From: Fulvivirga sp.
GTDB lineage: Bacteria > Bacteroidota > Bacteroidia > Cytophagales > Cyclobacteriaceae
Assembly (NCBI GenBank): GCA_028280565.1
Contig: JANQLQ010000288.1
Location: forward strand, 1 to 57,194
Length of the DNA stretch: 57,194 bases
Reading direction: 5' to 3'
The position numbers and the translations under genes were made by a program. Of this stretch, positions 1-57,194 are shown one piece after another (position 1 is the first letter of the stretch; the number at the start of each line of letters is the position of its first letter). The notes under the pieces are model-generated. The model saw only the letters and a program-made list of their open reading frames with translations, was not told the origin of the DNA and did not search any database.

Positions 1-49
1 GTTAATCAACCCACTTAGAATACTTCACTTCAATGCAAAGTATTGAAAG

Positions 50-150
50 CCAGCCTTTAACCCAGGGGACACAACGAATACCAGGGGACACGGAGTAATC
101 TCTGTGGCTCTCGGCGGTCTTCTCTGTTTTTTCTGTGGTTAAACCATTGA
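50..150. repeat. dispersed repeat, copy 1
   Basis: This stretch resembles 2324-2420 in the same orientation. Both copies run from a TTAAACCAGGGAC-like start through CTGTGGC(C/T)CTC(G/T)(C/G)CGGTCT to GT(A/G)GTTAAAC. It has no open reading frame of note. Phrases of the CTCTGTGG...GGTTAAA type occur between genes in many bacteria; I cannot name the family from sequence alone. Confidence 0.6.
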
Positions 151-272
151 TTACTTGGTAATTAAAGTCAAAACTCACGTTTATTTAAAGGATCGCACTA
201 TCCGAAACACTTTAAAAATAAAATACCGGGGAAATAAAAAGAACAGAACCCATTTTCAAGAGCTCCTTACTC

Positions 273-307
273 AAAAAAAGGAAGGACTGTCTCTTGAGAA
301 ACAGTCC
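273..307 (-). terminator. intrinsic terminator after the triple-module secreted protein
   Basis: GGACTGT (284-290) pairs with ACAGTCC (301-307) around a short loop. On the minus strand the stem is followed by a run of seven T (273-279). It lies about 30 bases past the stop of the 336-1598 gene and most likely ends that transcript. Confidence 0.7.
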
Positions 308-335
308 CTCTATCCGTCGAAGAAGTTATGTGTAA

Positions 336-1598
336 TCAGTTAAAAGTCACCTCATCGATATCATCCCATAATAAATACTTAGGATTTTCTTTACCTTGGA
401 AAACCAAAATACCAGTATTTCTATCGGAAACGTCCTGTGCATCACCTAGGGTGAGGAGGTCACCGGACCTGAGTTCTACCTTAGAGGAGTCATAATTTCT
501 AGGTGTAATGCGCTTCACATTCCTAAAAGGTATGATGTATTCAATGTCATCGTCTTTTCCTTGAAGCACTTCGTAATCGTAGGCCTCGTCTAAGTCGTAT
601 ATGATCCGGCCGGAATAGGTAGTACCATCTTGTGTTTTTACTATCCCGGTAAGCTCTTTTTGCGACCTGAAATCTTTGTATGCCTTCATCTTCTCTCCTC
701 CCTTTGTAAAGGTTACTTTCTTAAATTCCCTCCAGGGAATATCTACCCTGCCATACGTATCATTGGTGACGATCACTCCCCTATTTTCCGGGTTCACGTC
801 ATTGCTGCCGCGCAATTCCATCTCCCTGCCGGACTTTAAAACAATGAGGCTTCTACTTCCTGTCCTTTCGATCGAACCGATCTTTCCAAATTCTATGGAA
901 ACATCACCGTCAGACGTGTCCCCATCTAATTTATCGGTATCCACACGCTCGTCATGATCCCACTGGATGTAGCCGGTGAAGGAGCCTCCGTACGTTTCTA
1001 CCGTACCGTACAACGGCTCGCCAAATTTCCTGTCCAGCTTGTTGGGAGTGTCCATAAACTCAACTTTATCTATCCTAGACCATTTGAGTTTAACCTCTCC
1101 AATTTCCTTGTCCTGGATCTTCACGTCCGTACCGACATCATTGTAGCCATCTCCTTTTACCTCAAACTTATCGCCATTCTGGAGTTCTACATCTACCCAG
1201 CTCCTTCCCGAGAGGCGTAAGCTTTTGATCTCCCCGAATTGACAGCTGAATTGGTGTACATAATCACGGTCGCCATACCTGTAGCCCCAGCTTCCGCCGA
1301 ACCATCGCCCCAATCGATCTTCCCAGTCGCGGTCACGGTTTTCATAGTAATACCGTTCTAATGCCCGCATATCCTCCCGGGAAAGATAATCGATGTTCTC
1401 GTTTTCATCTTTAGAGGCATTGAACATGTCTGTCCAATAAGCCTCTTCTTTCCCCCAGCGTAATGGCCCTTCGTACGAATCCCCATCTATGGTAGTTACC
1501 TTACCATAAAGGAACCCTTGGTCCTGGGCGACCAACCCATGACCTGCGAACAGGAACAAAACCACCGGGGTTACTTGGATCAAGTTCTGAATTTTCAT
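336..1598 (-). CDS. secreted protein with three tandem modules, function unknown
   Basis: I do not recognise a named family. The first ~25 residues form a signal peptide (hydrophobic core VVLFLFAGHGLVA, then QD), so the 420-residue product is probably exported. The mature part holds three related modules at about 29-187, 195-298 and 314-419. Each starts with LYG.V/LTG.V plus a T.DG.(S/T)Y.G pattern, has a middle GSI/SLRLSG.S...VELQ.GD stretch, and ends in W..(I/F)..V.F. The first module carries an extra Tyr/Arg/Asp/Trp-rich insert. Such repeats suggest small beta-barrel domains in the periplasm or at the outer membrane, but that is inference. It stands alone with its own terminator. Confidence 0.85.
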   Translation of the reverse strand: MKIQNLIQVTPVVLFLFAGHGLVAQDQGFLYGKVTTIDGDSYEGPLRWGKEEAYWTDMFNASKDENENIDYLSREDMRALERYYYENRDRDWEDRLGRWFGGSWGYRYGDRDYVHQFSCQFGEIKSLRLSGRSWVDVELQNGDKFEVKGDGYNDVGTDVKIQDKEIGEVKLKWSRIDKVEFMDTPNKLDRKFGEPLYGTVETYGGSFTGYIQWDHDERVDTDKLDGDTSDGDVSIEFGKIGSIERTGSRSLIVLKSGREMELRGSNDVNPENRGVIVTNDTYGRVDIPWREFKKVTFTKGGEKMKAYKDFRSQKELTGIVKTQDGTTYSGRIIYDLDEAYDYEVLQGKDDDIEYIIPFRNVKRITPRNYDSSKVELRSGDLLTLGDAQDVSDRNTGILVFQGKENPKYLLWDDIDEVTFN

Positions 1599-1894
1599 TG
1601 TTGTTGTTTTTGAGTTTGACTTGGAAATGGCGTATGACCGTTTCGTTTATCATTGATCCAAATTTGCAAATGGACACCTTGTAATAAAATAGAAACCAGG
1701 TGAGTCGGGCTATAGGATGACTGAATCGGAAAGGATCAGCACTGAGTCTTGAGCAGGGCGCACCGGGCTTTGGCAAGCGGGTTGGTCATTGATTACCAGG
1801 CCTTCCAAGGGGAAGGGTATGGTTGCTAGGTGACAAAATATTTCTAAGGCCTTATGCATTTGTAATCCGCAATGATCATGAGTGCTTCACCCCT

Positions 1895-2175
1895 GGTCTT
1901 AGGTTAAGCGCAGCGGCCCTAAGACCCTAAATCACCGAGAGCGTCCGCTCGGCGAAGCATTACGACCTACACTCCATTGATAGGAACTTAGTTTATTCTA
2001 TAAATCAAAACAGCAACCACCAAGTTTGTGGGTGGCCAATAAAAAAAACCTTGGCTTAAATAGGGTAGTGAATAAAGTGCCTTTAATGTGTAAATTGAAA
2101 ATTACCGGTTTCATGGTAAACCGAGTGGATGCTCTACCACAACAGTAGGTCTTAGGGCCGCTGCGCTTAACCTAA
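1895..2175. repeat. 28-bp perfect inverted repeat pair in a non-coding region
   Basis: The 28 bases at 1899-1926 are the exact reverse complement of 2148-2175, with 221 bases between. Each arm is itself part-palindromic: GGTCTTAGG and CCCTAAGACC bracket TTAAGCGCAGCGG at 1895-1926. Between the arms are further small hairpins, for example CCGAGAGCGTCCGCTCGG near 1938. The whole 1599-2467 interval holds no credible gene. The form suggests a small non-autonomous fold-back element or two copies of a REP-like palindrome. Confidence 0.75.
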
Positions 2176-2323
2176 CGCCAGCATGAGGTTCATGTGATCA
2201 ATAAAATTACCCTGGATGTTATCAAAGCCGGGAATGATTATCAATCTTAGGCTCCTAAGATAAGCTGGTTTGGGTCAATAAGATATTCCGAAAATGATTG
2301 GGTTTAAGCAAAATAACGAAACC

Positions 2324-2420
2324 CAACCTTAAACCAGGGACTCCGAATAAACAAACGGTAAAGAATAATCCCTGTGGCCCTCTGCGGTCTCCTCCGCGTT
2401 CTTTGTAGTTAAACAATCAG
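2324..2420. repeat. dispersed repeat, copy 2
   Basis: Second copy of the repeat at 50-150, same orientation, about 2.27 kb away. The best-matching core is AATAATCCCTGTGGCCCTCT followed by GCGGTCT. The two copies bracket the triple-module gene and the inverted-repeat region, so recombination between them could remove that segment. Confidence 0.6.
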
Positions 2421-2467
2421 CTAGCTACCTGTTATTAGGCTTTTTCACAATGAAAAATCAATTCAAC

Positions 2468-3079
2468 TTAAACTAGCGTCATTTTCAATTTTGACGTAAT
2501 GAGTGCCAAGTATTTGCTCATCCCTTTAGGATCTTCTGCATTGAGTTCTTCGGGTTTAAGTAAGATCTCTAGCTGATGTGGCTTACCTGAATAGCGAAAG
2601 TCCCGCCTGAGCACTTGCTTGTATTCTTTTACCTCTCTATTCATAGGTCTGCCAGTTTCTATTTCTCGAACGGGTGTGATCACAATTTCTTGTTTGCTGT
2701 GATCCTCCAAATCGATTTGCATATCAATGCTAAAATCGAAACCATTGTGCGATCCTGCCAAGTAAAAGCCCAAGTCATTGACCAGGCTGCCCTTACCTGC
2801 TTGAAAATAGTGGAAACCAAGGTTCCTAAAAGCCGGCTTGTTGAATAGCTTCAGCTTAATGCGCTGTCGCTCGTAATTTTGATACAGGGCTGCGCCACAG
2901 ACCACGAAAGCAAAACCTGCTGCGTACAAAAGCGACCAAGGCGCCCGGTCGATCATTCGCTGCAAAAATTCACCCTCTTTGAAAATGGCCGGCAAAAAGG
3001 TGAATGGAAAACTGGAGACAAAGACGACTATCCAGCCTTTGAGTAATGTTCGTTTTTCGAGGAGAAGGAGTCGGATCAT
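2468..3079 (-). CDS. small membrane protein, function unknown
   Basis: The product has 203 residues with two hydrophobic segments near the N-terminus (about 14-33 and 49-66), separated by a short charged loop. A soluble C-terminal part of about 130 residues is rich in beta-prone and charged stretches. I do not recognise the family. It is not part of an obvious operon: repeats lie downstream and a RidA-like gene lies 61 bases upstream on the same strand, with which it might be co-transcribed. Confidence 0.75.
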   Translation of the reverse strand: MIRLLLLEKRTLLKGWIVVFVSSFPFTFLPAIFKEGEFLQRMIDRAPWSLLYAAGFAFVVCGAALYQNYERQRIKLKLFNKPAFRNLGFHYFQAGKGSLVNDLGFYLAGSHNGFDFSIDMQIDLEDHSKQEIVITPVREIETGRPMNREVKEYKQVLRRDFRYSGKPHQLEILLKPEELNAEDPKGMSKYLALITSKLKMTLV

Positions 3080-3140
3080 TTAATTGCACAAGCTAAATCA
3101 TTTGACCGATATCCAAAAGAAAAAACCCGGCTATATCCCA

Positions 3141-3542
3141 TTATAAAACAGCTTGTGCTTCTATTTCTATCATAAACTCTTCGTTCGCCAACCCATCTAC
3201 ACTGATCCAAGTACTTGCCGGGGGCGATCCAGTGCCAAAAGCTTCTTTTAAAGCCGCGCTAATGATAGGTCCGTCCTCTTGTTGGTAATCTACCTTGTAA
3301 ATTCTAAGCATTACGATATCATCCAGGCTTCCACCTACCGACCTAGTGGCTAATTCTAGGTTATCCAGCGCTTTTTTGATTTGCGTTTCCAAATCGCCAG
3401 CCCCTACAATTTCCGAGTTCTCATCCCAAGCTACTTGGCCGGATATAAAGATCAGCTTGCCGGGCTTGCTCTCTACAACCTGGGAGAAGCCATGCTGTAT
3501 GGAATTGAATAGTTGTTTGGGATTTATGCTTTTTCTATTCAT
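3141..3542 (-). CDS. RidA/YjgF-family protein lacking the usual catalytic arginine
   Basis: The 133 residues match the RidA (YjgF/YER057c/UK114) fold from about residue 10 to the end, including ISGQVAWDENSEIVG and the C-terminal EIEAQAV. RidA enzymes hydrolyse reactive enamines and imines such as the 2-aminoacrylate and 2-aminocrotonate released by threonine/serine dehydratase. The canonical enzymes carry an Arg in a PAR(S/T) motif; here the matching stretch reads PASTWISVDGL, with no Arg. It is therefore probably one of the Rid subgroups not expected to act as a classic imine deaminase. It lies downstream of ilvA on the same strand, separated by a fold-back repeat of about 216 bp. Confidence 0.88.
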   Translation of the reverse strand: MNRKSINPKQLFNSIQHGFSQVVESKPGKLIFISGQVAWDENSEIVGAGDLETQIKKALDNLELATRSVGGSLDDIVMLRIYKVDYQQEDGPIISAALKEAFGTGSPPASTWISVDGLANEEFMIEIEAQAVL

Positions 3543-3610
3543 GTTGGACTTTGTGTCTTGTTTACAAAAAGATCAGGGTCCTAAAGATATCCCTAACTCG
3601 GATGGGAGCC

Positions 3611-3826
3611 CATAGCCGTCAGTTTAACCGTCCCTGTTAAATCCCAAAGAGGTGGAAATATTGTAGATTACGGAGATTCCTACGGTGCTACCTCGAAGGT
3701 GGTATTATTTCACCCCTTCGGGGTTGGTGTACCAGGTATTTATTTTTTTGCTATTATAATACCATCCCTTCGGGATTTAAAATGCCGGTTAAAACTTATT
3801 TGTATTACTTTATTCTGACGGCTATG
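3611..3826. repeat. MITE-like fold-back element
   Basis: The element is bounded by the perfect 12-bp inverted repeat CATAGCCGTCAG (3611-3622) and CTGACGGCTATG (3815-3826). Inside is a second inverted pair, TTAAATCCC (3637-3645) and GGGATTTAA (3772-3780). There are also two CCCTTCGGG-type hairpins (around 3717 and 3767). It encodes nothing. The end motif ATAGCCGTCAGTTTAA (3612-3627) recurs exactly at 56942-56957, so the ends belong to a dispersed family. No clear target-site duplication is visible. Confidence 0.65.
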
Positions 3827-3923
3827 ATCCCGGTGCCAAGTGACCATAACCAGGGACTTTGGGCCAAGCCCAGTAACTTGGGAAATTAGAATACCATGTA
3901 ACGCGTTATCGCACACATGATCT

Positions 3924-5186
3924 CTAAATCAAGTAATGAAACAGATCCGGCTGATCATTCACATACTCGTACCGGAATTTTTTCTTCGCCATCCGTTCTA
4001 TCAAGGGGGCAAGGTCTTCCCGGTGCTGTAATTCGATCCCGATCAGGGCGGGGCCACGTTCGCGACTGTTTTTCTTAGAATATTCGAAGTGGGTGATATC
4101 GTCATGGGGGCCAAGCACATCGGTAAGGAACTCGCGTAAGGCACCGGCGCGTTGCGGGAAGTTGACAATAAAATAATGCTTTAATCCTTCATACAACAAG
4201 GAGCGCTCTTTGATCTCCATGGTGCGGGTGATATCGTTGTTGCTTCCGCTTACAATGCATACGACATTCTTTCCCTTGAGTTCATCGGCCAATGGCTCAA
4301 GTGCCGCTAGTGAAAGTGCACCGGCAGGTTCTACTACGATCGCCTGCTCATTGTACAGCCTTAGGATCTCTTTACATACCCGCCCCTCTGGTACCGTAAT
4401 GACCCGGTCCAGGTTCTCTTTGCATACTTGGAACGTGATATCTCCCACTCGTTTTACAGCAGCGCCATCGACAAACTTATCGATCTTATCCAGTACTACC
4501 ACCTCTCCTTTTTCGATAGAAGCTTTCATAGCGGGAGCGCCTTCCGGTTCTACCCCGATGATCTTGGTACTGGGTGAAAGAACTTTAAAATAGCTGGAAA
4601 CCCCGGCGGCCAATCCCCCTCCACCGATAGGGAGGATCAAATAATCAATGGGCTCATGGCTATCTTCCAGGATCTCCTTCCCCACTGTACCTTGCCCTTC
4701 AATGATCTTAGGATCGTCAAACGGTGGGATAAACACGGCATTCTTTTCTTTGGAGAACTCGATGGCTTCAGCAAAGGCATCATCGAACGTATCGCCGGTC
4801 AGCACTACATCCACAAACTCTTTCCCAAACATTTCCACCTGGTTCACTTTCTGGCTTGGCGTGGGGGAAGGCATATAGATCGTACCGTGGATACCCTTTT
4901 TGCAACAGGCCATGGCCACACCCTGCGCATGGTTCCCGGCGCTGGCGCAGACTACACCATTTTCCAGTTGGTCCAGTGGTATTCCTTGTATTTTATTATA
5001 CGCTCCCCTGATCTTGTACGAACGCACCACCTGCAGATCCTCCCTTTTTAAGGAGATATTTGCCCCAAACCGTCCTGATAACAACGGATCAGGCAATAGC
5101 GGCGTACGGATAGTCACTCCTTGTAAGCTCTCCGCAGCCGCTAAGATGTTGTCTATGGTTATTTTTATGGATGTTACCTCCGGCAT
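3924..5186 (-). CDS. ilvA: threonine ammonia-lyase (threonine dehydratase), biosynthetic
   Basis: This PLP enzyme converts threonine to 2-oxobutanoate and ammonia, the first step committed to isoleucine. The 420 residues show the Schiff-base lysine in SYKIRGA (K58), the phosphate-binding glycine loop PIGGGGLAAG near residue 190, and SGSNND near 315. A single ACT-like regulatory domain covers about the last 85 residues, as in the short Bacillus and Bacteroidota type rather than the two-domain E. coli enzyme. Feedback control by isoleucine is expected but not provable here. It is the last ilv gene of the block, 46 bases after ilvC. Confidence 0.97.
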   Translation of the reverse strand: MPEVTSIKITIDNILAAAESLQGVTIRTPLLPDPLLSGRFGANISLKREDLQVVRSYKIRGAYNKIQGIPLDQLENGVVCASAGNHAQGVAMACCKKGIHGTIYMPSPTPSQKVNQVEMFGKEFVDVVLTGDTFDDAFAEAIEFSKEKNAVFIPPFDDPKIIEGQGTVGKEILEDSHEPIDYLILPIGGGGLAAGVSSYFKVLSPSTKIIGVEPEGAPAMKASIEKGEVVVLDKIDKFVDGAAVKRVGDITFQVCKENLDRVITVPEGRVCKEILRLYNEQAIVVEPAGALSLAALEPLADELKGKNVVCIVSGSNNDITRTMEIKERSLLYEGLKHYFIVNFPQRAGALREFLTDVLGPHDDITHFEYSKKNSRERGPALIGIELQHREDLAPLIERMAKKKFRYEYVNDQPDLFHYLI

Positions 5187-5232
5187 GTTAGTTTTGAGTC
5201 TCGAGTAGTCAGTCTTGAGTATGGCTAACGCT

Positions 5233-6279
5233 CTAATTCTCTTCTGGCCTGAGCTTTCTTACTTCGCTCCCGGCTTTCCACATTTCAGACTCGCGCAGCT
5301 CGGATAGCTCAGCCTCCAGCTTTTCGCGGTAGTCTTCTTTGCTATTGGAATCGATGGACTTCTGTGCTTCATTACCCGCTGCTACTTCGGCGTAAAGCTC
5401 TTCAAACACAGGCTTGGAAGCATCTTTGAACTTCTTCCACCAATCCAAGGCTCCGCGCTGTGCAGTGGTAGAACAATTGGCGTACATCCAATCCATACCA
5501 TTTTCTGCTACCAGCGGCATCAGGGACTGGGTTAGTTCCTCTACGGTTTCGTTGAAAGCCTCTGACGGAGTGTGCCCATTAGAGCGCAACACTTCGTATT
5601 GGGCAGCGAAAATACCTTGGATAGCTCCCATCAGGGTACCACGTTCGCCGGTAAGATCACTGAACACCTCTTTTTTAAACGTAGTCTCAAAAAGATAGCC
5701 TGAACCTACGCCTATTCCTAAAGCAACTACCCGCTCTTTGGCCTTGCCAGTGGCATCTTGGAAAATAGCATAGCTAGAGTTCAGTCCCCTGCCTTCCAAA
5801 AACATCCTTCTCAGCGAGGTACCGGACCCTTTGGGAGCCACCAGGATCACGTCTACATCGTCCGGCGGTATGATGCCGGTCCTTTCTTTATAAGTGATCC
5901 CGAAACCATGAGAAAAATAAAGGGCCTTTCCAGCGGTTAAATTCTTTTTTACGGTGGGCCAAAGTGCAATCTGGCCTGCATCTGACAGCAAGAACTGGAG
6001 GATCGTCCCCTTTTGGCAGGCCTCTTCGATCTCGAAAAGCGTTTCTCCCGGCACCCAGCCATCGGCTACGGCTTTGTCCCATGTTTTTGAATTTTTACGC
6101 TGTCCTACGATCACGTTGAACCCGTTATCTTTAAGGTTAAGCGCCTGCCCCGGGCCTTGAACGCCATAACCGATCACGGCTATGGTTTCTTCCTTAAGTA
6201 CCTCTCGAGCCTTTTCTAAGGGAAACTCTTCCCTAGTTACTACTTCTTCGGTGACGCCACCAAAATTGATCTTCGCCAT
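5233..6279 (-). CDS. ilvC: ketol-acid reductoisomerase (NADP+)
   Basis: This enzyme carries out the Mg-dependent alkyl shift and NADPH reduction of acetolactate or acetohydroxybutyrate. The Rossmann motif GYGVQGPGQALNLKDNG lies near residues 38-54. The cofactor loop GQRKNSKTWD fits NADPH use. The knotted C-terminal domain carries the metal-site motif DLTGERGTLMGA. At 348 residues it has the length usual in Bacteroidota. It lies 16 bases after ilvN and 46 before ilvA in the same transcript. Confidence 0.97.
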   Translation of the reverse strand: MAKINFGGVTEEVVTREEFPLEKAREVLKEETIAVIGYGVQGPGQALNLKDNGFNVIVGQRKNSKTWDKAVADGWVPGETLFEIEEACQKGTILQFLLSDAGQIALWPTVKKNLTAGKALYFSHGFGITYKERTGIIPPDDVDVILVAPKGSGTSLRRMFLEGRGLNSSYAIFQDATGKAKERVVALGIGVGSGYLFETTFKKEVFSDLTGERGTLMGAIQGIFAAQYEVLRSNGHTPSEAFNETVEELTQSLMPLVAENGMDWMYANCSTTAQRGALDWWKKFKDASKPVFEELYAEVAAGNEAQKSIDSNSKEDYREKLEAELSELRESEMWKAGSEVRKLRPEEN

Positions 6280-6295
6280 TTTTATATAGGGTTAA

Positions 6296-6841
6296 TTATT
6301 GTGTTATAATTTCTTTTGAATGTGTTTCTAAATATTGCAGGTGTTGCGAGAAAGTACTGAATGTCCTGCTCAACGACACTCGCCCGGACCTCACAAACCC
6401 TTGGATCTTGAAAGGTTTTAGCTCTTCGAAGAGCTGGTGGGTCTGTTCTTTATGCCCCGTTTTTTCGATGATCAAAAACTCACCGATCTCTTCCTTGATA
6501 AAAGCCCCGTTCGTGTTTACTACAGCTTCCAGCGCCACCCGGTCAATGGTTTCGTCCAGGCGGATCTTGTACAGTGCTATCTCACTGTAAATGGTATCTT
6601 CATCTGTAAAACAAAACGCCTTGAGTACTTCCACCTGCTTTTCGATCTGCTTTACTACCTTTTTGGTCTTGTCCTCTACCTCGTGGATCACCACGGTAAA
6701 CCTGTGGATGCCTGTATACTCGGACTCCGAGGTGGTGAGGCTTTCGATATTGATATGGCGCTGTGTAAAAAGGGAGGTGATCCTGCTCAACAGGCCTATT
6801 TTGTTTTCAGTGAATATGACTATGGTGAATATCTTTTTCAC
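6296..6841 (-). CDS. ilvN: acetolactate synthase small (regulatory) subunit
   Basis: This subunit activates the IlvB catalytic subunit and makes it sensitive to valine. The 181 residues begin with an ACT domain: FTIVIFTENKIGLLSRITSLF, then HINIESLT. A second ALS small-subunit domain occupies about residues 85-165 (GAFIKEEIGEFLIIEKTGHK). The gene follows ilvB after 68 bases on the minus strand, the standard arrangement for the holoenzyme. Confidence 0.96.
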   Translation of the reverse strand: MKKIFTIVIFTENKIGLLSRITSLFTQRHINIESLTTSESEYTGIHRFTVVIHEVEDKTKKVVKQIEKQVEVLKAFCFTDEDTIYSEIALYKIRLDETIDRVALEAVVNTNGAFIKEEIGEFLIIEKTGHKEQTHQLFEELKPFKIQGFVRSGRVSLSRTFSTFSQHLQYLETHSKEIITQ

Positions 6842-6909
6842 GATCGTTGTGGTTTATTGTTAATTCCCTACCGCGGGAAGTTTAACCTACCTACGGCATC
6901 CCTCCTCCT

Positions 6910-8643
6910 TCATTCCAGCCGTATCTCGTCTACAGACGCCCCGCTGGGTACCATGGGAAATACGTTGTCTTCTTTTTCTACTACCACTTCTAATAAATAG
7001 GGTCCCGGGTGATCGAACATGGCCTTTAAAGAGCTATCCAGCTTATCCCTTTCCGTAACCCGCGAAGCCTCTACCCCAAAGCCCTTGGTCACCGCTACAA
7101 AATCAGGGTTAACGAGTTCTGTAGAGGAATAGCGCTTATCAAAAAATAGCTGCTGCCACTGCCGTACCATCCCTAAGAATTCATTGTTGAGTATAATAAT
7201 TTTTACGGCTGCCTGGACTTGGAAAATGGTACCCAATTCTTGGATGGTCATTTGAAACCCCCCGTCGCCGATGACGGCCACTACCTCTCGCCCCGGGGCG
7301 CCCAATTTAGCGCCTAGTGCGGCTGGAAGGCAAAAGCCCATCGTTCCCAATCCCCCGGAGGTAATGTTGCTTTTTGATTTTTTAAAATGCGCGTAACGGC
7401 AGGCCACCATTTGGTGCTGCCCTACATCCGTAACGACGACCGCATCACCGTCCGTCAAGTCATTCACTCTCCGGATCACCTCGCCCATAGTAAGCCCTTC
7501 TTTCGAGGGATGAAGCTCGGCTTGGATCACTTTTTCGTGTTCGATCCTGGCATGCTCATGAAACTTGTCAAGCCATTCGGTATGTTCATTGGCATGGCAA
7601 TGCTCCGTTAACAAGCGCAAGGATTCTTTAGCGTCGCCAAGGACGGCCACTTCTGTTTTCACATTTTTATCAATTTCCGCCGGGTCGATCTCCAAGTGTA
7701 TGACTTTGGCTTGCTTCGCATAGGTACTGACATTGCCCGTCACCCGGTCGTCGAAACGCATTCCTACGGCGATCAACACATCGCATTCGTTGGTAAGTTT
7801 ATTAGGGCCGTAGTTGCCATGCATACCCAACATCCCCACATTCAAGGGGTGGTCTGTAGGCATAGCAGAAAGGCCTAGCAGGGTCCATGCCGCTGGAATG
7901 CCTGTTTTTTCAACGAAGGCGGCCAGCTCCTTTTCTGCATGTGAAAGGATCACTCCTTGCCCGAAAAGAACATAGGGTCTTTTAGCCGTATTGATAAGTT
8001 CTGCTGCTGCTTTTACACTTTCAATATCTATGCTAGGTTTGGGGTTATAGCTTCGGAACCCCCGGCACTTTTTATAGTCGAAATTAAAGGTGGCAAATTG
8101 GGCATCCTTCGTGATATCCAGTACTACCGGGCCCGGCCTTCCCGAGGTGGCTATGTAGAAGGCCTTGGCAATGGCCGCAGGTATTTCTTCCGGCTTAGTC
8201 ACCTGGTAATTCCATTTAGTCACCGGCATAGACAGGCTGATCACATCGGTCTCTTGGAAGGCATCCGTGCCGAGCATGGCAAAAGGCACCTGCCCCGTAA
8301 TGCAGACCAGTGGCGTACTGTCAATTTTAGCATCAGCTAGCCCTGTAATAAGATTGGTAGCGCCCGGCCCGGAAGTAGCAAATACCACTCCCGGCTTTCC
8401 CGATACACGTGCATACCCTTGGCCGGCATGTATAGCACCCTGCTCATGGCGTGTCAGCACATGATGCACCCTGTCTAGGTAGCCATAGAGTGCATCGTAT
8501 ATCGGCATAATGGCTCCCCCGGGATAGCCGAAGATCGTGTCCGTATCTTCAGCCAGTAAGGAAAGTATTACCGCCTCGGCGCCGGTGATCACTTCGTTCC
8601 TTTTCTCAACTTCTTTTTCTACCGTGAGTGTCTGCATGTTCAT
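6910..8643 (-). CDS. ilvB: acetolactate synthase large (catalytic) subunit
   Basis: This ThDP-dependent enzyme condenses pyruvate with pyruvate or 2-oxobutanoate. Of 577 residues, the N-terminal PYR domain shows [15 protein letters not shown] and the catalytic glutamate in [15 protein letters not shown]. The middle TPP_M domain includes [11 protein letters not shown]. The C-terminal PP domain has the Mg/ThDP motif [12 protein letters not shown]...[11 protein letters not shown]. Its ATG overlaps the TGA of ilvD by four bases (ATGA), so translation of the two is probably coupled. Confidence 0.97.
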
Positions 8644-10319
8644 TGGTCAGTTACACATCCTTCGGATGCCGATGAAACAAATCGTGAATATTTATAAAGC
8701 ACCCCTCTTTGCTTTTTAAGGGGGCGTGGTTGCCATTCTTTTTGCCTTTGGGCTAATTCTTCGCTGCTTACCAAAATCTCGATGGTATTTTCCTTTGCAT
8801 CGATGCGGACCAAGTCCCCATCTTTTACCAGGGCGATAGGGCCTCCGTCCTGGGCTTCAGGAGTGATGTGCCCTACTACAAAACCATGCGTACCTCCTGA
8901 AAAGCGGCCGTCAGTGATCAAGGCCACTTCTTTCCCTAACCCGGCCCCCATAATAGCGGCGGTAGGCTTAAGCATTTCTGGCATGCCAGGTCCTCCTCTA
9001 GGCCCTTCATAGCGTATCACTACCACATCGCCGGACGTAACATTACCGGCTGTGAGCTCATCGTTTGCCTCAAACTCGCTATCAAATACCCGGGCGGGTC
9101 CTTCGAAAAATTCTCCTTCTTTTCCCGTGATCTTGGCCACTGCTCCACCCGGCGCCAGGTTGCCCTTTAATATGCGAATGTGGCCGGTTTCTTTAATTGG
9201 CTGATCTACCGGGTGTATGATATCTTGCCCTTCATGTAGTGCAGGTAGATCGGCTAAATTCTCTTCTAATGTCTTCCCCGTGATGGTCATGCAACTTCCA
9301 TCCAACAGTCCTTCAGACAGCATCATTTTCAGCACACTCGGGGTACCGCCAACGTTGTGCAGGTCCTCCATTAAATATTTCCCGCTGGGTTTCAGGTCTG
9401 CCAAATAGGGAGTATCAGCACTGATCCTGGTGAAATCATCTAAAGTAAGCTCCAGTTCAAATGCCCGGGCAATGGCCAACAAGTGTAATACCGCGTTTGT
9501 AGAGCCTCCTAGAATCGTTATGAGTCGTATAGCATTTTCCAACGAAGCTTTGGTAACGATATCTCTCGGCTTTAGGTCATGTTCTAAAAGATAACGCACC
9601 GCCTGTCCCGCTCGATAGCATTCTTCTTCTTTCTCCGTACCCCCAGCAGGGTTGGAAGCATTGTACGGCAGGCTTATACCCATCGCTTCGATCGCCGAAG
9701 CCATGGTGTTGGCCGTATACATGCCGCCACAGGCACCCGCCCCTGGGCAAGCATTCATGACCACTCCTTCATAATCTTCTTCGCTGATGGTGCCCGCTAT
9801 CTTTTGTCCTAATGCTTCAAAAGCGGAGACTACATCCAGCTTTTTGTCTTTGTAACACCCAGGAGCTATGGTACCTCCATAGACTAACACAGCTGGTCGG
9901 TTCAATCTCCCGATGGCGATCATAGCCCCGGGCATGTTTTTATCACAGCCTACAATGGTCACAAGGCTATCGTAAGACTGTGCGTTTACCACAGTTTCTA
10001 TGGAATCCGCAATAACATCACGCGAGGGCAAGCTGTAGCGCATGCCCGGCGTACCCATAGAGATGCCGTCGCTTACTCCTATCGTGTTAAAGATCAAACC
10101 CACAAGGTCTTGATCGTTAGTCCCTTTTTTAACCGCTTTCGCCAGGTCATTCAAATGCATGTTGCAGGGATTACCTTCAAAACCAGTGCTTACGATGCCC
10201 ACCTGTGGTTTTAAAAGATCTTCACTTGAAAGCCCTATGGCATGCAACATCGCTTGGGCCGCCGGCTGCGTAGGATCTTGGGTGACATGGCGGCTATATT
10301 TATTTAAAACTTTTGTCAT
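8640..10319 (-). CDS. ilvD: dihydroxy-acid dehydratase
   Basis: This Fe-S enzyme dehydrates dihydroxyisovalerate and dihydroxymethylvalerate to the 2-oxo acids. Likely cluster ligands are C52 (NPCN), C125 ([10 protein letters not shown]) and C197 ([17 protein letters not shown]), the set typical of IlvD/Edd enzymes. The C-terminal [15 protein letters not shown] motif is intact. The 559 residues match the family. It begins 3 bases after the ilvE stop and ends overlapping the ilvB start. Confidence 0.97.
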
Positions 10320-10322
10320 GCT

Positions 10323-11213
10323 TTAGACGATCGTCAGGCCTTGGTATTCATTGTATCGTACCTTTTGCCGGTACATTAGGTAAAGGCTGTGGCCGGCAGA
10401 ATCCAACCATGAGCCTTTGAATTTTTCACCATTGATGGATTCTATGGGAGCTATCTCGCTGGCGGTACCGGCAAAAAAGGCATTGTCAGCACTGTAGACT
10501 TCCTCCATGGTCATATGCTTTTCTGTTACGTGAATGCCCAGGTCTTTCGCTAATTCCATGACAGTAGCACGCGTGATGCCCGGTAGTATGTTGCCTGCTG
10601 GAGGAGTGTAAAGGATGCCCTCTTTTTCCACGAAAAAATTTGCTCCCGGGCCCTCTGCTACATTGCCATGCATGTCCAGCAGTAAAGCTTCGTCGTAACC
10701 CAGCTTTTTGGCTTCCGTGGTGGCTAAGATCGAGTTGGTATAATGTCCCACTACTTTGGCCTCCACATGACAAGACCTAGGATTAGGCCGCTGGTAAGAG
10801 GACACCATTACTTTTAAAGGCTTATCACCCAGGTATTTTTCCCATTTCCATGCGGCCATAAATACATGTACCTCATCGGTAGGGGTGAGTGACATATTTG
10901 CCCCAAGGTAGGCCAAAGGTCGTATATAGGCATCTGTTAGATCATTCTTATCTAACAACTCGTAGGAAATGTGGATCAACTCCTCCACGGAATACGGCAG
11001 ATCGATGTGCATTTTTGTGGCAGAATAATGCAGGCGTTCAAAATGGTCTTTCGCTTTGAACACGTTGCAGCCGTCTGCATTCTGATAAGCCCTAATTCCT
11101 TCGAACACTCCATTGCCGTAATGCATAGTCTGGTTATACATGCTGGCCTGGCCTTCACTGGCTTGGATCCATTTTCCATCCAGGAATACGATGCTGTCTT
11201 GATTGTAGTACAT
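10323..11213 (-). CDS. ilvE: branched-chain amino acid aminotransferase
   Basis: This class IV PLP aminotransferase makes the last step to Val, Ile and Leu. In its 296 residues, the PLP lysine sits in VEAKVVGHYTNS, followed by the family signature EALLLDMHGNVAEGPGANFF and later GITRATVMELA. It is the first gene after the leader peptide and attenuator, so it and everything downstream should respond to charging of isoleucyl and valyl tRNA. Confidence 0.96.
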   Translation of the reverse strand: MYYNQDSIVFLDGKWIQASEGQASMYNQTMHYGNGVFEGIRAYQNADGCNVFKAKDHFERLHYSATKMHIDLPYSVEELIHISYELLDKNDLTDAYIRPLAYLGANMSLTPTDEVHVFMAAWKWEKYLGDKPLKVMVSSYQRPNPRSCHVEAKVVGHYTNSILATTEAKKLGYDEALLLDMHGNVAEGPGANFFVEKEGILYTPPAGNILPGITRATVMELAKDLGIHVTEKHMTMEEVYSADNAFFAGTASEIAPIESINGEKFKGSWLDSAGHSLYLMYRQKVRYNEYQGLTIV

Positions 11214-11244
11214 ATTTTATAGCTCCCTTTTAAAATTCGGACAT

Positions 11245-11311
11245 AAAAAAAGCGCCATCCGGGGGGATGGCGCCTTAATTTTCAATTTTATTTTGATATC
11301 ACCAGTCCCCC
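11245..11311 (-). promoter_or_regulatory. ilv transcription attenuator: terminator plus competing antiterminator
   Basis: The terminator is a 9-bp GC-rich stem, GCGCCATCC (RNA 5' arm 11265-11273, 3' arm 11252-11260), with a 4-base loop followed by T7 (11251-11245). Upstream, GGGGGACTGG (11311-11302), at the end of the leader peptide reading frame, can pair with CCATCCCCC (11270-11262) of the terminator arm: five G-C pairs, A-T, one bulged C, then TGG/CCA. A ribosome reaching the leader stop codon would cover that strand and let the terminator form. A ribosome stalled on the earlier Ile/Val codons would leave it free. This is the classical attenuation design; the pairing was read by eye. Confidence 0.85.
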
Positions 11312-11373
11312 TTCGCTGTCATGTTAATGACGCTAACAATTACTAGGACGACTATGATATTGATACTCTTCAT
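11299..11373 (-). CDS. ilv operon leader peptide (attenuation)
   Basis: This 24-residue reading frame begins MKSINIIVVLVIVSVINM and ends with MTAKGDW and TGA. Five Ile, five Val and one Leu make up 11 of 24 residues, nine of them within residues 6-16. It lies 85 bases upstream of ilvE, followed at once by the antiterminator and terminator. The composition matches the amino acids made by the downstream genes. It is read here as the control peptide of the attenuator and is too short for usual gene callers. Confidence 0.85.
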   Translation of the reverse strand: MKSINIIVVLVIVSVINMTAKGDW

Positions 11374-11388
11374 TCTTAAATCTCTTGA

Positions 11389-11419
11389 TAAAGGTAATTA
11401 AATGGTTTTTATAAAAGCA
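11389..11419 (-). promoter_or_regulatory. possible promoter upstream of the ilv leader
   Basis: On the minus strand TACCTTTA (11396-11389) matches the Bacteroidota TAnnTTTG element in 7 of 8 positions. TTG lies about 20 bases upstream. The start of transcription would fall just before the leader ATG, giving a very short 5' end. If correct, the ilv genes have their own promoter in addition to read-through from leuB. Confidence 0.3.
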
Positions 11420-11446
11420 ATAGTGACCGGCAATTTTTTTCATACC

Positions 11447-12541
11447 TTATGAATTTACGGATGACAATTCATGTATCGTTTCTACGACCTTGTCCCCTAC
11501 TTCTTCCGTAGTCTTAGCGTTCCCAGGATTTATATCCTCGGTCACAAAACCCTTATCCACCACATTCATGACCGCCTTTTGGATGACCTTGCTTTCTTCT
11601 ACTAAGCCAAAAGCATATTCCAATAGCATGGCCGCTGAAAGTATAGCTCCAAAGGGATTGGCGATGTTCTTCCCTGCGGCTTGTGGATAAGATCCGTGGA
11701 TCGGTTCAAACAGGCTACGCTCAGCCCCAATAGAGGCGGAAGGTAGCATCCCCAATGACCCCGAGATCACGGAAGCCTCGTCTGTAATGATATCACCAAA
11801 CATGTTTTCCGTAAGTACTACATCAAAATACTTAGGGTTTTGTATGATCTTCATGGCGGCATTATCTACAAACATGAAGTCAAGCGTTATGCTGGGATAG
11901 TCTTTTGCCAGTTCCTGGACGGTTTCCCTCCACAGCCTGGAAGTAGCCAGCACATTAGCCTTATCCACCAGTGTCACTCGCTTACCCCGGTTGGCGGCAG
12001 CCTCGAAAGCCAGCTTGCTTATTTTTAAGATCTCTTCTTTTGAATAGTTGCAAGTGTCAAAAGCTTTGGTCCCATCTTCTGAACGGCCCCGGGGCTGTCC
12101 AAAATAAATTCCACCGGTAAGCTCCCGGAACACGACAAAATCCGCCCCCTTGATCACCTCTTCTTTCAGCGGAGAAATAGGAAGCAATGCTTCATAGCTG
12201 GTCACGGGTCGTACATTGGCAAATAGGCCCAACTTCTTGCGCATAGCCAGCAGGCCTTGCTCAGGTCTTACCTTGGCTTTGGGGTCGTCGTCGTATTTAG
12301 GGTGGCCGATAGCTCCAAACAAGATGGCATCCGCTTTTTTACAAACTTCTTCTGTCTCGGGGGGGAAGGGATTGCCAGTGGCATCGATGGCAGCCGCACC
12401 GACCAAGGCTTCTGTGTAATCAAATTCATGTTCATACACTTCAGCAATGGCGCTTAGGGCTTTCACACCTTGCGACGTCACCTCCGGTCCTATCCCGTCC
12501 CCGGGTAGTATCGCTATATTTTTTTTCATTTTATTCATCAT
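11447..12541 (-). CDS. leuB: 3-isopropylmalate dehydrogenase
   Basis: It oxidises and decarboxylates 3-isopropylmalate to 2-oxoisocaproate with NAD+. The 364 residues show IAILPGDGIGPEV at the start, substrate motif RPEQGLLAMRKKLGLFANVRP, VFRELTGGIYFG, the catalytic-lysine segment VDKANVLATSRLWRE and the metal/NAD segment ENMFGDIITDEASVISGSLG. Three close ATGs are possible (12541, 12538, 12529). The last gives the usual MKKNIAILPGDG start and leaves room between a hairpin ending at 12542 and the start codon. Confidence 0.96.
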   Translation of the reverse strand: MMNKMKKNIAILPGDGIGPEVTSQGVKALSAIAEVYEHEFDYTEALVGAAAIDATGNPFPPETEEVCKKADAILFGAIGHPKYDDDPKAKVRPEQGLLAMRKKLGLFANVRPVTSYEALLPISPLKEEVIKGADFVVFRELTGGIYFGQPRGRSEDGTKAFDTCNYSKEEILKISKLAFEAAANRGKRVTLVDKANVLATSRLWRETVQELAKDYPSITLDFMFVDNAAMKIIQNPKYFDVVLTENMFGDIITDEASVISGSLGMLPSASIGAERSLFEPIHGSYPQAAGKNIANPFGAILSAAMLLEYAFGLVEESKVIQKAVMNVVDKGFVTEDINPGNAKTTEEVGDKVVETIHELSSVNS

Positions 12542-12597
12542 AAAAAAACAGCCCCCTAATTTTAACCTAAACCACTAGAAAAATAAGCGGGGGCTGT
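12542..12597 (-). terminator. terminator-like hairpin between leuD and leuB
   Basis: ACAGCCCCC (RNA 5' arm 12597-12589) pairs with GGGGGCTGT (12556-12548) around a 32-base loop, followed by a T-run (12548-12542) that abuts the first leuB ATG. It sits two bases after the leuD stop. It could lower transcription into leuB and the ilv genes, protect the 3' end of leuACD mRNA, or mask leuB translation. No leader peptide is attached to it. Confidence 0.65.
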
Positions 12598-12599
12598 AA

Positions 12600-13199
12600 T
12601 CATCTTGCTGCTACAAGACGAAACTCCTCGAAATTTTCAATTTCACTTTTTTTGCTGAGCAGGAAGTCGATATCATCGAATCCCTGCTGCAAGCAATACT
12701 TTTTATATGGATTTATTTCAAATTTTTCTTTCATATCGGTGCCAGGCACGCTGATCTCTTCGTCTTCTAAACTCACTTTGATTTGGAGCGAAGGATCCTC
12801 TTCAAGCTTGGAAAACAAGGCCTGCAGGAAATTTTCGTTGACTTGAACCGGGAGCAACCCATTATTCAACGCATTGTTTTTGAAAATATCAGCAAAGAAG
12901 CTGGATACCACTACTTTGAAGCCATAATCATAAATCGCCCATGCCGCGTGTTCCCTGCTGGAACCACACCCGAAGTTTTTACCCGCCACCAATACCTGCC
13001 CGGTGATCCCCGGCTGGTTAAGGATAAAATCGGGGTTAGGTATATCCCCTTCCAAATAGCGCCAGTCCCTGAACAGGTTATCACCAAAGCCTACACGGTC
13101 CGTGGCTTTTAGAAAACGGGCAGGTATGACTTGGTCCGTATCCACATCGGTCAAGGGCAAGGGTACGCATCTGGATATCAATGTCTCAAACTTTTCCAT
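12600..13199 (-). CDS. leuD: 3-isopropylmalate dehydratase small subunit
   Basis: This is the swivel-domain subunit of isopropylmalate isomerase, which moves the hydroxyl group of 2-isopropylmalate. The 199 residues contain [13 protein letters not shown] near residue 19 and the conserved [16 protein letters not shown] near 73. It is 5 bases downstream of leuC, its partner subunit, and in the same transcript. Confidence 0.96.
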
Positions 13200-13204
13200 A
13201 TTCT

Positions 13205-14599
13205 TCAGTTCAGCATTTCTCTAACATCCGTAATATGACCATTGATGGCCGCGGCGGCGGCTGTCAACGGGCTTGCCAGCATCGTACGCGCCCCGGGGCC
13301 TTGCCTGCCTTCAAAATTCCGATTAGAAGTAGAAATACAATATTTACCTCTCGGGACTTTATCTTCGTTCATCCCTAAGCATGCGGAACACCCTGGCTGT
13401 CGAAGTTCGAAACCGGCTTCTGCCAGCACACGGTCCAGCCCCTCTTCAATCGCTTGTTTTTCTACCTGCTTGGAGCCTGGCACGATCATGGCGTTCACAT
13501 GGCTGGCCTTCTTCTTGCCTTTGACCAGTTCTGCCACCATCCTCAGATCTTCGATCCGAGAGTTAGTACAGCTCCCGATGAACACATAATCTATTTTTTG
13601 TCCCAGCAGTTGGCTTCCTCCTTGGAGGTCCATATACTCCAACGCCTTTTCCAGGGTAACATCGGCTTGGCCATTTGCCACGGGGATACTACCTGTTATT
13701 CCTATGCCCATACTAGGATTGGTGCCATAGGTGATCATGGGTTCGATATCTCCTGCTTTGAAGTAGATCTCCTTGTCAAAAACCGCACCTTCATCGGTCT
13801 TGAACGTTTTCCAATGCGCCAGCTTCTTATCCCACTCTTCTCCCTTAGGCGCAAACTGCCTTCCCCGGATGTACTCGAAGGTAGTTTCATCCGGGGCGAT
13901 CATTCCTCCCCGGGCACCCATTTCGATGCTCATATTACAAATGGTCATACGGGCCTCCATGGATAAAGAGGTGATGGCTGACCCACAAAACTCAACGAAA
14001 TATCCTGTGCCACCGCTTGTCGAGATCTGCGAGATGATGTAAAGGATGATGTCTTTAGACACCACACCATTTTTTAAGGTGCCATCCACTTGTATTTTCA
14101 TAGTGTTTGGCTTGCGCTGAAGCACGCATTGTGTAGCCAATACTTGCTCTACTTCACTAGTGCCGATACCAAATGCAATGGTACCAAATGCACCGTGTGT
14201 AGAGGTATGGCTATCTCCACAGACTATGGTCATGCCGGGCTGTGTAATACCGAGTTCGGGCCCTATTACATGGACAATCCCTTGATAGGGGTGTCCCAAA
14301 CCATATAATTCTACGCCAAATTCCTCGCAGTTTTTCACCAAGGTATCCACCTGGTGCTTGGATAGCGCGTCTTTTATGGGCAGGTGTTGATCCTTGGTGG
14401 GTACGTTGTGATCGGCCGTGGCTATGGTTTGACCGGGCCGTCGAACACCAATATCTCTTTTTCGAAGCCCTGCGAAAGCCTGCGGGCTCGTTACCTCGTG
14501 GATAAAATGCCTATCGATATACAAGACTTGCGGCCCATTTTCGATGGTATGAACCACGTGGCTATCCCAAATCTTATCAAATAATGTCTTAGGTTCCAT
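13205..14599 (-). CDS. leuC: 3-isopropylmalate dehydratase large subunit
   Basis: This is the aconitase-type catalytic subunit with a [4Fe-4S] cluster. Its 464 residues contain [25 protein letters not shown] (cluster Cys) and [14 protein letters not shown] (the two further cluster Cys), then [11 protein letters not shown]. Length and order match the family. It lies 11 bases after leuA and 5 before leuD. Confidence 0.97.
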
Positions 14600-14610
14600 T
14601 ATTCAAAGAA

Positions 14611-15771
14611 TTATGCATTCACATGGGTGTAGCCCTCGACCAATGCCCGGAGCTCTGGGTCATTCACTACGTTGATCTCGTCTGCCAGTTTCAAAAAGCG
14701 GCCATAGGTTTCTTCCAGCTCATCTTTGCTAAGCTGAACCCCTATTTTACCCAGCCTGAAGTTCAACGCCGCCCGCCCGCTGCGAGCTGTAAGGATAATA
14801 CTCGATTTGTTCACGCCAACCTCCGCAGGGTCTATGATCTCGTAGTTATCGCGGTTTTTGATCACACCATCTTGGTGAATACCGGAGGAGTGCGCAAAAG
14901 CATTGGCGCCTACAATGGCCTTGTTAGGCTGGATAGGCATGTGCATGGTTTCAGAAACAAGCTGGCTGATAGGGTATAGCATTTTGGTATTAATACCCGT
15001 TTCAAAGCTGAGCCAATTATGCTTTTTTAATATCATCACCACCTCTTCCAGCGAGGTGTTTCCTGCCCGCTCTCCTACCCCGTTAATGGTACACTCTACC
15101 TGCCGCGCGCCGTTCTGTATTCCGGCTATACTATTCGCAGTGGAAAGCCCCAGGTCGTTGTGACAGTGGGTAGAAATCGTAGCTTTCTCTATTCCTTTTA
15201 CATTGTCTACCAAGTATTTTATTTTTTGTCCATACTCTTCCGGCAAACAATACCCCGTCGTATCCGGGATATTTACTACGGTAGCCCCGGACTGGACTGC
15301 CGCTTCTATTACCTTGGCCAGGAATTCATTATCTGTGCGCCCAGCATCTTCTGCATAGAATTCTACGTCTTCGACGAACTTTTTAGCATAAGAAACGCAC
15401 GCCTTCGTCCTGAGGAGAACTTCCTCTTTGGATATTTTAAGCTTGGTAAATACATGTTGGTCCGATGTACCTAGCCCGGTATGTATCCTAGGCCTTACGG
15501 CTTTTTTTATAGCATTAGCCGCACATTCGATATCTTTTTCCACGGCACGCGACAGGGCGCAGATCGTAGCATCTTTTATAGTGGCCGCCAGGGCTTGAAC
15601 AGACTCAAAGTCTCCGGGACTAGAAATGGGAAAACCGGCTTCTATTACATCCACACCTAGCTCTTCCAGCGCCTTGGCGATCTTGATCTTTTCATTTTTA
15701 TTCAGCCCGCAGCCGGGCACCTGCTCGCCGTCTCTCAAAGTAGTGTCAAAAATCTGGATCTTGTCATTCAT
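14611..15771 (-). CDS. leuA: 2-isopropylmalate synthase, short form
   Basis: It joins acetyl-CoA and 2-oxoisovalerate, the first leucine-specific step. The TIM-barrel is complete: [11 protein letters not shown] at the start, [28 protein letters not shown] metal ligands and [13 protein letters not shown]. At 386 residues it lacks the C-terminal LeuA allosteric dimer domain found in ~510-residue enzymes, so direct leucine feedback through that domain is not expected. A homocitrate- or citramalate-type specificity cannot be fully excluded, but the leuCDB neighbours argue for LeuA. Confidence 0.94.
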
Positions 15772-15809
15772 ATAAGGTAAATGGTAAGTCTATGATGGTA
15801 ATATCCTAT

Positions 15810-15817
15810 CAAATGTA
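15810..15817 (-). promoter_or_regulatory. candidate leuA promoter, TAnnTTTG element
   Basis: TACATTTG on the minus strand is an exact match to the Bacteroidota -7 consensus. It lies 39 bases before the leuA ATG, in the gap between leuA and the divergent gene at 15940. A clear TTTG at -33 is absent; the matching place is T-rich. No leucine-rich leader peptide is visible between it and leuA. Confidence 0.4.
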
Positions 15818-15939
15818 TCTTGAATAAAAAGTTTAAAAAATGCCTAATATTTGATTATTTACGATGCCTAACTCGCCACATCAACCTATTTGAAAATGAT
15901 TTAGTAGTTTTAAGGAGCTTATTGAGTTTAATAATTACG

Positions 15940-17511
15940 ATGCCTAAGGAAAAATCTGATGCTTTATTCCAATTGATCAAATCGCTCAAAAAGAGTGAAA
16001 AACGTTATTTCAAACTCCAGTCCCGGTTAGAAGACCCGGGCGCCAAGTATTTAGCCTTATTCGACATAATGGATAAGCATAACGTGTATAACGAGGCGAA
16101 AATATTGGAGGAGGAACCCGGCATTAAGGCACAGCAGTTGTCGAACCTAAAAGCGCATCTTTATAAAAAGGTACTCCAATGCATCCGCCAGTACAACTTA
16201 GGCACCGTAATGGATATCCAGATCCGGGAGATGATCGACCATGCGCAGGTCTTGTTCAATCGAAGCTTATACGATCAATGCGTAGACGTGTTAAAGAAAG
16301 CTAAAAAGAGGGTGAAAAAGATTGACAACCTTGAACTGCAATTGGAGATCTTAAAATGGGAAAAAAACGTACTCACCCATACGATCGGACCTGACAACCA
16401 AGCCCGGGTAAACCGGATCATTGAAGAGGTGCGGGATGTAAATCAAAGGATCAATAACATCAATAAGTTCACCAACCTGTCGGCTAAACTCAATTCTATT
16501 TATACAAAAACGGGATTTATAAAAAATAAATACGATCTCAACCGGATCACTTATCTTTTTAAGACAGAACTTCCAGAGTTCGATGAGGATCAGCTATCCG
16601 TCAATGAAAAGATAAATCTCTACAGTTTGTATGTAGGTTACTATTTTTTCCTCCAGGATTTTGAAAAAGGGCATGACTATGCCCAAGAATGGGTTCGCTT
16701 ATTCGATGATTTCAAGGAGTTACGCACCTCCAGGGTAGAAAACTACCTAAATGCCATTAATAACTTAATGATCGCTCAATACAAGCTCTATAAGTACAAT
16801 GCTTTTGTAACTACTAGTAGGAGACTCCGGGAAATAAGACACTACCCAAAAGGGATCATTAATGAGAATATACAGTTAAAGCTCTTGAAGTACACGTATG
16901 TACACGAGTTCAACCGTATCTTTATGTTAGGGGAATTCAGTTCCGGGGTATCGCTGATGAATAAGATCAAACCCGGGCTAGAGGATTTTATTGATCAGTT
17001 GGATAATCACTCCCGGATCATCCTGTTCTACAAGGTAGCTTGCCTCTATTTTGGGAATGATAATTATCGTGAGTCGATCCAATGGCTCAACCGGATCATG
17101 AATTCCGAAAATATTGATTTAAGGGAGGATATCCACTCATTTGCCCGTATCCTTAACTTGATCAGCCATTATGAATTAGGTAACCGTGATGTGATCGACT
17201 ACTACATCCGGTCTACCTATCGTTTTATGCTCAAGAAGGATGACTTACATCGCTATCAAAAAGCTATCCTCAATTTTTTACGTAAACTGGCCGACGAATT
17301 TAAAGAGGAGGACCTCATGACAGAATTCAGAAAATTAAGAGACCAGTTGCTGCCCTTGCAAAACAAACCTTTTGAAAAAAGAGCCTTTATCTATTTCGAT
17401 ATTATCTCCTGGCTGGAAAGTAAAATTCAACAGAGACGGGTACAGGATGTGATCGCCGAAAAGGCACAAAAATTACTTACGGAGCGCCCAGGAACAGCCG
17501 TCGAACCTTAG
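15940..17511 (+). CDS. helical repeat protein conserved in type, function unknown
   Basis: The start at 15940 gives MPKEKSDALFQLIKSLKKSE. An upstream ATG at 15820 would add 40 residues of unlikely sequence in the AT-rich divergent promoter region. The 523-residue product has no signal peptide or membrane segment. It is rich in Lys, Glu, Leu and Tyr in alternating helices, suggesting a TPR-like alpha solenoid. I know no function. It is divergent from leuA, and its stop overlaps the thiL stop (17508-17511). Confidence 0.85.
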   Translation: MPKEKSDALFQLIKSLKKSEKRYFKLQSRLEDPGAKYLALFDIMDKHNVYNEAKILEEEPGIKAQQLSNLKAHLYKKVLQCIRQYNLGTVMDIQIREMIDHAQVLFNRSLYDQCVDVLKKAKKRVKKIDNLELQLEILKWEKNVLTHTIGPDNQARVNRIIEEVRDVNQRINNINKFTNLSAKLNSIYTKTGFIKNKYDLNRITYLFKTELPEFDEDQLSVNEKINLYSLYVGYYFFLQDFEKGHDYAQEWVRLFDDFKELRTSRVENYLNAINNLMIAQYKLYKYNAFVTTSRRLREIRHYPKGIINENIQLKLLKYTYVHEFNRIFMLGEFSSGVSLMNKIKPGLEDFIDQLDNHSRIILFYKVACLYFGNDNYRESIQWLNRIMNSENIDLREDIHSFARILNLISHYELGNRDVIDYYIRSTYRFMLKKDDLHRYQKAILNFLRKLADEFKEEDLMTEFRKLRDQLLPLQNKPFEKRAFIYFDIISWLESKIQQRRVQDVIAEKAQKLLTERPGTAVEP

Positions 17512-18551
17512 CCTCGTTTGGTATCATAATGGTCCCAGCCCTGGGCTTGTATAGGGATTACGTTCCCGCCCTTGGTCACCATGGTGTTGCCTTCTTTTAT
17601 ATTTTGCATATGCCCGATAAAATGTATATCTGCATGGAGCTTGAGCTTTTCGTGATCTTGCTGCCTGATGGTAAAAAGTAGCTCATAATCTTCCCCCCCA
17701 TTCAATGCAGCCGTAGTAGCATCTATTCCCAATTCATACCCCGTATCGTAAGTCTGCTGGTCTAGGGGTAATTTGTCTTCAAAGACCTGGGTACCCAGGC
17801 CGGACCCTTTACTTAAATGGAACAATTCGGAGCCCAGCCCATCGGATACATCGATCATCGACGTAGGAACTACTCCCAATTCCGCTAATTCGTGTATGAT
17901 ATCCATTCGGGCCTTAGGCCTCAGTTGTCTCCCAACGATGTAGTCATACTTCTCTAACTGAGGTTGCATGCCCGGGTTGGCTAGGAAAACCTGCTTTTCT
18001 CGCTCTAATACCTGCAACCCTAGGTAAGCTCCACCCAGGTCGCCGGTAACACAAATGATATCTTTATCTCTCGCACCGGACCGTTTTACCACCCTATCTT
18101 TTTTTGCCTTACCTACGGCGGTCACCGATATGACAAAACCACTGCCCGAAGCATTAGTGTCTCCTCCTATCAAATCCACTTTGAAGTTTTCACACGCTGC
18201 TTTTACCCCTTGGTAAAATGCTTCTACAGCCTCCACTGAAAATCGATTACTCATACCAATATTGACCATCACCTGTTTGGGGAAGGCATTCATAGCCGCT
18301 ATATCGGATACATTAATGGCGACAGCCTTGTATCCCAAGTGCTGCAAAGGCACGTAGGCCAGGTCAAAATGGATCCCTTCCAGCAACATATCGGATGATA
18401 GCACGATATAGTGATCGCCAGCGTCAACTAATGCGGCATCATCCCCTATTCCAAGCGTGGATTCCGGGTTTTGTAATTCAGCCGTTTTGCTGATCCTATC
18501 GATCAAGCCGAACTCTCCTAATTCATTTATTTCCGTTCTTTTCTCTGTCAT
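17508..18551 (-). CDS. thiL: thiamine-monophosphate kinase
   Basis: It phosphorylates thiamine monophosphate to the diphosphate coenzyme with ATP. The 347 residues start with ELGEFGLIDRI and show the AIRS-family GIGDDAALVD motif (metal-binding Asp pair near 37-38), SSDMLLEGIHFDL, VNISDIAAMNA-type (here VNVSDIAAMNA) and MIDVSDGLGSELFHL. No other thiamine genes are near. The gene ends convergently with the preceding plus-strand gene, and the stop codons overlap. Confidence 0.95.
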   Translation of the reverse strand: MTEKRTEINELGEFGLIDRISKTAELQNPESTLGIGDDAALVDAGDHYIVLSSDMLLEGIHFDLAYVPLQHLGYKAVAINVSDIAAMNAFPKQVMVNIGMSNRFSVEAVEAFYQGVKAACENFKVDLIGGDTNASGSGFVISVTAVGKAKKDRVVKRSGARDKDIICVTGDLGGAYLGLQVLEREKQVFLANPGMQPQLEKYDYIVGRQLRPKARMDIIHELAELGVVPTSMIDVSDGLGSELFHLSKGSGLGTQVFEDKLPLDQQTYDTGYELGIDATTAALNGGEDYELLFTIRQQDHEKLKLHADIHFIGHMQNIKEGNTMVTKGGNVIPIQAQGWDHYDTKRG

Positions 18552-18703
18552 GATCTAAAATTTAACATCGGTTTACCGACTATTTCCGCACTTGGACAGG
18601 CAAAGATAAGTGAATACCCGGTATCGCCGTCTTGTAAGGGGTTACTTAATAGGCCACTAATAGTATTTATAATTAAAAAACCAACTAAAAACTACTTAAG
18701 ATC

Positions 18704-18904
18704 ATGAACTTACCAGCAAAAATAATCGGTGTGCTGTTTTTCGGATTGATCATCGTTAGCCTTATACTTCTTACCTCTTGCGGGCCTCGCCCACAATATA
18801 AGACCTCTTTAGGCAAGAAAAAGCTCAAGTACTACAATTCAATCCAATACGATCAAACGCAGCCTAAAGAATTCAAAAGCTTCAACAAGGCAAAAAAAAG
18901 GTAG
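18704..18904 (+). CDS. small lipoprotein, function unknown
   Basis: The 66-residue product has a hydrophobic N-terminus (about residues 6-22) ending in a lipobox-like LLTSC with C25. A basic, Lys/Tyr/Gln-rich tail of about 40 residues follows. It is therefore predicted to be a lipid-anchored envelope peptide. No family recognised. It stands alone between thiL and 19110; the 205 bases after it hold nothing I can identify. Confidence 0.7.
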   Translation: MNLPAKIIGVLFFGLIIVSLILLTSCGPRPQYKTSLGKKKLKYYNSIQYDQTQPKEFKSFNKAKKR

Positions 18905-19109
18905 AACTTAATTGCCCTGTTGTTTGAAGAATATGCTAAAGGCACTAGAGTGGCCCAGGTATGCTTCTTTTCTCTAATCTATTCCTGGCAAGTCCCTCAT
19001 GATTTAGCTTACTGCTGAACAATTGTGTAACTTTGCTCAATTTTGAAACTTTTTCTCTCGCGAGGAAGTTTTGTTTTAGTATTTTATTAGAGTCACTAAA
19101 GAGTATACC

Positions 19110-19523
19110 ATGATGATTGATTCATCGACTGATGTTCATGTAGAAGCGGCAAGGATACAAAAGGCTATCAAGGGGCATTTGGGTTTGAGAAGTAACGCTT
19201 TAATTTTCGAGTATAGTAATTCAGAGGGTAAAGTAAAATTAGACCTGATCACGATCAATCCTAAGCATAATCAATCCTTTCTATTCCAGTCCGTACTGGG
19301 GTTTGATAAAGTAGATGCTCTTAAAAAAATGCTGGACTATGTAGAGAATTACAAAGAAAAGGAGAGCTCTTACACGGTTCAATGGATCGCTAAAGGAGAT
19401 AAAGAGCTACATACGTCATATTTTAGGGCCAGCAATGTATACGATACTTTGGACAAGCTATACTATGGGCGTGACATGAACACAATTACGGTTTTTAGTG
19501 TTGTATTAAATCCAGTAGCTTAA
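19110..19523 (+). CDS. hypothetical protein next to an A-type Fe-S carrier
   Basis: This 137-residue soluble protein carries no recognised motif. The sequence alternates beta-prone and charged stretches, with KALKK-type helix near 70-85. Either of two adjacent ATGs may start it. It lies 13 bases upstream of the A-type carrier gene on the same strand, so co-transcription is likely. TAACTTTG about 70 bases upstream matches the -7 element. Confidence 0.75.
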   Translation: MMIDSSTDVHVEAARIQKAIKGHLGLRSNALIFEYSNSEGKVKLDLITINPKHNQSFLFQSVLGFDKVDALKKMLDYVENYKEKESSYTVQWIAKGDKELHTSYFRASNVYDTLDKLYYGRDMNTITVFSVVLNPVA

Positions 19524-19536
19524 TTAAAAAAAGAAA

Positions 19537-19863
19537 ATGATCAGTGTAACCGACAAAGCAAAAGATAGGATCGTTGAATTAAGACAAAATGAAGGCAGAT
19601 CCCAAGATCATAATATCAGGGTATTAGTACAAGGTGGAGGATGTTCCGGGTTGATGTATGATCTTAAATTTGATGCTCAAATTGAAGAAAGTGACGAGAT
19701 ATTTGAAGATAAGGGCATTAAAATAATGGTAGATAAAAAAAGCTTACTTTATCTATTAGGTACTACTTTGGATTTTTCAGATGGCCTCAACGGCAAAGGA
19801 TTTCAATTTATTAACCCTAATGCCACGAGAACCTGTGGTTGTGGTGAAAGTTTCGCCGTTTAG
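19537..19863 (+). CDS. A-type iron-sulfur carrier protein (IscA/ErpA/SufA family)
   Basis: The 108 residues are a complete HesB/IscA domain. The three cluster cysteines are visible in GGGCSGL (near 36) and in the C-terminal TCGCGESF (two Cys). These proteins carry Fe-S clusters from the scaffold to client enzymes; IlvD and LeuC in this window are possible clients, which is inference. The family member (IscA, ErpA or SufA) cannot be told from sequence alone. Its stop overlaps that of the convergent gene at 19860. Confidence 0.93.
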   Translation: MISVTDKAKDRIVELRQNEGRSQDHNIRVLVQGGGCSGLMYDLKFDAQIEESDEIFEDKGIKIMVDKKSLLYLLGTTLDFSDGLNGKGFQFINPNATRTCGCGESFAV

Positions 19864-20069
19864 GCGGTCTTAACGTATTGGGCAGATGTTTGATTTACTT
19901 TTTTAACCTCGTAAGCATTCTTCAATATCTGCTCAATCTCTTTGTAGTTAAACGCTTGCCAATATTTTTTGAACGTATGAATCTTTGCTTCATCCTCTTC
20001 ATTAGCCGGCATTAAAGGCGCTATTCCCCTCCTCAATAACTCTGAAAGCAATTTGTTGTCTGATTTCAT
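19860..20069 (-). CDS. small hypothetical protein
   Basis: I chose the ATG at 20069 (MKSDNKLLSELLRRGI), giving 69 residues. A TTG at 20105 would extend it by 12 poorly composed residues. The product is charged and helical with no signal or membrane segment. Its stop overlaps that of the A-type carrier gene (19860-19863), so the two transcripts converge without a visible terminator. Confidence 0.55.
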   Translation of the reverse strand: MKSDNKLLSELLRRGIAPLMPANEEDEAKIHTFKKYWQAFNYKEIEQILKNAYEVKKVNQTSAQYVKTA

Positions 20070-20251
20070 CGCGCTTACATTTTTTAGTTGGTATCTGTTA
20101 AACAAATAAATAAAAATAATGTTTCATTTAGTATTCAAATTAGATGAATTGCATTTTTAGCAGATAAACGGAGGTTACTTTATCAATAATTGCATTTGCA
20201 GTTCTATCTTCCTCCAATCCTTTTCTTAAAATAAGCCAAAAATGACCAGGG

Positions 20252-20713
20252 TTAGTCTTTCACAAGTGCTATACATTTTAATTCTATAGCGATGGGCGTG
20301 GGTAGCGCATTCACCTCAACCGTAGTTCTACAGGGCTGATTCTCTTTAAAATACTCCGCATAAATGGCGTTGTACTTATCAAAATCCTGCTTCATATTGG
20401 TCAGGAAAACCGTCACGTCTACGAGTTGGTCCCAGTTCGACCCTGAACTCTCTAATACTAACTTGACATTGTTAAACACCGAATGGCACTGTTCTTCGAT
20501 ATCATAACTGAGTATGTTGCCTTCTTTGTCAAGGGTAACACCGGGAATCTCCTTCGAGCCTCGTTTTCTTGGACCTACCCCGGAAAGAAACAAAAGACCA
20601 CCTGCCCTGCGTGCGTGAGGATAAAGACCTACCGGCTCAGGGGCTTGGTCAGAATTATGTATGCTGTTTTGAATACTCACGTGGTTACCATTTAATTCAT
20701 GTTTTATTCTCAA
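20252..20713 (-). CDS. RidA-family protein with the catalytic arginine retained
   Basis: The product (153 residues from TTG at 20713, or 142 from GTG at 20680) matches the RidA fold: LLFLSGVGPR near the middle, VTVFLTNMKQDF and PCRTTVEVNALP. The Arg in PCRTT corresponds to the imine-deaminase arginine. The longer N-terminus and GLYPHARRAG segment resemble 2-aminomuconate-deaminase-like members. The shorter start would give that subgroup's usual length; an AGG about 9 bases before the TTG favours the longer one. It follows pepP by 25 bases on the minus strand. Confidence 0.9.
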   Translation of the reverse strand: MRIKHELNGNHVSIQNSIHNSDQAPEPVGLYPHARRAGGLLFLSGVGPRKRGSKEIPGVTLDKEGNILSYDIEEQCHSVFNNVKLVLESSGSNWDQLVDVTVFLTNMKQDFDKYNAIYAEYFKENQPCRTTVEVNALPTPIAIELKCIALVKD

Positions 20714-20738
20714 TAAGAGCCTAATGTCCAGCGGTTAG

Positions 20739-22028
20739 CTAAGAATTCATCAGTTCTTCAATTTCTTCGGCTTCTATAGGAATACTCTCCATTAAATCAT
20801 CCAAGCCGTCCCCCGTGATGACAACGTTGTTTTCTAACCGGATACCAAGGTTCTCTTCCCGGATATATATTCCTGGCTCCACTGTAAAAACCATCCCTTC
20901 TTCCATTTTACGGTAGATATTGCCCACGTCATGCACATCTAATCCAATGTGGTGTGAAGTGCCATGCATAAAATACTTTTTGTAAGCCGGGTTTTCAGTA
21001 TCCTGGTTTTTAATATCTGTTTGATCCAGCAAACCGAGCTCCAGTAGTTCACTCTCCATGATCTTACCTACTTCCTTATGGTATTCGGGAATGGTATTTC
21101 CGGGTTTTAGCATCTGCATAGCCTCGCGTTTTACACGTAATACGGCATTGTAAACATTTCGCTGGCGCTCGGTGAATTTACCATTCACGGGTATCGACCG
21201 TGTCATATCGGCATTATAATTTGCATATTCAGCTCCTACGTCCATTAAGAGGACATCCCCGTCTTTGCATTCTTCATTGTTAGTAATGTAGTGTAGCACA
21301 CAGGCGTTAAAACCGGATGCGACTATTGGGGTATAAGCGAATCCCCTAGATCTATTCCTTATGAATTCGTGGATATATTCGGCCTCTATTTCATATTCCA
21401 TTACCCCGGGTTTGACAAATTTCAGCACCCTCCTGAACGCCTTTTCTGTAATATTGCAAGCCTGCCGAAGGGTTTCAATTTCTTCTTTGGACTTGACCGC
21501 TCTTAATTTATGCATAATAGGTGCTACACGCTCATATTTATGGATAGGGTAGCGTTCTTTACACCATGATACAAATCGAGCATCCCTAGTCTGCACGTCT
21601 ATCACTGCGCGGATATGTTCATTAGTGTCCAAGTAAACATATTCAGCTTCGGCCATCAGCGTATTAAAAACTTGCTTGAACTGGGACAGCCAGTACACTG
21701 ATTTGATACCGGAAACCTCTCTCGCCTCTTCTTTAGTGTATTTATGTCCCTCCCAAATGGCGATCTCTTCGCTAGTTTCCTTTAAGAATAAGATCTCGCG
21801 GAATTTCTGATCATGGAAATCAGGATAAATCAAAAGAATACTTTCTTCTTGGTCTATTCCTGATAAATAGAATAGGTCATTGTTTTGACGAAAAGCCATT
21901 GTGCCATCGGCGTTAGTCGGCATGATGTCATTCGAATTAAAAATGGCGATGGAATTCGATCTAAGTTCTTTAATTAACCTTTGGCGATTAAAAATGTAAA
22001 GATCTTTATTAAGTGGTGTATATTTCAT
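20739..22028 (-). CDS. pepP: Xaa-Pro aminopeptidase (peptidase M24B)
   Basis: This enzyme removes an N-terminal residue before proline. It has 429 residues. The N-terminal AMP_N domain (to about 165) includes FRQNNDLFYLSG. The pita-bread domain holds the dinuclear metal ligands in DVGAEYANYNADMTRS (two Asp), HGTSHHIGLDVHD (His), VEPGIYI (Glu) and RLENNVVIT (Glu). No signal peptide, so cytoplasmic. It diverges from the subtilase gene at 22073. Confidence 0.94.
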   Translation of the reverse strand: MKYTPLNKDLYIFNRQRLIKELRSNSIAIFNSNDIMPTNADGTMAFRQNNDLFYLSGIDQEESILLIYPDFHDQKFREILFLKETSEEIAIWEGHKYTKEEAREVSGIKSVYWLSQFKQVFNTLMAEAEYVYLDTNEHIRAVIDVQTRDARFVSWCKERYPIHKYERVAPIMHKLRAVKSKEEIETLRQACNITEKAFRRVLKFVKPGVMEYEIEAEYIHEFIRNRSRGFAYTPIVASGFNACVLHYITNNEECKDGDVLLMDVGAEYANYNADMTRSIPVNGKFTERQRNVYNAVLRVKREAMQMLKPGNTIPEYHKEVGKIMESELLELGLLDQTDIKNQDTENPAYKKYFMHGTSHHIGLDVHDVGNIYRKMEEGMVFTVEPGIYIREENLGIRLENNVVITGDGLDDLMESIPIEAEEIEELMNS

Positions 22029-22072
22029 GGGTGAATGGTTTAATTAAAGCAAGCAAGGGCTTTTGCTATAAA

Positions 22073-23512
22073 ATGAAAAGGACATATATCAGCTTTATCA
22101 CGATCTTTTTCTTGGTTTCCATAAATGCTTGGGCCCAGCAAAAGTACTGGATATATTTTAACACCCAAGATGAGAACCCCTTCGATGCTCAAATTGAAGA
22201 AATCGGGCATCACGGCGTAAAACCTATCGTGATCTCCCGCTGGCTATTCGCGGTTTCCGCCTACCTAGATGATCATCAAAAAAAAGCAATATCACAACTA
22301 AGGGGCATCGATAGGATCAAAGGTATTGACAAAAACATTAGAGTTTTTGGGACTGGATCGATGGATTCGGTCCAGTTTAGTCGGGCACTTGATCAAATCC
22401 ACGCCAGCAGCGTCATCCAGTCGGGGCTTTCCGGTAAGGGGGTTAAAATCGGGATTATCGATGGAGGTTTTTACCAAGCGGACAAGGATGCCTCGCTTTC
22501 CCAGCTTGTTGATAATCGTAGGGTAGCAGGTTATAAAAACTTTATAGAAACAGGAACTAGCGATCCTTATGTTGGCCCTAGGAAAAACAATGATTACCAC
22601 GGAACAGCGGTGTGGAAAGCTATTGCAGGCCGTACCAAAAAAAAAATAAGTGGATTGGCTACCGGCGCCACCTTTTACCTCGCCCGCACCGATCAAGCAG
22701 ACAAAGAATACCGCGGAGAAGAGGACTATTGGGTAGAAGCGCTTGAGTGGATGCATTCGCAAGGTGTTAGGCTGGTCAATTCATCTGTCGGCTATTCAAA
22801 TGGATACGATGACCCTGCGGAGAACTATCTTCCTGTCGATGTGGATGGTAAGAGCAGCGCTATCACCCAAGCAGCTAGGATCGCCTCGGAAGAAAAGGGT
22901 ATGCTCATAGTGATATCAGCCGGTAATGACGGTAGCAATGCTTTCCAGGTGATCTCTGTGCCTGCCGACGCTAAGGGAGTACTCACCGTAGGAGCTACAG
23001 GTTATCACGACTGGAGGAAGGCAGGTTACAGTTCTATCGGTCCCCAGACACTCAACCATATTAAGCCTGATATTTCTTGCTACGCTAGTTCGGGCACATC
23101 ATTTTCAGCGCCTGTAATCACCGGTCTTGCTGCATGTATTATGGAGGCTAAACCCGAACTGTCTAATTTGGAAATCAAAGACCTGGTCATACAGTCGGCC
23201 CACCTGTATGATTACCCAAACAACTACGTAGGGCATGGGGTACCCGACGCCAAGAAAATAATGGCCATCCTCTCCCTGGATGAAGTAAAAAAGGTCACGT
23301 CCTTTGAGATCATGACTTCCACCTCTTCGGTCTCCGTGGATTATGAAGGCCTTAATATCGTGGCCTTCCATAAATCGGATAGTACGACAGTATTTTCACA
23401 AGAAAGGTTATCGGCAGTAAAGGGAAAAGTGACTGTAAATCGTCAAGAGGGAATAGCATTTACAACAATTGCTACCCCGGGCAAGGTGTGGGAGATCCAT
23501 TGGGAACAGTAA
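22073..23512 (+). CDS. secreted subtilisin-like serine protease (S8)
   Basis: The ATG at 22073 gives a clean signal peptide (MKRTYISFITIFFLVSINAWA, cleaved near AQ). An ATG 60 bases earlier would put 20 polar residues before it and overlap the pepP start. The 479-residue product has a pro-region to about 115. The catalytic triad is D130 (GIIDGG), H176 (DYHGT) and S343 (GTSFSAP), with oxyanion N285 (SAGND). No Por-type sorting domain is obvious at the C-terminus, so it may be periplasmic or leave by another route. Confidence 0.92.
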   Translation: MKRTYISFITIFFLVSINAWAQQKYWIYFNTQDENPFDAQIEEIGHHGVKPIVISRWLFAVSAYLDDHQKKAISQLRGIDRIKGIDKNIRVFGTGSMDSVQFSRALDQIHASSVIQSGLSGKGVKIGIIDGGFYQADKDASLSQLVDNRRVAGYKNFIETGTSDPYVGPRKNNDYHGTAVWKAIAGRTKKKISGLATGATFYLARTDQADKEYRGEEDYWVEALEWMHSQGVRLVNSSVGYSNGYDDPAENYLPVDVDGKSSAITQAARIASEEKGMLIVISAGNDGSNAFQVISVPADAKGVLTVGATGYHDWRKAGYSSIGPQTLNHIKPDISCYASSGTSFSAPVITGLAACIMEAKPELSNLEIKDLVIQSAHLYDYPNNYVGHGVPDAKKIMAILSLDEVKKVTSFEIMTSTSSVSVDYEGLNIVAFHKSDSTTVFSQERLSAVKGKVTVNRQEGIAFTTIATPGKVWEIHWEQ

Positions 23513-23524
23513 GCCCCTTCAATG

Positions 23525-23977
23525 TCATTGGGATGATAATCTTTCGTCGAACATGAATGCTTCTAACGCTATAATCTCGATCTGCTCAAAGTTCGGGTGC
23601 GCTGGGTTGATAATATAGTTATTTTCCTCGGGGATAATCGCGGAGGGCACCTTTAAAACAACTGAATCACCTCCTCGGACCCAATTATCGCCGATAGTGT
23701 TTGTTATCCGTTGCCCTTTGAACGTGCGCCAATTTGAAGGAAGTGAACCAGGTGTTATTTCTTTGACATCAATATTGCCCGGGATATGGATCACCATGGT
23801 TTTGAACAACGAAGATAGACCCTCACCACTCCTATGGACCAAATTCTCTAAACATGCCAAAGCCCGTGACGACGCCGAATAAATAACAAAAGTACCTCGA
23901 GAATTCCACCTGGCCGCCCTGCCAGTGGCGTACAATTTATTCGAGAATTCTGCCAGCGCGATCCGGTAAACTTTCAT
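23525..23977 (-). CDS. RES-domain toxin of a RES-Xre toxin-antitoxin pair
   Basis: The 150 residues match RES toxins, which in studied cases degrade NAD+. Visible features are VYRI at the start, the GRAARWNSRGTFVIYSASS block with the conserved Arg and Tyr/Ser, and the C-terminal NYIINPAHPNFEQIEI segment carrying the Asn-Pro-x-His motif. It overlaps the antitoxin gene upstream by four bases. The toxin lies second, as is usual for the family. Confidence 0.93.
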   Translation of the reverse strand: MKVYRIALAEFSNKLYATGRAARWNSRGTFVIYSASSRALACLENLVHRSGEGLSSLFKTMVIHIPGNIDVKEITPGSLPSNWRTFKGQRITNTIGDNWVRGGDSVVLKVPSAIIPEENNYIINPAHPNFEQIEIIALEAFMFDERLSSQ

Positions 23978-24396
23978 GCGGTATCACCATAACGGATGCG
24001 ATCTAATTCTTCCATTATCAAATCAATACCATCAGAAGTTTTTATAAGGTTGAAGGGTATTTTACCATTTATACCATATGCAGGCTTAGTAAGCCAGTTC
24101 ATGAAAGCATCCCGGTCACCAAATACGGAAATACCACTTTGGTACAATGAAATCATTTTAAGCATTATTTCACTCCTGGATGGACTAAACTTCATATCCT
24201 CTTTATGGTATTTTTTGATGGTTTTGCGGGTAAGGTCCACCACTTCGGTCATGTAATCACTATGCCCGAACAACTTCACCACATCTTCAAATATTTTGGC
24301 AGATACACCTTCTTGGGCAGAAAAAACGATAGTGGCCGGATCAGAAATTTTTGAACTGTAACGATTATATATGGCTTGAGCGTCTTCTGCTTTCAT
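23974..24396 (-). CDS. Xre/MbcA/ParS-type antitoxin (DUF2384)
   Basis: The 140 residues have an N-terminal helix-rich region likely to hold the DNA-binding part and a C-terminal DUF2384 domain: FGDRDAFMNWLTKPAYG, then GKIPFNLIKTSDG. That domain blocks the RES active site in known pairs. It is the first gene of the pair and overlaps the toxin by four bases (ATGA). A palindromic operator candidate lies just upstream, consistent with autoregulation. Confidence 0.93.
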   Translation of the reverse strand: MKAEDAQAIYNRYSSKISDPATIVFSAQEGVSAKIFEDVVKLFGHSDYMTEVVDLTRKTIKKYHKEDMKFSPSRSEIMLKMISLYQSGISVFGDRDAFMNWLTKPAYGINGKIPFNLIKTSDGIDLIMEELDRIRYGDTA

Positions 24397-24414
24397 GTCC
24401 TTAAATGTTGTTTA

Positions 24415-24455
24415 CAAAAATAGGGAAAATTTTCCTAATTTTTTGGGAAATTTTC
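24415..24455 (-). promoter_or_regulatory. promoter and palindromic operator of the RES-Xre pair
   Basis: TATTTTTG on the minus strand (24422-24415) is an exact TAnnTTTG element 19 bases before the antitoxin ATG. Directly upstream lies the perfect 12-bp palindrome GGAAAATTTTCC (24424-24435). A second, near-identical GGGAAATTTTC (24445-24455) lies with centres about 21 bp apart, two helical turns. The position between the core promoter elements fits repression by the antitoxin or the complex. Confidence 0.6.
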
Positions 24456-24520
24456 TACGCACTGTACACTACACAAGACAACATGATAATTCAACCTGTT
24501 GTAACGATTCTCTTGCAGCT

Positions 24521-26371
24521 TTACTCTAACTCTGACAATTCAAGCCACCTCATTTCCTTTGCATCGATCTCTTTCTCTACCCTTTGTAATTCAGTACCCC
24601 ATTGGGCCAAATCCCGGTGGTCACCTTCTCCAGAGTTCAATTGATTTGTTAAAGATTCTTTTTTCTGGGCAAGGGTCTCAAGTTCTTTTTCAATTTCTTC
24701 CAATTCTCTTTTTTCTTTGAAAGACATTTTGCGGGGTGCAGTTTTGACGCGTTCTACCTTCGGTTTACTACTTTCCTTTGGAGCTTGTGTCTCTTGTTCC
24801 AAAGATTCCCGGTAATCGGTATAATTCCCTACGAAATCACGTACAGGTTTCCCCATGGAAAAAACAAACAGGTGATCCACCAAACGATCCATGAAGTAGC
24901 GATCATGCGAAACGATAATGACACACCCTTTAAAATTGGCTACAAAATCCTCCAAGACCCTCAAGGTGGAAAGGTCGAGATCATTGGTGGGCTCGTCCAG
25001 CACTAAAAAATTGGGATTTCGTATGAGCACCAGTAACAGTTGAAGGCGTCTTTTTTCACCTCCACTTAATTTTTCCACATAGTCAAACTGCGCTTTTACT
25101 GAAAAATTGAAAAGTCCTAAAAATTTAGAAACAGAGACTGTACTTCCATCGGATAAACTGACCACTTCCGCCACGTCCCGTACTACGTCTATGACCTTGT
25201 ATCCGGGCGCAAACACAGGCTCGGCCTGCTCATAGTAGCCTATATGTGTTGTCTGACCTAAAGTGACTTCCCCGGCATCTGGCAATAGCTTTTGGGTAAT
25301 TATGTTGAGAAAGGTAGATTTACCACTACCATTTTTACCTACTATGCCTATTCTTTCCCCCTTTTTGAAGACATAACTGAATTCCTCCAGGATCTCTTCT
25401 TTACCAAAGGACTTTGTGATTTTATTGATCTCTAGTACTTTACCCCCCTGCCGCCTGTCTTTCACATCGAGTAATACTTTTGAATGATCCAGGTGGACAT
25501 GTGCTTTCTCTTTGGTTTGCTGGAAGGCATCCACACGATACTTGGCCTTAGTCCCCCTAGCTTTGGGCTGACGACGCATCCATTCTAGCTCTTTCCGATA
25601 GAGATTACGGGCTTTCTCTTTTTCCGCGTGGGCATTAAGCTCTCTTTCAGCCTTTTTCTCTAGAAAATAAGCATAATTACCTTGATAACGGTAGATCTTC
25701 CCATGGTCGAGTTCTATGATCTCGTTGGTGACGTTATCCAAAAAGTAACGGTCGTGCGTCACCATGATCAAGGCGGTATTGGCTGTAGAAAGATAGTTTT
25801 CAAGCCACTCTATGGCTTCAAGGTCGAGATGGTTCGTAGGTTCGTCCAGGATCACTACATCTGGCTTTTCGATAAGGGTTTTAGCCAATCCCACACGCTT
25901 TTTTTGTCCACCCGACAGCTGTCCTATTTTTTGTCCTAAATCATGGATACCCAGCTTACCTAGTATTTCTTTGACTTGATTTTCATAGTTCCAAGCTCCC
26001 ACTTTTTCCATCTGTTCCATGATCTCTGAAAGCTCTCCCGAAGAAGAGGGATTAGACAAGTAATACTCGTAGTCTTTAATGAGTTTTGTTACAGGATCAT
26101 CACTGGCGAGGATCGCGTTGAGAATGGTCAAATCATTGGGCAGGGAAGGTTGCTGGTCCAAAAAAGCCACCTTAACCTCGTTATTATAAATGACTTCCCC
26201 ACTATCCAGGTCTTCTAGTCCTGCCAGTATTTTAAGTAAAGTCGACTTCCCACTACCATTGATACCTACTAAGGCTATTTTTTGTCCTTGAGAAATACCA
26301 AAAGATATATTATCAAACAACACCCTTTCTCCAAATGACTTGGAAAGCCGCTCAGCTGATAGATAATTCAT
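24521..26371 (-). CDS. uup: ABC-F family ATPase, Uup-like
   Basis: This soluble protein of 616 residues has two ABC domains and no membrane segments. First domain: Walker A GINGSGKST near 36, LSGGQKKR, and DEPTNHLDLE. Second: GKNGSGKST near 340, LSGGEKRR, and DEPTNDLDLS. Between them is the Lys/Arg-rich linker of ABC-F proteins (near 250-300). The last ~80 residues form a coiled coil (KEKRELEEIEKELETLAQKK), which marks the Uup branch. Such proteins act at the ribosome or on branched DNA; the exact role is not set by sequence. Confidence 0.92.
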   Translation of the reverse strand: MNYLSAERLSKSFGERVLFDNISFGISQGQKIALVGINGSGKSTLLKILAGLEDLDSGEVIYNNEVKVAFLDQQPSLPNDLTILNAILASDDPVTKLIKDYEYYLSNPSSSGELSEIMEQMEKVGAWNYENQVKEILGKLGIHDLGQKIGQLSGGQKKRVGLAKTLIEKPDVVILDEPTNHLDLEAIEWLENYLSTANTALIMVTHDRYFLDNVTNEIIELDHGKIYRYQGNYAYFLEKKAERELNAHAEKEKARNLYRKELEWMRRQPKARGTKAKYRVDAFQQTKEKAHVHLDHSKVLLDVKDRRQGGKVLEINKITKSFGKEEILEEFSYVFKKGERIGIVGKNGSGKSTFLNIITQKLLPDAGEVTLGQTTHIGYYEQAEPVFAPGYKVIDVVRDVAEVVSLSDGSTVSVSKFLGLFNFSVKAQFDYVEKLSGGEKRRLQLLLVLIRNPNFLVLDEPTNDLDLSTLRVLEDFVANFKGCVIIVSHDRYFMDRLVDHLFVFSMGKPVRDFVGNYTDYRESLEQETQAPKESSKPKVERVKTAPRKMSFKEKRELEEIEKELETLAQKKESLTNQLNSGEGDHRDLAQWGTELQRVEKEIDAKEMRWLELSELE

Positions 26372-26402
26372 AAGACAAAACTAGCAAGAATGCTGATAGA
26401 AG

Positions 26403-26852
26403 CTATTCAAGTTTTGTTGGATCAAGGTAGTTCATTAAGATAAAAGCAACCAAAAGGCTCGAAGCTATTCCCTCTACGGCGATGATAACGGATACAATGT
26501 AAGGGTTCATGAATCTTCCCATAGGTTCATTGGTGATAATAGACTGCATCAAACCCGTATCAAGAAAAGAAATATAGATGAAAACAAAAATGGCAAAAAC
26601 AACAGATCCTATCAAGCCTGTTAATATGCCCGTACCCATACCTTGGAAGTATGTGAATCGACCAGGTAACTTACTCCTCATCGTTCTCAACGCCCCGAGC
26701 ACCCCCAACACAACGATGACCAAGTTAAATGCCCTTAACTCTACCACGTAAAGCAACCCCAAAAGTCGCATTACAAAAAAGAAGATAACCAATCCTGCGG
26801 CAATCAATAGGCCGTATCGTTCGGCTATCCTAAGCTTTATAGTTGTGCTCAT
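26403..26852 (-). CDS. DUF4199-like membrane protein
   Basis: The ATG at 26852 gives 149 residues (an upstream ATG at 26879 adds nine). Four hydrophobic segments are visible at about 15-35, 42-60, 80-103 and 120-143. The layout, including a short FxxGMxTG stretch near the third segment, resembles DUF4199 proteins of Bacteroidota, but I am not certain. It starts divergently from the gene at 26958. Confidence 0.7.
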   Translation of the reverse strand: MSTTIKLRIAERYGLLIAAGLVIFFFVMRLLGLLYVVELRAFNLVIVVLGVLGALRTMRSKLPGRFTYFQGMGTGILTGLIGSVVFAIFVFIYISFLDTGLMQSIITNEPMGRFMNPYIVSVIIAVEGIASSLLVAFILMNYLDPTKLE

Positions 26853-26957
26853 AGAAAAGTTTTTCTTTATAAGATACAAAAATTTATCATACCGTTTGGG
26901 TCATTGCGTTCGACGTGATTTTATATTACCTTGCTTTTTAACCAAAACTTATTGAAG

Positions 26958-27971
26958 ATGAAAGCTTTAAAGATTATTGGTATTGCTATAGGAGTAATTA
27001 TACTCTTATTACTAGTGGTTGGTCTTTCTTCTCCGAAAGCAGGTAATGTAGATCGATCCATAGTTGTGAATGCTTCGCCAACAATGGTGTACCAGGAAGT
27101 TAATGGCTTTAAAAATTTCAACCAGTGGTCTCCCTGGTTTACGATAGACCCCGAAACAATGTATACTTTCGAGGGTCCTGAAAGCGGTGTAGGCGCAAAA
27201 ATGTCCTGGAAAAGTGATCACCCTGATGTTGGTGCGGGCTCTCAATGGATCATAGAGAGCACTCCAAATGAGGCCGTTATAGTTCAGCTGGATTTTGATT
27301 TCCAAGGAAATTATTTTGCTGATTTTCTTATCGAAGAAGTACAAGGGGGCACGAAGCTGAGCTGGTCCTATCGTTATGAAGACCTAGGGATTGTTTCCGC
27401 CCTTTTTGCCAAGTTGTTTTCTGTCGAGGATATGGTAGGTGAAAATTATCAAACAGGCTTAGAACAATTCAAAAAGTATATTGAATCCAAGCCAAAAAGC
27501 GGTTTTGAGGTAGTCACTGTTGAACCTGTTACTTACTTGGGTCTTTCTACGGAAATGGAATCTCCGTCGCCCGAAGAAATAAGCCAAGCGATGGCCAACC
27601 TCTACGAGCAGCTCATACAATTTGCAAAAGATAACGACTTGGAAATGAAAGGAATGCCACTTACCGAGTATACCTCCCTGCAACCTGGAAATCTCGGTAT
27701 AAGATGTGGAATACCGGTAGCTTCAGAAACGGAAATTACCGGGGATAAAATACAAGTTTACGAAACCCATAAAGGACAGGCGGTTAAGGCTGTTCACAAA
27801 GGGGACTACGCACTTTTGTCCAACACTTACACCCATGTAGAAGAGTTTATTGGCAAGAATGGCTTAAGCATAGGTGGTAACCCTTACGAAATTTACATTA
27901 CGGATCCCGGCGAAGTTAAGGATACTGCACAGTGGATTACCCATGTATTCTTCCCGGTAGCTCAAAATTGA
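26958..27971 (+). CDS. SRPBCC (START-like) domain protein with a GyrI-like effector-binding domain
   Basis: The ATG at 26958 is preferred because the following residues form a hydrophobic N-terminal anchor (KIIGIAIGVIILLLLVVGL). After it, a polyketide-cyclase/SRPBCC domain spans about 30-175 (NGFKNFNQWSPWFTIDP...). A GyrI-like / AraC effector-binding domain follows, with about residues 185-337 including LQPGNLGIRCGIPV. The same two-domain order is known in Bacteroidota. Ligand unknown; it probably faces the periplasm or lies membrane-anchored. Confidence 0.82.
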   Translation: MKALKIIGIAIGVIILLLLVVGLSSPKAGNVDRSIVVNASPTMVYQEVNGFKNFNQWSPWFTIDPETMYTFEGPESGVGAKMSWKSDHPDVGAGSQWIIESTPNEAVIVQLDFDFQGNYFADFLIEEVQGGTKLSWSYRYEDLGIVSALFAKLFSVEDMVGENYQTGLEQFKKYIESKPKSGFEVVTVEPVTYLGLSTEMESPSPEEISQAMANLYEQLIQFAKDNDLEMKGMPLTEYTSLQPGNLGIRCGIPVASETEITGDKIQVYETHKGQAVKAVHKGDYALLSNTYTHVEEFIGKNGLSIGGNPYEIYITDPGEVKDTAQWITHVFFPVAQN

Positions 27972-27983
27972 CCTAGAAAACCT

Positions 27984-28008
27984 GTGCCGCTTTAAAATTA
28001 AGCGGCAC
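27984..28008. terminator. hairpin between convergent genes
   Basis: GTGCCGCTT (27984-27992) pairs perfectly with AAGCGGCAC (28000-28008) around a 7-base loop. It lies 13 bases past the stop of the plus-strand gene and 33 past that of the minus-strand gene. The minus side is followed by AGGTTTTC and the plus side by TATTGT, so the T-runs are weak. It may end both transcripts. Confidence 0.5.
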
Positions 28009-28040
28009 TATTGTGGTGAAATAAAATTTACTGCTCGTTA

Positions 28041-29033
28041 TTATTCAGCATCATCCCCTATATCATGGGGTCGGCTTTTGTATTTTTTGTTTTTCCAATC
28101 TTCTAGCTCTTTTTTCCGCAGGTCCAGTTCCTCCTTGGAAAACTCAAAATCAATCAGCTTATCTAGACCAGGTTGCCCGGCATTTACCCAACATGTGTAC
28201 CAAAAGTCTGCCACCATTTTGACGGACTGTACCATTTGCTGTTCAACCATACCCTGCAAGGCAGTATGGTAAGCCTCCGAAAAAGAATAGGAATAAACTT
28301 TTATGGTTTGGTTGCCCCGGCTTTCAAAGGAGTACTTTTTATCCGGGTCAAATTTTTCGGTTAACTCTTTTTCTATGCCAAACACCGCATCAAGGCACTC
28401 ATGGGCCCGGATCACCGCGGACCATATTTCTAATTGAGGATCATCAAGATAGGTTGCCTTACCAACAAAAAAGTTATATTCCTTGGCAAACAGCTCGGTC
28501 AATCTTGATTCCCAAAGACCATGGATGCCATGTTGGTTGGTCAATTGTCCATTGTAATTAGCAGTGGTATGAAGGGGTACGTTAGCATCCGCGATGTAAT
28601 GTCCTAGATCTGCCGATAACCGTAAAATGGCCGAGGCATCCATGACCTGCATGGCATCTGTAAGCCTATGCCGTATCCTGTTCACATGCCATGGCACAAT
28701 TCCATACTCGTTTAGTGTATCGGCTGGATATTCTTTTAGTGCCTCGTTCCAGTACCTCGGTAATTTATATAAGGAACTGTCCCCGTAAGCTTCTGCATCT
28801 ATATAATGACGAGCCGCCTCATCCTTTACGGCATATCGCCTGCGATCCGGGTTTACCGCATTTTCCGTTATGTATTGAATATTATGCTTGTAAAAACCAA
28901 TCATCTCTGCTGGAAGAGAAAATACGGCCATCCTGTTAATCAACTGATGCGCGTAAAACCCCCAGACATTGGCTTCCAAAGGCCTAGAGATGAGAAGAAA
29001 AAATAATACAATATATTGCTTCATGTCATTCAA
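28041..29033 (-). CDS. secreted zinc-dependent S1/P1 nuclease or phospholipase C-like protein
   Basis: The first ~20 residues form a signal peptide (YIVLFFLLISRPLEA). The mature protein begins at a Trp (NVWGFYAHQLINR), as in the S1/P1 and zinc-dependent phospholipase C fold, where that residue binds zinc through its amino end. Further zinc-ligand motifs are AARHYIDAE, VPWHVNRI, DLGHYIADANVPLHTT and HGIHGLWESR. The 330 residues end in a charged Lys/Glu/Asp-rich tail. Nuclease versus lipase activity cannot be settled by eye. Confidence 0.85.
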   Translation of the reverse strand: MNDMKQYIVLFFLLISRPLEANVWGFYAHQLINRMAVFSLPAEMIGFYKHNIQYITENAVNPDRRRYAVKDEAARHYIDAEAYGDSSLYKLPRYWNEALKEYPADTLNEYGIVPWHVNRIRHRLTDAMQVMDASAILRLSADLGHYIADANVPLHTTANYNGQLTNQHGIHGLWESRLTELFAKEYNFFVGKATYLDDPQLEIWSAVIRAHECLDAVFGIEKELTEKFDPDKKYSFESRGNQTIKVYSYSFSEAYHTALQGMVEQQMVQSVKMVADFWYTCWVNAGQPGLDKLIDFEFSKEELDLRKKELEDWKNKKYKSRPHDIGDDAE

Positions 29034-29068
29034 TTACTAGAATCCTCTCCAACTTTTAAAAAAGTGGC

Positions 29069-29099
29069 TTTGTAAATAGTATAAATAGCCTTATCTTTG
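29069..29099 (+). promoter_or_regulatory. rpsT promoter, full Bacteroidota consensus
   Basis: TTTG (29069-29072), a 19-base spacer, then TATCTTTG (29092-29099) give an exact fit to TTTG-N19-TAnnTTTG. It lies 40 bases upstream of the rpsT ATG. It is the clearest promoter in the window and a good indicator of the phylum. Confidence 0.8.
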
Positions 29100-29138
29100 C
29101 ACTCTGAAATTAAAAGAGTAGTTGAATAAATATCCAAT

Positions 29139-29393
29139 ATGGCAAATCATAGGTCGGCGTTAAAACGGATTAGGTCCAACAATGCTAAGAGATTAAGGAA
29201 TAGGTATCAACATAAAACCACTCGAACTTTTATTAAAAAGTTAAAGCAGACTACCGATAAAAGTGAAGCTACGGAGCTGTTGAAAACAGTGACGTCCATG
29301 ATCGACAAACTGGCAAAAAAGAATATCATCCATAAAAACAAAGCTGCCAACAATAAATCAAAATTGACTAAATACGTGAATAGCTTGGCATAA
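29139..29393 (+). CDS. rpsT: 30S ribosomal protein S20
   Basis: The 84-residue, Lys/Arg-rich product shows the S20 start MANHRSALKRIRSNNAKRLRN, the helix KTTRTFIKKLKQ and the end IHKNKAANNKSKLTKYVN. It binds 16S rRNA early in 30S assembly. It is a single-gene transcript with a strong promoter upstream and a strong terminator 26 bases downstream. Confidence 0.97.
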   Translation: MANHRSALKRIRSNNAKRLRNRYQHKTTRTFIKKLKQTTDKSEATELLKTVTSMIDKLAKKNIIHKNKAANNKSKLTKYVNSLA

Positions 29394-29418
29394 GCCGATT
29401 TTTATTGAAAAAACTGGG

Positions 29419-29456
29419 GCCCGGTAAACTTTTTAAAAAGTTATCGGGCTTTTTTT
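29419..29456 (+). terminator. rpsT terminator
   Basis: The inverted repeat GCCCGGTAAACTTTT / AAAAGTTATCGGGC (29419-29449) is followed by a seven-T run (29450-29456). A single internal mismatch is tolerated in the long stem. Confidence 0.85.
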
Positions 29457-29513
29457 ATTAAATTTGAAATTTACTAAATAAATTAGTATTTACTAAATGA
29501 TAAAGCCAGGTTT

Positions 29514-30209
29514 ATGGAAAGCACCTATAGTTTAGACATTAAAAGCTGGGCAGAAGAAGACCGTCCCCGGGAAAAACTAGTGCTCAAAGGTAAAGCAGCA
29601 CTTTCCGAGGCTGAATTAATAGCAGCAATCATCGGTTCAGGCACCCCTTCATGCAGCGCCGTGGATGTTTCCAAGGGCATACTCAACTCTATCGGCAATA
29701 ATCTTAACCACCTAGCCAAACTCACGGTTAAAGATCTCATGAAGTTTAAAGGAATAGGAGAGGCAAAAGCAGTTGGTATTGTCTCAGCCATGGAACTTGG
29801 AAGGCGAAGAAAAGAAGCGGACATTGAAAAAAAGCCAAAAATCTCATGCAGTAAAGATGCCTATATCCTAATGAAATCAGAATTAATGGATTTGGCCCAT
29901 GAAGAGTTTTGGTGCCTATTACTTAACAGGGGAAATTCTGTTATTAAAAAACAAATTGTCAGTAGTGGTGGAGTATCGGGCACAGTAGCTGATCCGAAAC
30001 TTATATTTAAAGCCGCCTTAGAAGAGCTTGCTTCGAGCGTCATCTTAGTTCATAACCATCCTTCCGGTAACCGCCAGCCCAGTCATGCCGATAAACTGCT
30101 CACTAAAAAAATGAAAGAAGCCGGCAGGGCATTGGAAATTTCTTTACTAGACCATATTATCTTTACAGAAGATGGATATTTTAGTTTTGCAGATGAAAAT
30201 TTACTCTGA
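29514..30209 (+). CDS. radC: RadC-family JAB-domain protein
   Basis: The 231 residues hold an N-terminal helix-hairpin-helix-like region (LMKFKGIGEAKAVGIVSAMELGRR near 75-98) and a C-terminal MPN/JAMM domain. The intact metal motif HNHPSGNRQPSHAD fits HxHx7SxxD. The family is named for DNA repair but its true role is unsettled. Length is standard. It lies 3 bases before the DUF1684 gene. Confidence 0.94.
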   Translation: MESTYSLDIKSWAEEDRPREKLVLKGKAALSEAELIAAIIGSGTPSCSAVDVSKGILNSIGNNLNHLAKLTVKDLMKFKGIGEAKAVGIVSAMELGRRRKEADIEKKPKISCSKDAYILMKSELMDLAHEEFWCLLLNRGNSVIKKQIVSSGGVSGTVADPKLIFKAALEELASSVILVHNHPSGNRQPSHADKLLTKKMKEAGRALEISLLDHIIFTEDGYFSFADENLL

Positions 30210-30212
30210 TCT

Positions 30213-30821
30213 ATGAACAGAAATAGAATCATAGCCGCTTCAGTCTTCATTGTCTTAGGGGTTATTTTTGTTTATTCAACCCTTGGAGATCACTCACCCG
30301 AAGAATATTCAGAGTTTCTTTATAAAGAAAGGGATGAACAAGAGAGGTTTATGAAGTATTCTTCCGAATCTCCTTTTGTGATCGATAGTCTCAAATATGG
30401 CGGGTTAAAGTATTACCCTCCCGACATGAATTATAAAGTCAAGGGCCGTTTTGAAAAAGTTGAAAATCCAGCCATTAGGACGCTCGCCACGAATGACGGT
30501 AAGGAAGAGCAATATTTAGAATACGGGTTCGCTCAATTTAATTTAGATGGCAAAGACCACAAATTGCTAATCTTAGAAAATGTTTCTGAAGACGTCCTAT
30601 TCTTAGCTTTTGGAGATGAAACCAGTGCTATTGAAACCTATGGCGCTGGCCGATATCTTGATGTAGAACATTTTGGCGGGAATACCATCACCTTAGATTT
30701 TAATCTTGCCTACAATCCCTACTGCGCCTACTCCGACGTGTTCAGTTGCCCCTTACCTCCTAGGGAAAACCTGTTAGATGTAGCCATCAAAGCAGGGGAG
30801 AAAACCTACGCCCCTCACTAA
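30213..30821 (+). CDS. DUF1684 protein with N-terminal membrane anchor
   Basis: The 202 residues start with a hydrophobic segment (about 7-23), then a soluble DUF1684 domain. It carries the family's C-terminal NLAYNPYCAYSDVFSCPLPPREN block, here seen as AYNPYCAYSD and CPLPPREN with three Cys in the block. Function unknown; it is probably anchored and faces the periplasm. Co-transcribed with radC. Confidence 0.85.
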   Translation: MNRNRIIAASVFIVLGVIFVYSTLGDHSPEEYSEFLYKERDEQERFMKYSSESPFVIDSLKYGGLKYYPPDMNYKVKGRFEKVENPAIRTLATNDGKEEQYLEYGFAQFNLDGKDHKLLILENVSEDVLFLAFGDETSAIETYGAGRYLDVEHFGGNTITLDFNLAYNPYCAYSDVFSCPLPPRENLLDVAIKAGEKTYAPH

Positions 30822-30867
30822 ATATCTTTCGTAAAAAACACATTGCTGTGAGATGAATTTAAACATT

Positions 30868-31008
30868 TTAGTTAGGAGGCTTCGATACCATCTCCAATAC
30901 CGTTAACGTTTGACCCAGATCCATTTGGGCACTCACTGCGGTGGTAGACCATGCTACCTTGGCAAAATAACCCGAAATACTGGATCTTATTGCATTTTGA
31001 ACTTTCAT
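30868..31008 (-). CDS. possible 46-residue small protein upstream of pheT
   Basis: In the 261-base gap before pheT, the minus strand holds a 46-residue frame starting MKVQNAIRSSISGYFAKVAW and ending TVLEMVSKPPN. An AGGATGGG lies just before the ATG. The first half is an amphipathic helix. No homologue is known to me, and chance is a fair alternative. If real it would be divergent from pheT. Confidence 0.35.
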   Translation of the reverse strand: MKVQNAIRSSISGYFAKVAWSTTAVSAQMDLGQTLTVLEMVSKPPN

Positions 31009-31082
31009 AACCCATCCTAATACAGGATACGAGTTTAAATATTTAACTTTGCAAACTTTAATATTTTAGTTTATCTCGGCAT

Positions 31083-33500
31083 ATGAAAATTTCTTTAGAC
31101 TGGATCAAAGACTACATCGAAATACAAGAGTCTCCTCTAAAATTAGCAGAAATACTTACTAATACTGGCTTAGAAGTAGAAGGTTTGCATGAATTTGAGC
31201 CTGTAGAGGGCAGTTTGAAAGGAATGGTAATCGGAGAAGTTTTGACCTGTGAAAAGCACCCCAATGCGGATAAGTTAAAAATCACTACCGTTGACATTGG
31301 GCTTGAACAACCGTCGCCGATTGTGTGTGGTGCCCCTAATGTAGCCACTGGGCAAAAAGTAGTTGTAGCCACTGTTGGCAGTACTCTCTATCCTGTAGGT
31401 CATGAGCCATTTAAGATCAAAAAAGCGAAGATCAGGGGTGAAGTATCGGAAGGTATGATCTGTGCGGAGGACGAAATAGGTATGGGAAACAGCCATGATG
31501 GCATCATGGTCTTAAATACTGATTTACCCAATGGTACACCAGCGGCTGACTTTTTTAAGATCCAACCTGACCAAATCTTCGAAATTGGTTTGACCCCGAA
31601 CAGGGCTGATGCAACTTCTCATATTGGTACTGCGCGTGACCTTAAAGCGGTATTGAATAGACCCATTACATGGCCGAACGTAGACGAGTTTGAGGTGGAT
31701 AATCTTCAACGATCTATAAATGTTAAGGTAGAGAATGTTAGCGCTTGTCCCCGGTATTCCGGGGTCACTATTAGCGGGGTATCGGTGGAAGAATCTCCCG
31801 ACTGGCTTAAGAAAAGACTAAAAGCCGTTGGTCTTAGCCCGATCAACAACATCGTGGATATCACCAATTTTGTTATGATGGAGGTAGGCCAACCGCTTCA
31901 TGCTTTTGATGCTGATGAGATCAAGGGAGATACGGTTCTTGTGAAAACTTTACCTACAGGAAGCACTTTTACCACCTTGGATGAAAAAGAGCGTAAGCTC
32001 GACCCTAATGACCTTATGATATGCAATGGTGAATCCGAAGGTATGTGTATCGCCGGTGTATTTGGAGGAATTCACTCCGGAATCAAAAGCTCTACCAAAA
32101 ACATCTTTTTGGAGAGTGCTTACTTTAACCCTGATTTTATTCGCAAAACGGCCGCAAGACATCAACTCAAAACAGATGCATCCTTCCGGTACGAACGCGG
32201 GACCGACCCCCGGATGACCGTCTATGCATTGAAGAGGGCTACACTCTTGATCAAAGAGTTAGCAGGGGGTGCTATATCTTCAGATATTGTGGATATCTAC
32301 CCTAGTGAAATACAAAACTTCGAAGTTGAAGTTTATTTTAAAAACATCAATCGTTTGCTAGGTATAGCTCTAGACCCTGCCAAAATCTTCCATATATTAG
32401 AATCCTTGGACATTGAAATAAAAAATAAAACAAAAGAGAGTTTCATGGCCTCTGTTCCCCCCTACCGCGTAGATGTACAACGTGAGGCTGATATTGCTGA
32501 AGAAATACTCCGTATTTACGGTCTGAATAATATTCATTTACCTGGCAGTTTTAATAGTGATTTTTTGGCCGAGTTTCCGTCTAAAGATGTGAATAAACTG
32601 CAAAAGTCTGTTTCGGACATGCTGGCATCCAATGGCTTTTACGAGATACTTACAAATTCGCTGACTAAGCCCTCCTATGCAGAGAACGCCTCGGATCTCG
32701 ATGAGCAGCGTAGTATTGGTATACTTAACAAACTGAGCGAAGAGCTTGGTGTACTCCGACAATCGTTGTTGTATAGTGGCCTGGAAGTGTTAGCGTATAA
32801 CATTAATAGGAAACAAGCTGACCTGAGGTTATATGAATTTGGTAAAAACTACTTCAAAGATAAAGATGGATATACCGAAAAAAATCGACTAGCGATTTAC
32901 TTAACCGGAAGTTTTGAGCCTGAAAACTGGAACAGCCAAAAACGAAAAGTTACGTTCCACGATTTATCCGCTACGGTTAAACTTATAATAGACCGCCTTA
33001 TCGATTTGAAATTGGAGACGACTGTCATTCATCAGTATCCTTATGACTTTGCATTAAAGGCAATACATAAAGGTAAGGTAATGGTTACCTATGGAAAGCT
33101 TAATAATTCCGTGTTACAAGAAATAGGCATAAAACAAGATGTTTTTTACGCTGATGTCGACTGGGACTTGCTTTTAATGAATACAAATAATAATATAGTA
33201 TATAGAGAAGTATCCAAATTCCCTGAAGTACGTCGTGACCTATCTTTGGTCATTGACAAGAGTATAACTTTTGAAGATATTAAAGCGATAGCCAAAAAAA
33301 GTGACCGGCAATTGTTGCGTTCGCTGCAAGTATTTGATGTATACGAAGGTGAGAGCATCGGTACGGACAAAAAGGCCTACGCTATCAGTTTTATCTTACA
33401 GGATCAAGGAAAGACCTTAACGGATAAGGTCATTGATCGTGTTATGAGTAAAATGATGTCTTCTTTCGAAACCGAACTAGGGGCATTAATAAGAAAATAA
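31083..33500 (+). CDS. pheT: phenylalanyl-tRNA synthetase beta subunit
   Basis: The 805 residues carry the full bacterial beta-subunit order: an N-terminal tRNA-binding OB domain (about 40-150, CEKHPNADKLKITTVD), B3/B4 editing domain (about 215-370), B5 (about 405-470), the catalytic-like core and a C-terminal FDX-ACB anticodon-binding domain (about 710-805, FPEVRRDLSLVIDKS). It pairs with PheS, which is not in the window. TAACTTTG 38 bases upstream matches the -7 element. Confidence 0.97.
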   Translation: MKISLDWIKDYIEIQESPLKLAEILTNTGLEVEGLHEFEPVEGSLKGMVIGEVLTCEKHPNADKLKITTVDIGLEQPSPIVCGAPNVATGQKVVVATVGSTLYPVGHEPFKIKKAKIRGEVSEGMICAEDEIGMGNSHDGIMVLNTDLPNGTPAADFFKIQPDQIFEIGLTPNRADATSHIGTARDLKAVLNRPITWPNVDEFEVDNLQRSINVKVENVSACPRYSGVTISGVSVEESPDWLKKRLKAVGLSPINNIVDITNFVMMEVGQPLHAFDADEIKGDTVLVKTLPTGSTFTTLDEKERKLDPNDLMICNGESEGMCIAGVFGGIHSGIKSSTKNIFLESAYFNPDFIRKTAARHQLKTDASFRYERGTDPRMTVYALKRATLLIKELAGGAISSDIVDIYPSEIQNFEVEVYFKNINRLLGIALDPAKIFHILESLDIEIKNKTKESFMASVPPYRVDVQREADIAEEILRIYGLNNIHLPGSFNSDFLAEFPSKDVNKLQKSVSDMLASNGFYEILTNSLTKPSYAENASDLDEQRSIGILNKLSEELGVLRQSLLYSGLEVLAYNINRKQADLRLYEFGKNYFKDKDGYTEKNRLAIYLTGSFEPENWNSQKRKVTFHDLSATVKLIIDRLIDLKLETTVIHQYPYDFALKAIHKGKVMVTYGKLNNSVLQEIGIKQDVFYADVDWDLLLMNTNNNIVYREVSKFPEVRRDLSLVIDKSITFEDIKAIAKKSDRQLLRSLQVFDVYEGESIGTDKKAYAISFILQDQGKTLTDKVIDRVMSKMMSSFETELGALIRK

Positions 33501-33501
33501 A

Positions 33502-33795
33502 ATGAGCCAGGACCTATTAAAAACAAAATTAGCCACCCTAGAACGCAAACTTACTTTATTGCTCAACGAATACAATTCCATTAAAAACCAAAACCTGGCC
33601 CTAATAGGAGAAAATGAAGAATTAAGATCCTTGATCAAAGTAAAAGACGAGCAAATCTTCAACTTTCAAAATAAGATTAAAATTAGTAAAATTGTGAATG
33701 AAATAGATGAAGGAGAAGATTCTTCTGAGTTGAAGAGAAAGATTGACGATTATATTAAAGAGATTGATAAGTGTATTGCACACTTAAGCAAATAA
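33502..33795 (+). CDS. small coiled-coil protein before zapA
   Basis: The 97 residues are nearly all heptad-like helix (LLKTKLATLERKLTLLLNEY, then NEELRSLIKVKDEQIFNFQN). It starts 1 base after the pheT stop and ends 11 bases before zapA. Length, composition and place next to zapA suggest a ZapB-like partner in division, but sequence similarity to ZapB cannot be shown by eye. Confidence 0.75.
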   Translation: MSQDLLKTKLATLERKLTLLLNEYNSIKNQNLALIGENEELRSLIKVKDEQIFNFQNKIKISKIVNEIDEGEDSSELKRKIDDYIKEIDKCIAHLSK

Positions 33796-33806
33796 AGATG
33801 ATCTGA

Positions 33807-34094
33807 ATGGATGTACTCTCCATTAAAATCAAAATTGCCGACAGGGAATACCCAATGAAAGTAAAACCGGAAGATGAAGAAAGGGTAAGGAACGCCGGCA
33901 AGCAGATCAACGAGAGAATAAGATCCTACAGGGAGCGGTTCGGCATTAACGATAACCAAGACCTATTGGCTATGGTGGCATTTGATAGCCTAGTGGACAA
34001 AATGGAGATCGAAGAGAAACAATTCGATTCCGATGATGTTGCTACGGTCGAAAAAATTGAATACCTCAACAAGCTCATCAGCCAATCTCTATAA
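33807..34094 (+). CDS. zapA: cell division protein ZapA
   Basis: The 95 residues show the ZapA fold: IKIADREYPMKVKPEDEERVRNAGKQINE at the N-terminus, then a helix with DNQDLLAMVAFD. ZapA tetramers bundle FtsZ filaments at the Z ring. It lies in the pheT-coiled coil-zapA-rny series, about 2 kb from the oppositely oriented ftsZ. Confidence 0.92.
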   Translation: MDVLSIKIKIADREYPMKVKPEDEERVRNAGKQINERIRSYRERFGINDNQDLLAMVAFDSLVDKMEIEEKQFDSDDVATVEKIEYLNKLISQSL

Positions 34095-34296
34095 CCAGGC
34101 GTTGCTCCATATCTCGATTCTTATGGTTCTATTCCTGCATCAATTTCATATAGGGGTGTGTTCGATTTTGATAATTATACAACCATACATAATGGTTCTA
34201 TACCAGATTGTCATATTAGGAAGGTAATATAATCTGTCGGTACCAAAGTCATTAAGACCCATCCCCTCGAAAGAAAAACTTTATAAAACAGAAGGA
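34095..34296 (+). ncRNA. structured intergenic RNA candidate (possible 6S-like RNA)
   Basis: This 202-base gap has no credible gene but strong foldback. AACCAT/ATGGTT form a hairpin at 34181-34197. TAC-CAGATT-(GTC)-ATATTA then pairs with TAATAT-AATCTG-(TCG)-GTA at 34201-34242, giving 15 bp with two 3-base bulges around a GGAAGG loop. 6S RNA often neighbours zapA in proteobacteria, which prompted the guess. Orientation and ends are not fixed, and it could instead be a leader of rny. Confidence 0.35.
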
Positions 34297-35865
34297 ATGG
34301 ACTCGTTAATGATTTATTTGGTTATCACTGGGGTGGTAGCCTTAGGATTGGGTGTTTTTGTCGGAAGAACACTCATAGCGAAAGCAAATAAGGCTAAAGA
34401 AATTGAGCTAGAGGAAAAGGCGAAACTAATAATTAAAGAAGCGGAGATCTCCGCTGAAAACATTAAAAAAGACAAGATCTTAGAAGCGAAGGAGAAGTTT
34501 TTAAAACTAAAATCAGAATTTGAAGAGGAGGCAGCAAGAAAGAAAAACCAGATCGTCTCGAATGAAAATAAGCTCAAACAAAGAGAACAACACTTATCCA
34601 AGGAATTTGAAAAAGTCAATAGAAAGGAATCAGAATTAGAGGCCCTGAAGGAAAAGCTCACTGCCCAACTTGAGTTAGTAAACAAGAAAAAAGCTGAACT
34701 GGACAAGTTTAACCAGCAGAAGGTATCCATACTAGAAAAGATCTCCAATCTAACGGCAGAAGAAGCGCGCGAACAGCTTACCGAATCTATGAAAACCGAA
34801 GCTGAATCCAGGGCATCCTCCTTTATTAAAGATATCCTTGAAGAAGCTAAACTCACGGCAACCAAGGAGGCGAAAAAATTAGTCGTAGAAACCATACAGC
34901 GCACCGCCACCGAACATGCCATAGAAAACTGTGTTTCGGTGTTCAACATCGAAAGCGATGACATAAAAGGTAAGATAATAGGGAGAGAAGGCAGGAATAT
35001 TCGAGCACTCGAAGCAGCTACCGGTGTGGAGATCATCGTAGACGATACGCCCGAAGCTATTATTATCTCCGGTTTTGACCCGGTACGCAGAGAGATTGCC
35101 AGGTTATCATTGCATCGGTTGGTAGTAGATGGAAGGATCCATCCCGCCAGGATAGAAGAGATTGTCACCAAAACCCGGAAAAATATCGAAGAGGAGATCG
35201 TAGAGATCGGGGAAAGAACAGCAATCGACCTCGGCATCCATGGATTGCACCCAGAGCTTATAAAAATGGTAGGAAGAATGCGTTTTCGTTCCTCTTACGG
35301 TCAAAATCTTTTACAGCACTCCCGGGAAGTAGCGAATTTGTGTGCTACTATGGCTTCTGAAATAGGGGTAAATCCCAAGCAGGCAAAACGTGCGGGACTG
35401 CTCCATGATATTGGCAAAGTATGGCCGGAAGAACCTGAAAAGCCACATGCTATCCTAGGTATGGAGCTGGCCAAAAAATACAAAGAGCACCCCGTGGTGT
35501 GTAATGCCATAGGAGCGCATCACGATGAAATAGAGATGACCAGTTTAGTATCCCCTATTGTACAAGCATGCGATGCCATATCCGGGGCTCGCCCGGGGGC
35601 TCGGCGTGAGGTTATGGAAAGCTACATTAAGCGCCTGAAAGAGCTTGAGGACCTGGCGTTAAGCTTCGACGGTGTGAATAAGTGTTACGCGATACAAGCT
35701 GGTCGTGAGCTAAGAGTAATGGTAGATGCGGAAAGCGTTACCGACGATAGGGCCGGGCAGTTATCTTTTGATATCTCCCAAAAGATCGAAAAGGACATGC
35801 AGTACCCCGGGCAGATTAAGGTGACCGTTATTCGTGAAATGAGATCCGTTGCTTATGCTAAATAG
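34297..35865 (+). CDS. rny: ribonuclease Y
   Basis: This endoribonuclease starts mRNA decay at the inner membrane. The 522 residues show an N-terminal membrane helix (about 5-24), a long coiled coil (about 30-200), a KH domain ([22 protein letters not shown] near 226-250) and an HD domain ([13 protein letters not shown] near 368, AHHDEIE). Length fits the family. It follows the structured intergenic region after zapA. Confidence 0.96.
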
Positions 35866-36069
35866 GCTGATCGACTGGGGGATAGGAATACGTGTTGTTT
35901 TCTTAAGTTTATGCATGGGATCGAACGCCTTATGGCTAAAGCAAATAGGGGCGTTTTCCATTCGCATCCAACATGAGTTATACTTTTTCAATCCTAAAAT
36001 GCAGGGAGGAAAGCAGTCCTGCTTCATATTCTTCAAAAATAGCTCTTAGAAAATCCTCATAAATCAAAA

Positions 36070-36093
36070 GCCCCCATGGCGCACCATGGGGGC
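36070..36093 (-). terminator. GC-rich terminator downstream of ftsZ
   Basis: GCCCCCATGG (36070-36079) and CCATGGGGGC (36084-36093) form a perfect 10-bp stem with loop CGCA. On the minus strand TTTTGATTT follows. It is the second of two terminators after ftsZ. On the plus side no T-run follows, so it is a poor terminator for rny. Confidence 0.75.
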
Positions 36094-36099
36094 TTAGCT

Positions 36100-36196
36100 G
36101 AAAAAATATTGGCATCTTGGCACCGACCAAAAAATTTACAACCAACAACCACTACGAATTTGGAATGTAAGCCGGTTTAAGAGCTATAGATGCCAA
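36100..36196 (-). terminator. first terminator-like inverted repeat after ftsZ
   Basis: TTGGCATCT (minus strand, 36196-36188) pairs with AGATGCCAA (36117-36109), and TATTTTTT follows at once (36108-36101). The loop is about 70 bases long and lacks an open frame. It begins 15 bases past the ftsZ stop. With the hairpin at 36070 it would form a tandem stop for the dcw transcript. The long loop makes this less certain. Confidence 0.5.
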
Positions 36197-36210
36197 CTAG
36201 CCCTTTATGA

Positions 36211-37743
36211 TCAATCTACATTGTCATGTAAAAACTTATTATTACCTAAAATCTGGTTATCATCATTCAAATTATATTTGGACACATGTGGCTCTGACGA
36301 GTGAGGCACATTTTGAAGCTTGACGTCCTTCCTCAAATATGCTGGCACATCCAGCTTTTCCTTAAATTCATCGGCATTCATCTCCGCTTTGTTCAGTCCC
36401 CTTAATTTTTGAAGACGTTCATGTGCTCGTTGCTGTAACCTATCCCGTGTACTTTTGATATCCATCATGCCTTGATCGTTAATGAGTTGATCGGCATTGC
36501 CTTCATCCAAGATCTCGAATTCTTCTTCTAACTCTGAAAACAGACCTTCCTCCCCAGGGTCACCAGGGTCTTCGTTCATAGGGTTGGCAAAGGAATACCC
36601 CCTATCCTGCGGTGTTGGTTTCCCAGGTTCCTCCGTTTCTCTTTCTTTTTTTACCAGGTCATCGGGGCGGTTTGCAGGATTGTCCACTTCGAAAAGATGG
36701 ATCTGCTGGTTAGACTCAAGGTCGTACACCGTTTTATTGTCGTCTCTTTTCGGAGCTGAGACCGTAGGATTCTTATCAAAACCCGTAGCTATGACGGTCA
36801 CCCTGATACTATCTTCAAGGTCAGGGTCTACACCATGGCCAAATATCACCTCTGCATCATCCCCGGCCTGGTCTTGGATGTACTCGGTGATCTCCGTAAG
36901 CTCGTCCATTTGTAACTCGGCCTGCTCACCGGAAATAATCGAAAGTAGTATTTTCTGGGCTCCTAGTATATCACGGTTATCTAACAAAGGCGAGGCCAGT
37001 GCTTCTTCTGCGGCCTTTCTTGCCCGGTTTTCGCCCTTGGTTTGTGCCGATCCCATGACCGCGGCCCCGGCATCGAGCATGACCGTCCTTACATCTTGGA
37101 AATCCACATTGACATAACCGGCTACCGTTATGATCTCGGCGATCCCTTTGGCAGCCGTGGTGAGTATATTGTCCGCTTGTGCAAATGCATTGCCTATAGA
37201 TAAATTCCCATGGATCTCCCTAAGTTTATCATTAAGAATTACAAGTACCGTGTCACAGTTGCTTTTGAGTTCATCAATGCCTTCTTGGGCCTGCGCCATT
37301 TTCTTCTTCCCTTCGAAGCCGAAGGGAGCCGTCACGATCCCCACCGTGAGGATGTCCATTTCCTTGGCTATTTTGGCAATCACTGGGGCAGCGCCTGTCC
37401 CGGTACCACCTCCCATCCCCGCGGTAATAAAGATCATTTTGGTATCGTTACCCAATAAATCTCGGATGTCTTCCCGGCTTTCTAAGGCCGCATTTTTTCC
37501 TACTTCAGGATTAGCCCCAGCTCCTAAGCCCTCGGTAAGGTTTACGCCTATCTGGAGCTTCCCCGGCACAGCGCTTGATTTGAGCGCCTGGGAATCAGTA
37601 TTACACACAATGAATTCAACATCTTTGATGCCTTGGTTAAACATGTGGTTGACTGCATTGCTACCGCCGCCACCGATCCCGATCACCTTGATGATCGATT
37701 TATGGTGTTTCGGCAAATCAAATGAATACGCATTTTCAGTCAT
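36211..37743 (-). CDS. ftsZ: cell division protein FtsZ
   Basis: This tubulin-like GTPase forms the division ring. The 510 residues show IGIGGGGSNAVNHMFN near 21-37, the tubulin signature GGGTGTGAAP near 110, the T7-loop NVDFQDVRTVMLDAGAAVMG, and the second domain to about 320. A long acidic linker follows. The conserved Bacteroidota segments DVPAYLRK and the end GNNKFLHDNVD, the tail that binds FtsA, are present. It is the last gene of the dcw cluster, followed by two terminators. Confidence 0.98.
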   Translation of the reverse strand: MTENAYSFDLPKHHKSIIKVIGIGGGGSNAVNHMFNQGIKDVEFIVCNTDSQALKSSAVPGKLQIGVNLTEGLGAGANPEVGKNAALESREDIRDLLGNDTKMIFITAGMGGGTGTGAAPVIAKIAKEMDILTVGIVTAPFGFEGKKKMAQAQEGIDELKSNCDTVLVILNDKLREIHGNLSIGNAFAQADNILTTAAKGIAEIITVAGYVNVDFQDVRTVMLDAGAAVMGSAQTKGENRARKAAEEALASPLLDNRDILGAQKILLSIISGEQAELQMDELTEITEYIQDQAGDDAEVIFGHGVDPDLEDSIRVTVIATGFDKNPTVSAPKRDDNKTVYDLESNQQIHLFEVDNPANRPDDLVKKERETEEPGKPTPQDRGYSFANPMNEDPGDPGEEGLFSELEEEFEILDEGNADQLINDQGMMDIKSTRDRLQQRAHERLQKLRGLNKAEMNADEFKEKLDVPAYLRKDVKLQNVPHSSEPHVSKYNLNDDNQILGNNKFLHDNVD

Positions 37744-37804
37744 AACTATCTTTATTTTTAGTGGTTGTCTTACTTGTTTTCGCTCTCTTACGCATGATTA
37801 CGCA

Positions 37805-39106
37805 TTAGTAATCCCCCTTATTTTCAAAATCATCAATGAGCAAACCCTTGGTTTTATTCAAGATCTTAGAAAAGAAATCACCAGCAGACTCTTTTCTCTT
37901 AGAAACGTGGCCCTTGCTGTTTCGGGATTCGTTGTAGCGATTCTCACGTTCATCCAATGCCCTGAACCCTGACAGTACTAAGCCCACTGAAGTGGCATAC
38001 ATAGGGCTTTTTACCGCATCCATTTTACTACGCCCTAAATGTTCGTTAGGATAGCCGATACGGGCGTCCATACCTGTCATGTACTCTACGAGTTGTTTCA
38101 AGCTGCTGAGCTGTGACCCTCCACCGGTGATGACGATCCCCCCGGCCATCTTATTTTCATACCCCGAGGTTATTACCTCCGTATGTGCTAACTCTATGAT
38201 CTCCTCCATCCGGGCTTCTATGATATGGGCCAAATTTTTGACCGATATCTCTTTCGGCGCACGATTCCGAATACCCGGGATAGAAACGATCTCATTCGGG
38301 CTTGCTTCTTCCGCTATGGCCTTTCCAAATTTTGTTTTCAGCAGCTCGGCTTGGTGTTGCATGACCATACACCCTTGTTTGATATCTGAAGTGATAATAT
38401 TGCCGCCAAAAGGGATCACCGCGGTATGTCGGATGATATTATCATGGAAAATTGCGATATCAGTGGTTCCACCTCCTATATCAACCAGGCATATTCCCGC
38501 TTCCTTTTCCTCATCGCTAAGCACGGCTAAACTAGATGCGAGGGGCTCCAAGATCAGGTTTTCTATCTCTAGCCCGGCTCTTCGTACGCATTTGTTAATG
38601 TTGTTAATGGCATTGGTCTGGGCCGTTATCACATGGAAATCTGCCTCTAGCTTTACCCCGGACATTCCTACCGGGTCTTTGATACCGTCTTCATAGTCTA
38701 CCGTATAATCCTGGGGCATCACGTGAATGATCTCGCTGCCCGGGGGGATCACAATACGATACATGTCGTTATTCAGCCGGTTGATATCTTCAATCGTGAT
38801 CTCATCATCGCTAGTATCACGTGTAATACTGCCGTGATGTATAGAGCTTTTAATATGCTGACCGGCAATGCCTACGTTTACCACACGAATGTCGATCCCT
38901 GACTGGTCTTCCGCTTCTTTCACGGCCTTTTCAATAGCCGCAACGGTTTTATCGATATTGGTTACTATCCCTCGAATAACGCCATCCGATTCCGCTTTCC
39001 CCATCCCGAGGACCTCCAACTTCCCAAACTCGTTCTTGCGACCTACGATCGCACAGATCTTGGTAGTCCCTATGTCAAGCCCTACTACGATTTTGTCACT
39101 TTCCAT
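37805..39106 (-). CDS. ftsA: cell division protein FtsA
   Basis: This actin-like ATPase tethers FtsZ to the membrane. The 433 residues show VGLDIGTTKICAIVG at the start, the 1C domain, CLVDIGGGTTDIAIF (phosphate 2), and GGIVITGGGSQL. A linker rich in Arg, Asn and Ser follows, then the C-terminal amphipathic segment FFSKILNKTKGLL that serves as membrane anchor. It lies 61 bases upstream of ftsZ and 68 after ftsQ. Confidence 0.97.
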   Translation of the reverse strand: MESDKIVVGLDIGTTKICAIVGRKNEFGKLEVLGMGKAESDGVIRGIVTNIDKTVAAIEKAVKEAEDQSGIDIRVVNVGIAGQHIKSSIHHGSITRDTSDDEITIEDINRLNNDMYRIVIPPGSEIIHVMPQDYTVDYEDGIKDPVGMSGVKLEADFHVITAQTNAINNINKCVRRAGLEIENLILEPLASSLAVLSDEEKEAGICLVDIGGGTTDIAIFHDNIIRHTAVIPFGGNIITSDIKQGCMVMQHQAELLKTKFGKAIAEEASPNEIVSIPGIRNRAPKEISVKNLAHIIEARMEEIIELAHTEVITSGYENKMAGGIVITGGGSQLSSLKQLVEYMTGMDARIGYPNEHLGRSKMDAVKSPMYATSVGLVLSGFRALDERENRYNESRNSKGHVSKRKESAGDFFSKILNKTKGLLIDDFENKGDY

Positions 39107-39174
39107 GGTTGTAAATTATTTTTGTTAGTGGTTGTTATTACAGTTACAATTTCTTTATTCCGTATACATAGGGT

Positions 39175-39939
39175 TTATTCTGCTATGACTTGGTCTTTGT
39201 ATTTAAGATTCACCCTGCTGTAGACATTCCACCCTTTACGGGGCAGTATTTGTTTATAGAATACTTTTAGTCGCCGGAATTTGTCTTCGATGTTTTCCGC
39301 TTGCCCAAACTCTACAACTTGTTTTGTCACTTGGGGGTAGATCGTGATCTCCATTTTGTTATTAATATCTAATTCAGCGACCTGCGCTTTCCAAAACTGC
39401 TCTTGATGAATGAATTTCAAAAGCTCAAATAGCTTACGCCCTTCTTCGGTTTCATTGAGATCGTTTTTCACCAGTTCGGAGGTATATTCCCCGGAAATGA
39501 GCATAGTTCGCGTAGCAAATTTTGTAGAAATAGGAAGAATAGCCCCGTCTAACGCGATAAAAGCACCCGGGCCTCTTTGTTGTATGATCCTAGCAAAGGG
39601 CCTCCTTAATTCGGCATTAACCACTATGTTTCCCTTTATATCCTTGAATATCTCGGCGTTTTTAATGAAGCGCTCTTTCTTGACCCGCTCTTCTATAGTT
39701 TTAAGGTCTAGCTCTTCAAAACTCGTGCCCCTGATAACGTGAAGACCGTTTTCTGTCATTAGGTCCAACACGTCCTGCTCATCGATAAAGAAGTTTTCGT
39801 ATTGATTATCAATATAAATGATGATGTCATGGCATGTATCATCCTTTCTTTCTCTTTCCGAAAAAGCTATGGTTATACACATGACAATGCTTATTACGAT
39901 GAGCGTAATTGCCTTGTAACTTTTTAGCTTACCCCACAT
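39175..39939 (-). CDS. ftsQ: cell division protein FtsQ
   Basis: The 254-residue bitopic protein has one membrane helix (about 9-26), a POTRA-like region (about 45-110, HVIRGTSFEELDLKTIEERV) and a beta-rich C-terminal FtsQ domain ending VNLKYKDQVIAE. It links the FtsL/FtsB part of the divisome. Its ATG lies inside the 3' end of murC (11-base overlap), as is common in this cluster. Confidence 0.92.
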   Translation of the reverse strand: MWGKLKSYKAITLIVISIVMCITIAFSERERKDDTCHDIIIYIDNQYENFFIDEQDVLDLMTENGLHVIRGTSFEELDLKTIEERVKKERFIKNAEIFKDIKGNIVVNAELRRPFARIIQQRGPGAFIALDGAILPISTKFATRTMLISGEYTSELVKNDLNETEEGRKLFELLKFIHQEQFWKAQVAELDINNKMEITIYPQVTKQVVEFGQAENIEDKFRRLKVFYKQILPRKGWNVYSRVNLKYKDQVIAE

Positions 39940-41317
39940 GATACCTCCTTTCTAATTGTTCTTTCATCGGCTGTACCAGTTGGTCAATGTCACCTGCGCC
40001 GATCGTAGCTACCACATCAAACTCCTTGGATGCCACTAGGTCTAAAAGCTCTTCTTTTTGGATCAAAATCTTGGCATTGACGGTCACTTTATCATAAATG
40101 AGCGAAGAGGTGACACCTTCGATAGGTTCTTCACGGGCGGGATAGATATCGAGTAAGATCAGCTCGTCTGCCAGGGCCAGGCTGCTTGCAAATCCATCCA
40201 CAAAATCTCGTGTACGCGTGTACAGGTGCGGCTGGAAAATGGCTGTAATTTTCTTACCGGGGTAGAGTGCTTTCAGCGACCTCAAGAAGGACTCAATTTC
40301 AACAGGATGATGGGCATAGTCATCTACGAAGACCAGTTTATCAGAACGAAGGATATACTCAAACCGCCTTTTCACGCCCCGGTAAGACTCCATCCCGGCT
40401 TTGGCCTGTCCCGGGGTGACTCCCAGCTCAAGGCATACCGCTATAGCGGCTATGGCATTTTCCACGTTATGAAAACCGGGGACACCAAGCGAGATCTTCT
40501 CAATGTTGTACTGCTCGTCACAATAGTCGAATACAAAAAATCCATCTTCAATGGTAATATTGCTGGCGAAAAGTTGTCCCCGGTCTATGCCATAGGTTTT
40601 AGTTGGTCTTGTGTTGTTATTTTCGATTAGCTCGGAAGCGATACGTTCAGCTACGAAAAGCTTCCCAGCTTTCTTTATTTGTCCTATAAAAGTTTTGAAT
40701 GACTCTTTTAAGCTATTTGCATCTCCATAAATGTCTAGGTGATCGGCATCCGTGGAAGTGACCACGGCAATGTCGGGGTAAAGGGTGAGGAATGAACGAT
40801 CAAATTCGTCCGCTTCCACCACGGCAATAGCCCCGGGGCCATCGTTGGCAATAAAGTTTGAATCATAGTTGGCGGCTATGCCTCCTAAAAATGCCGTTAT
40901 GTCCAGGCCTGAGTGTTTCAAGATATGGGCGATCATAGAGGAGGTGGTGGTTTTACCGTGTGTTCCTGCTACGGCCACCGTGTTGAAGTCCCGGGAGATC
41001 ATCCCCAGTATTTGCGATCTTTTATAAGGTACAAACCCTTTTTCTTGCAAATAATTAAGTTCCTTATGCGACCTGGGTATGGCAGGAGTGATAACCAGCA
41101 GGCACCTGCCTTTCGTTACTTGACCGGGTATACGTTGAACATCATCTTCATAGTGAACATCAATACCTTCCTCTTCCAACTGCCGTGTCAAAGCAGTCGA
41201 CACACGGTCATAGCCTGCTACAAAATAGCCGTTAGTTTTGAACCAGCGGGCTAAGGCACTCATCCCTATACCCCCGATGCCTATAAAGTATGCACTATCG
41301 TAGTCCCAAGTTTTCAA
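39929..41317 (-). CDS. murC: UDP-N-acetylmuramate--L-alanine ligase
   Basis: It adds L-Ala to UDP-MurNAc with ATP. The 462 residues show YFIGIGGIGMSALARWF, the P-loop GTHGKTTTSSM near 118, EADEFDRSFL, and the C-terminal domain with DDYAHHPVEIE. The start is a TTG at 41317, overlapping the murG stop (TTGA). It gives exactly the usual N-terminus (KTWDYDSAYFIGIGG), and no ATG lies between it and the conserved core. Confidence 0.97.
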   Translation of the reverse strand: MKTWDYDSAYFIGIGGIGMSALARWFKTNGYFVAGYDRVSTALTRQLEEEGIDVHYEDDVQRIPGQVTKGRCLLVITPAIPRSHKELNYLQEKGFVPYKRSQILGMISRDFNTVAVAGTHGKTTTSSMIAHILKHSGLDITAFLGGIAANYDSNFIANDGPGAIAVVEADEFDRSFLTLYPDIAVVTSTDADHLDIYGDANSLKESFKTFIGQIKKAGKLFVAERIASELIENNNTRPTKTYGIDRGQLFASNITIEDGFFVFDYCDEQYNIEKISLGVPGFHNVENAIAAIAVCLELGVTPGQAKAGMESYRGVKRRFEYILRSDKLVFVDDYAHHPVEIESFLRSLKALYPGKKITAIFQPHLYTRTRDFVDGFASSLALADELILLDIYPAREEPIEGVTSSLIYDKVTVNAKILIQKEELLDLVASKEFDVVATIGAGDIDQLVQPMKEQLERRYHVG

Positions 41318-42423
41318 TCCACTAGCGTCATCAATTCGTTTACAATATCTTTCGTTGCTTTTGGTCGTCCTAACGCCTTGATATTGGCCGCTAACACTTC
41401 TTTTTTTTCATTATTTTTCAGCAGGTCCAGTGCGGTGGAAACTAAAAATTCTTTTGCTTTAACATCTTTCACTAGTAATGCCGCTTCCTTTTGCGTAAGG
41501 GCCTGCGCATTTTTCGTTTGGTGATCCTCCGCTACATTAGGAGAAGGCACAAATATGACCGGCTTACCTACGAGGCACAGTTCCGAGATGGATAAGGCAC
41601 CTGCCCGTGAGACCACGACATCGGCCACGGCATACGCTAAGTCCATTTCACTGATAAACTCAAGGATCCTGATATTCCCTAATTCGAGGTCTTTCGCCAA
41701 GGTTTTCATTTCTTGGTAATAGAATTTTCCTGTCTGCCACACCAGTTGGACCCCGGCATCGATCACTTTCTGCAGGTCGCCTATGATGCTGTCATTAATG
41801 GTTCTTGCTCCCAGGCTTCCCCCCAATACAAGCACCGTCGGTATCCCTTGTTTCAATCCAAAATGTGAGAGTGCCTTTTGTTTTTTATCTTCTAAGTCTA
41901 AGATGTCGTTCCTGACCGGGTTGCCAGTGAGTACGATCTTTTCTGTAGGAAAATATTTTTCCATTCCCTCGTAAGCTACGCATACTTTTCGCACCTGCTT
42001 CCCTAAACGCTTGTTGGTAATGCCGGCGTAGGAGTTTTGCTCCTGGATCATAGAAGGCAGCTTTTTTGCATTGGCGGCCAGCATGATCGGCCCACTGGCA
42101 TACCCCCCAAAACCTACGACTGCATCAGGTTTGAATTTCCTTAAGATCTGCCTTGCTGAAAAAAAACTGGACAGTACTTTGAATGGAAAAAGTAAGTTTT
42201 TCAACGTGATCTTTCGTTGTAGCCCGCTGATGTTGAGGCCTACGATCTCAAACCCGGCTTCCGGTACTTTGGTCATTTCCATTTTACCGTTGGCGCCTAC
42301 AAATAAGATCTCGGCATCGGGTTGCCTCACCCTGATCTCATTGGCTACTGCCAATGCCGGGTAAATATGGCCGCCGGTGCCTCCCCCACTGAGGACAAAT
42401 CGATATGGTTTTTTATTTTCTAT
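41314..42423 (-). CDS. murG: UDP-GlcNAc--lipid I transferase MurG, with a non-standard start
   Basis: This membrane-associated GT-B enzyme makes lipid II. The conserved N-terminus PYRFVLSGGGTGGHIYPALA lies at 42408-42349, but the frame back to its stop at 42496-42498 has no ATG, GTG or TTG. The first such codon is TTG at 42354, which would remove the essential GGGTGGH loop. ATA at 42423 gives MENKKPYRFVLSGGG and 369 residues, the family's length; ATT at 42444 is another choice. AAGGA lies one base before the ATA, too near for an ordinary ribosome site. The rest is normal, including GGSLGARTIN and the SRAGALSISE sugar-binding segment. Confidence 0.92.
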   Translation of the reverse strand: MENKKPYRFVLSGGGTGGHIYPALAVANEIRVRQPDAEILFVGANGKMEMTKVPEAGFEIVGLNISGLQRKITLKNLLFPFKVLSSFFSARQILRKFKPDAVVGFGGYASGPIMLAANAKKLPSMIQEQNSYAGITNKRLGKQVRKVCVAYEGMEKYFPTEKIVLTGNPVRNDILDLEDKKQKALSHFGLKQGIPTVLVLGGSLGARTINDSIIGDLQKVIDAGVQLVWQTGKFYYQEMKTLAKDLELGNIRILEFISEMDLAYAVADVVVSRAGALSISELCLVGKPVIFVPSPNVAEDHQTKNAQALTQKEAALLVKDVKAKEFLVSTALDLLKNNEKKEVLAANIKALGRPKATKDIVNELMTLVD

Positions 42424-42473
42424 TTCCTTAAAACCGTTTAAAATTCTATGCCTATTGGCCCACGCACAGCATG

Positions 42474-43637
42474 CTAAGCTGCACGAGCCATGTTTTTAAT
42501 TTCTTTACTATTTCTTGTCCAGTTATGGTCTACCTCTCCCCGGCTTACGCTCAGTACAATACCTAGCGAAATCCCGGTGAACAAAAGCGACGTACCTCCC
42601 ATGCTTATCAATGGCAGGGGTAATCCTGTTATCGGGCCTAATCCTACGACTACTCCCATATTCACCATGGCCTGGAGTACAATAGCCAAGCTCAGCCCGG
42701 CGGCCAGTAGCCCCCCAAAGGCCCGTTCACTATTCATGACCCCTTTCATCCCCCGGTACAACAAAACCAGGTATAACACTAAGACCACTATTCCTCCTAC
42801 CATACCATATTCTTCGATAATGATCGCATATACAAAGTCAGAATAAGGATGTGGAAGGATGTTGCGTTGCTGGCTTTTGCCCGGTCCTTTGCCGAAAATT
42901 CCTCCCGTAGCCACTGCTATCCGTGCGTGTTTCGCTTGGAACGGCAGTTCGTCTCCATTTAAAAAGCTCTCAATCCTATTTTTAGCAGTGTCTCCACGTA
43001 CACCGAATTTTATAGCTCCTACACCCGCTATCGCGCCCACAAAAACCAGCATCGCCAGGTATTTTACGGGTACCCTGCCAATAAACATGATCAGCATACA
43101 TGTTAAAAACAGGAGTATAGCGGATGATAAATTCGTTAAAGCGATCAAACCGCATATGATGCCACACCAAATTAAAATAGGGATCAACGACTCTTTAAAA
43201 TCCCGTATATTTTGCTGGCGCTTGGATAACATACTGGCCAGGCTGGTGATGAGCGCCAAGCTGGCCAAGTCTGACGGCTGGAAGGAAGCATTGATCACGG
43301 GGACCTGGATCCACCGTGAGGCATCGTTAATGCTAACCCCGTTCGTAAACGTGTAGATCAAGAGAGGCACACTTACCCAGAGGGCTACCCTGGATAGTTT
43401 TGAATAATAGCGATAGTCGATCCTATGGGCTAACCACATGGACAGTAGGCCAATACTCACCAGGGCCGTATGCTTGAGAAGATACGCCTCGGGATGGACC
43501 ATTCTTTTAAATGCCAGCGTACCTGTAGCACTATAAACCACCAAAATACTGATCAGCGATAGCGCCAACACCACGGTCCAGATGACCGGGTCACCTTTCA
43601 AATTTTCATTTACCCATGCTCTTACTTTATCCTTCAT
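42474..43637 (-). CDS. ftsW: lipid II polymerase FtsW (SEDS family)
   Basis: The 387 residues have about ten membrane helices. SEDS motifs include SRWIQVPVINASFQPSDLASLAL near 110-130, RIAVATGGIFGKGPGKS near 240, HPYSDFVYAIIIEEYG and the end segment LPLPLISMGGTSLLF. It polymerises glycan strands with the transpeptidase FtsI, also in this cluster. Its ATG overlaps the murD stop (ATGA). The 50 bases after it hold no canonical start for murG. Confidence 0.96.
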   Translation of the reverse strand: MKDKVRAWVNENLKGDPVIWTVVLALSLISILVVYSATGTLAFKRMVHPEAYLLKHTALVSIGLLSMWLAHRIDYRYYSKLSRVALWVSVPLLIYTFTNGVSINDASRWIQVPVINASFQPSDLASLALITSLASMLSKRQQNIRDFKESLIPILIWCGIICGLIALTNLSSAILLFLTCMLIMFIGRVPVKYLAMLVFVGAIAGVGAIKFGVRGDTAKNRIESFLNGDELPFQAKHARIAVATGGIFGKGPGKSQQRNILPHPYSDFVYAIIIEEYGMVGGIVVLVLYLVLLYRGMKGVMNSERAFGGLLAAGLSLAIVLQAMVNMGVVVGLGPITGLPLPLISMGGTSLLFTGISLGIVLSVSRGEVDHNWTRNSKEIKNMARAA

Positions 43638-44998
43638 GACAGTACATGGTTTTCAAATTCTTGTTTTAGCTCCCAAACTGCCGCCTTGAATTGCTCTCCA
43701 CGATCCTCGTAATTGTTGAACAGGTCGAAGCTGGCGCAGGCCGGTGATAATAGTACCACATCATGCTCACCGGCGTAGTTCATCGCTGATCGAACGGCAT
43801 CCTTCATATTGCCGGTTTCTAACAGGTTGATGATCTGCTCATGGAAGGCATCTCTCAACTTGCTGTTATCTTTACCCAAGCAGACCAAGGCTTTTACCTT
43901 TTCGTTGACCATTTCCATAATGAGGTCATAGTTATTGCCTTTATCCACACCGCCGGCGATCCACACCAGCGATTGCGAAAAGCTGTCCAAAGCATATCCC
44001 ACGGCATCCACATTGGTGGCTTTGGAATCATTTACAAACTCTACATTGTTGATCGTAGTTACATACTCCAGCCTGTGGGGAGCGTTCTGAAATGTTTTTA
44101 GCCCCTCTTTAACCGATGAATCATCAACCCCGCAGATCAACGCTGATTTCACGGCCGCCATCATATTAATGGCGTTATGTTTGCCTTTCAGCACGGTTTC
44201 CGAAAGGTTAATTTTCAGTGCATCTCCAGCTCCCACTTCAAAGACCATGTCCTCGTTTTCAAGGTGGGCAGAAGCTATCTCCTCCAAGGATATCGCGTAA
44301 ATATTCGCCTTGATCAAACTATCGGCTATTTTGTCTCGAACGACATGGTTATCCTTAAAGTAAATAAAATGATCCGCCTGGTCCATGTTCTCTGCGATCT
44401 TGAATTTCGCATTGACATAGTTGCGGAGTTTGTATTCGTACCGGTCCATGTGATCCGGTGTGATATTTAATATCACTCCCACGTAGGGCTTAAAAGTATA
44501 TGTACTTTCTAATTGGAAGCTACTGATCTCCACTACGTAAAACTCGTACCGGTCTTCGATCACTTGCTTCGCCAGGCTATGCCCTATATTACCTGCCAAG
44601 CCCACTTTCAGTCCTGCTTCTTTCAGCAAATGATACGTAAGCAATGTCGTTGTCGTTTTTCCGTTTGTACCGGTGATGGCGACGATCTTAGCCGTGGTGT
44701 AGTGCGCCGCAAATTCGATTTCATCGATCACTCTCACTCCCTGTTCTAGTGCTTTTTGCACCACGGGGACTGTGAAAGGGATACCAGGACTTTTGATGAT
44801 GATCTGAGAAACCAATATCTTCTCTTCGGAATGTTTGTTTTCCTCAAAAGGGATACTTTCAGCTTCTAATTCACGCTTGTATTCATCCGCAATGATCCCA
44901 TTGTCGGATACGAATACATCGAAACCTTTTGCTTTCGCCAGTAAAGCAGCTCCTGTTCCGCTTTCTCCTGCTCCTAATATGGTTAGTCGATTGTTGAT
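43634..44998 (-). CDS. murD: UDP-N-acetylmuramoylalanine--D-glutamate ligase MurD, with a non-standard start
   Basis: It adds D-Glu to UDP-MurNAc-L-Ala. The central P-loop GTNGKTTTTLL and EISSFQLE are intact, as is the C-terminal domain (NDSKATNVDAV). The Rossmann-like N-terminus (RLTILGAGESGTGAALLAK) is clearly encoded at about 44989-44933. Between the stop at 45032-45034 and the first conventional start (TTG 44815) no ATG, GTG or TTG occurs in frame. ATC at 44998 gives MNNRLTILGAGESG and 454 residues, the usual length; the TTG product (393 residues) would lack the UDP-binding motif. A 52-residue upstream frame ends 15 bases inside this start. Confidence 0.92.
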   Translation of the reverse strand: MNNRLTILGAGESGTGAALLAKAKGFDVFVSDNGIIADEYKRELEAESIPFEENKHSEEKILVSQIIIKSPGIPFTVPVVQKALEQGVRVIDEIEFAAHYTTAKIVAITGTNGKTTTTLLTYHLLKEAGLKVGLAGNIGHSLAKQVIEDRYEFYVVEISSFQLESTYTFKPYVGVILNITPDHMDRYEYKLRNYVNAKFKIAENMDQADHFIYFKDNHVVRDKIADSLIKANIYAISLEEIASAHLENEDMVFEVGAGDALKINLSETVLKGKHNAINMMAAVKSALICGVDDSSVKEGLKTFQNAPHRLEYVTTINNVEFVNDSKATNVDAVGYALDSFSQSLVWIAGGVDKGNNYDLIMEMVNEKVKALVCLGKDNSKLRDAFHEQIINLLETGNMKDAVRSAMNYAGEHDVVLLSPACASFDLFNNYEDRGEQFKAAVWELKQEFENHVLS

Positions 44999-45141
44999 TC
45001 TAAGTTTTCGATTTGAGGTTGAACAATAATTTCATCCATCACCTGCGATCTTTGGTACCTGGCAAATGCACTGACCTGGTCCAGGCAGATGACCTTTATT
45101 TTATTAAAAATCCAACTATAGAGATCGCATAGATTATACAT
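44983..45141 (-). CDS. possible short upstream frame overlapping the murD start
   Basis: In the 226-base gap between mraY and murD, the minus strand has a 52-residue ATG frame (starts MYNLCDLYSWIFNKIKV, ends IENLESTID). Its TAA lies just past the ATC proposed as the murD start, in the -1-related frame. It may couple translation into murD, be joined to murD by frameshifting or a sequence error, or be chance. No strong slippery heptamer is present; only CGAAAAC occurs. Confidence 0.35.
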   Translation of the reverse strand: MYNLCDLYSWIFNKIKVICLDQVSAFARYQRSQVMDEIIVQPQIENLESTID

Positions 45142-45224
45142 GTATGTTTGTTGTTTTGAACTCTTTGTTTTGTCTTAACTTCTTACTTCATTTCATATTC
45201 ATTTTGATCTACGGATCGTTCCTT

Positions 45225-46433
45225 TTACCTAAGTTTCAAAGTAGCTAAGCTTAAAATCGCCAATAGGATCCCTACGATCCAGAAACGTGTCACGATCTTC
45301 GATTCATGTAATTCTACTTTCTGATAATGATGATGCAGGGGAGCCATTCTAAAAATTCGCCGCCCCTCTCCATATTTCTTCCGGGTGTATTTAAAATAAG
45401 CTACTTGCATAACCACCGAAAGATTCTCTACCAAGAAAATACCACATAACAGTGGGATCATCAGTTCTTTGCGAACGGCCACCGCAATAACCGCGATAAT
45501 ACCTCCTAGCGCTAAGCTCCCGGTGTCTCCCATAAATACCTGCGCCGGGTAGCTATTGTACCATAAAAACCCGATGCATGCACCTACAAAGGCTGTGCAA
45601 AAAATCACTACTTCACCGAGATTCGGAATATGCAAGATATCCAGGTATTCACTGAAGTCGACACGGCCAGATAAGTAGGCGAATATTGCTAATGTCAGTC
45701 CAATAATTGCAGAGGTACCAGCGGCGAGCCCATCGATACCATCGGTGATGTTGGCCCCGTTAGATACCGCTGTTATAATAAATATCACGATCAACACATA
45801 AATGATCCAGGTAAGGTCATGCCCCAGGAAAGGAAGGATCTTATCGTAATCCAGCTCATTATTTTTCAAAAAAGGTACCGTGGTTTTGGTGGACTTTACG
45901 TCTTGATAAGTCCTCACCACCTCTCCATCCTGGGCAATTACTTCATCAGAATACTCCCGGATCACTACCCCGTCATTAAAATATAAGGTCAGGCCTACGA
46001 TCAACCCGATCGTAATTTGTCCTACTATTTTAAACTTGCCTGCCAGTCCTTTTTTATTCTTTTTGAATACTTTGATGTAGTCATCCATGAAACCGATAAG
46101 CCCCAGGCCAATGGTAGCCACTAACAATAACACCACGTAAACGTTGTCCAGCCTGGCAAACAAAAGTACCGGCACTAGGATACCACTCAATATCATCAGG
46201 CCTCCCATAGTAGGTGTCCCTTTTTTCTCCATTTGACCATGTAAACCTAAGTCCCGGATGGTTTCACCCACCTGCTTCTTCCTGAGCATGTTAATGATCT
46301 GTTTCCCTAGGGAGATCGTGATGAACAGTGAAATCACAGCAGCCATACCGGCCCTAAAGGAGATATACTGGAACACTCCCGCCCCTACCAGGTTAAATTC
46401 TCTTTGCAGGTAATCAAAAAAGTAATATAACAT
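45225..46433 (-). CDS. mraY: phospho-N-acetylmuramoyl-pentapeptide-transferase
   Basis: It moves phospho-MurNAc-pentapeptide to undecaprenyl phosphate, giving lipid I. The 402 residues have about ten membrane segments. MraY motifs include [11 protein letters not shown], the Asp-rich [33 protein letters not shown] and the loop with APLHHHYQK. Starts 3 bases after murE. A predicted extra-membrane loop near 155-195 (Val/Lys/Thr-rich) is longer than in E. coli, as in other Bacteroidota. Confidence 0.97.
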
Positions 46434-46436
46434 GGG

Positions 46437-47900
46437 TCAGTTTGCCAATAGGTTTAACATTCTTCCTAGTACTTCTTTATCGTCAAAGGGGTGCTTCACT
46501 CCTTTTATTTCCTGGTACGACTCGTGTCCTTTACCCGCTACCAGGATAATATCCTTTTTACTTGCCAGCAGGCAAGCGGTCTTAATGGCCTCTTCCCGGT
46601 CTGCCAATACCACGGTTTTCTTATAATCAGCGGGACTTACGCCTGCCTGCATGTCTTTAATGATCTCTATGGGGTCTTCATCCCGTGGATTATCCGAGGT
46701 CAGAACGACTTTATCACTGAGCTTGCAAGCGACTGAGGCCATTAATGGCCGTTTTGCTTTGTCCCTGTTTCCGCCACATCCTACTACGGTGATGACCTGT
46801 TCATTGCCTGTTCGTAGCTGGTTTATAGTTTCCAACACATTTTTCAATGCATCCGGGGTATGCGCATAATCCACTATGGCGGTAACATCCGCCTTGGAAA
46901 TGATCTGCTCGAACCTGCCCGGGGCGCCTTCCATTAGGGACAGTTGCTTTAACACTTCGTCTTGATCTTCTCCCAGCAATACGGCAGTCGCATAAACAGC
47001 GAGCAGGTTGTAGGCATTAAAATCACCAATGAGCTTAAACCAGACATTCCTGCCCTCGATTTCCATTTCGAGGCCTTGTAACGTGTTGGCTACCAGCTTT
47101 GCCCGGAATTCTGCCGCACTTTTTAGCGCATAGGTATTCTTTGAAGCTTTCGTATTCTGTAACATGATCCTGCCCCGCTTATCGTCTACATTGGAAAGTG
47201 CAAACCCGGGTGAAGGCATATCATCAAAAAGCCTTTTTTTGGCTTTAATATAAGCATCAAACGTTTTGTGATAGTCCAGATGATCATGGGAGATATTTGT
47301 AAAAATGGCACCTTTAAACAGTAGTCCTGCTATTCTGCGCTGGTCAATAGCATGTGAGCTGGCTTCCATAAAACAGTAATCACACCCTTTTTCCACCATA
47401 TCTGCCAAGGTGGCATTTAAGCTAATGGCATCCGGGGTGGTATGTGAGGCGGGTATTACTTTATTATCGATCCGGTTACTTACCGTGGACAGCAGGCCGG
47501 TAGAGTATCCAAGTTTCCTGTAGAGGTCGAATAAAAGGGTAGCCACGGTGGTCTTCCCATTGGTACCGGTCACCCCTACGAGTTTTAGTTTTTCGCTGGG
47601 ATTGCCATAATAGTTAGAAGCGATTATGCCCAGTGCTTCGGCGCTGTCTTTTACTGCCACGTAGGTAATGCCCAACTGCGTATGTTTGGGTAAGTCCTCA
47701 CAAACCACGACCATGGCACCATTGTCTATGGCCGCCTTGATGTAAGCATGACCATCCACCTGTGTGCCCCTAACGGCCACGAAAAGGGTGCCCTGTTTCA
47801 CTTCCCGGGAGTCAAAAGCAATGGCTTCTACCTTACGTTCCATGTCTCCCAAGGTAGATACCAACGAAACTTTGTATAATATGTCCCTTACCGTTGTCAT
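46437..47900 (-). CDS. murE: UDP-MurNAc-tripeptide ligase, meso-diaminopimelate type
   Basis: It adds the third stem residue. The 487 residues show FDSREVKQGTLFVAVRG near 30, the P-loop GVTGTNGKTTVATLL near 110, EASSHAIDQRR and the substrate motif TSDNPRDEDP near 405. The DNPR form marks meso-diaminopimelate rather than lysine. Its ATG shares a base with the ftsI stop at 47900, so translation is probably coupled. Confidence 0.97.
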   Translation of the reverse strand: MTTVRDILYKVSLVSTLGDMERKVEAIAFDSREVKQGTLFVAVRGTQVDGHAYIKAAIDNGAMVVVCEDLPKHTQLGITYVAVKDSAEALGIIASNYYGNPSEKLKLVGVTGTNGKTTVATLLFDLYRKLGYSTGLLSTVSNRIDNKVIPASHTTPDAISLNATLADMVEKGCDYCFMEASSHAIDQRRIAGLLFKGAIFTNISHDHLDYHKTFDAYIKAKKRLFDDMPSPGFALSNVDDKRGRIMLQNTKASKNTYALKSAAEFRAKLVANTLQGLEMEIEGRNVWFKLIGDFNAYNLLAVYATAVLLGEDQDEVLKQLSLMEGAPGRFEQIISKADVTAIVDYAHTPDALKNVLETINQLRTGNEQVITVVGCGGNRDKAKRPLMASVACKLSDKVVLTSDNPRDEDPIEIIKDMQAGVSPADYKKTVVLADREEAIKTACLLASKKDIILVAGKGHESYQEIKGVKHPFDDKEVLGRMLNLLAN

Positions 47901-49990
47901 TAACCGAGTTGAATTAAAATTTCGTCCCCTTGCGTAACCTTCCTGCCTACAGGCAACGACTGTTCTATTACTCTTCCCTTCCCTTTTATCACCACCGTCA
48001 GGCCCGCACGCTCTAACACGTACAGTGCATCCCTTAGCGTCATTCCTTTTACATTTGGGGTTTGGCCTAGTTTAAGGGTGTTCCCTTTCCAAGCCACTGA
48101 ATTGCCAACAATGCTGGTACGCACCCAATCTCCCTCGCTATTGGTATGATTTGACACTCCTAGTTCATTGCATAAAAACTTCAGGTCTTGCTTATACCCT
48201 GCCCTTATCACGGGGAATATCCCGGGCTCTGCTTTAAATTCAGCGGCCATAGGAGCATGTATTTCGATGTTCCGGGCATAAATATTATCCGCAATTTCTT
48301 TGAAGACCGGGGCAGCCACATTACTCCCATATTGCCTCCACCCTTTGGGGTTTTTGATCAATACAATGGCACTATACTTTGGATTATCTGCCGGGAAATA
48401 ACCTACGAAAGAAGTGTAATATTTCTTCGTGTACCGGCCGTCCTGTAATATTTGGGCCGTGCCGGTCTTACCGGCAATTTTATAATGCGCGTTATTAATA
48501 TTGGAAGCCGTACCATTTTCCACGACACCTTCCAGCAATACCCTGAGCCTTACCAGTGCCTGGTCCGAGCAGATCCTTTCCCGCAGGACCACGGGCTCAT
48601 ATTCTTTGATCACCTTATCTGCCTTTCTTACTCTTTTCACGAAAACGGGCCGGATCATGGTACCGTCATTCGCCACTGCATTATATAGGGCTAGCACCTG
48701 CATAGGTGTTATTTCTAAGCCATACCCGTAGGACATCCAAGGCAAGGTAATGCCACTCCAATCCTTATCCTGCGGGCGTTTGATCTTGGGTTTCCCTTCC
48801 CCCATGATCTGGAGGCCCAAAGGCTGCGACATGCCTAACTTGTCCACGTATTGCAAGAATTTCCCGGGTTTGAGGCCAAAATGCTGGTCTAAGAGCTTGG
48901 CCATAGCTACGTTGGAGGATTTCTCAAACGCTGTTTTGATGGTAACCACACCGTACCCCCCCTCTTCATGATCGCGAACGGTGTTGTTATAAAATTTCTG
49001 TATCCCGTTACCGGTATCTACCGAATCAAAGATATTGATCCCGGCTTCTTCAAACAGTGCGATCATTGTGGCAAGCTTGAAGGTAGACCCTGGCTCTATC
49101 AGCCCCCCTACGGCGTAGTTATAACGCTCGTAGTAATAGCCATTGGCATTTCTTTCCAGGTTGACGATGGCCTTGACCTCTCCCGTAGCTACTTCCATCA
49201 CTGCTACCACACCGTAATCCGCCTCATGGTACTCCAGGGCACGCAGCAGGGCAGTTTCACTCACATCCTGCAAATTCACATCTACCGTACTTTCGATATC
49301 ATAGCCGTGCTCTGTTTTTACTTCGCTGCCATCGTAGAGGGGTTTCCACCCGCCCCCGGCTATTTTTTGGTACAACGCTTCTCCATCCTTCCCGGCCAGT
49401 TGTTCATCAAAACTGTATTCTAAGCCGGCGCCACGTTTATTTTCATTGATAAATCCTATGGTACGATGTCCTAAACTAGAAAAAGGTCGAAATCGCTTGT
49501 CGACCTTTTCGAATATCACCCCGCCTTTTAAGCGCCCGAGGCGAAAGATAGGCCACTTTTCTATTCCTTTCTTTTCCTGGTACCCCACCTGCTTCCTATT
49601 GAGCACGACATACTGCCGGCCAGAAGTCCTAGCATTGATCAGCAGTCTTCTATAAGATTCTGCCGACTTATCTTTAAAATGCCTAGACAGGCACAGGGCC
49701 AGGGAATCCAGCCCTTTTTTGAATGCTTCATCCGGGGGGCGTGTGGCGTCAAAAGCGACTTTGTAAAAGGGAAGGTCAGTAGCCAGCAGGCTGCCATTGT
49801 CCGAGTAGATATTGCCCCGCGTTGCCTTGACTACCCGGGTCTGGAAGCTGATCTGGTCAGCGATCTCTTTCCATTTTTCCCCTTCCGAGAACTGGATACG
49901 GCCCACCTTTACCACTACGGCCACGGCAAAGACCGTGACCAACAAGAATGCCACCCGTACACGTAATAATATGGACTTTTTAATGTTCAC
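47900..49990 (-). CDS. ftsI: division transpeptidase FtsI (PBP3) with a C-terminal PASTA domain
   Basis: The 696 residues have a membrane helix (about 9-27), a PBP dimer domain and the transpeptidase with active-site GSTFKLAT (Ser near 305), SSNVAMAKL (SxN) and KTGTAQ near 510. The last ~60 residues form a PASTA domain (PNVKGMTLRDALYVLERAGL). It cross-links septal peptidoglycan with FtsW. The start is a GTG at 49990 that overlaps the ftsL stop (GTGA). Confidence 0.96.
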   Translation of the reverse strand: MNIKKSILLRVRVAFLLVTVFAVAVVVKVGRIQFSEGEKWKEIADQISFQTRVVKATRGNIYSDNGSLLATDLPFYKVAFDATRPPDEAFKKGLDSLALCLSRHFKDKSAESYRRLLINARTSGRQYVVLNRKQVGYQEKKGIEKWPIFRLGRLKGGVIFEKVDKRFRPFSSLGHRTIGFINENKRGAGLEYSFDEQLAGKDGEALYQKIAGGGWKPLYDGSEVKTEHGYDIESTVDVNLQDVSETALLRALEYHEADYGVVAVMEVATGEVKAIVNLERNANGYYYERYNYAVGGLIEPGSTFKLATMIALFEEAGINIFDSVDTGNGIQKFYNNTVRDHEEGGYGVVTIKTAFEKSSNVAMAKLLDQHFGLKPGKFLQYVDKLGMSQPLGLQIMGEGKPKIKRPQDKDWSGITLPWMSYGYGLEITPMQVLALYNAVANDGTMIRPVFVKRVRKADKVIKEYEPVVLRERICSDQALVRLRVLLEGVVENGTASNINNAHYKIAGKTGTAQILQDGRYTKKYYTSFVGYFPADNPKYSAIVLIKNPKGWRQYGSNVAAPVFKEIADNIYARNIEIHAPMAAEFKAEPGIFPVIRAGYKQDLKFLCNELGVSNHTNSEGDWVRTSIVGNSVAWKGNTLKLGQTPNVKGMTLRDALYVLERAGLTVVIKGKGRVIEQSLPVGRKVTQGDEILIQLG

Positions 49991-50349
49991 TTTTCAATCA
50001 CGATCTTTTCAGGGGGTCTTAAACTTTCTTCTATTCCCAGTTTTTGTACTTTTCTAGCTACTTCAGATTGCTTGCTGGCGTACATATAGTCTGCTTTCAA
50101 CGTGGTGTAATCCGCCCTAAGGTCTTCCACCTCCTTTTTTAGCCTATCGATCTTCCTCGTGTTTTTCTCCGCATAGTGCGTGTTTCCTATGTAGAAAATA
50201 CCCACTATGGTCACAAAAAGAACATAGGGCAAATATTTGACCGGCAGTCCATAGTCAAATACACCGTTGATCTTCAGCACATTTTCTACCCGGGAGAATA
50301 TGCTTCCTCTCGATGTGTTTTCTTTGATCTTAAATGTATTTGTTGCCAT
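49987..50349 (-). CDS. ftsL: FtsL-like division protein
   Basis: The 120-residue bitopic protein has one membrane segment (about 43-60, YVLFVTIVGIFYIGN) followed by a coiled coil (KIDRLKKEVEDLRADYTTLK). Its place between rsmH and ftsI, where FtsL stands in dcw clusters, and this layout support the call, since FtsL is poorly conserved in sequence. It starts 2 bases after rsmH ends and overlaps ftsI by four. Confidence 0.88.
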   Translation of the reverse strand: MATNTFKIKENTSRGSIFSRVENVLKINGVFDYGLPVKYLPYVLFVTIVGIFYIGNTHYAEKNTRKIDRLKKEVEDLRADYTTLKADYMYASKQSEVARKVQKLGIEESLRPPEKIVIEK

Positions 50350-50351
50350 TA

Positions 50352-51269
50352 TTATTTTTTTTCGGCTACCCGGAGCTTAGCGCTCCTAGCCCTGTTGTTT
50401 TCTTTTATTTCTTCTGCTGAAGCTATTATGGGTTTCCTGTTCACCGCTACCAGGGGTTTGGTGATGTTTCCATAAAAATCTTTTTCCACTTCTCCCTTAG
50501 CCTTCCCTTTGGCAATAAAGTTTTTTACCGGCCGATCTTCCAGTGAGTGATACGACATGATCACTAACCTGCCCCCGGGCTTCAGAAGTTCTACTGCCTG
50601 CCCCAACATTTCTTCCAATGCTGTCATCTCATCGTTCACCTCTATCCGCAGCGCTTGGAACACCTGGGCGTAGTACCGGTTTTCCTTCCCTTTGGGAGCA
50701 TACCTGCTTAAAATTTGCTTTAGGTCTTCCACGGTACCGATCTCGCGATTGATCCGGGCCGCTGTAATGGCCTGGGCCAATGTTTTTGCATTCCTGACCT
50801 CCCCATATCGCCCTAGCACATCCTGCAACTGTTCTGCCGGGTAGGTATTTACCAATGCCTTTGCCGTAAACTCCCCTGACCGGTCCATCCTCATGTCCAG
50901 GTCAGCATCAAACCGGGTAGAAAACCCTCTTGCTGCCTCGTCAATTTGATGAGATGAAATACCCAAATCCGCTAGGATGCCATCTACTTCTTTAATCCCA
51001 TACATTTTCAAGTACCTTTTTAGGTACCTGAAATTTGCTTCAATAAATGTGAAAGAACTTTTATTTATTTTCTCGGCATTTGATTTTGCATCTTCATCTT
51101 GGTCAAATGCATACAAATGGCCGGTGGTTAGTTCCTCTAAAATCGCCTTGGCATGCCCGCCTCCTCCGAAAGTAAGATCGATATAGATCCCATCTTCTTT
51201 AATATTCAATCCCTGCATGCACTCTCTAAGCATTACCGGCTTATGGTAGCTATACGCCTCCTGCGGCAA
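50352..51269 (-). CDS. rsmH: 16S rRNA (cytosine1402-N4)-methyltransferase
   Basis: It methylates C1402 in the ribosomal P site. The 305 residues show YHKPVMLRECMQGL, the SAM-binding YIDLTFGGGGHAKAIL, DGILADLGISSHQID and RLVIMSYHSLEDRPVKNF near 240. The only possible start is TTG at 51269: the preceding in-frame codons are ACA and then a stop, the TGA of the upstream gene. It begins three bases after that stop. Confidence 0.97.
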   Translation of the reverse strand: MPQEAYSYHKPVMLRECMQGLNIKEDGIYIDLTFGGGGHAKAILEELTTGHLYAFDQDEDAKSNAEKINKSSFTFIEANFRYLKRYLKMYGIKEVDGILADLGISSHQIDEAARGFSTRFDADLDMRMDRSGEFTAKALVNTYPAEQLQDVLGRYGEVRNAKTLAQAITAARINREIGTVEDLKQILSRYAPKGKENRYYAQVFQALRIEVNDEMTALEEMLGQAVELLKPGGRLVIMSYHSLEDRPVKNFIAKGKAKGEVEKDFYGNITKPLVAVNRKPIIASAEEIKENNRARSAKLRVAEKK

Positions 51270-51272
51270 TGT

Positions 51273-51632
51273 TCAGGCATTTAGTTTTTTCACGAAACTG
51301 CACAAACCCTGCTGCCCTTCGGACACCAGTTTTGTTAAGAGCTCCAACTTTTTGGAATCTGCTACCCCCAATCTCTTCGCTAAGAGTAATTGTGCTTCAA
51401 ACTCAAAAGTTGAGACTAAGGCTACTTCTAAGTCATGCTTTAATCTCGTTTCGTTTGAGAATATATCACGCGATGTATACGTGGGCATTATAAAATCAAA
51501 GACCTGTGGTTTCAATCCTAGCTTTACAGCGCCGGGGAAACAATAAAGAATATCATTGTAGATATCTGCTGCCTTTTGCATTGCCTTTTGCCAAACTTTC
51601 AGCTTTTTATACCTTCTACCGGGATAAATCAT
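51273..51632 (-). CDS. S23-like four-helix-bundle protein inserted between mraZ and rsmH
   Basis: The 119 residues resemble the four-helix-bundle family first seen in 23S rRNA intervening sequences (S23, also Avd-like): YKKLKVWQKAMQKAADIYND at the start and FEFEAQLLLAKRLGVAD near 78-94. The usual middle motif SIPSNIAEG is replaced by a divergent stretch (FDFIMPTYTSRDIFSNE). No rRNA lies nearby. It sits 11 bases after mraZ and 3 before rsmH, in the same direction, so it is transcribed with the dcw cluster. Its role is unknown. Confidence 0.8.
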   Translation of the reverse strand: MIYPGRRYKKLKVWQKAMQKAADIYNDILYCFPGAVKLGLKPQVFDFIMPTYTSRDIFSNETRLKHDLEVALVSTFEFEAQLLLAKRLGVADSKKLELLTKLVSEGQQGLCSFVKKLNA

Positions 51633-51643
51633 CTACTTCTTAG

Positions 51644-52090
51644 TTATTGTCCATCCAAATATTTTTGTGCCAATGCCGAAAACTCTGCCGGATCATCCCC
51701 TACATGCTCTTTGTACATTGCGGGATCCCAGATCTCCACTTTATTCCCCATACCCACTACCACGGCATCCTTACCCAGCTTTGCATGGCTCATCATCGGC
51801 TTCGGGATCAAGAACCGCCCCGTATTATCCAACTCCACCACGGAACTGCCACTGAAAAACTGCCGCTGGATCTTCCTGTACTCCGGGTTGAACTCGTTCA
51901 GGCCCGCTATCTTCGAATGGAGCTTTTTAAATTCTATCATCGGGTACAAGATCAAACATGGCTCAAAACCTTTTCTTATCACCAGCTCATTACCAGAAGA
52001 TTCCGGAAGGGTGCTTTTGATCTTTGCAGGAAGGACCAGCCTGCCTTTCGCATCGATCTTACACTCAAACTCACTGGTGAAAAAAGTCAT
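51644..52090 (-). CDS. mraZ: transcriptional regulator MraZ
   Basis: The 148 residues carry two SpoVT/AbrB-like domains with the DxxGRxxxP pattern: DAKGRLVLPAK near 14-24 and DNTGRFLIPKPM near 87-98. MraZ rings bind repeated boxes before their own gene and regulate the dcw operon. Matching boxes (AAAGTGGT, 10-bp spacing) lie upstream here. It is the first gene of the cluster. Confidence 0.97.
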   Translation of the reverse strand: MTFFTSEFECKIDAKGRLVLPAKIKSTLPESSGNELVIRKGFEPCLILYPMIEFKKLHSKIAGLNEFNPEYRKIQRQFFSGSSVVELDNTGRFLIPKPMMSHAKLGKDAVVVGMGNKVEIWDPAMYKEHVGDDPAEFSALAQKYLDGQ

Positions 52091-52120
52091 TGACTATAGT
52101 ATACTCGTATTCTAATATTC

Positions 52121-52128
52121 AAACATAT
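52121..52128 (-). promoter_or_regulatory. mraZ (dcw) promoter, TAnnTTTG element
   Basis: TATGTTTG on the minus strand is an exact -7 match, 30 bases before the mraZ ATG. No clear TTTG stands at -33; the MraZ boxes begin about there. It is the likely main promoter of the ~16-kb dcw transcript. Confidence 0.6.
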
Positions 52129-52148
52129 AAAAAAAACTGACATAATCC

Positions 52149-52176
52149 ACCACTTTCTACCACTTTACACCACTTT
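52149..52176 (-). promoter_or_regulatory. MraZ operator: three AAAGTGGT boxes
   Basis: Reading the minus strand, AAAGTGGT occurs three times with exact 10-base period (52176-52169, 52166-52159, 52156-52149). MraZ of mycoplasmas binds tandem AAAGTG(T/G)N3 boxes, and E. coli MraZ binds repeated TGGG-type boxes, so this is very likely the self-operator. It lies just upstream of the -7 element, covering the -33 region, which suggests repression. Confidence 0.75.
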
Positions 52177-52277
52177 TTAACATTTTTTAACAATGAAGCC
52201 CACGAAATGGGAAGTAAAAGCACAAAAAACACGTTGAATGGAAATCCAACTAGGAATCTAAGGGTAGACTGAAAGGG

Positions 52278-53462
52278 TTAAATAATATGCTTTTTAGCTA
52301 GGTTTTCTATATCCAGGGCGGTTAAACCCAGTTTTTCACCGAGGATAGGATAGGTATGTTCACCAAATTTTGGTGGTGGGAGAAAGTGGGAGAAATTTAC
52401 TGGTAATCCCTCGGCCACGAAAGATCTTAGCCCGCTGGGACCACGATCACCCATGATCAGCTTATGGGCGCCGGGTAAACCTAGTGCTTCAGAGACCTTG
52501 TTGATCTTTCCTGCAGGCACTTTGTGTACTTCCAGTTTCGCCAGTAGTATATCACTTTTTATTTTCCTTATCTTGCCTTCTAGCAGGATGTCAAGTTTTT
52601 GACGATTTTTTACTCGCTCGGCGTTGTTGCAAAAATCCGCATCGCCAGGCACATGATGCAAGCCCAGGATATCACAAAGTTTTTGAAATTGAGTATTTGT
52701 GCCTACGGCCAAGATCACCTGGACATCATCCAGCGTAGTAAAGATATCTCCATACGGGGCTATATTAGGATGTTTTGAGCCTTTTCGCCGAGGTTCATTC
52801 CCGGTAGTAAGCCAGTTAGCCCCCTGGTTGGCTAAGGAAGCCAAGGCCGTGTCGATCAGTGAGACGCTAACGTGGGCACCTTTTCCTGTTTTCAGCCGCT
52901 GTATGTAAGCCAGGAGCATTGCTTCTTTTAGTTGATGCCCCGCCAGGATGTCGATCAGCGCTACAGGCATTTTCGTGGGGGCGCTATTCATTTCTCCATT
53001 CATATACATAAAGCCGGATTCCGCCTGGATCACGGCATCATAACCCACTTTGGGATTTCCAGGGCCGTACCCGGTGATCTCCCCATAGATGAGCTCTTTA
53101 TTGAAGGTAGAAAGGGTTGGGTAATCTACCCCGAGTTTTTCGGCATCGCCCGGTTTATAGCTGGCGATCACGAAATCGCTCTGCCTCGTCAATTGGTAAA
53201 AGATCTCGCCCCCTTCGGAAGTAGAAATGTCTAAACTAAGGGATCGTTTTCCCCAATTGGTACACGAGAAATAAGCCGATACGTCTCCTTCATGTTCCGC
53301 GGGGGTTCGCCAGCTTCGGGTAACATCTCCGCGTGTTTTGGGGTTTTCGATCTTGATCACTTCTGCACCTAACTCGGCGAAAAACTGCCCTACGCTAGGC
53401 CCCGCCAGCACAGAGGCAAGTTCTAATACTTTTGTTCCTTTGAACAATTCCTGCAAAGCCAT
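52278..53462 (-). CDS. CaiB/BaiF CoA-transferase family III protein
   Basis: The 394 residues are a complete family III CoA-transferase: LELASVLAGPSVGQFFAELGAEVIKIE at the start, NWGKRSLSLDI, and the catalytic Asp in VALIDILAGHQ near 168. These enzymes move CoA between acyl groups; the substrate cannot be read from sequence. It is unrelated to the dcw cluster and starts back to back with the TlpA-like gene (28 bases apart). Confidence 0.93.
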   Translation of the reverse strand: MALQELFKGTKVLELASVLAGPSVGQFFAELGAEVIKIENPKTRGDVTRSWRTPAEHEGDVSAYFSCTNWGKRSLSLDISTSEGGEIFYQLTRQSDFVIASYKPGDAEKLGVDYPTLSTFNKELIYGEITGYGPGNPKVGYDAVIQAESGFMYMNGEMNSAPTKMPVALIDILAGHQLKEAMLLAYIQRLKTGKGAHVSVSLIDTALASLANQGANWLTTGNEPRRKGSKHPNIAPYGDIFTTLDDVQVILAVGTNTQFQKLCDILGLHHVPGDADFCNNAERVKNRQKLDILLEGKIRKIKSDILLAKLEVHKVPAGKINKVSEALGLPGAHKLIMGDRGPSGLRSFVAEGLPVNFSHFLPPPKFGEHTYPILGEKLGLTALDIENLAKKHII

Positions 53463-53490
53463 TGTTGTAGACCTTTGAAAATTCTAATCG

Positions 53491-54711
53491 ATGTTAAAAC
53501 TACGGAGAATACCGTCACTATTGTACATTCTTTTCATTGTTTCCTGTGGTTCTCAACATAATGAACCCATAATGCTAAAACCTGGCTTATGGCGCGGGGT
53601 CTTAGAAGTCCAAAATAATGAGCTGCCGCTTAACTTTGAGGTGGTCCAAGAAAATGGTGTCAAGATATACCTGCTTAACGCCGAAGAACGCATCGAATTG
53701 GACGAGATCAAGATCGAAGGGGATTCCATTTTTATACCTATGCATATTTTTGATGCTGATATCAAAGCCGCTATTACGGAAGACAGGATGGTGGGCACTT
53801 GGACCAAAAATTACGAAGATGACTATGTGATCTCTTTTGAAGCGGTGCATGGCGCATCTTTCCGATTTCCTCCTGCACAAAATGAACCCAAAAATTTTAA
53901 CGGCAGCTGGGAGGTCACTTTTGTGCATCACGAAGACCAGGACACTACGGAAGCCGTGGGCATTTTCTCACAAAAGGGCAGCTCGGTAACGGGTACTTTC
54001 CTTACCCCTACCGGGGATTATCGCTACTTGGAGGGGACCGTGGACGGTGATGAGATGAAGTTAAGCACTTTTGACGGTGGCCATGCTTTTTTATTTAAGA
54101 CCAAGCTGACGTCGGCAGACCGGCTTTCCGGTGATTTTTGGTCGGGTAAGCGATGGCATGAGACCTGGACAGCGGTGAAGAACGAGCATGCTGCCCTGCC
54201 TAACGCGGATTCTTTGACCTTCATCAAAGACGGTTACAATGGCTTGGCCTTTACGTTCCCGGACCTGGAAGGTAAACCGGTTTCATTAGAAGATTATAAG
54301 GGTAAGGTGGTCATCCTAGCTATTTTTGGCACTTGGTGCCCAAACTGTATGGATGAGACCAAGTTCCTCAAAAAATGGTACGAAGAGAACCGCCATCGTG
54401 GCGTGGAGATCCTGGGACTAGCCTACGAGGCGAAGGATGATTTCGAGTATGCCCGTGATCGTGTGCTGAAAATGAAGGAGAAGTGGGACGTCCAGTATGA
54501 TTTTGTGATCGCAGGGACGAAAGATAAAGAAGAGGCGGCAAAAACGTTGCCTATGCTCAACCATGTATTGGCTTTTCCTACCACCATCTTTGTGGACCGG
54601 GACGGGGAGGTACGAAGGATCCACACGGGTTTTACCGGGCCGGGGACAGGGCATTACTACGACCAGTTTGTGAAGGAGTTTAATGAGACGGCGGATGGGT
54701 TGCTGGAGTAG
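53491..54711 (+). CDS. TlpA-like thiol-disulfide lipoprotein
   Basis: The N-terminus has a short signal peptide with lipobox IVSC (C19), so a lipoprotein. The 406 residues include an N-terminal beta-rich region (about 30-240) of DUF4369-like type and a C-terminal thioredoxin domain. Its active site is GTWCPNC near 280-286, followed by MDETKFLKKWYEE and the cis-Pro segment FPTTIFVDRDG. It probably reduces disulfides in the periplasm; the partner is unknown. Confidence 0.9.
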   Translation: MLKLRRIPSLLYILFIVSCGSQHNEPIMLKPGLWRGVLEVQNNELPLNFEVVQENGVKIYLLNAEERIELDEIKIEGDSIFIPMHIFDADIKAAITEDRMVGTWTKNYEDDYVISFEAVHGASFRFPPAQNEPKNFNGSWEVTFVHHEDQDTTEAVGIFSQKGSSVTGTFLTPTGDYRYLEGTVDGDEMKLSTFDGGHAFLFKTKLTSADRLSGDFWSGKRWHETWTAVKNEHAALPNADSLTFIKDGYNGLAFTFPDLEGKPVSLEDYKGKVVILAIFGTWCPNCMDETKFLKKWYEENRHRGVEILGLAYEAKDDFEYARDRVLKMKEKWDVQYDFVIAGTKDKEEAAKTLPMLNHVLAFPTTIFVDRDGEVRRIHTGFTGPGTGHYYDQFVKEFNETADGLLE

Positions 54712-54739
54712 GCAAGCAAATCATTGGATACGGTTTATG

Positions 54740-54771
54740 TTGTAGAGGCGATTGATGAATCGCCTCTACAA
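54740..54771. repeat. 14-bp-stem palindrome (REP-like)
   Basis: TTGTAGAGGCGATT (54740-54753) and AATCGCCTCTACAA (54758-54771) form a perfect 14-bp stem with the 4-base loop GATG. It lies 29 bases after the TlpA-like gene. Palindromes of the TTGTAGAGaCG type are scattered in Bacteroidota and cyanobacterial genomes. It could also act as a terminator for the TlpA-like gene, although no T-run follows. Confidence 0.65.
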
Positions 54772-55249
54772 CAAATCGTTTTCGTTTGTAACGAGAATAA
54801 CAGGGCCATCGAAGATGTAGTATGTAGCATTTGTAATGCGGTTTTTTACACAGCTTTTGACAAAGAATACCAAATCATAGAGCACCTCGCAAGACCAGGC
54901 GGTGAAAAAAGCGAGATCCCTCCAATGAACCCCTTTGTAGAAACCCGCTTTCCCATAGATCGAAGGCTCTATGCAACCCCATAGGCATTTAAGCGCATTT
55001 TTTATCTCATTATGGGTCATAGCGAGGTTTTCCCCATCTTCTAACAAAATAATATTCCTCCAATAGGCTTTAAAATAACTTCAAGCAAAATAAAATTTCC
55101 TCCCGGAGCTAATACCGGCCCGTGGCGCGTATTCCGTTTACGGCGGTTTTCCAGGTAGGCATAGGCACGGTCCCGCACCTGCCTGGCGCTGGAGTCATCG
55201 CTTTGCTCCCCGTTAATACTGGTCAGCGGTACGGCCATGTCATCCTTAG
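54772..55249. other. non-coding or decayed region
   Basis: No gene I can support lies here. Frames of 65-93 residues exist on both strands but overlap each other and show no recognised motif. A minus-strand frame starts MTHNEIKNALKCLWGC, which could be the remnant of a small protein gene. I see it as accessory, possibly decayed, sequence. Confidence 0.4.
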
Positions 55250-55319
55250 AACAGTCGTTTGGCTTCCCAGCCGGGAGGCCTTAAGGATAGTCGTCACTTG
55301 CGAAACGCAAGCGACTGTT
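55250..55319 (-). repeat. palindromic repeat family, copy 1
   Basis: The 70-bp element is bounded by AACAGTCG (55250-55257) and CGACTGTT (55312-55319). On the minus strand it reads AACAGTCGCT, a hairpin, then AGTGACGACTATCC and TTAAGGCCTCCCGGC. The same order occurs at 56811-56865 on the plus strand, and a shortened form at 56057-56088. Confidence 0.7.
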
Positions 55320-55403
55320 TTTAAGAGCCATTGAAGCAATATCCTTCATCAAAGTGATCCAAAAGTGTTGAATAATCGTTATTTTGTGCAAAAGGCAATT
55401 ATC

Positions 55404-55643
55404 ATGGGAGCAGCACAGCTTAAAGAAGAACTATATCAATACATAGAATCAGGGGATACTAAACTCATCAAAATGCTTTATGCAATAGCAAAAGAGTATT
55501 CCAGTGATGATTATGAACTAAGTGAAGCTCACAAAACTGAATTAGACAGTCGGCTAGAAAAATATGAAGCTGGTGAGATGCATTTTTCTTCCTGGGATAC
55601 TGTGAAAGAACGTATAAGAAAGCGTTCCAAGGATGCATTATAA
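55404..55643 (+). CDS. antitoxin, addiction-module component family
   Basis: The ATG at 55404 gives 79 residues starting MGAAQLKEELYQYIESGDTK. An ATG 39 bases earlier would add 13 residues unlike the family. The end has the typical ELDSRLEKYEAG...SSWDTVKERI pattern of short antitoxins. Its last 11 bases overlap the toxin start, the usual layout for a RelE/ParE pair. Confidence 0.85.
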   Translation: MGAAQLKEELYQYIESGDTKLIKMLYAIAKEYSSDDYELSEAHKTELDSRLEKYEAGEMHFSSWDTVKERIRKRSKDAL

Positions 55644-55935
55644 TTACCAGCTATCAAATGAAGCGGAATTAGATGTTGAAGATGGTTATTTATGGTATGA
55701 GCGTAAGCAGGAGGGATTGGGTAAATCCTTTTTGAAGATCCTTGACCAGGCCAAAGAGGCGACTACCAGGAATCCTAAAACTTATCGTATCCGCTGTAAA
55801 AAGAAAGTAAGGGCTTTTGTTATAAAACGTTTTCCATACATGATCCTCTATGTCATTCATGGGAAAGATATTGACGTGATATCGGTATTTAATACAAATC
55901 AACACCCGGGGAAGTGGAAAAAAAGAGTTCGTTGA
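55633..55935 (+). CDS. RelE/ParE-family toxin
   Basis: The 100 residues match the RelE/ParE fold: N-terminal YQLSNEAELDVEDGYLWYE, then a helix with GLGKSFLKILDQA, and the C-terminal strands IKRFPYMILYVIHG and DVISVFNTNQHPGKW. Whether it cleaves mRNA or poisons gyrase cannot be told. It overlaps its antitoxin gene by 11 bases. Confidence 0.88.
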   Translation: MHYNYQLSNEAELDVEDGYLWYERKQEGLGKSFLKILDQAKEATTRNPKTYRIRCKKKVRAFVIKRFPYMILYVIHGKDIDVISVFNTNQHPGKWKKRVR

Positions 55936-56056
55936 TTATCGTGTGTTGAAGGTCTTCCTCCCTGCAAAAGTAGCTCGGATCCTATAGTCGAGTAACCCCT
56001 ATCACTCGGTCCCCGGCCAGTAGAGGTATGATAACCAACCCAGCGCACTAGTGCAG

Positions 56057-56088
56057 CCGCTTCCCAGGGCCTACAGGATAGCTGTCAC
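56057..56088 (-). repeat. palindromic repeat family, shortened copy
   Basis: GCTTCCCAG-GGCCTACAGGATAGCTGTCAC matches GCTTCCCAG...GGCCTTAAGGATAGTCGTCAC of copy 1, with six bases missing. It ends 9 bases before the stop of the XRE gene. Confidence 0.5.
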
Positions 56089-56096
56089 CCCCCGTT

Positions 56097-56318
56097 TTAA
56101 CCTGGCAGAGCCATGTCTTGGCATACAAAATCCAGGATCTCGTGTGGGTTTACATCAAGTGCCAAGGATATCAAGTACAATTCTTCCACGGTCAGCTTTG
56201 TCGTTTTATTTAACGATAACTGGCTAAGCCTTTGTTTGCTAATGCCAGTTTTACGAGCTACCCCCGCCTTATTGATCGACTTTTTCTCAAAGTACTCTCC
56301 GAGCCGCGTCATCATCAT
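56097..56318 (-). CDS. small XRE-type helix-turn-helix regulator
   Basis: The 73 residues are a single Cro/CI-type domain: LGEYFEKKSINKAGVARKTG, then the recognition helix GISKQRLSQLS and ELYLISLALDVNPHEIL. Three ATGs in a row allow slightly different starts. TAGTTTTG (minus strand, 56342-56335) is an exact -7 promoter element just upstream. Its place in an accessory region suggests a control gene, but no partner is plain. Confidence 0.82.
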   Translation of the reverse strand: MMMTRLGEYFEKKSINKAGVARKTGISKQRLSQLSLNKTTKLTVEELYLISLALDVNPHEILDFVCQDMALPG

Positions 56319-56478
56319 GAATGATTGTTTGACACAAAACTAGAAATATTGCACTTATATAAATAAATTCTTTACTAGGATTATCTAAAATGATTAATAT
56401 CTTCTCGAGTGGGGACAGTAACAGTACCACGCATCGCCTTTTTAAAGGAGGAGGTGCGCAAACCCAAACCCTTTATCC

Positions 56479-56760
56479 ATGAAAAACATAAAAAAGAAAG
56501 ATCTCGAAAGCCTCTTTGAACATATTAATGGCATACACTTAGGCGACTACGCCACTGTAAGCCGTGACCTGAACCGGGCCGTCTATTACCTCCATTTCTT
56601 GGAAAAAGAAATGATCCCCACCCACGAGGTGCAGGATACCTGTTTTGCCTTGCACCAACTGGGCGAATGCTTCTATTGGGCTCACAGTGAGCGTCGGCTC
56701 CGTGAGCATGACCAGTATACCAAGAAGCTGGAAAAGATAAAGGCTATATTAGAGGAGTGA
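56479..56760 (+). CDS. small hypothetical protein
   Basis: The 93 residues are charged and helical (MKNIKKKDLESLFEHINGI; later LHQLGECFYWAHSERRLREHD). No family recognised. It is divergent from the XRE gene. A long AAAGGAGGAGG lies at 56444-56454, but 24 bases before the ATG, too far for a normal ribosome site. Confidence 0.65.
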   Translation: MKNIKKKDLESLFEHINGIHLGDYATVSRDLNRAVYYLHFLEKEMIPTHEVQDTCFALHQLGECFYWAHSERRLREHDQYTKKLEKIKAILEE

Positions 56761-56810
56761 AGTGTTTTTATCTATTGCCTTAAGAATAGTAGCTCAACTC
56801 TAGAAAAAGG

Positions 56811-56935
56811 AACAGTCGCTCGGCTCCACGGCCGAGTGACGACTATCCCTAGGCCTCCGGCCGGTGTAAGATTGATCACCCCGTACATTTGTACAAAAGC
56901 CGGCCAGGGATCTCAAGGATAACCGTTACTCTTGG
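56811..56935 (+). repeat. palindromic repeat family, copies 2 and 3
   Basis: AACAGTCGCT, a hairpin (CGGCTCCACGGCCG), AGTGACGACTATCC and CTAGGCCTCCGGCCGG (56811-56865) repeat the order of copy 1 in the opposite orientation. At 56901-56935 a looser match follows (CCGGCCAGGGATCTCAAGGA then TAACCGTTACTC), inverted relative to the first half. The whole can thus fold as a larger palindrome. Confidence 0.6.
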
Positions 56936-57194
56936 AACGTAATAGCCGTCAGTTTAAGGGAATGTATTAGGAGATAGGATTTAATAATTGCCAGGGAGTC
57001 TTTTATAGCTCCGAAGAGAGGATAGTATTTCACTGCGCGTGAGAAAAGGAACAAAAAACTATCCTTCTATCGTCTTTGCCCCAAAGGGACGCCTTAGGGA
57101 CGCCTCAATGCTATTAAGCTAAGGATTTCGGGATAACTGAGACAGGCTGAAGCGTGTTAGCAGTTGATGTAAATTTCAGAGGGGTTCTGCCCGA
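56936..57194. other. non-coding window end
   Basis: No gene seen. ATAGCCGTCAGTTTAA at 56942-56957 matches the end of the MITE-like element at 3612-3627 exactly. GGATAGT (57020-57026) and ACTATCC (57058-57064) form an inverted repeat, and AGGGACGCCT occurs twice (57085-57094, 57096-57105). Confidence 0.5.

What the first reader, a model, noticed from the sequence alone, without database searches (positions are those of the whole stretch)
11245..11373. Textbook ilv attenuator with an Ile/Val-rich leader peptide in a Bacteroidota-like genome
The sequence shows a 24-residue frame with 11 branched-chain residues, a terminator with T7, and an antiterminator strand (GGGGGACTGG) overlapping the leader stop that can pair with the terminator arm CCATCCCCC. 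By analogy with enterobacterial ilv and leu operons, stalling on Ile/Val codons would allow transcription of ilvE-D-B-N-C-A. It sits inside the ten-gene block rather than before leuA, so leu and ilv halves could be tuned separately.
Basis: partly seen in the sequence, partly recalled or inferred. Interest (0 to 1): 0.72.

Follow-up and report, generated by a model that had tools for sequence, protein, structure and literature searches.

The report
Ile/Val leader-peptide attenuator of ilv genes
Just before its isoleucine/valine genes this bacterium carries a tiny Ile/Val-rich reading frame and a switchable RNA stop signal that very probably let a stalled ribosome turn the genes on when these amino acids run short; it is a textbook type of switch in a bacterial group where it has been little studied.

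Summary
On the minus strand, ATG 11373 encodes MKSINIIVVLVIVSVINMTAKGDW (11 of 24 Ile/Val/Leu). A 12-bp terminator with T7 (11276-11245) starts 22 nt after the stop. A strand at the stop codon (11311-11300) can pair with the terminator's 5' arm.

Comparison supports a ribosome-mediated attenuator:
- A leader is present in 10 of 14 same-genus genomes; of the other four, two are cut off there and two lack a close ilvE.
- 47 of 95 Bacteroidota regions upstream of ilvD or an ilvE homologue hold 52 leaders.
- Antiterminator strands pair better with their own terminator than with others' (0 of 20000 permutations).
- Ile/Val/Leu codons fade out about 12 nt before the antiterminator strand, as a ribosome footprint predicts.
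- The same genome has a His-rich leader before hisG and a Trp-Trp-Trp leader before trpE.

A Bacteroidota-type promoter-like box precedes the leader at the leuB-ilvE junction. No expression was measured, so the mechanism is inferred. The kind is classical and was already suggested for one Bacteroidota species (PMC9723704). Less expected is a codon bias in the leaders (Val GUC: 122 seen, 24 expected).

Verdict: new member of a known kind.

The parts
11389..11420 (-). promoter-like site of the ilv unit: TTG (11420-11418), 21 nt, TACCTTTA (11396-11389; Bacteroidota -7 consensus TAnnTTTG)
   Evidence: Direct reading. TA(a/c/g)CTTTA lies exactly 15 nt before the leader ATG in 10 of 10 genus-type leaders, the window's included (alignment). 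Consensus seen in passages of PMC7366714 and PMC9723704. The -33 element was not tested statistically.
11299..11373 (-). leader frame MKSINIIVVLVIVSVINMTAKGDW, stop TGA
   Evidence: recovered by the RNA model at 11373-11245 as the only hit in the own genome at E up to 1 (the window sequence was in the model).
11345..11360 (-). strand 1 (protector): Ile/Val codons that can pair with strand 2, -18.2 kcal/mol
   Evidence: also in the minimum-free-energy fold. Functional use uncertain.
11300..11311 (-). strand 2 (antiterminator strand), overlapping the leader stop codon
   Evidence: pairs with strand 3 at -19.6 kcal/mol.
11262..11272 (-). strand 3: part of terminator 5' arm and loop shared by terminator and antiterminator
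11245..11276 (-). intrinsic terminator (12-bp stem, 4-nt loop) with T7 tract
10323..11213 (-). ilvE, first gene controlled; its ATG is 31 nt after the T tract
   Evidence: NCBIfam ilvE_I; distance.
8640..10319 (-). ilvD
   Evidence: NCBIfam.
6910..8643 (-). ilvB
   Evidence: NCBIfam.
6296..6841 (-). ilvN
   Evidence: NCBIfam acolac_sm.
5233..6279 (-). ilvC
   Evidence: NCBIfam.
3924..5186 (-). ilvA
   Evidence: NCBIfam.
11447..12541 (-). leuB, last gene of the leu half (leuA 14611-15771, leuC 13205-14599, leuD 12600-13199)
   Evidence: NCBIfam.

Best explanation
It is a ribosome-mediated transcription attenuator for ilvE-D-B-N-C-A. RNA polymerase starting at the promoter-like site just upstream (or reading through from leuACDB) makes the leader, and a ribosome follows on the 24-codon frame. 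When charged Ile/Val/Leu tRNAs are plentiful, the ribosome reaches the stop codon, covers strand 2, the terminator 3:4 forms and transcription ends near 11245. When these amino acids are short, the ribosome stalls on the codons 4-16, leaves strand 2 free, strand 2 pairs with strand 3 and polymerase continues into ilvE. Shown here: the sequence parts, their conservation, the matched pairing, the footprint-sized spacing and the codon bias. Inferred: translation of the leader, stalling, termination and the response to amino acids.
For: A leader is present in 10 of 14 other same-genus genomes; of the remaining four, two are cut by contig ends and two have only 31-34% identical homologues. Strict detector: 23 of 60 sense, 0 of 60 antisense. 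Own-arm pairing -14.9 against -9.7 kcal/mol with foreign arms, 0 of 20000 permutations for 52 leaders, also 0 of 20000 for 12 dissimilar representatives and for a second set of 22. Unrestricted search: best partner of the terminator arm lies within 20 nt of the stop in 46 of 52, about 14 expected if uniform. I/L/V codons: 71 of 104 at 12-17 nt before strand 2, 18 of 102 at 6-11, 5 of 91 at 0-5; second set 31 of 44, 14 of 44, 4 of 37. RNA model searched without gene context: 44 of 118 family genomes; 27 of the 30 loci opened have ilvE or ilvD downstream (23 of 26 without the four model members). Same genome: His leader (6 His) before hisG and WWW leader before trpE-trpG-trpD, each with terminator and matching antiterminator strand. 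In the window leader, simulated stalling at any I/L/V codon leaves strand 2 paired to strand 3 (0.91), and a ribosome at the stop abolishes it. T tract to ilvE ATG is 31 nt, too short for a separate promoter of the TTTG-N~20-TAnnTTTG type.
Against: No RNA or protein data. 48 of 95 regions gave no leader by the detector, so it is patchy in the phylum. Some leaders pair no better with their own arm than with foreign ones (own-arm rank 41 and 40 of 52 for L061 and L063), and in 6 of 52 the best partner of the arm lies elsewhere. The protector hairpin is weak (16 of 52 at z below -2), and in 33 of 52, the window's included, an untranslated leader is predicted to read through, unlike the classical default-off model; that fold is at equilibrium, so it does not settle the order of events. 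In some searches strand 2 was picked near the stop, so their counts are conditional on that choice. In L005 the leader is 197 nt from ilvE, so a further promoter is possible there.
Confidence: 0.92

Rival explanations
1. An ordinary terminator ends the leu operon and ilvE has an unrelated start; the small frame is incidental.
For: The terminator does lie between leuB and ilvE, and an intrinsic terminator there would end leu transcripts.
Against: The conserved promoter-like box is before the leader and only 19-36 nt separate T tract and ilvE ATG in the ten loci measured. Matched antiterminator strands and I/L/V spacing have no role in this reading. In many relatives leader and terminator precede ilvE or ilvD with no leu gene found in the stretch held upstream.
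Confidence: 0.04
2. The frame encodes a functional hydrophobic micropeptide (membrane peptide or toxin-like) that happens to lie before ilvE.
For: 11 of 24 residues are I/V/L, which looks like a short membrane helix.
Against: Peptides vary widely and share mainly I/L/V content. The same genome has His-rich and Trp-rich equivalents before hisG and trpE. Synonymous codons are strongly biased, and the stop codon lies in the antiterminator strand.
Confidence: 0.02
3. The terminator is switched by a ligand-, tRNA- or protein-binding leader (riboswitch or T-box type) and not by the ribosome.
For: Terminator and antiterminator alone would fit any such switch.
Against: No Rfam family reaches its gathering score in the window and in the 281-base region only weak scores were seen, T-box not among them. 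The conserved part is a reading frame with footprint-sized spacing.
Confidence: 0.02

Closest known systems
E. coli ilvXGMEDA attenuator with leader peptide IlvL (NC_000913.3, 3950322-3950420)
   Same: I/V/L-rich leader, control of ilv genes, terminator downstream (function recalled). Several Bacteroidota leaders share the string ISLV[VI]IS with IlvL.
   Different: Window leader shows no significant residue order shared with IlvL (p 0.22). Different phylum, placed between leu and ilv genes; untranslated default may differ.
Leader-peptide attenuators inferred in Flavobacterium psychrophilum from transcriptome data (PMC9723704; passages seen)
   Same: Same phylum; the passage reports strong clues for leader peptide attenuation upstream of amino-acid biosynthesis operons.
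   Different: The passages seen name no ilv operon and give no comparative test; supplementary tables were not available here.
Predicted branched-chain attenuators in Bacteroidetes/Chlorobi (Vitreschak et al. 2004, recalled, not held; a related Lopatovskaya 2010 study was seen only as a reference entry)
   Same: As recalled, the same kind of element predicted in the same phylum.
   Different: Could not be read, so overlap with this locus is unknown.
Corynebacterium ilvBNC attenuator (PMC11857589, PMC10272879; abstracts in the listing)
   Same: Leader upstream of ilv genes with alternative hairpins, outside Proteobacteria.
   Different: Actinobacteria; different operon and sequence.

Membership tests
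Ribosome-mediated (trp/ilv-type) transcription attenuator | Short frame rich in codons for the operon's end products | tested here: met
   11 of 24 I/V/L before ilvE-D-B-N-C-A; specificity changes with the operon: His before hisG, Trp before trpE.
Ribosome-mediated (trp/ilv-type) transcription attenuator | Intrinsic terminator between leader and first gene | tested here: met
Ribosome-mediated (trp/ilv-type) transcription attenuator | Antiterminator that excludes the terminator and can be masked by a ribosome at the stop | tested here: met
   masking simulated.
Ribosome-mediated (trp/ilv-type) transcription attenuator | Control codons placed so that a stalled ribosome leaves the antiterminator strand free | tested here: met
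   Sharp loss of I/L/V codons about 12 nt before strand 2.
Ribosome-mediated (trp/ilv-type) transcription attenuator | Protector (1:2) hairpin that gives termination without translation | tested here: inconclusive
   Own pairing exceeds swaps (0 of 20000) but only 16 of 52 have z below -2; untranslated window leader predicted to read through.
Ribosome-mediated (trp/ilv-type) transcription attenuator | Leader is translated and termination responds to charged tRNA | not testable with these tools
   Only indirect: biased synonymous codons.
Rfam amino-acid operon leaders (Thr_leader, Phe_leader and others) | Match at or above the family's gathering score | tested here: not met
   No match at gathering in the window; Thr_leader 21.3 bits against 55, Phe_leader 19.2 against 55.
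Homologue of enterobacterial IlvL | Shared residue order beyond I/L/V composition | tested here: inconclusive
   25 of 74 leaders at p<=0.05 by codon shuffle (nucleotide level 17 of 74), rows not independent; window leader p 0.22.

The most novel reading that the evidence does not exclude
Leader-peptide attenuation of ilv genes is an old and widespread control in Bacteroidota, a phylum whose mRNAs lack Shine-Dalgarno sequences. Its control codons are selected for one tRNA isoacceptor per amino acid (Val GUC, read by tRNA-Val(GAC)), so the leaders record both close coupling of ribosome and polymerase and which isoacceptor loses its charge first. The ISLVVIS-like order shared with E. coli IlvL may reflect common descent of the leader.
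Probability: 0.4. Interest if true: 0.5.

Novelty: new member of a known kind. Interest (0 to 1): 0.36.

Why it matters
Ribosome-mediated attenuation needs a ribosome that follows polymerase closely. Finding footprint-sized spacing in dozens of Bacteroidota leaders is sequence evidence that such coupling works, at least on leaders, in a phylum without Shine-Dalgarno sequences. It also gives ready-made, testable sensors of Ile/Val supply, and it explains how the ilv half of a leu-ilv block can be controlled by itself.

Tried and rejected
Rfam search of the window and of the region gave no family at its gathering score. A family reading as homologue of enterobacterial IlvL was tested and left open. 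A search for more copies in the own genome gave only this one at E up to 1. No leader or terminator-like site was seen before leuA, and no terminator was detected in the 3001-base stretch holding thrA and the 472 bases before it. The other two chorismate-binding genes of the genome gave no cognate leader (L138, L140). The sigma-70-type promoter scan lists no site at the leader, as expected for Bacteroidota. Covariation on the MAFFT alignment was not used because strand 2 is misaligned in several rows; pairing was tested by duplex energy and swaps instead. Two of the three model hits without ilvE/ilvD downstream were explained (L122: ilvA operon; L125: aspartokinase/homoserine dehydrogenase with a Thr/Ile leader); L126 looks like a false hit. 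19 of the 49 family hits, the weaker ones, were not opened. Rows dropped: L032 (same contig as L008), L012 (no upstream DNA); L006 had 65 nt upstream only. Of 107 IlvD matches outside the own genome, 60 were fetched, chosen mostly from the best-scoring and few from the 42-46% identical group.

Full report
Check of the observation. On the minus strand of the window the frame ATG(11373)...TGA(11301-11299) reads MKSINIIVVLVIVSVINMTAKGDW, with 5 Ile, 5 Val and 1 Leu in 24 residues. A 12-pair terminator with a 4-nt loop and seven T lies at 11276-11245, 22 nt after the stop; it folds at -20.8 kcal/mol against -7.9 for shuffles. The strand 11311-11300, overlapping the stop codon, pairs with 11272-11262 of the terminator at -19.6 kcal/mol; the terminator hairpin alone is -20.1 and the alternative pairing of leader codons 11360-11345 with strand 2 is -18.2.

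Where it comes from. The window is contig C162 of a 9.05-Mb genome. Fulvivirga marina, whose contig is the one held as a same-genus genome (712099 bases; L008 and L032), has IlvE 76% identical, so the genus is Fulvivirga in the sense of that collection.

Conservation in the genus. Of 14 other same-genus genomes, 10 have an I/L/V leader with terminator upstream of ilvE; G001 and G008 are cut by contig ends (G008 keeps the terminator end), and G005 and G012 have only distant homologues. Nine of the 11 loci, the window's included, show leuB directly upstream; L005 is cut and L017 is arranged otherwise. The antiterminator and terminator change together: GGGGACTGG with CCATCCCC in most, GGGATTGG with CCAATCC in L009, L011 and L019, GGAGG with CCTCC in L005, and, in another genus, GGGAATGGC with GCCATTCC in L013. 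A box TA(a/c/g)CTTTA stands exactly 15 nt before the leader ATG in all ten genus-type leaders, L002 (the window) included.

Across the phylum. IlvD was found in 107 of 148 genomes. I fetched 60 upstream regions. A strict detector found leader plus terminator in 23 of 60 on the sense strand and 0 of 60 on the antisense strand. Together with the ilvE loci, 95 regions gave 52 leaders in 47; 48 regions gave none, and five had two leaders in a row. The control is thus common but patchy, and none was detected in the seven sampled regions with the most divergent IlvD (L092-L098).

Tests of the mechanism. For the 52 leaders the mean pairing energy of the stretch around the stop with the own terminator arm is -14.9 kcal/mol, against -9.7 with other leaders' arms; 0 of 20000 permutations reach this. 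With 12 dissimilar representatives the result is the same, -14.9 against -9.2, 0 of 20000. With the search for a partner opened to the whole leader, the best partner is centred within 20 nt of the stop in 46 of 52, where about 14 would be expected if positions were uniform; 36 of 52 have z below -2 against dinucleotide shuffles. Exceptions are L061 and L063, whose own arm ranks 41st and 40th of 52, and six leaders whose best partner lies elsewhere.

A ribosome footprint in the sequence. Counting codons by distance to strand 2, I/L/V make up 71 of 104 at 12-17 nt, 18 of 102 at 6-11 nt and 5 of 91 at 0-5 nt. A second set of 22 leaders, found by the RNA model and with peptides not in the first set, gives 31 of 44, 14 of 44 and 4 of 37, and again 0 of 20000 permutations for pairing. 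That set is not fully independent, since the model came from the first set and some loci overlap. A ribosome covers about 12 nt beyond the first base of its A-site codon (recalled), so the control codons end where a stalled ribosome would begin to mask strand 2. In the window the last such codon is Ile16. Folding with a ribosome mask gives strand 2 paired to strand 3 at 0.91 for a stall at any I/L/V codon and 0 at the stop; over the set, 52 of 52 exceed 0.5 when stalled and 51 of 52 fall below 0.2 at the stop. Strand 2 was chosen near the stop, so these last counts are conditional.

The protector hairpin. Leader codons pair with the own strand 2 better than with others (0 of 20000), but only 16 of 52 have z below -2, and without a ribosome 33 of 52, the window's included, are predicted to form the antiterminator. 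This equilibrium fold ignores the order in which the strands appear, so I leave open whether an untranslated leader ends or continues.

Gene context without asking for it. An RNA model of 12 leaders found one place in the own genome and 49 places in 44 of 118 family genomes. Of the 30 opened, 27 have ilvE or ilvD downstream, or 23 of 26 without the four that were in the model. L122 has two leaders in a row before a small frame without NCBIfam match and then ilvA; L125 is a Thr/Ile leader, MRNTSTTIITDTIGITRAGEW, before an aspartokinase/homoserine dehydrogenase; L126 shows nothing suitable.

Other leaders in the same genome. hisG is preceded by MQGFNHIHHHHASASIVHGEVMC and a terminator, and trpE-trpG-trpD by MRHNYFNSAWWWYFLQKRK and a terminator; each has a strand at the leader end that pairs with the terminator arm (-15.7 and -16.2 kcal/mol). 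No such element was detected before thrA. The match of codon to operon in one genome is the strongest single argument for amino-acid sensing.

Codon choice. In 62 loci, Val codons of the leaders are GTC 122 times where 23.6 are expected from the neighbouring leu and ilv genes (enriched in 60 of 62), Ile ATT 301 against 176.8 (56 of 62), Leu CTA 27 against 11.3. The dicodon GTC-ATT occurs in frame in 50 of 74 leaders. Among the 38 tRNA hits of the own genome there are two tRNA-Val genes, anticodons TAC and GAC. Biased control codons are known from E. coli leaders and explained there by selective charging (PMC1183508, passages). Applying that here is inference.

Promoter. An exact TAnnTTTG occurs within 60 nt before 20 of 72 leaders, 3.7 expected from base shuffles; at least 5 of 6 matches in 58, 39.4 expected; the median distance to the ATG is 18 nt for boxes with at least 5 matches. 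The consensus was seen in passages of PMC7366714 and PMC9723704. With 31 nt between T tract and ilvE ATG there is hardly room for another promoter of this type in the window.

Prior work. PMC9723704 states, in a passage seen, strong clues for leader peptide attenuation upstream of amino-acid biosynthesis operons in Flavobacterium psychrophilum; PMC7366714 mentions leader-like small frames in Bacteroides thetaiotaomicron (passages). PMC2965389 wrote in 2010 that, to its authors' knowledge, none had been shown outside Proteobacteria and Actinobacteria (passage). I recall that Vitreschak et al. 2004 predicted branched-chain attenuators in Bacteroidetes/Chlorobi; the paper is not held. My searches listed no experimental study of an ilv attenuator in Bacteroidota, in a library that lacks most subscription journals. 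The kind is therefore known, and this is a new, well-supported member.

Resemblance to IlvL. Several leaders share ISLV[VI]IS with E. coli IlvL; 25 of 74 have p<=0.05 in a codon shuffle (17 of 74 at the nucleotide level), but relatives are counted repeatedly and the window leader is at p 0.22. Descent or convergence cannot be told apart here.

Noticed in passing
L137:1196-1319 (+) (own genome C145): His leader MQGFNHIHHHHASASIVHGEVMC with terminator before hisG.
   Followed up: partly
L139:756-882 (+) (own genome C206): Trp leader MRHNYFNSAWWWYFLQKRK with terminator before trpE-trpG-trpD.
   Followed up: partly
L125:1501-1625 (-): Thr/Ile leader MRNTSTTIITDTIGITRAGEW with terminator before an aspartokinase/homoserine dehydrogenase gene in another genus of the family.
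   Followed up: partly
L017, L036, L039, L076, L080, L115, L122: Two I/L/V leaders in a row before one ilv unit, as if two attenuators worked in series.
   Followed up: no
74 leaders: Strong synonymous-codon bias in the leaders: Val GTC, Ile ATT, Leu CTA; GTC-ATT dicodon in 50 of 74.
   Followed up: partly
L141:523-621 against L007, L008, L049, L104 and others: ISLV[VI]IS order shared between E. coli IlvL and several Bacteroidota leaders.
   Followed up: partly
L019:1238-1520: ilvE of G006 is split by a frame break with an in-frame TAA while its attenuator looks intact.
   Followed up: no
window 14611-15771 (-): LeuA has 386 residues and matches only about the first 383 of 516 positions of its NCBIfam model, so the C-terminal part of longer LeuA proteins is absent.
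   Followed up: no
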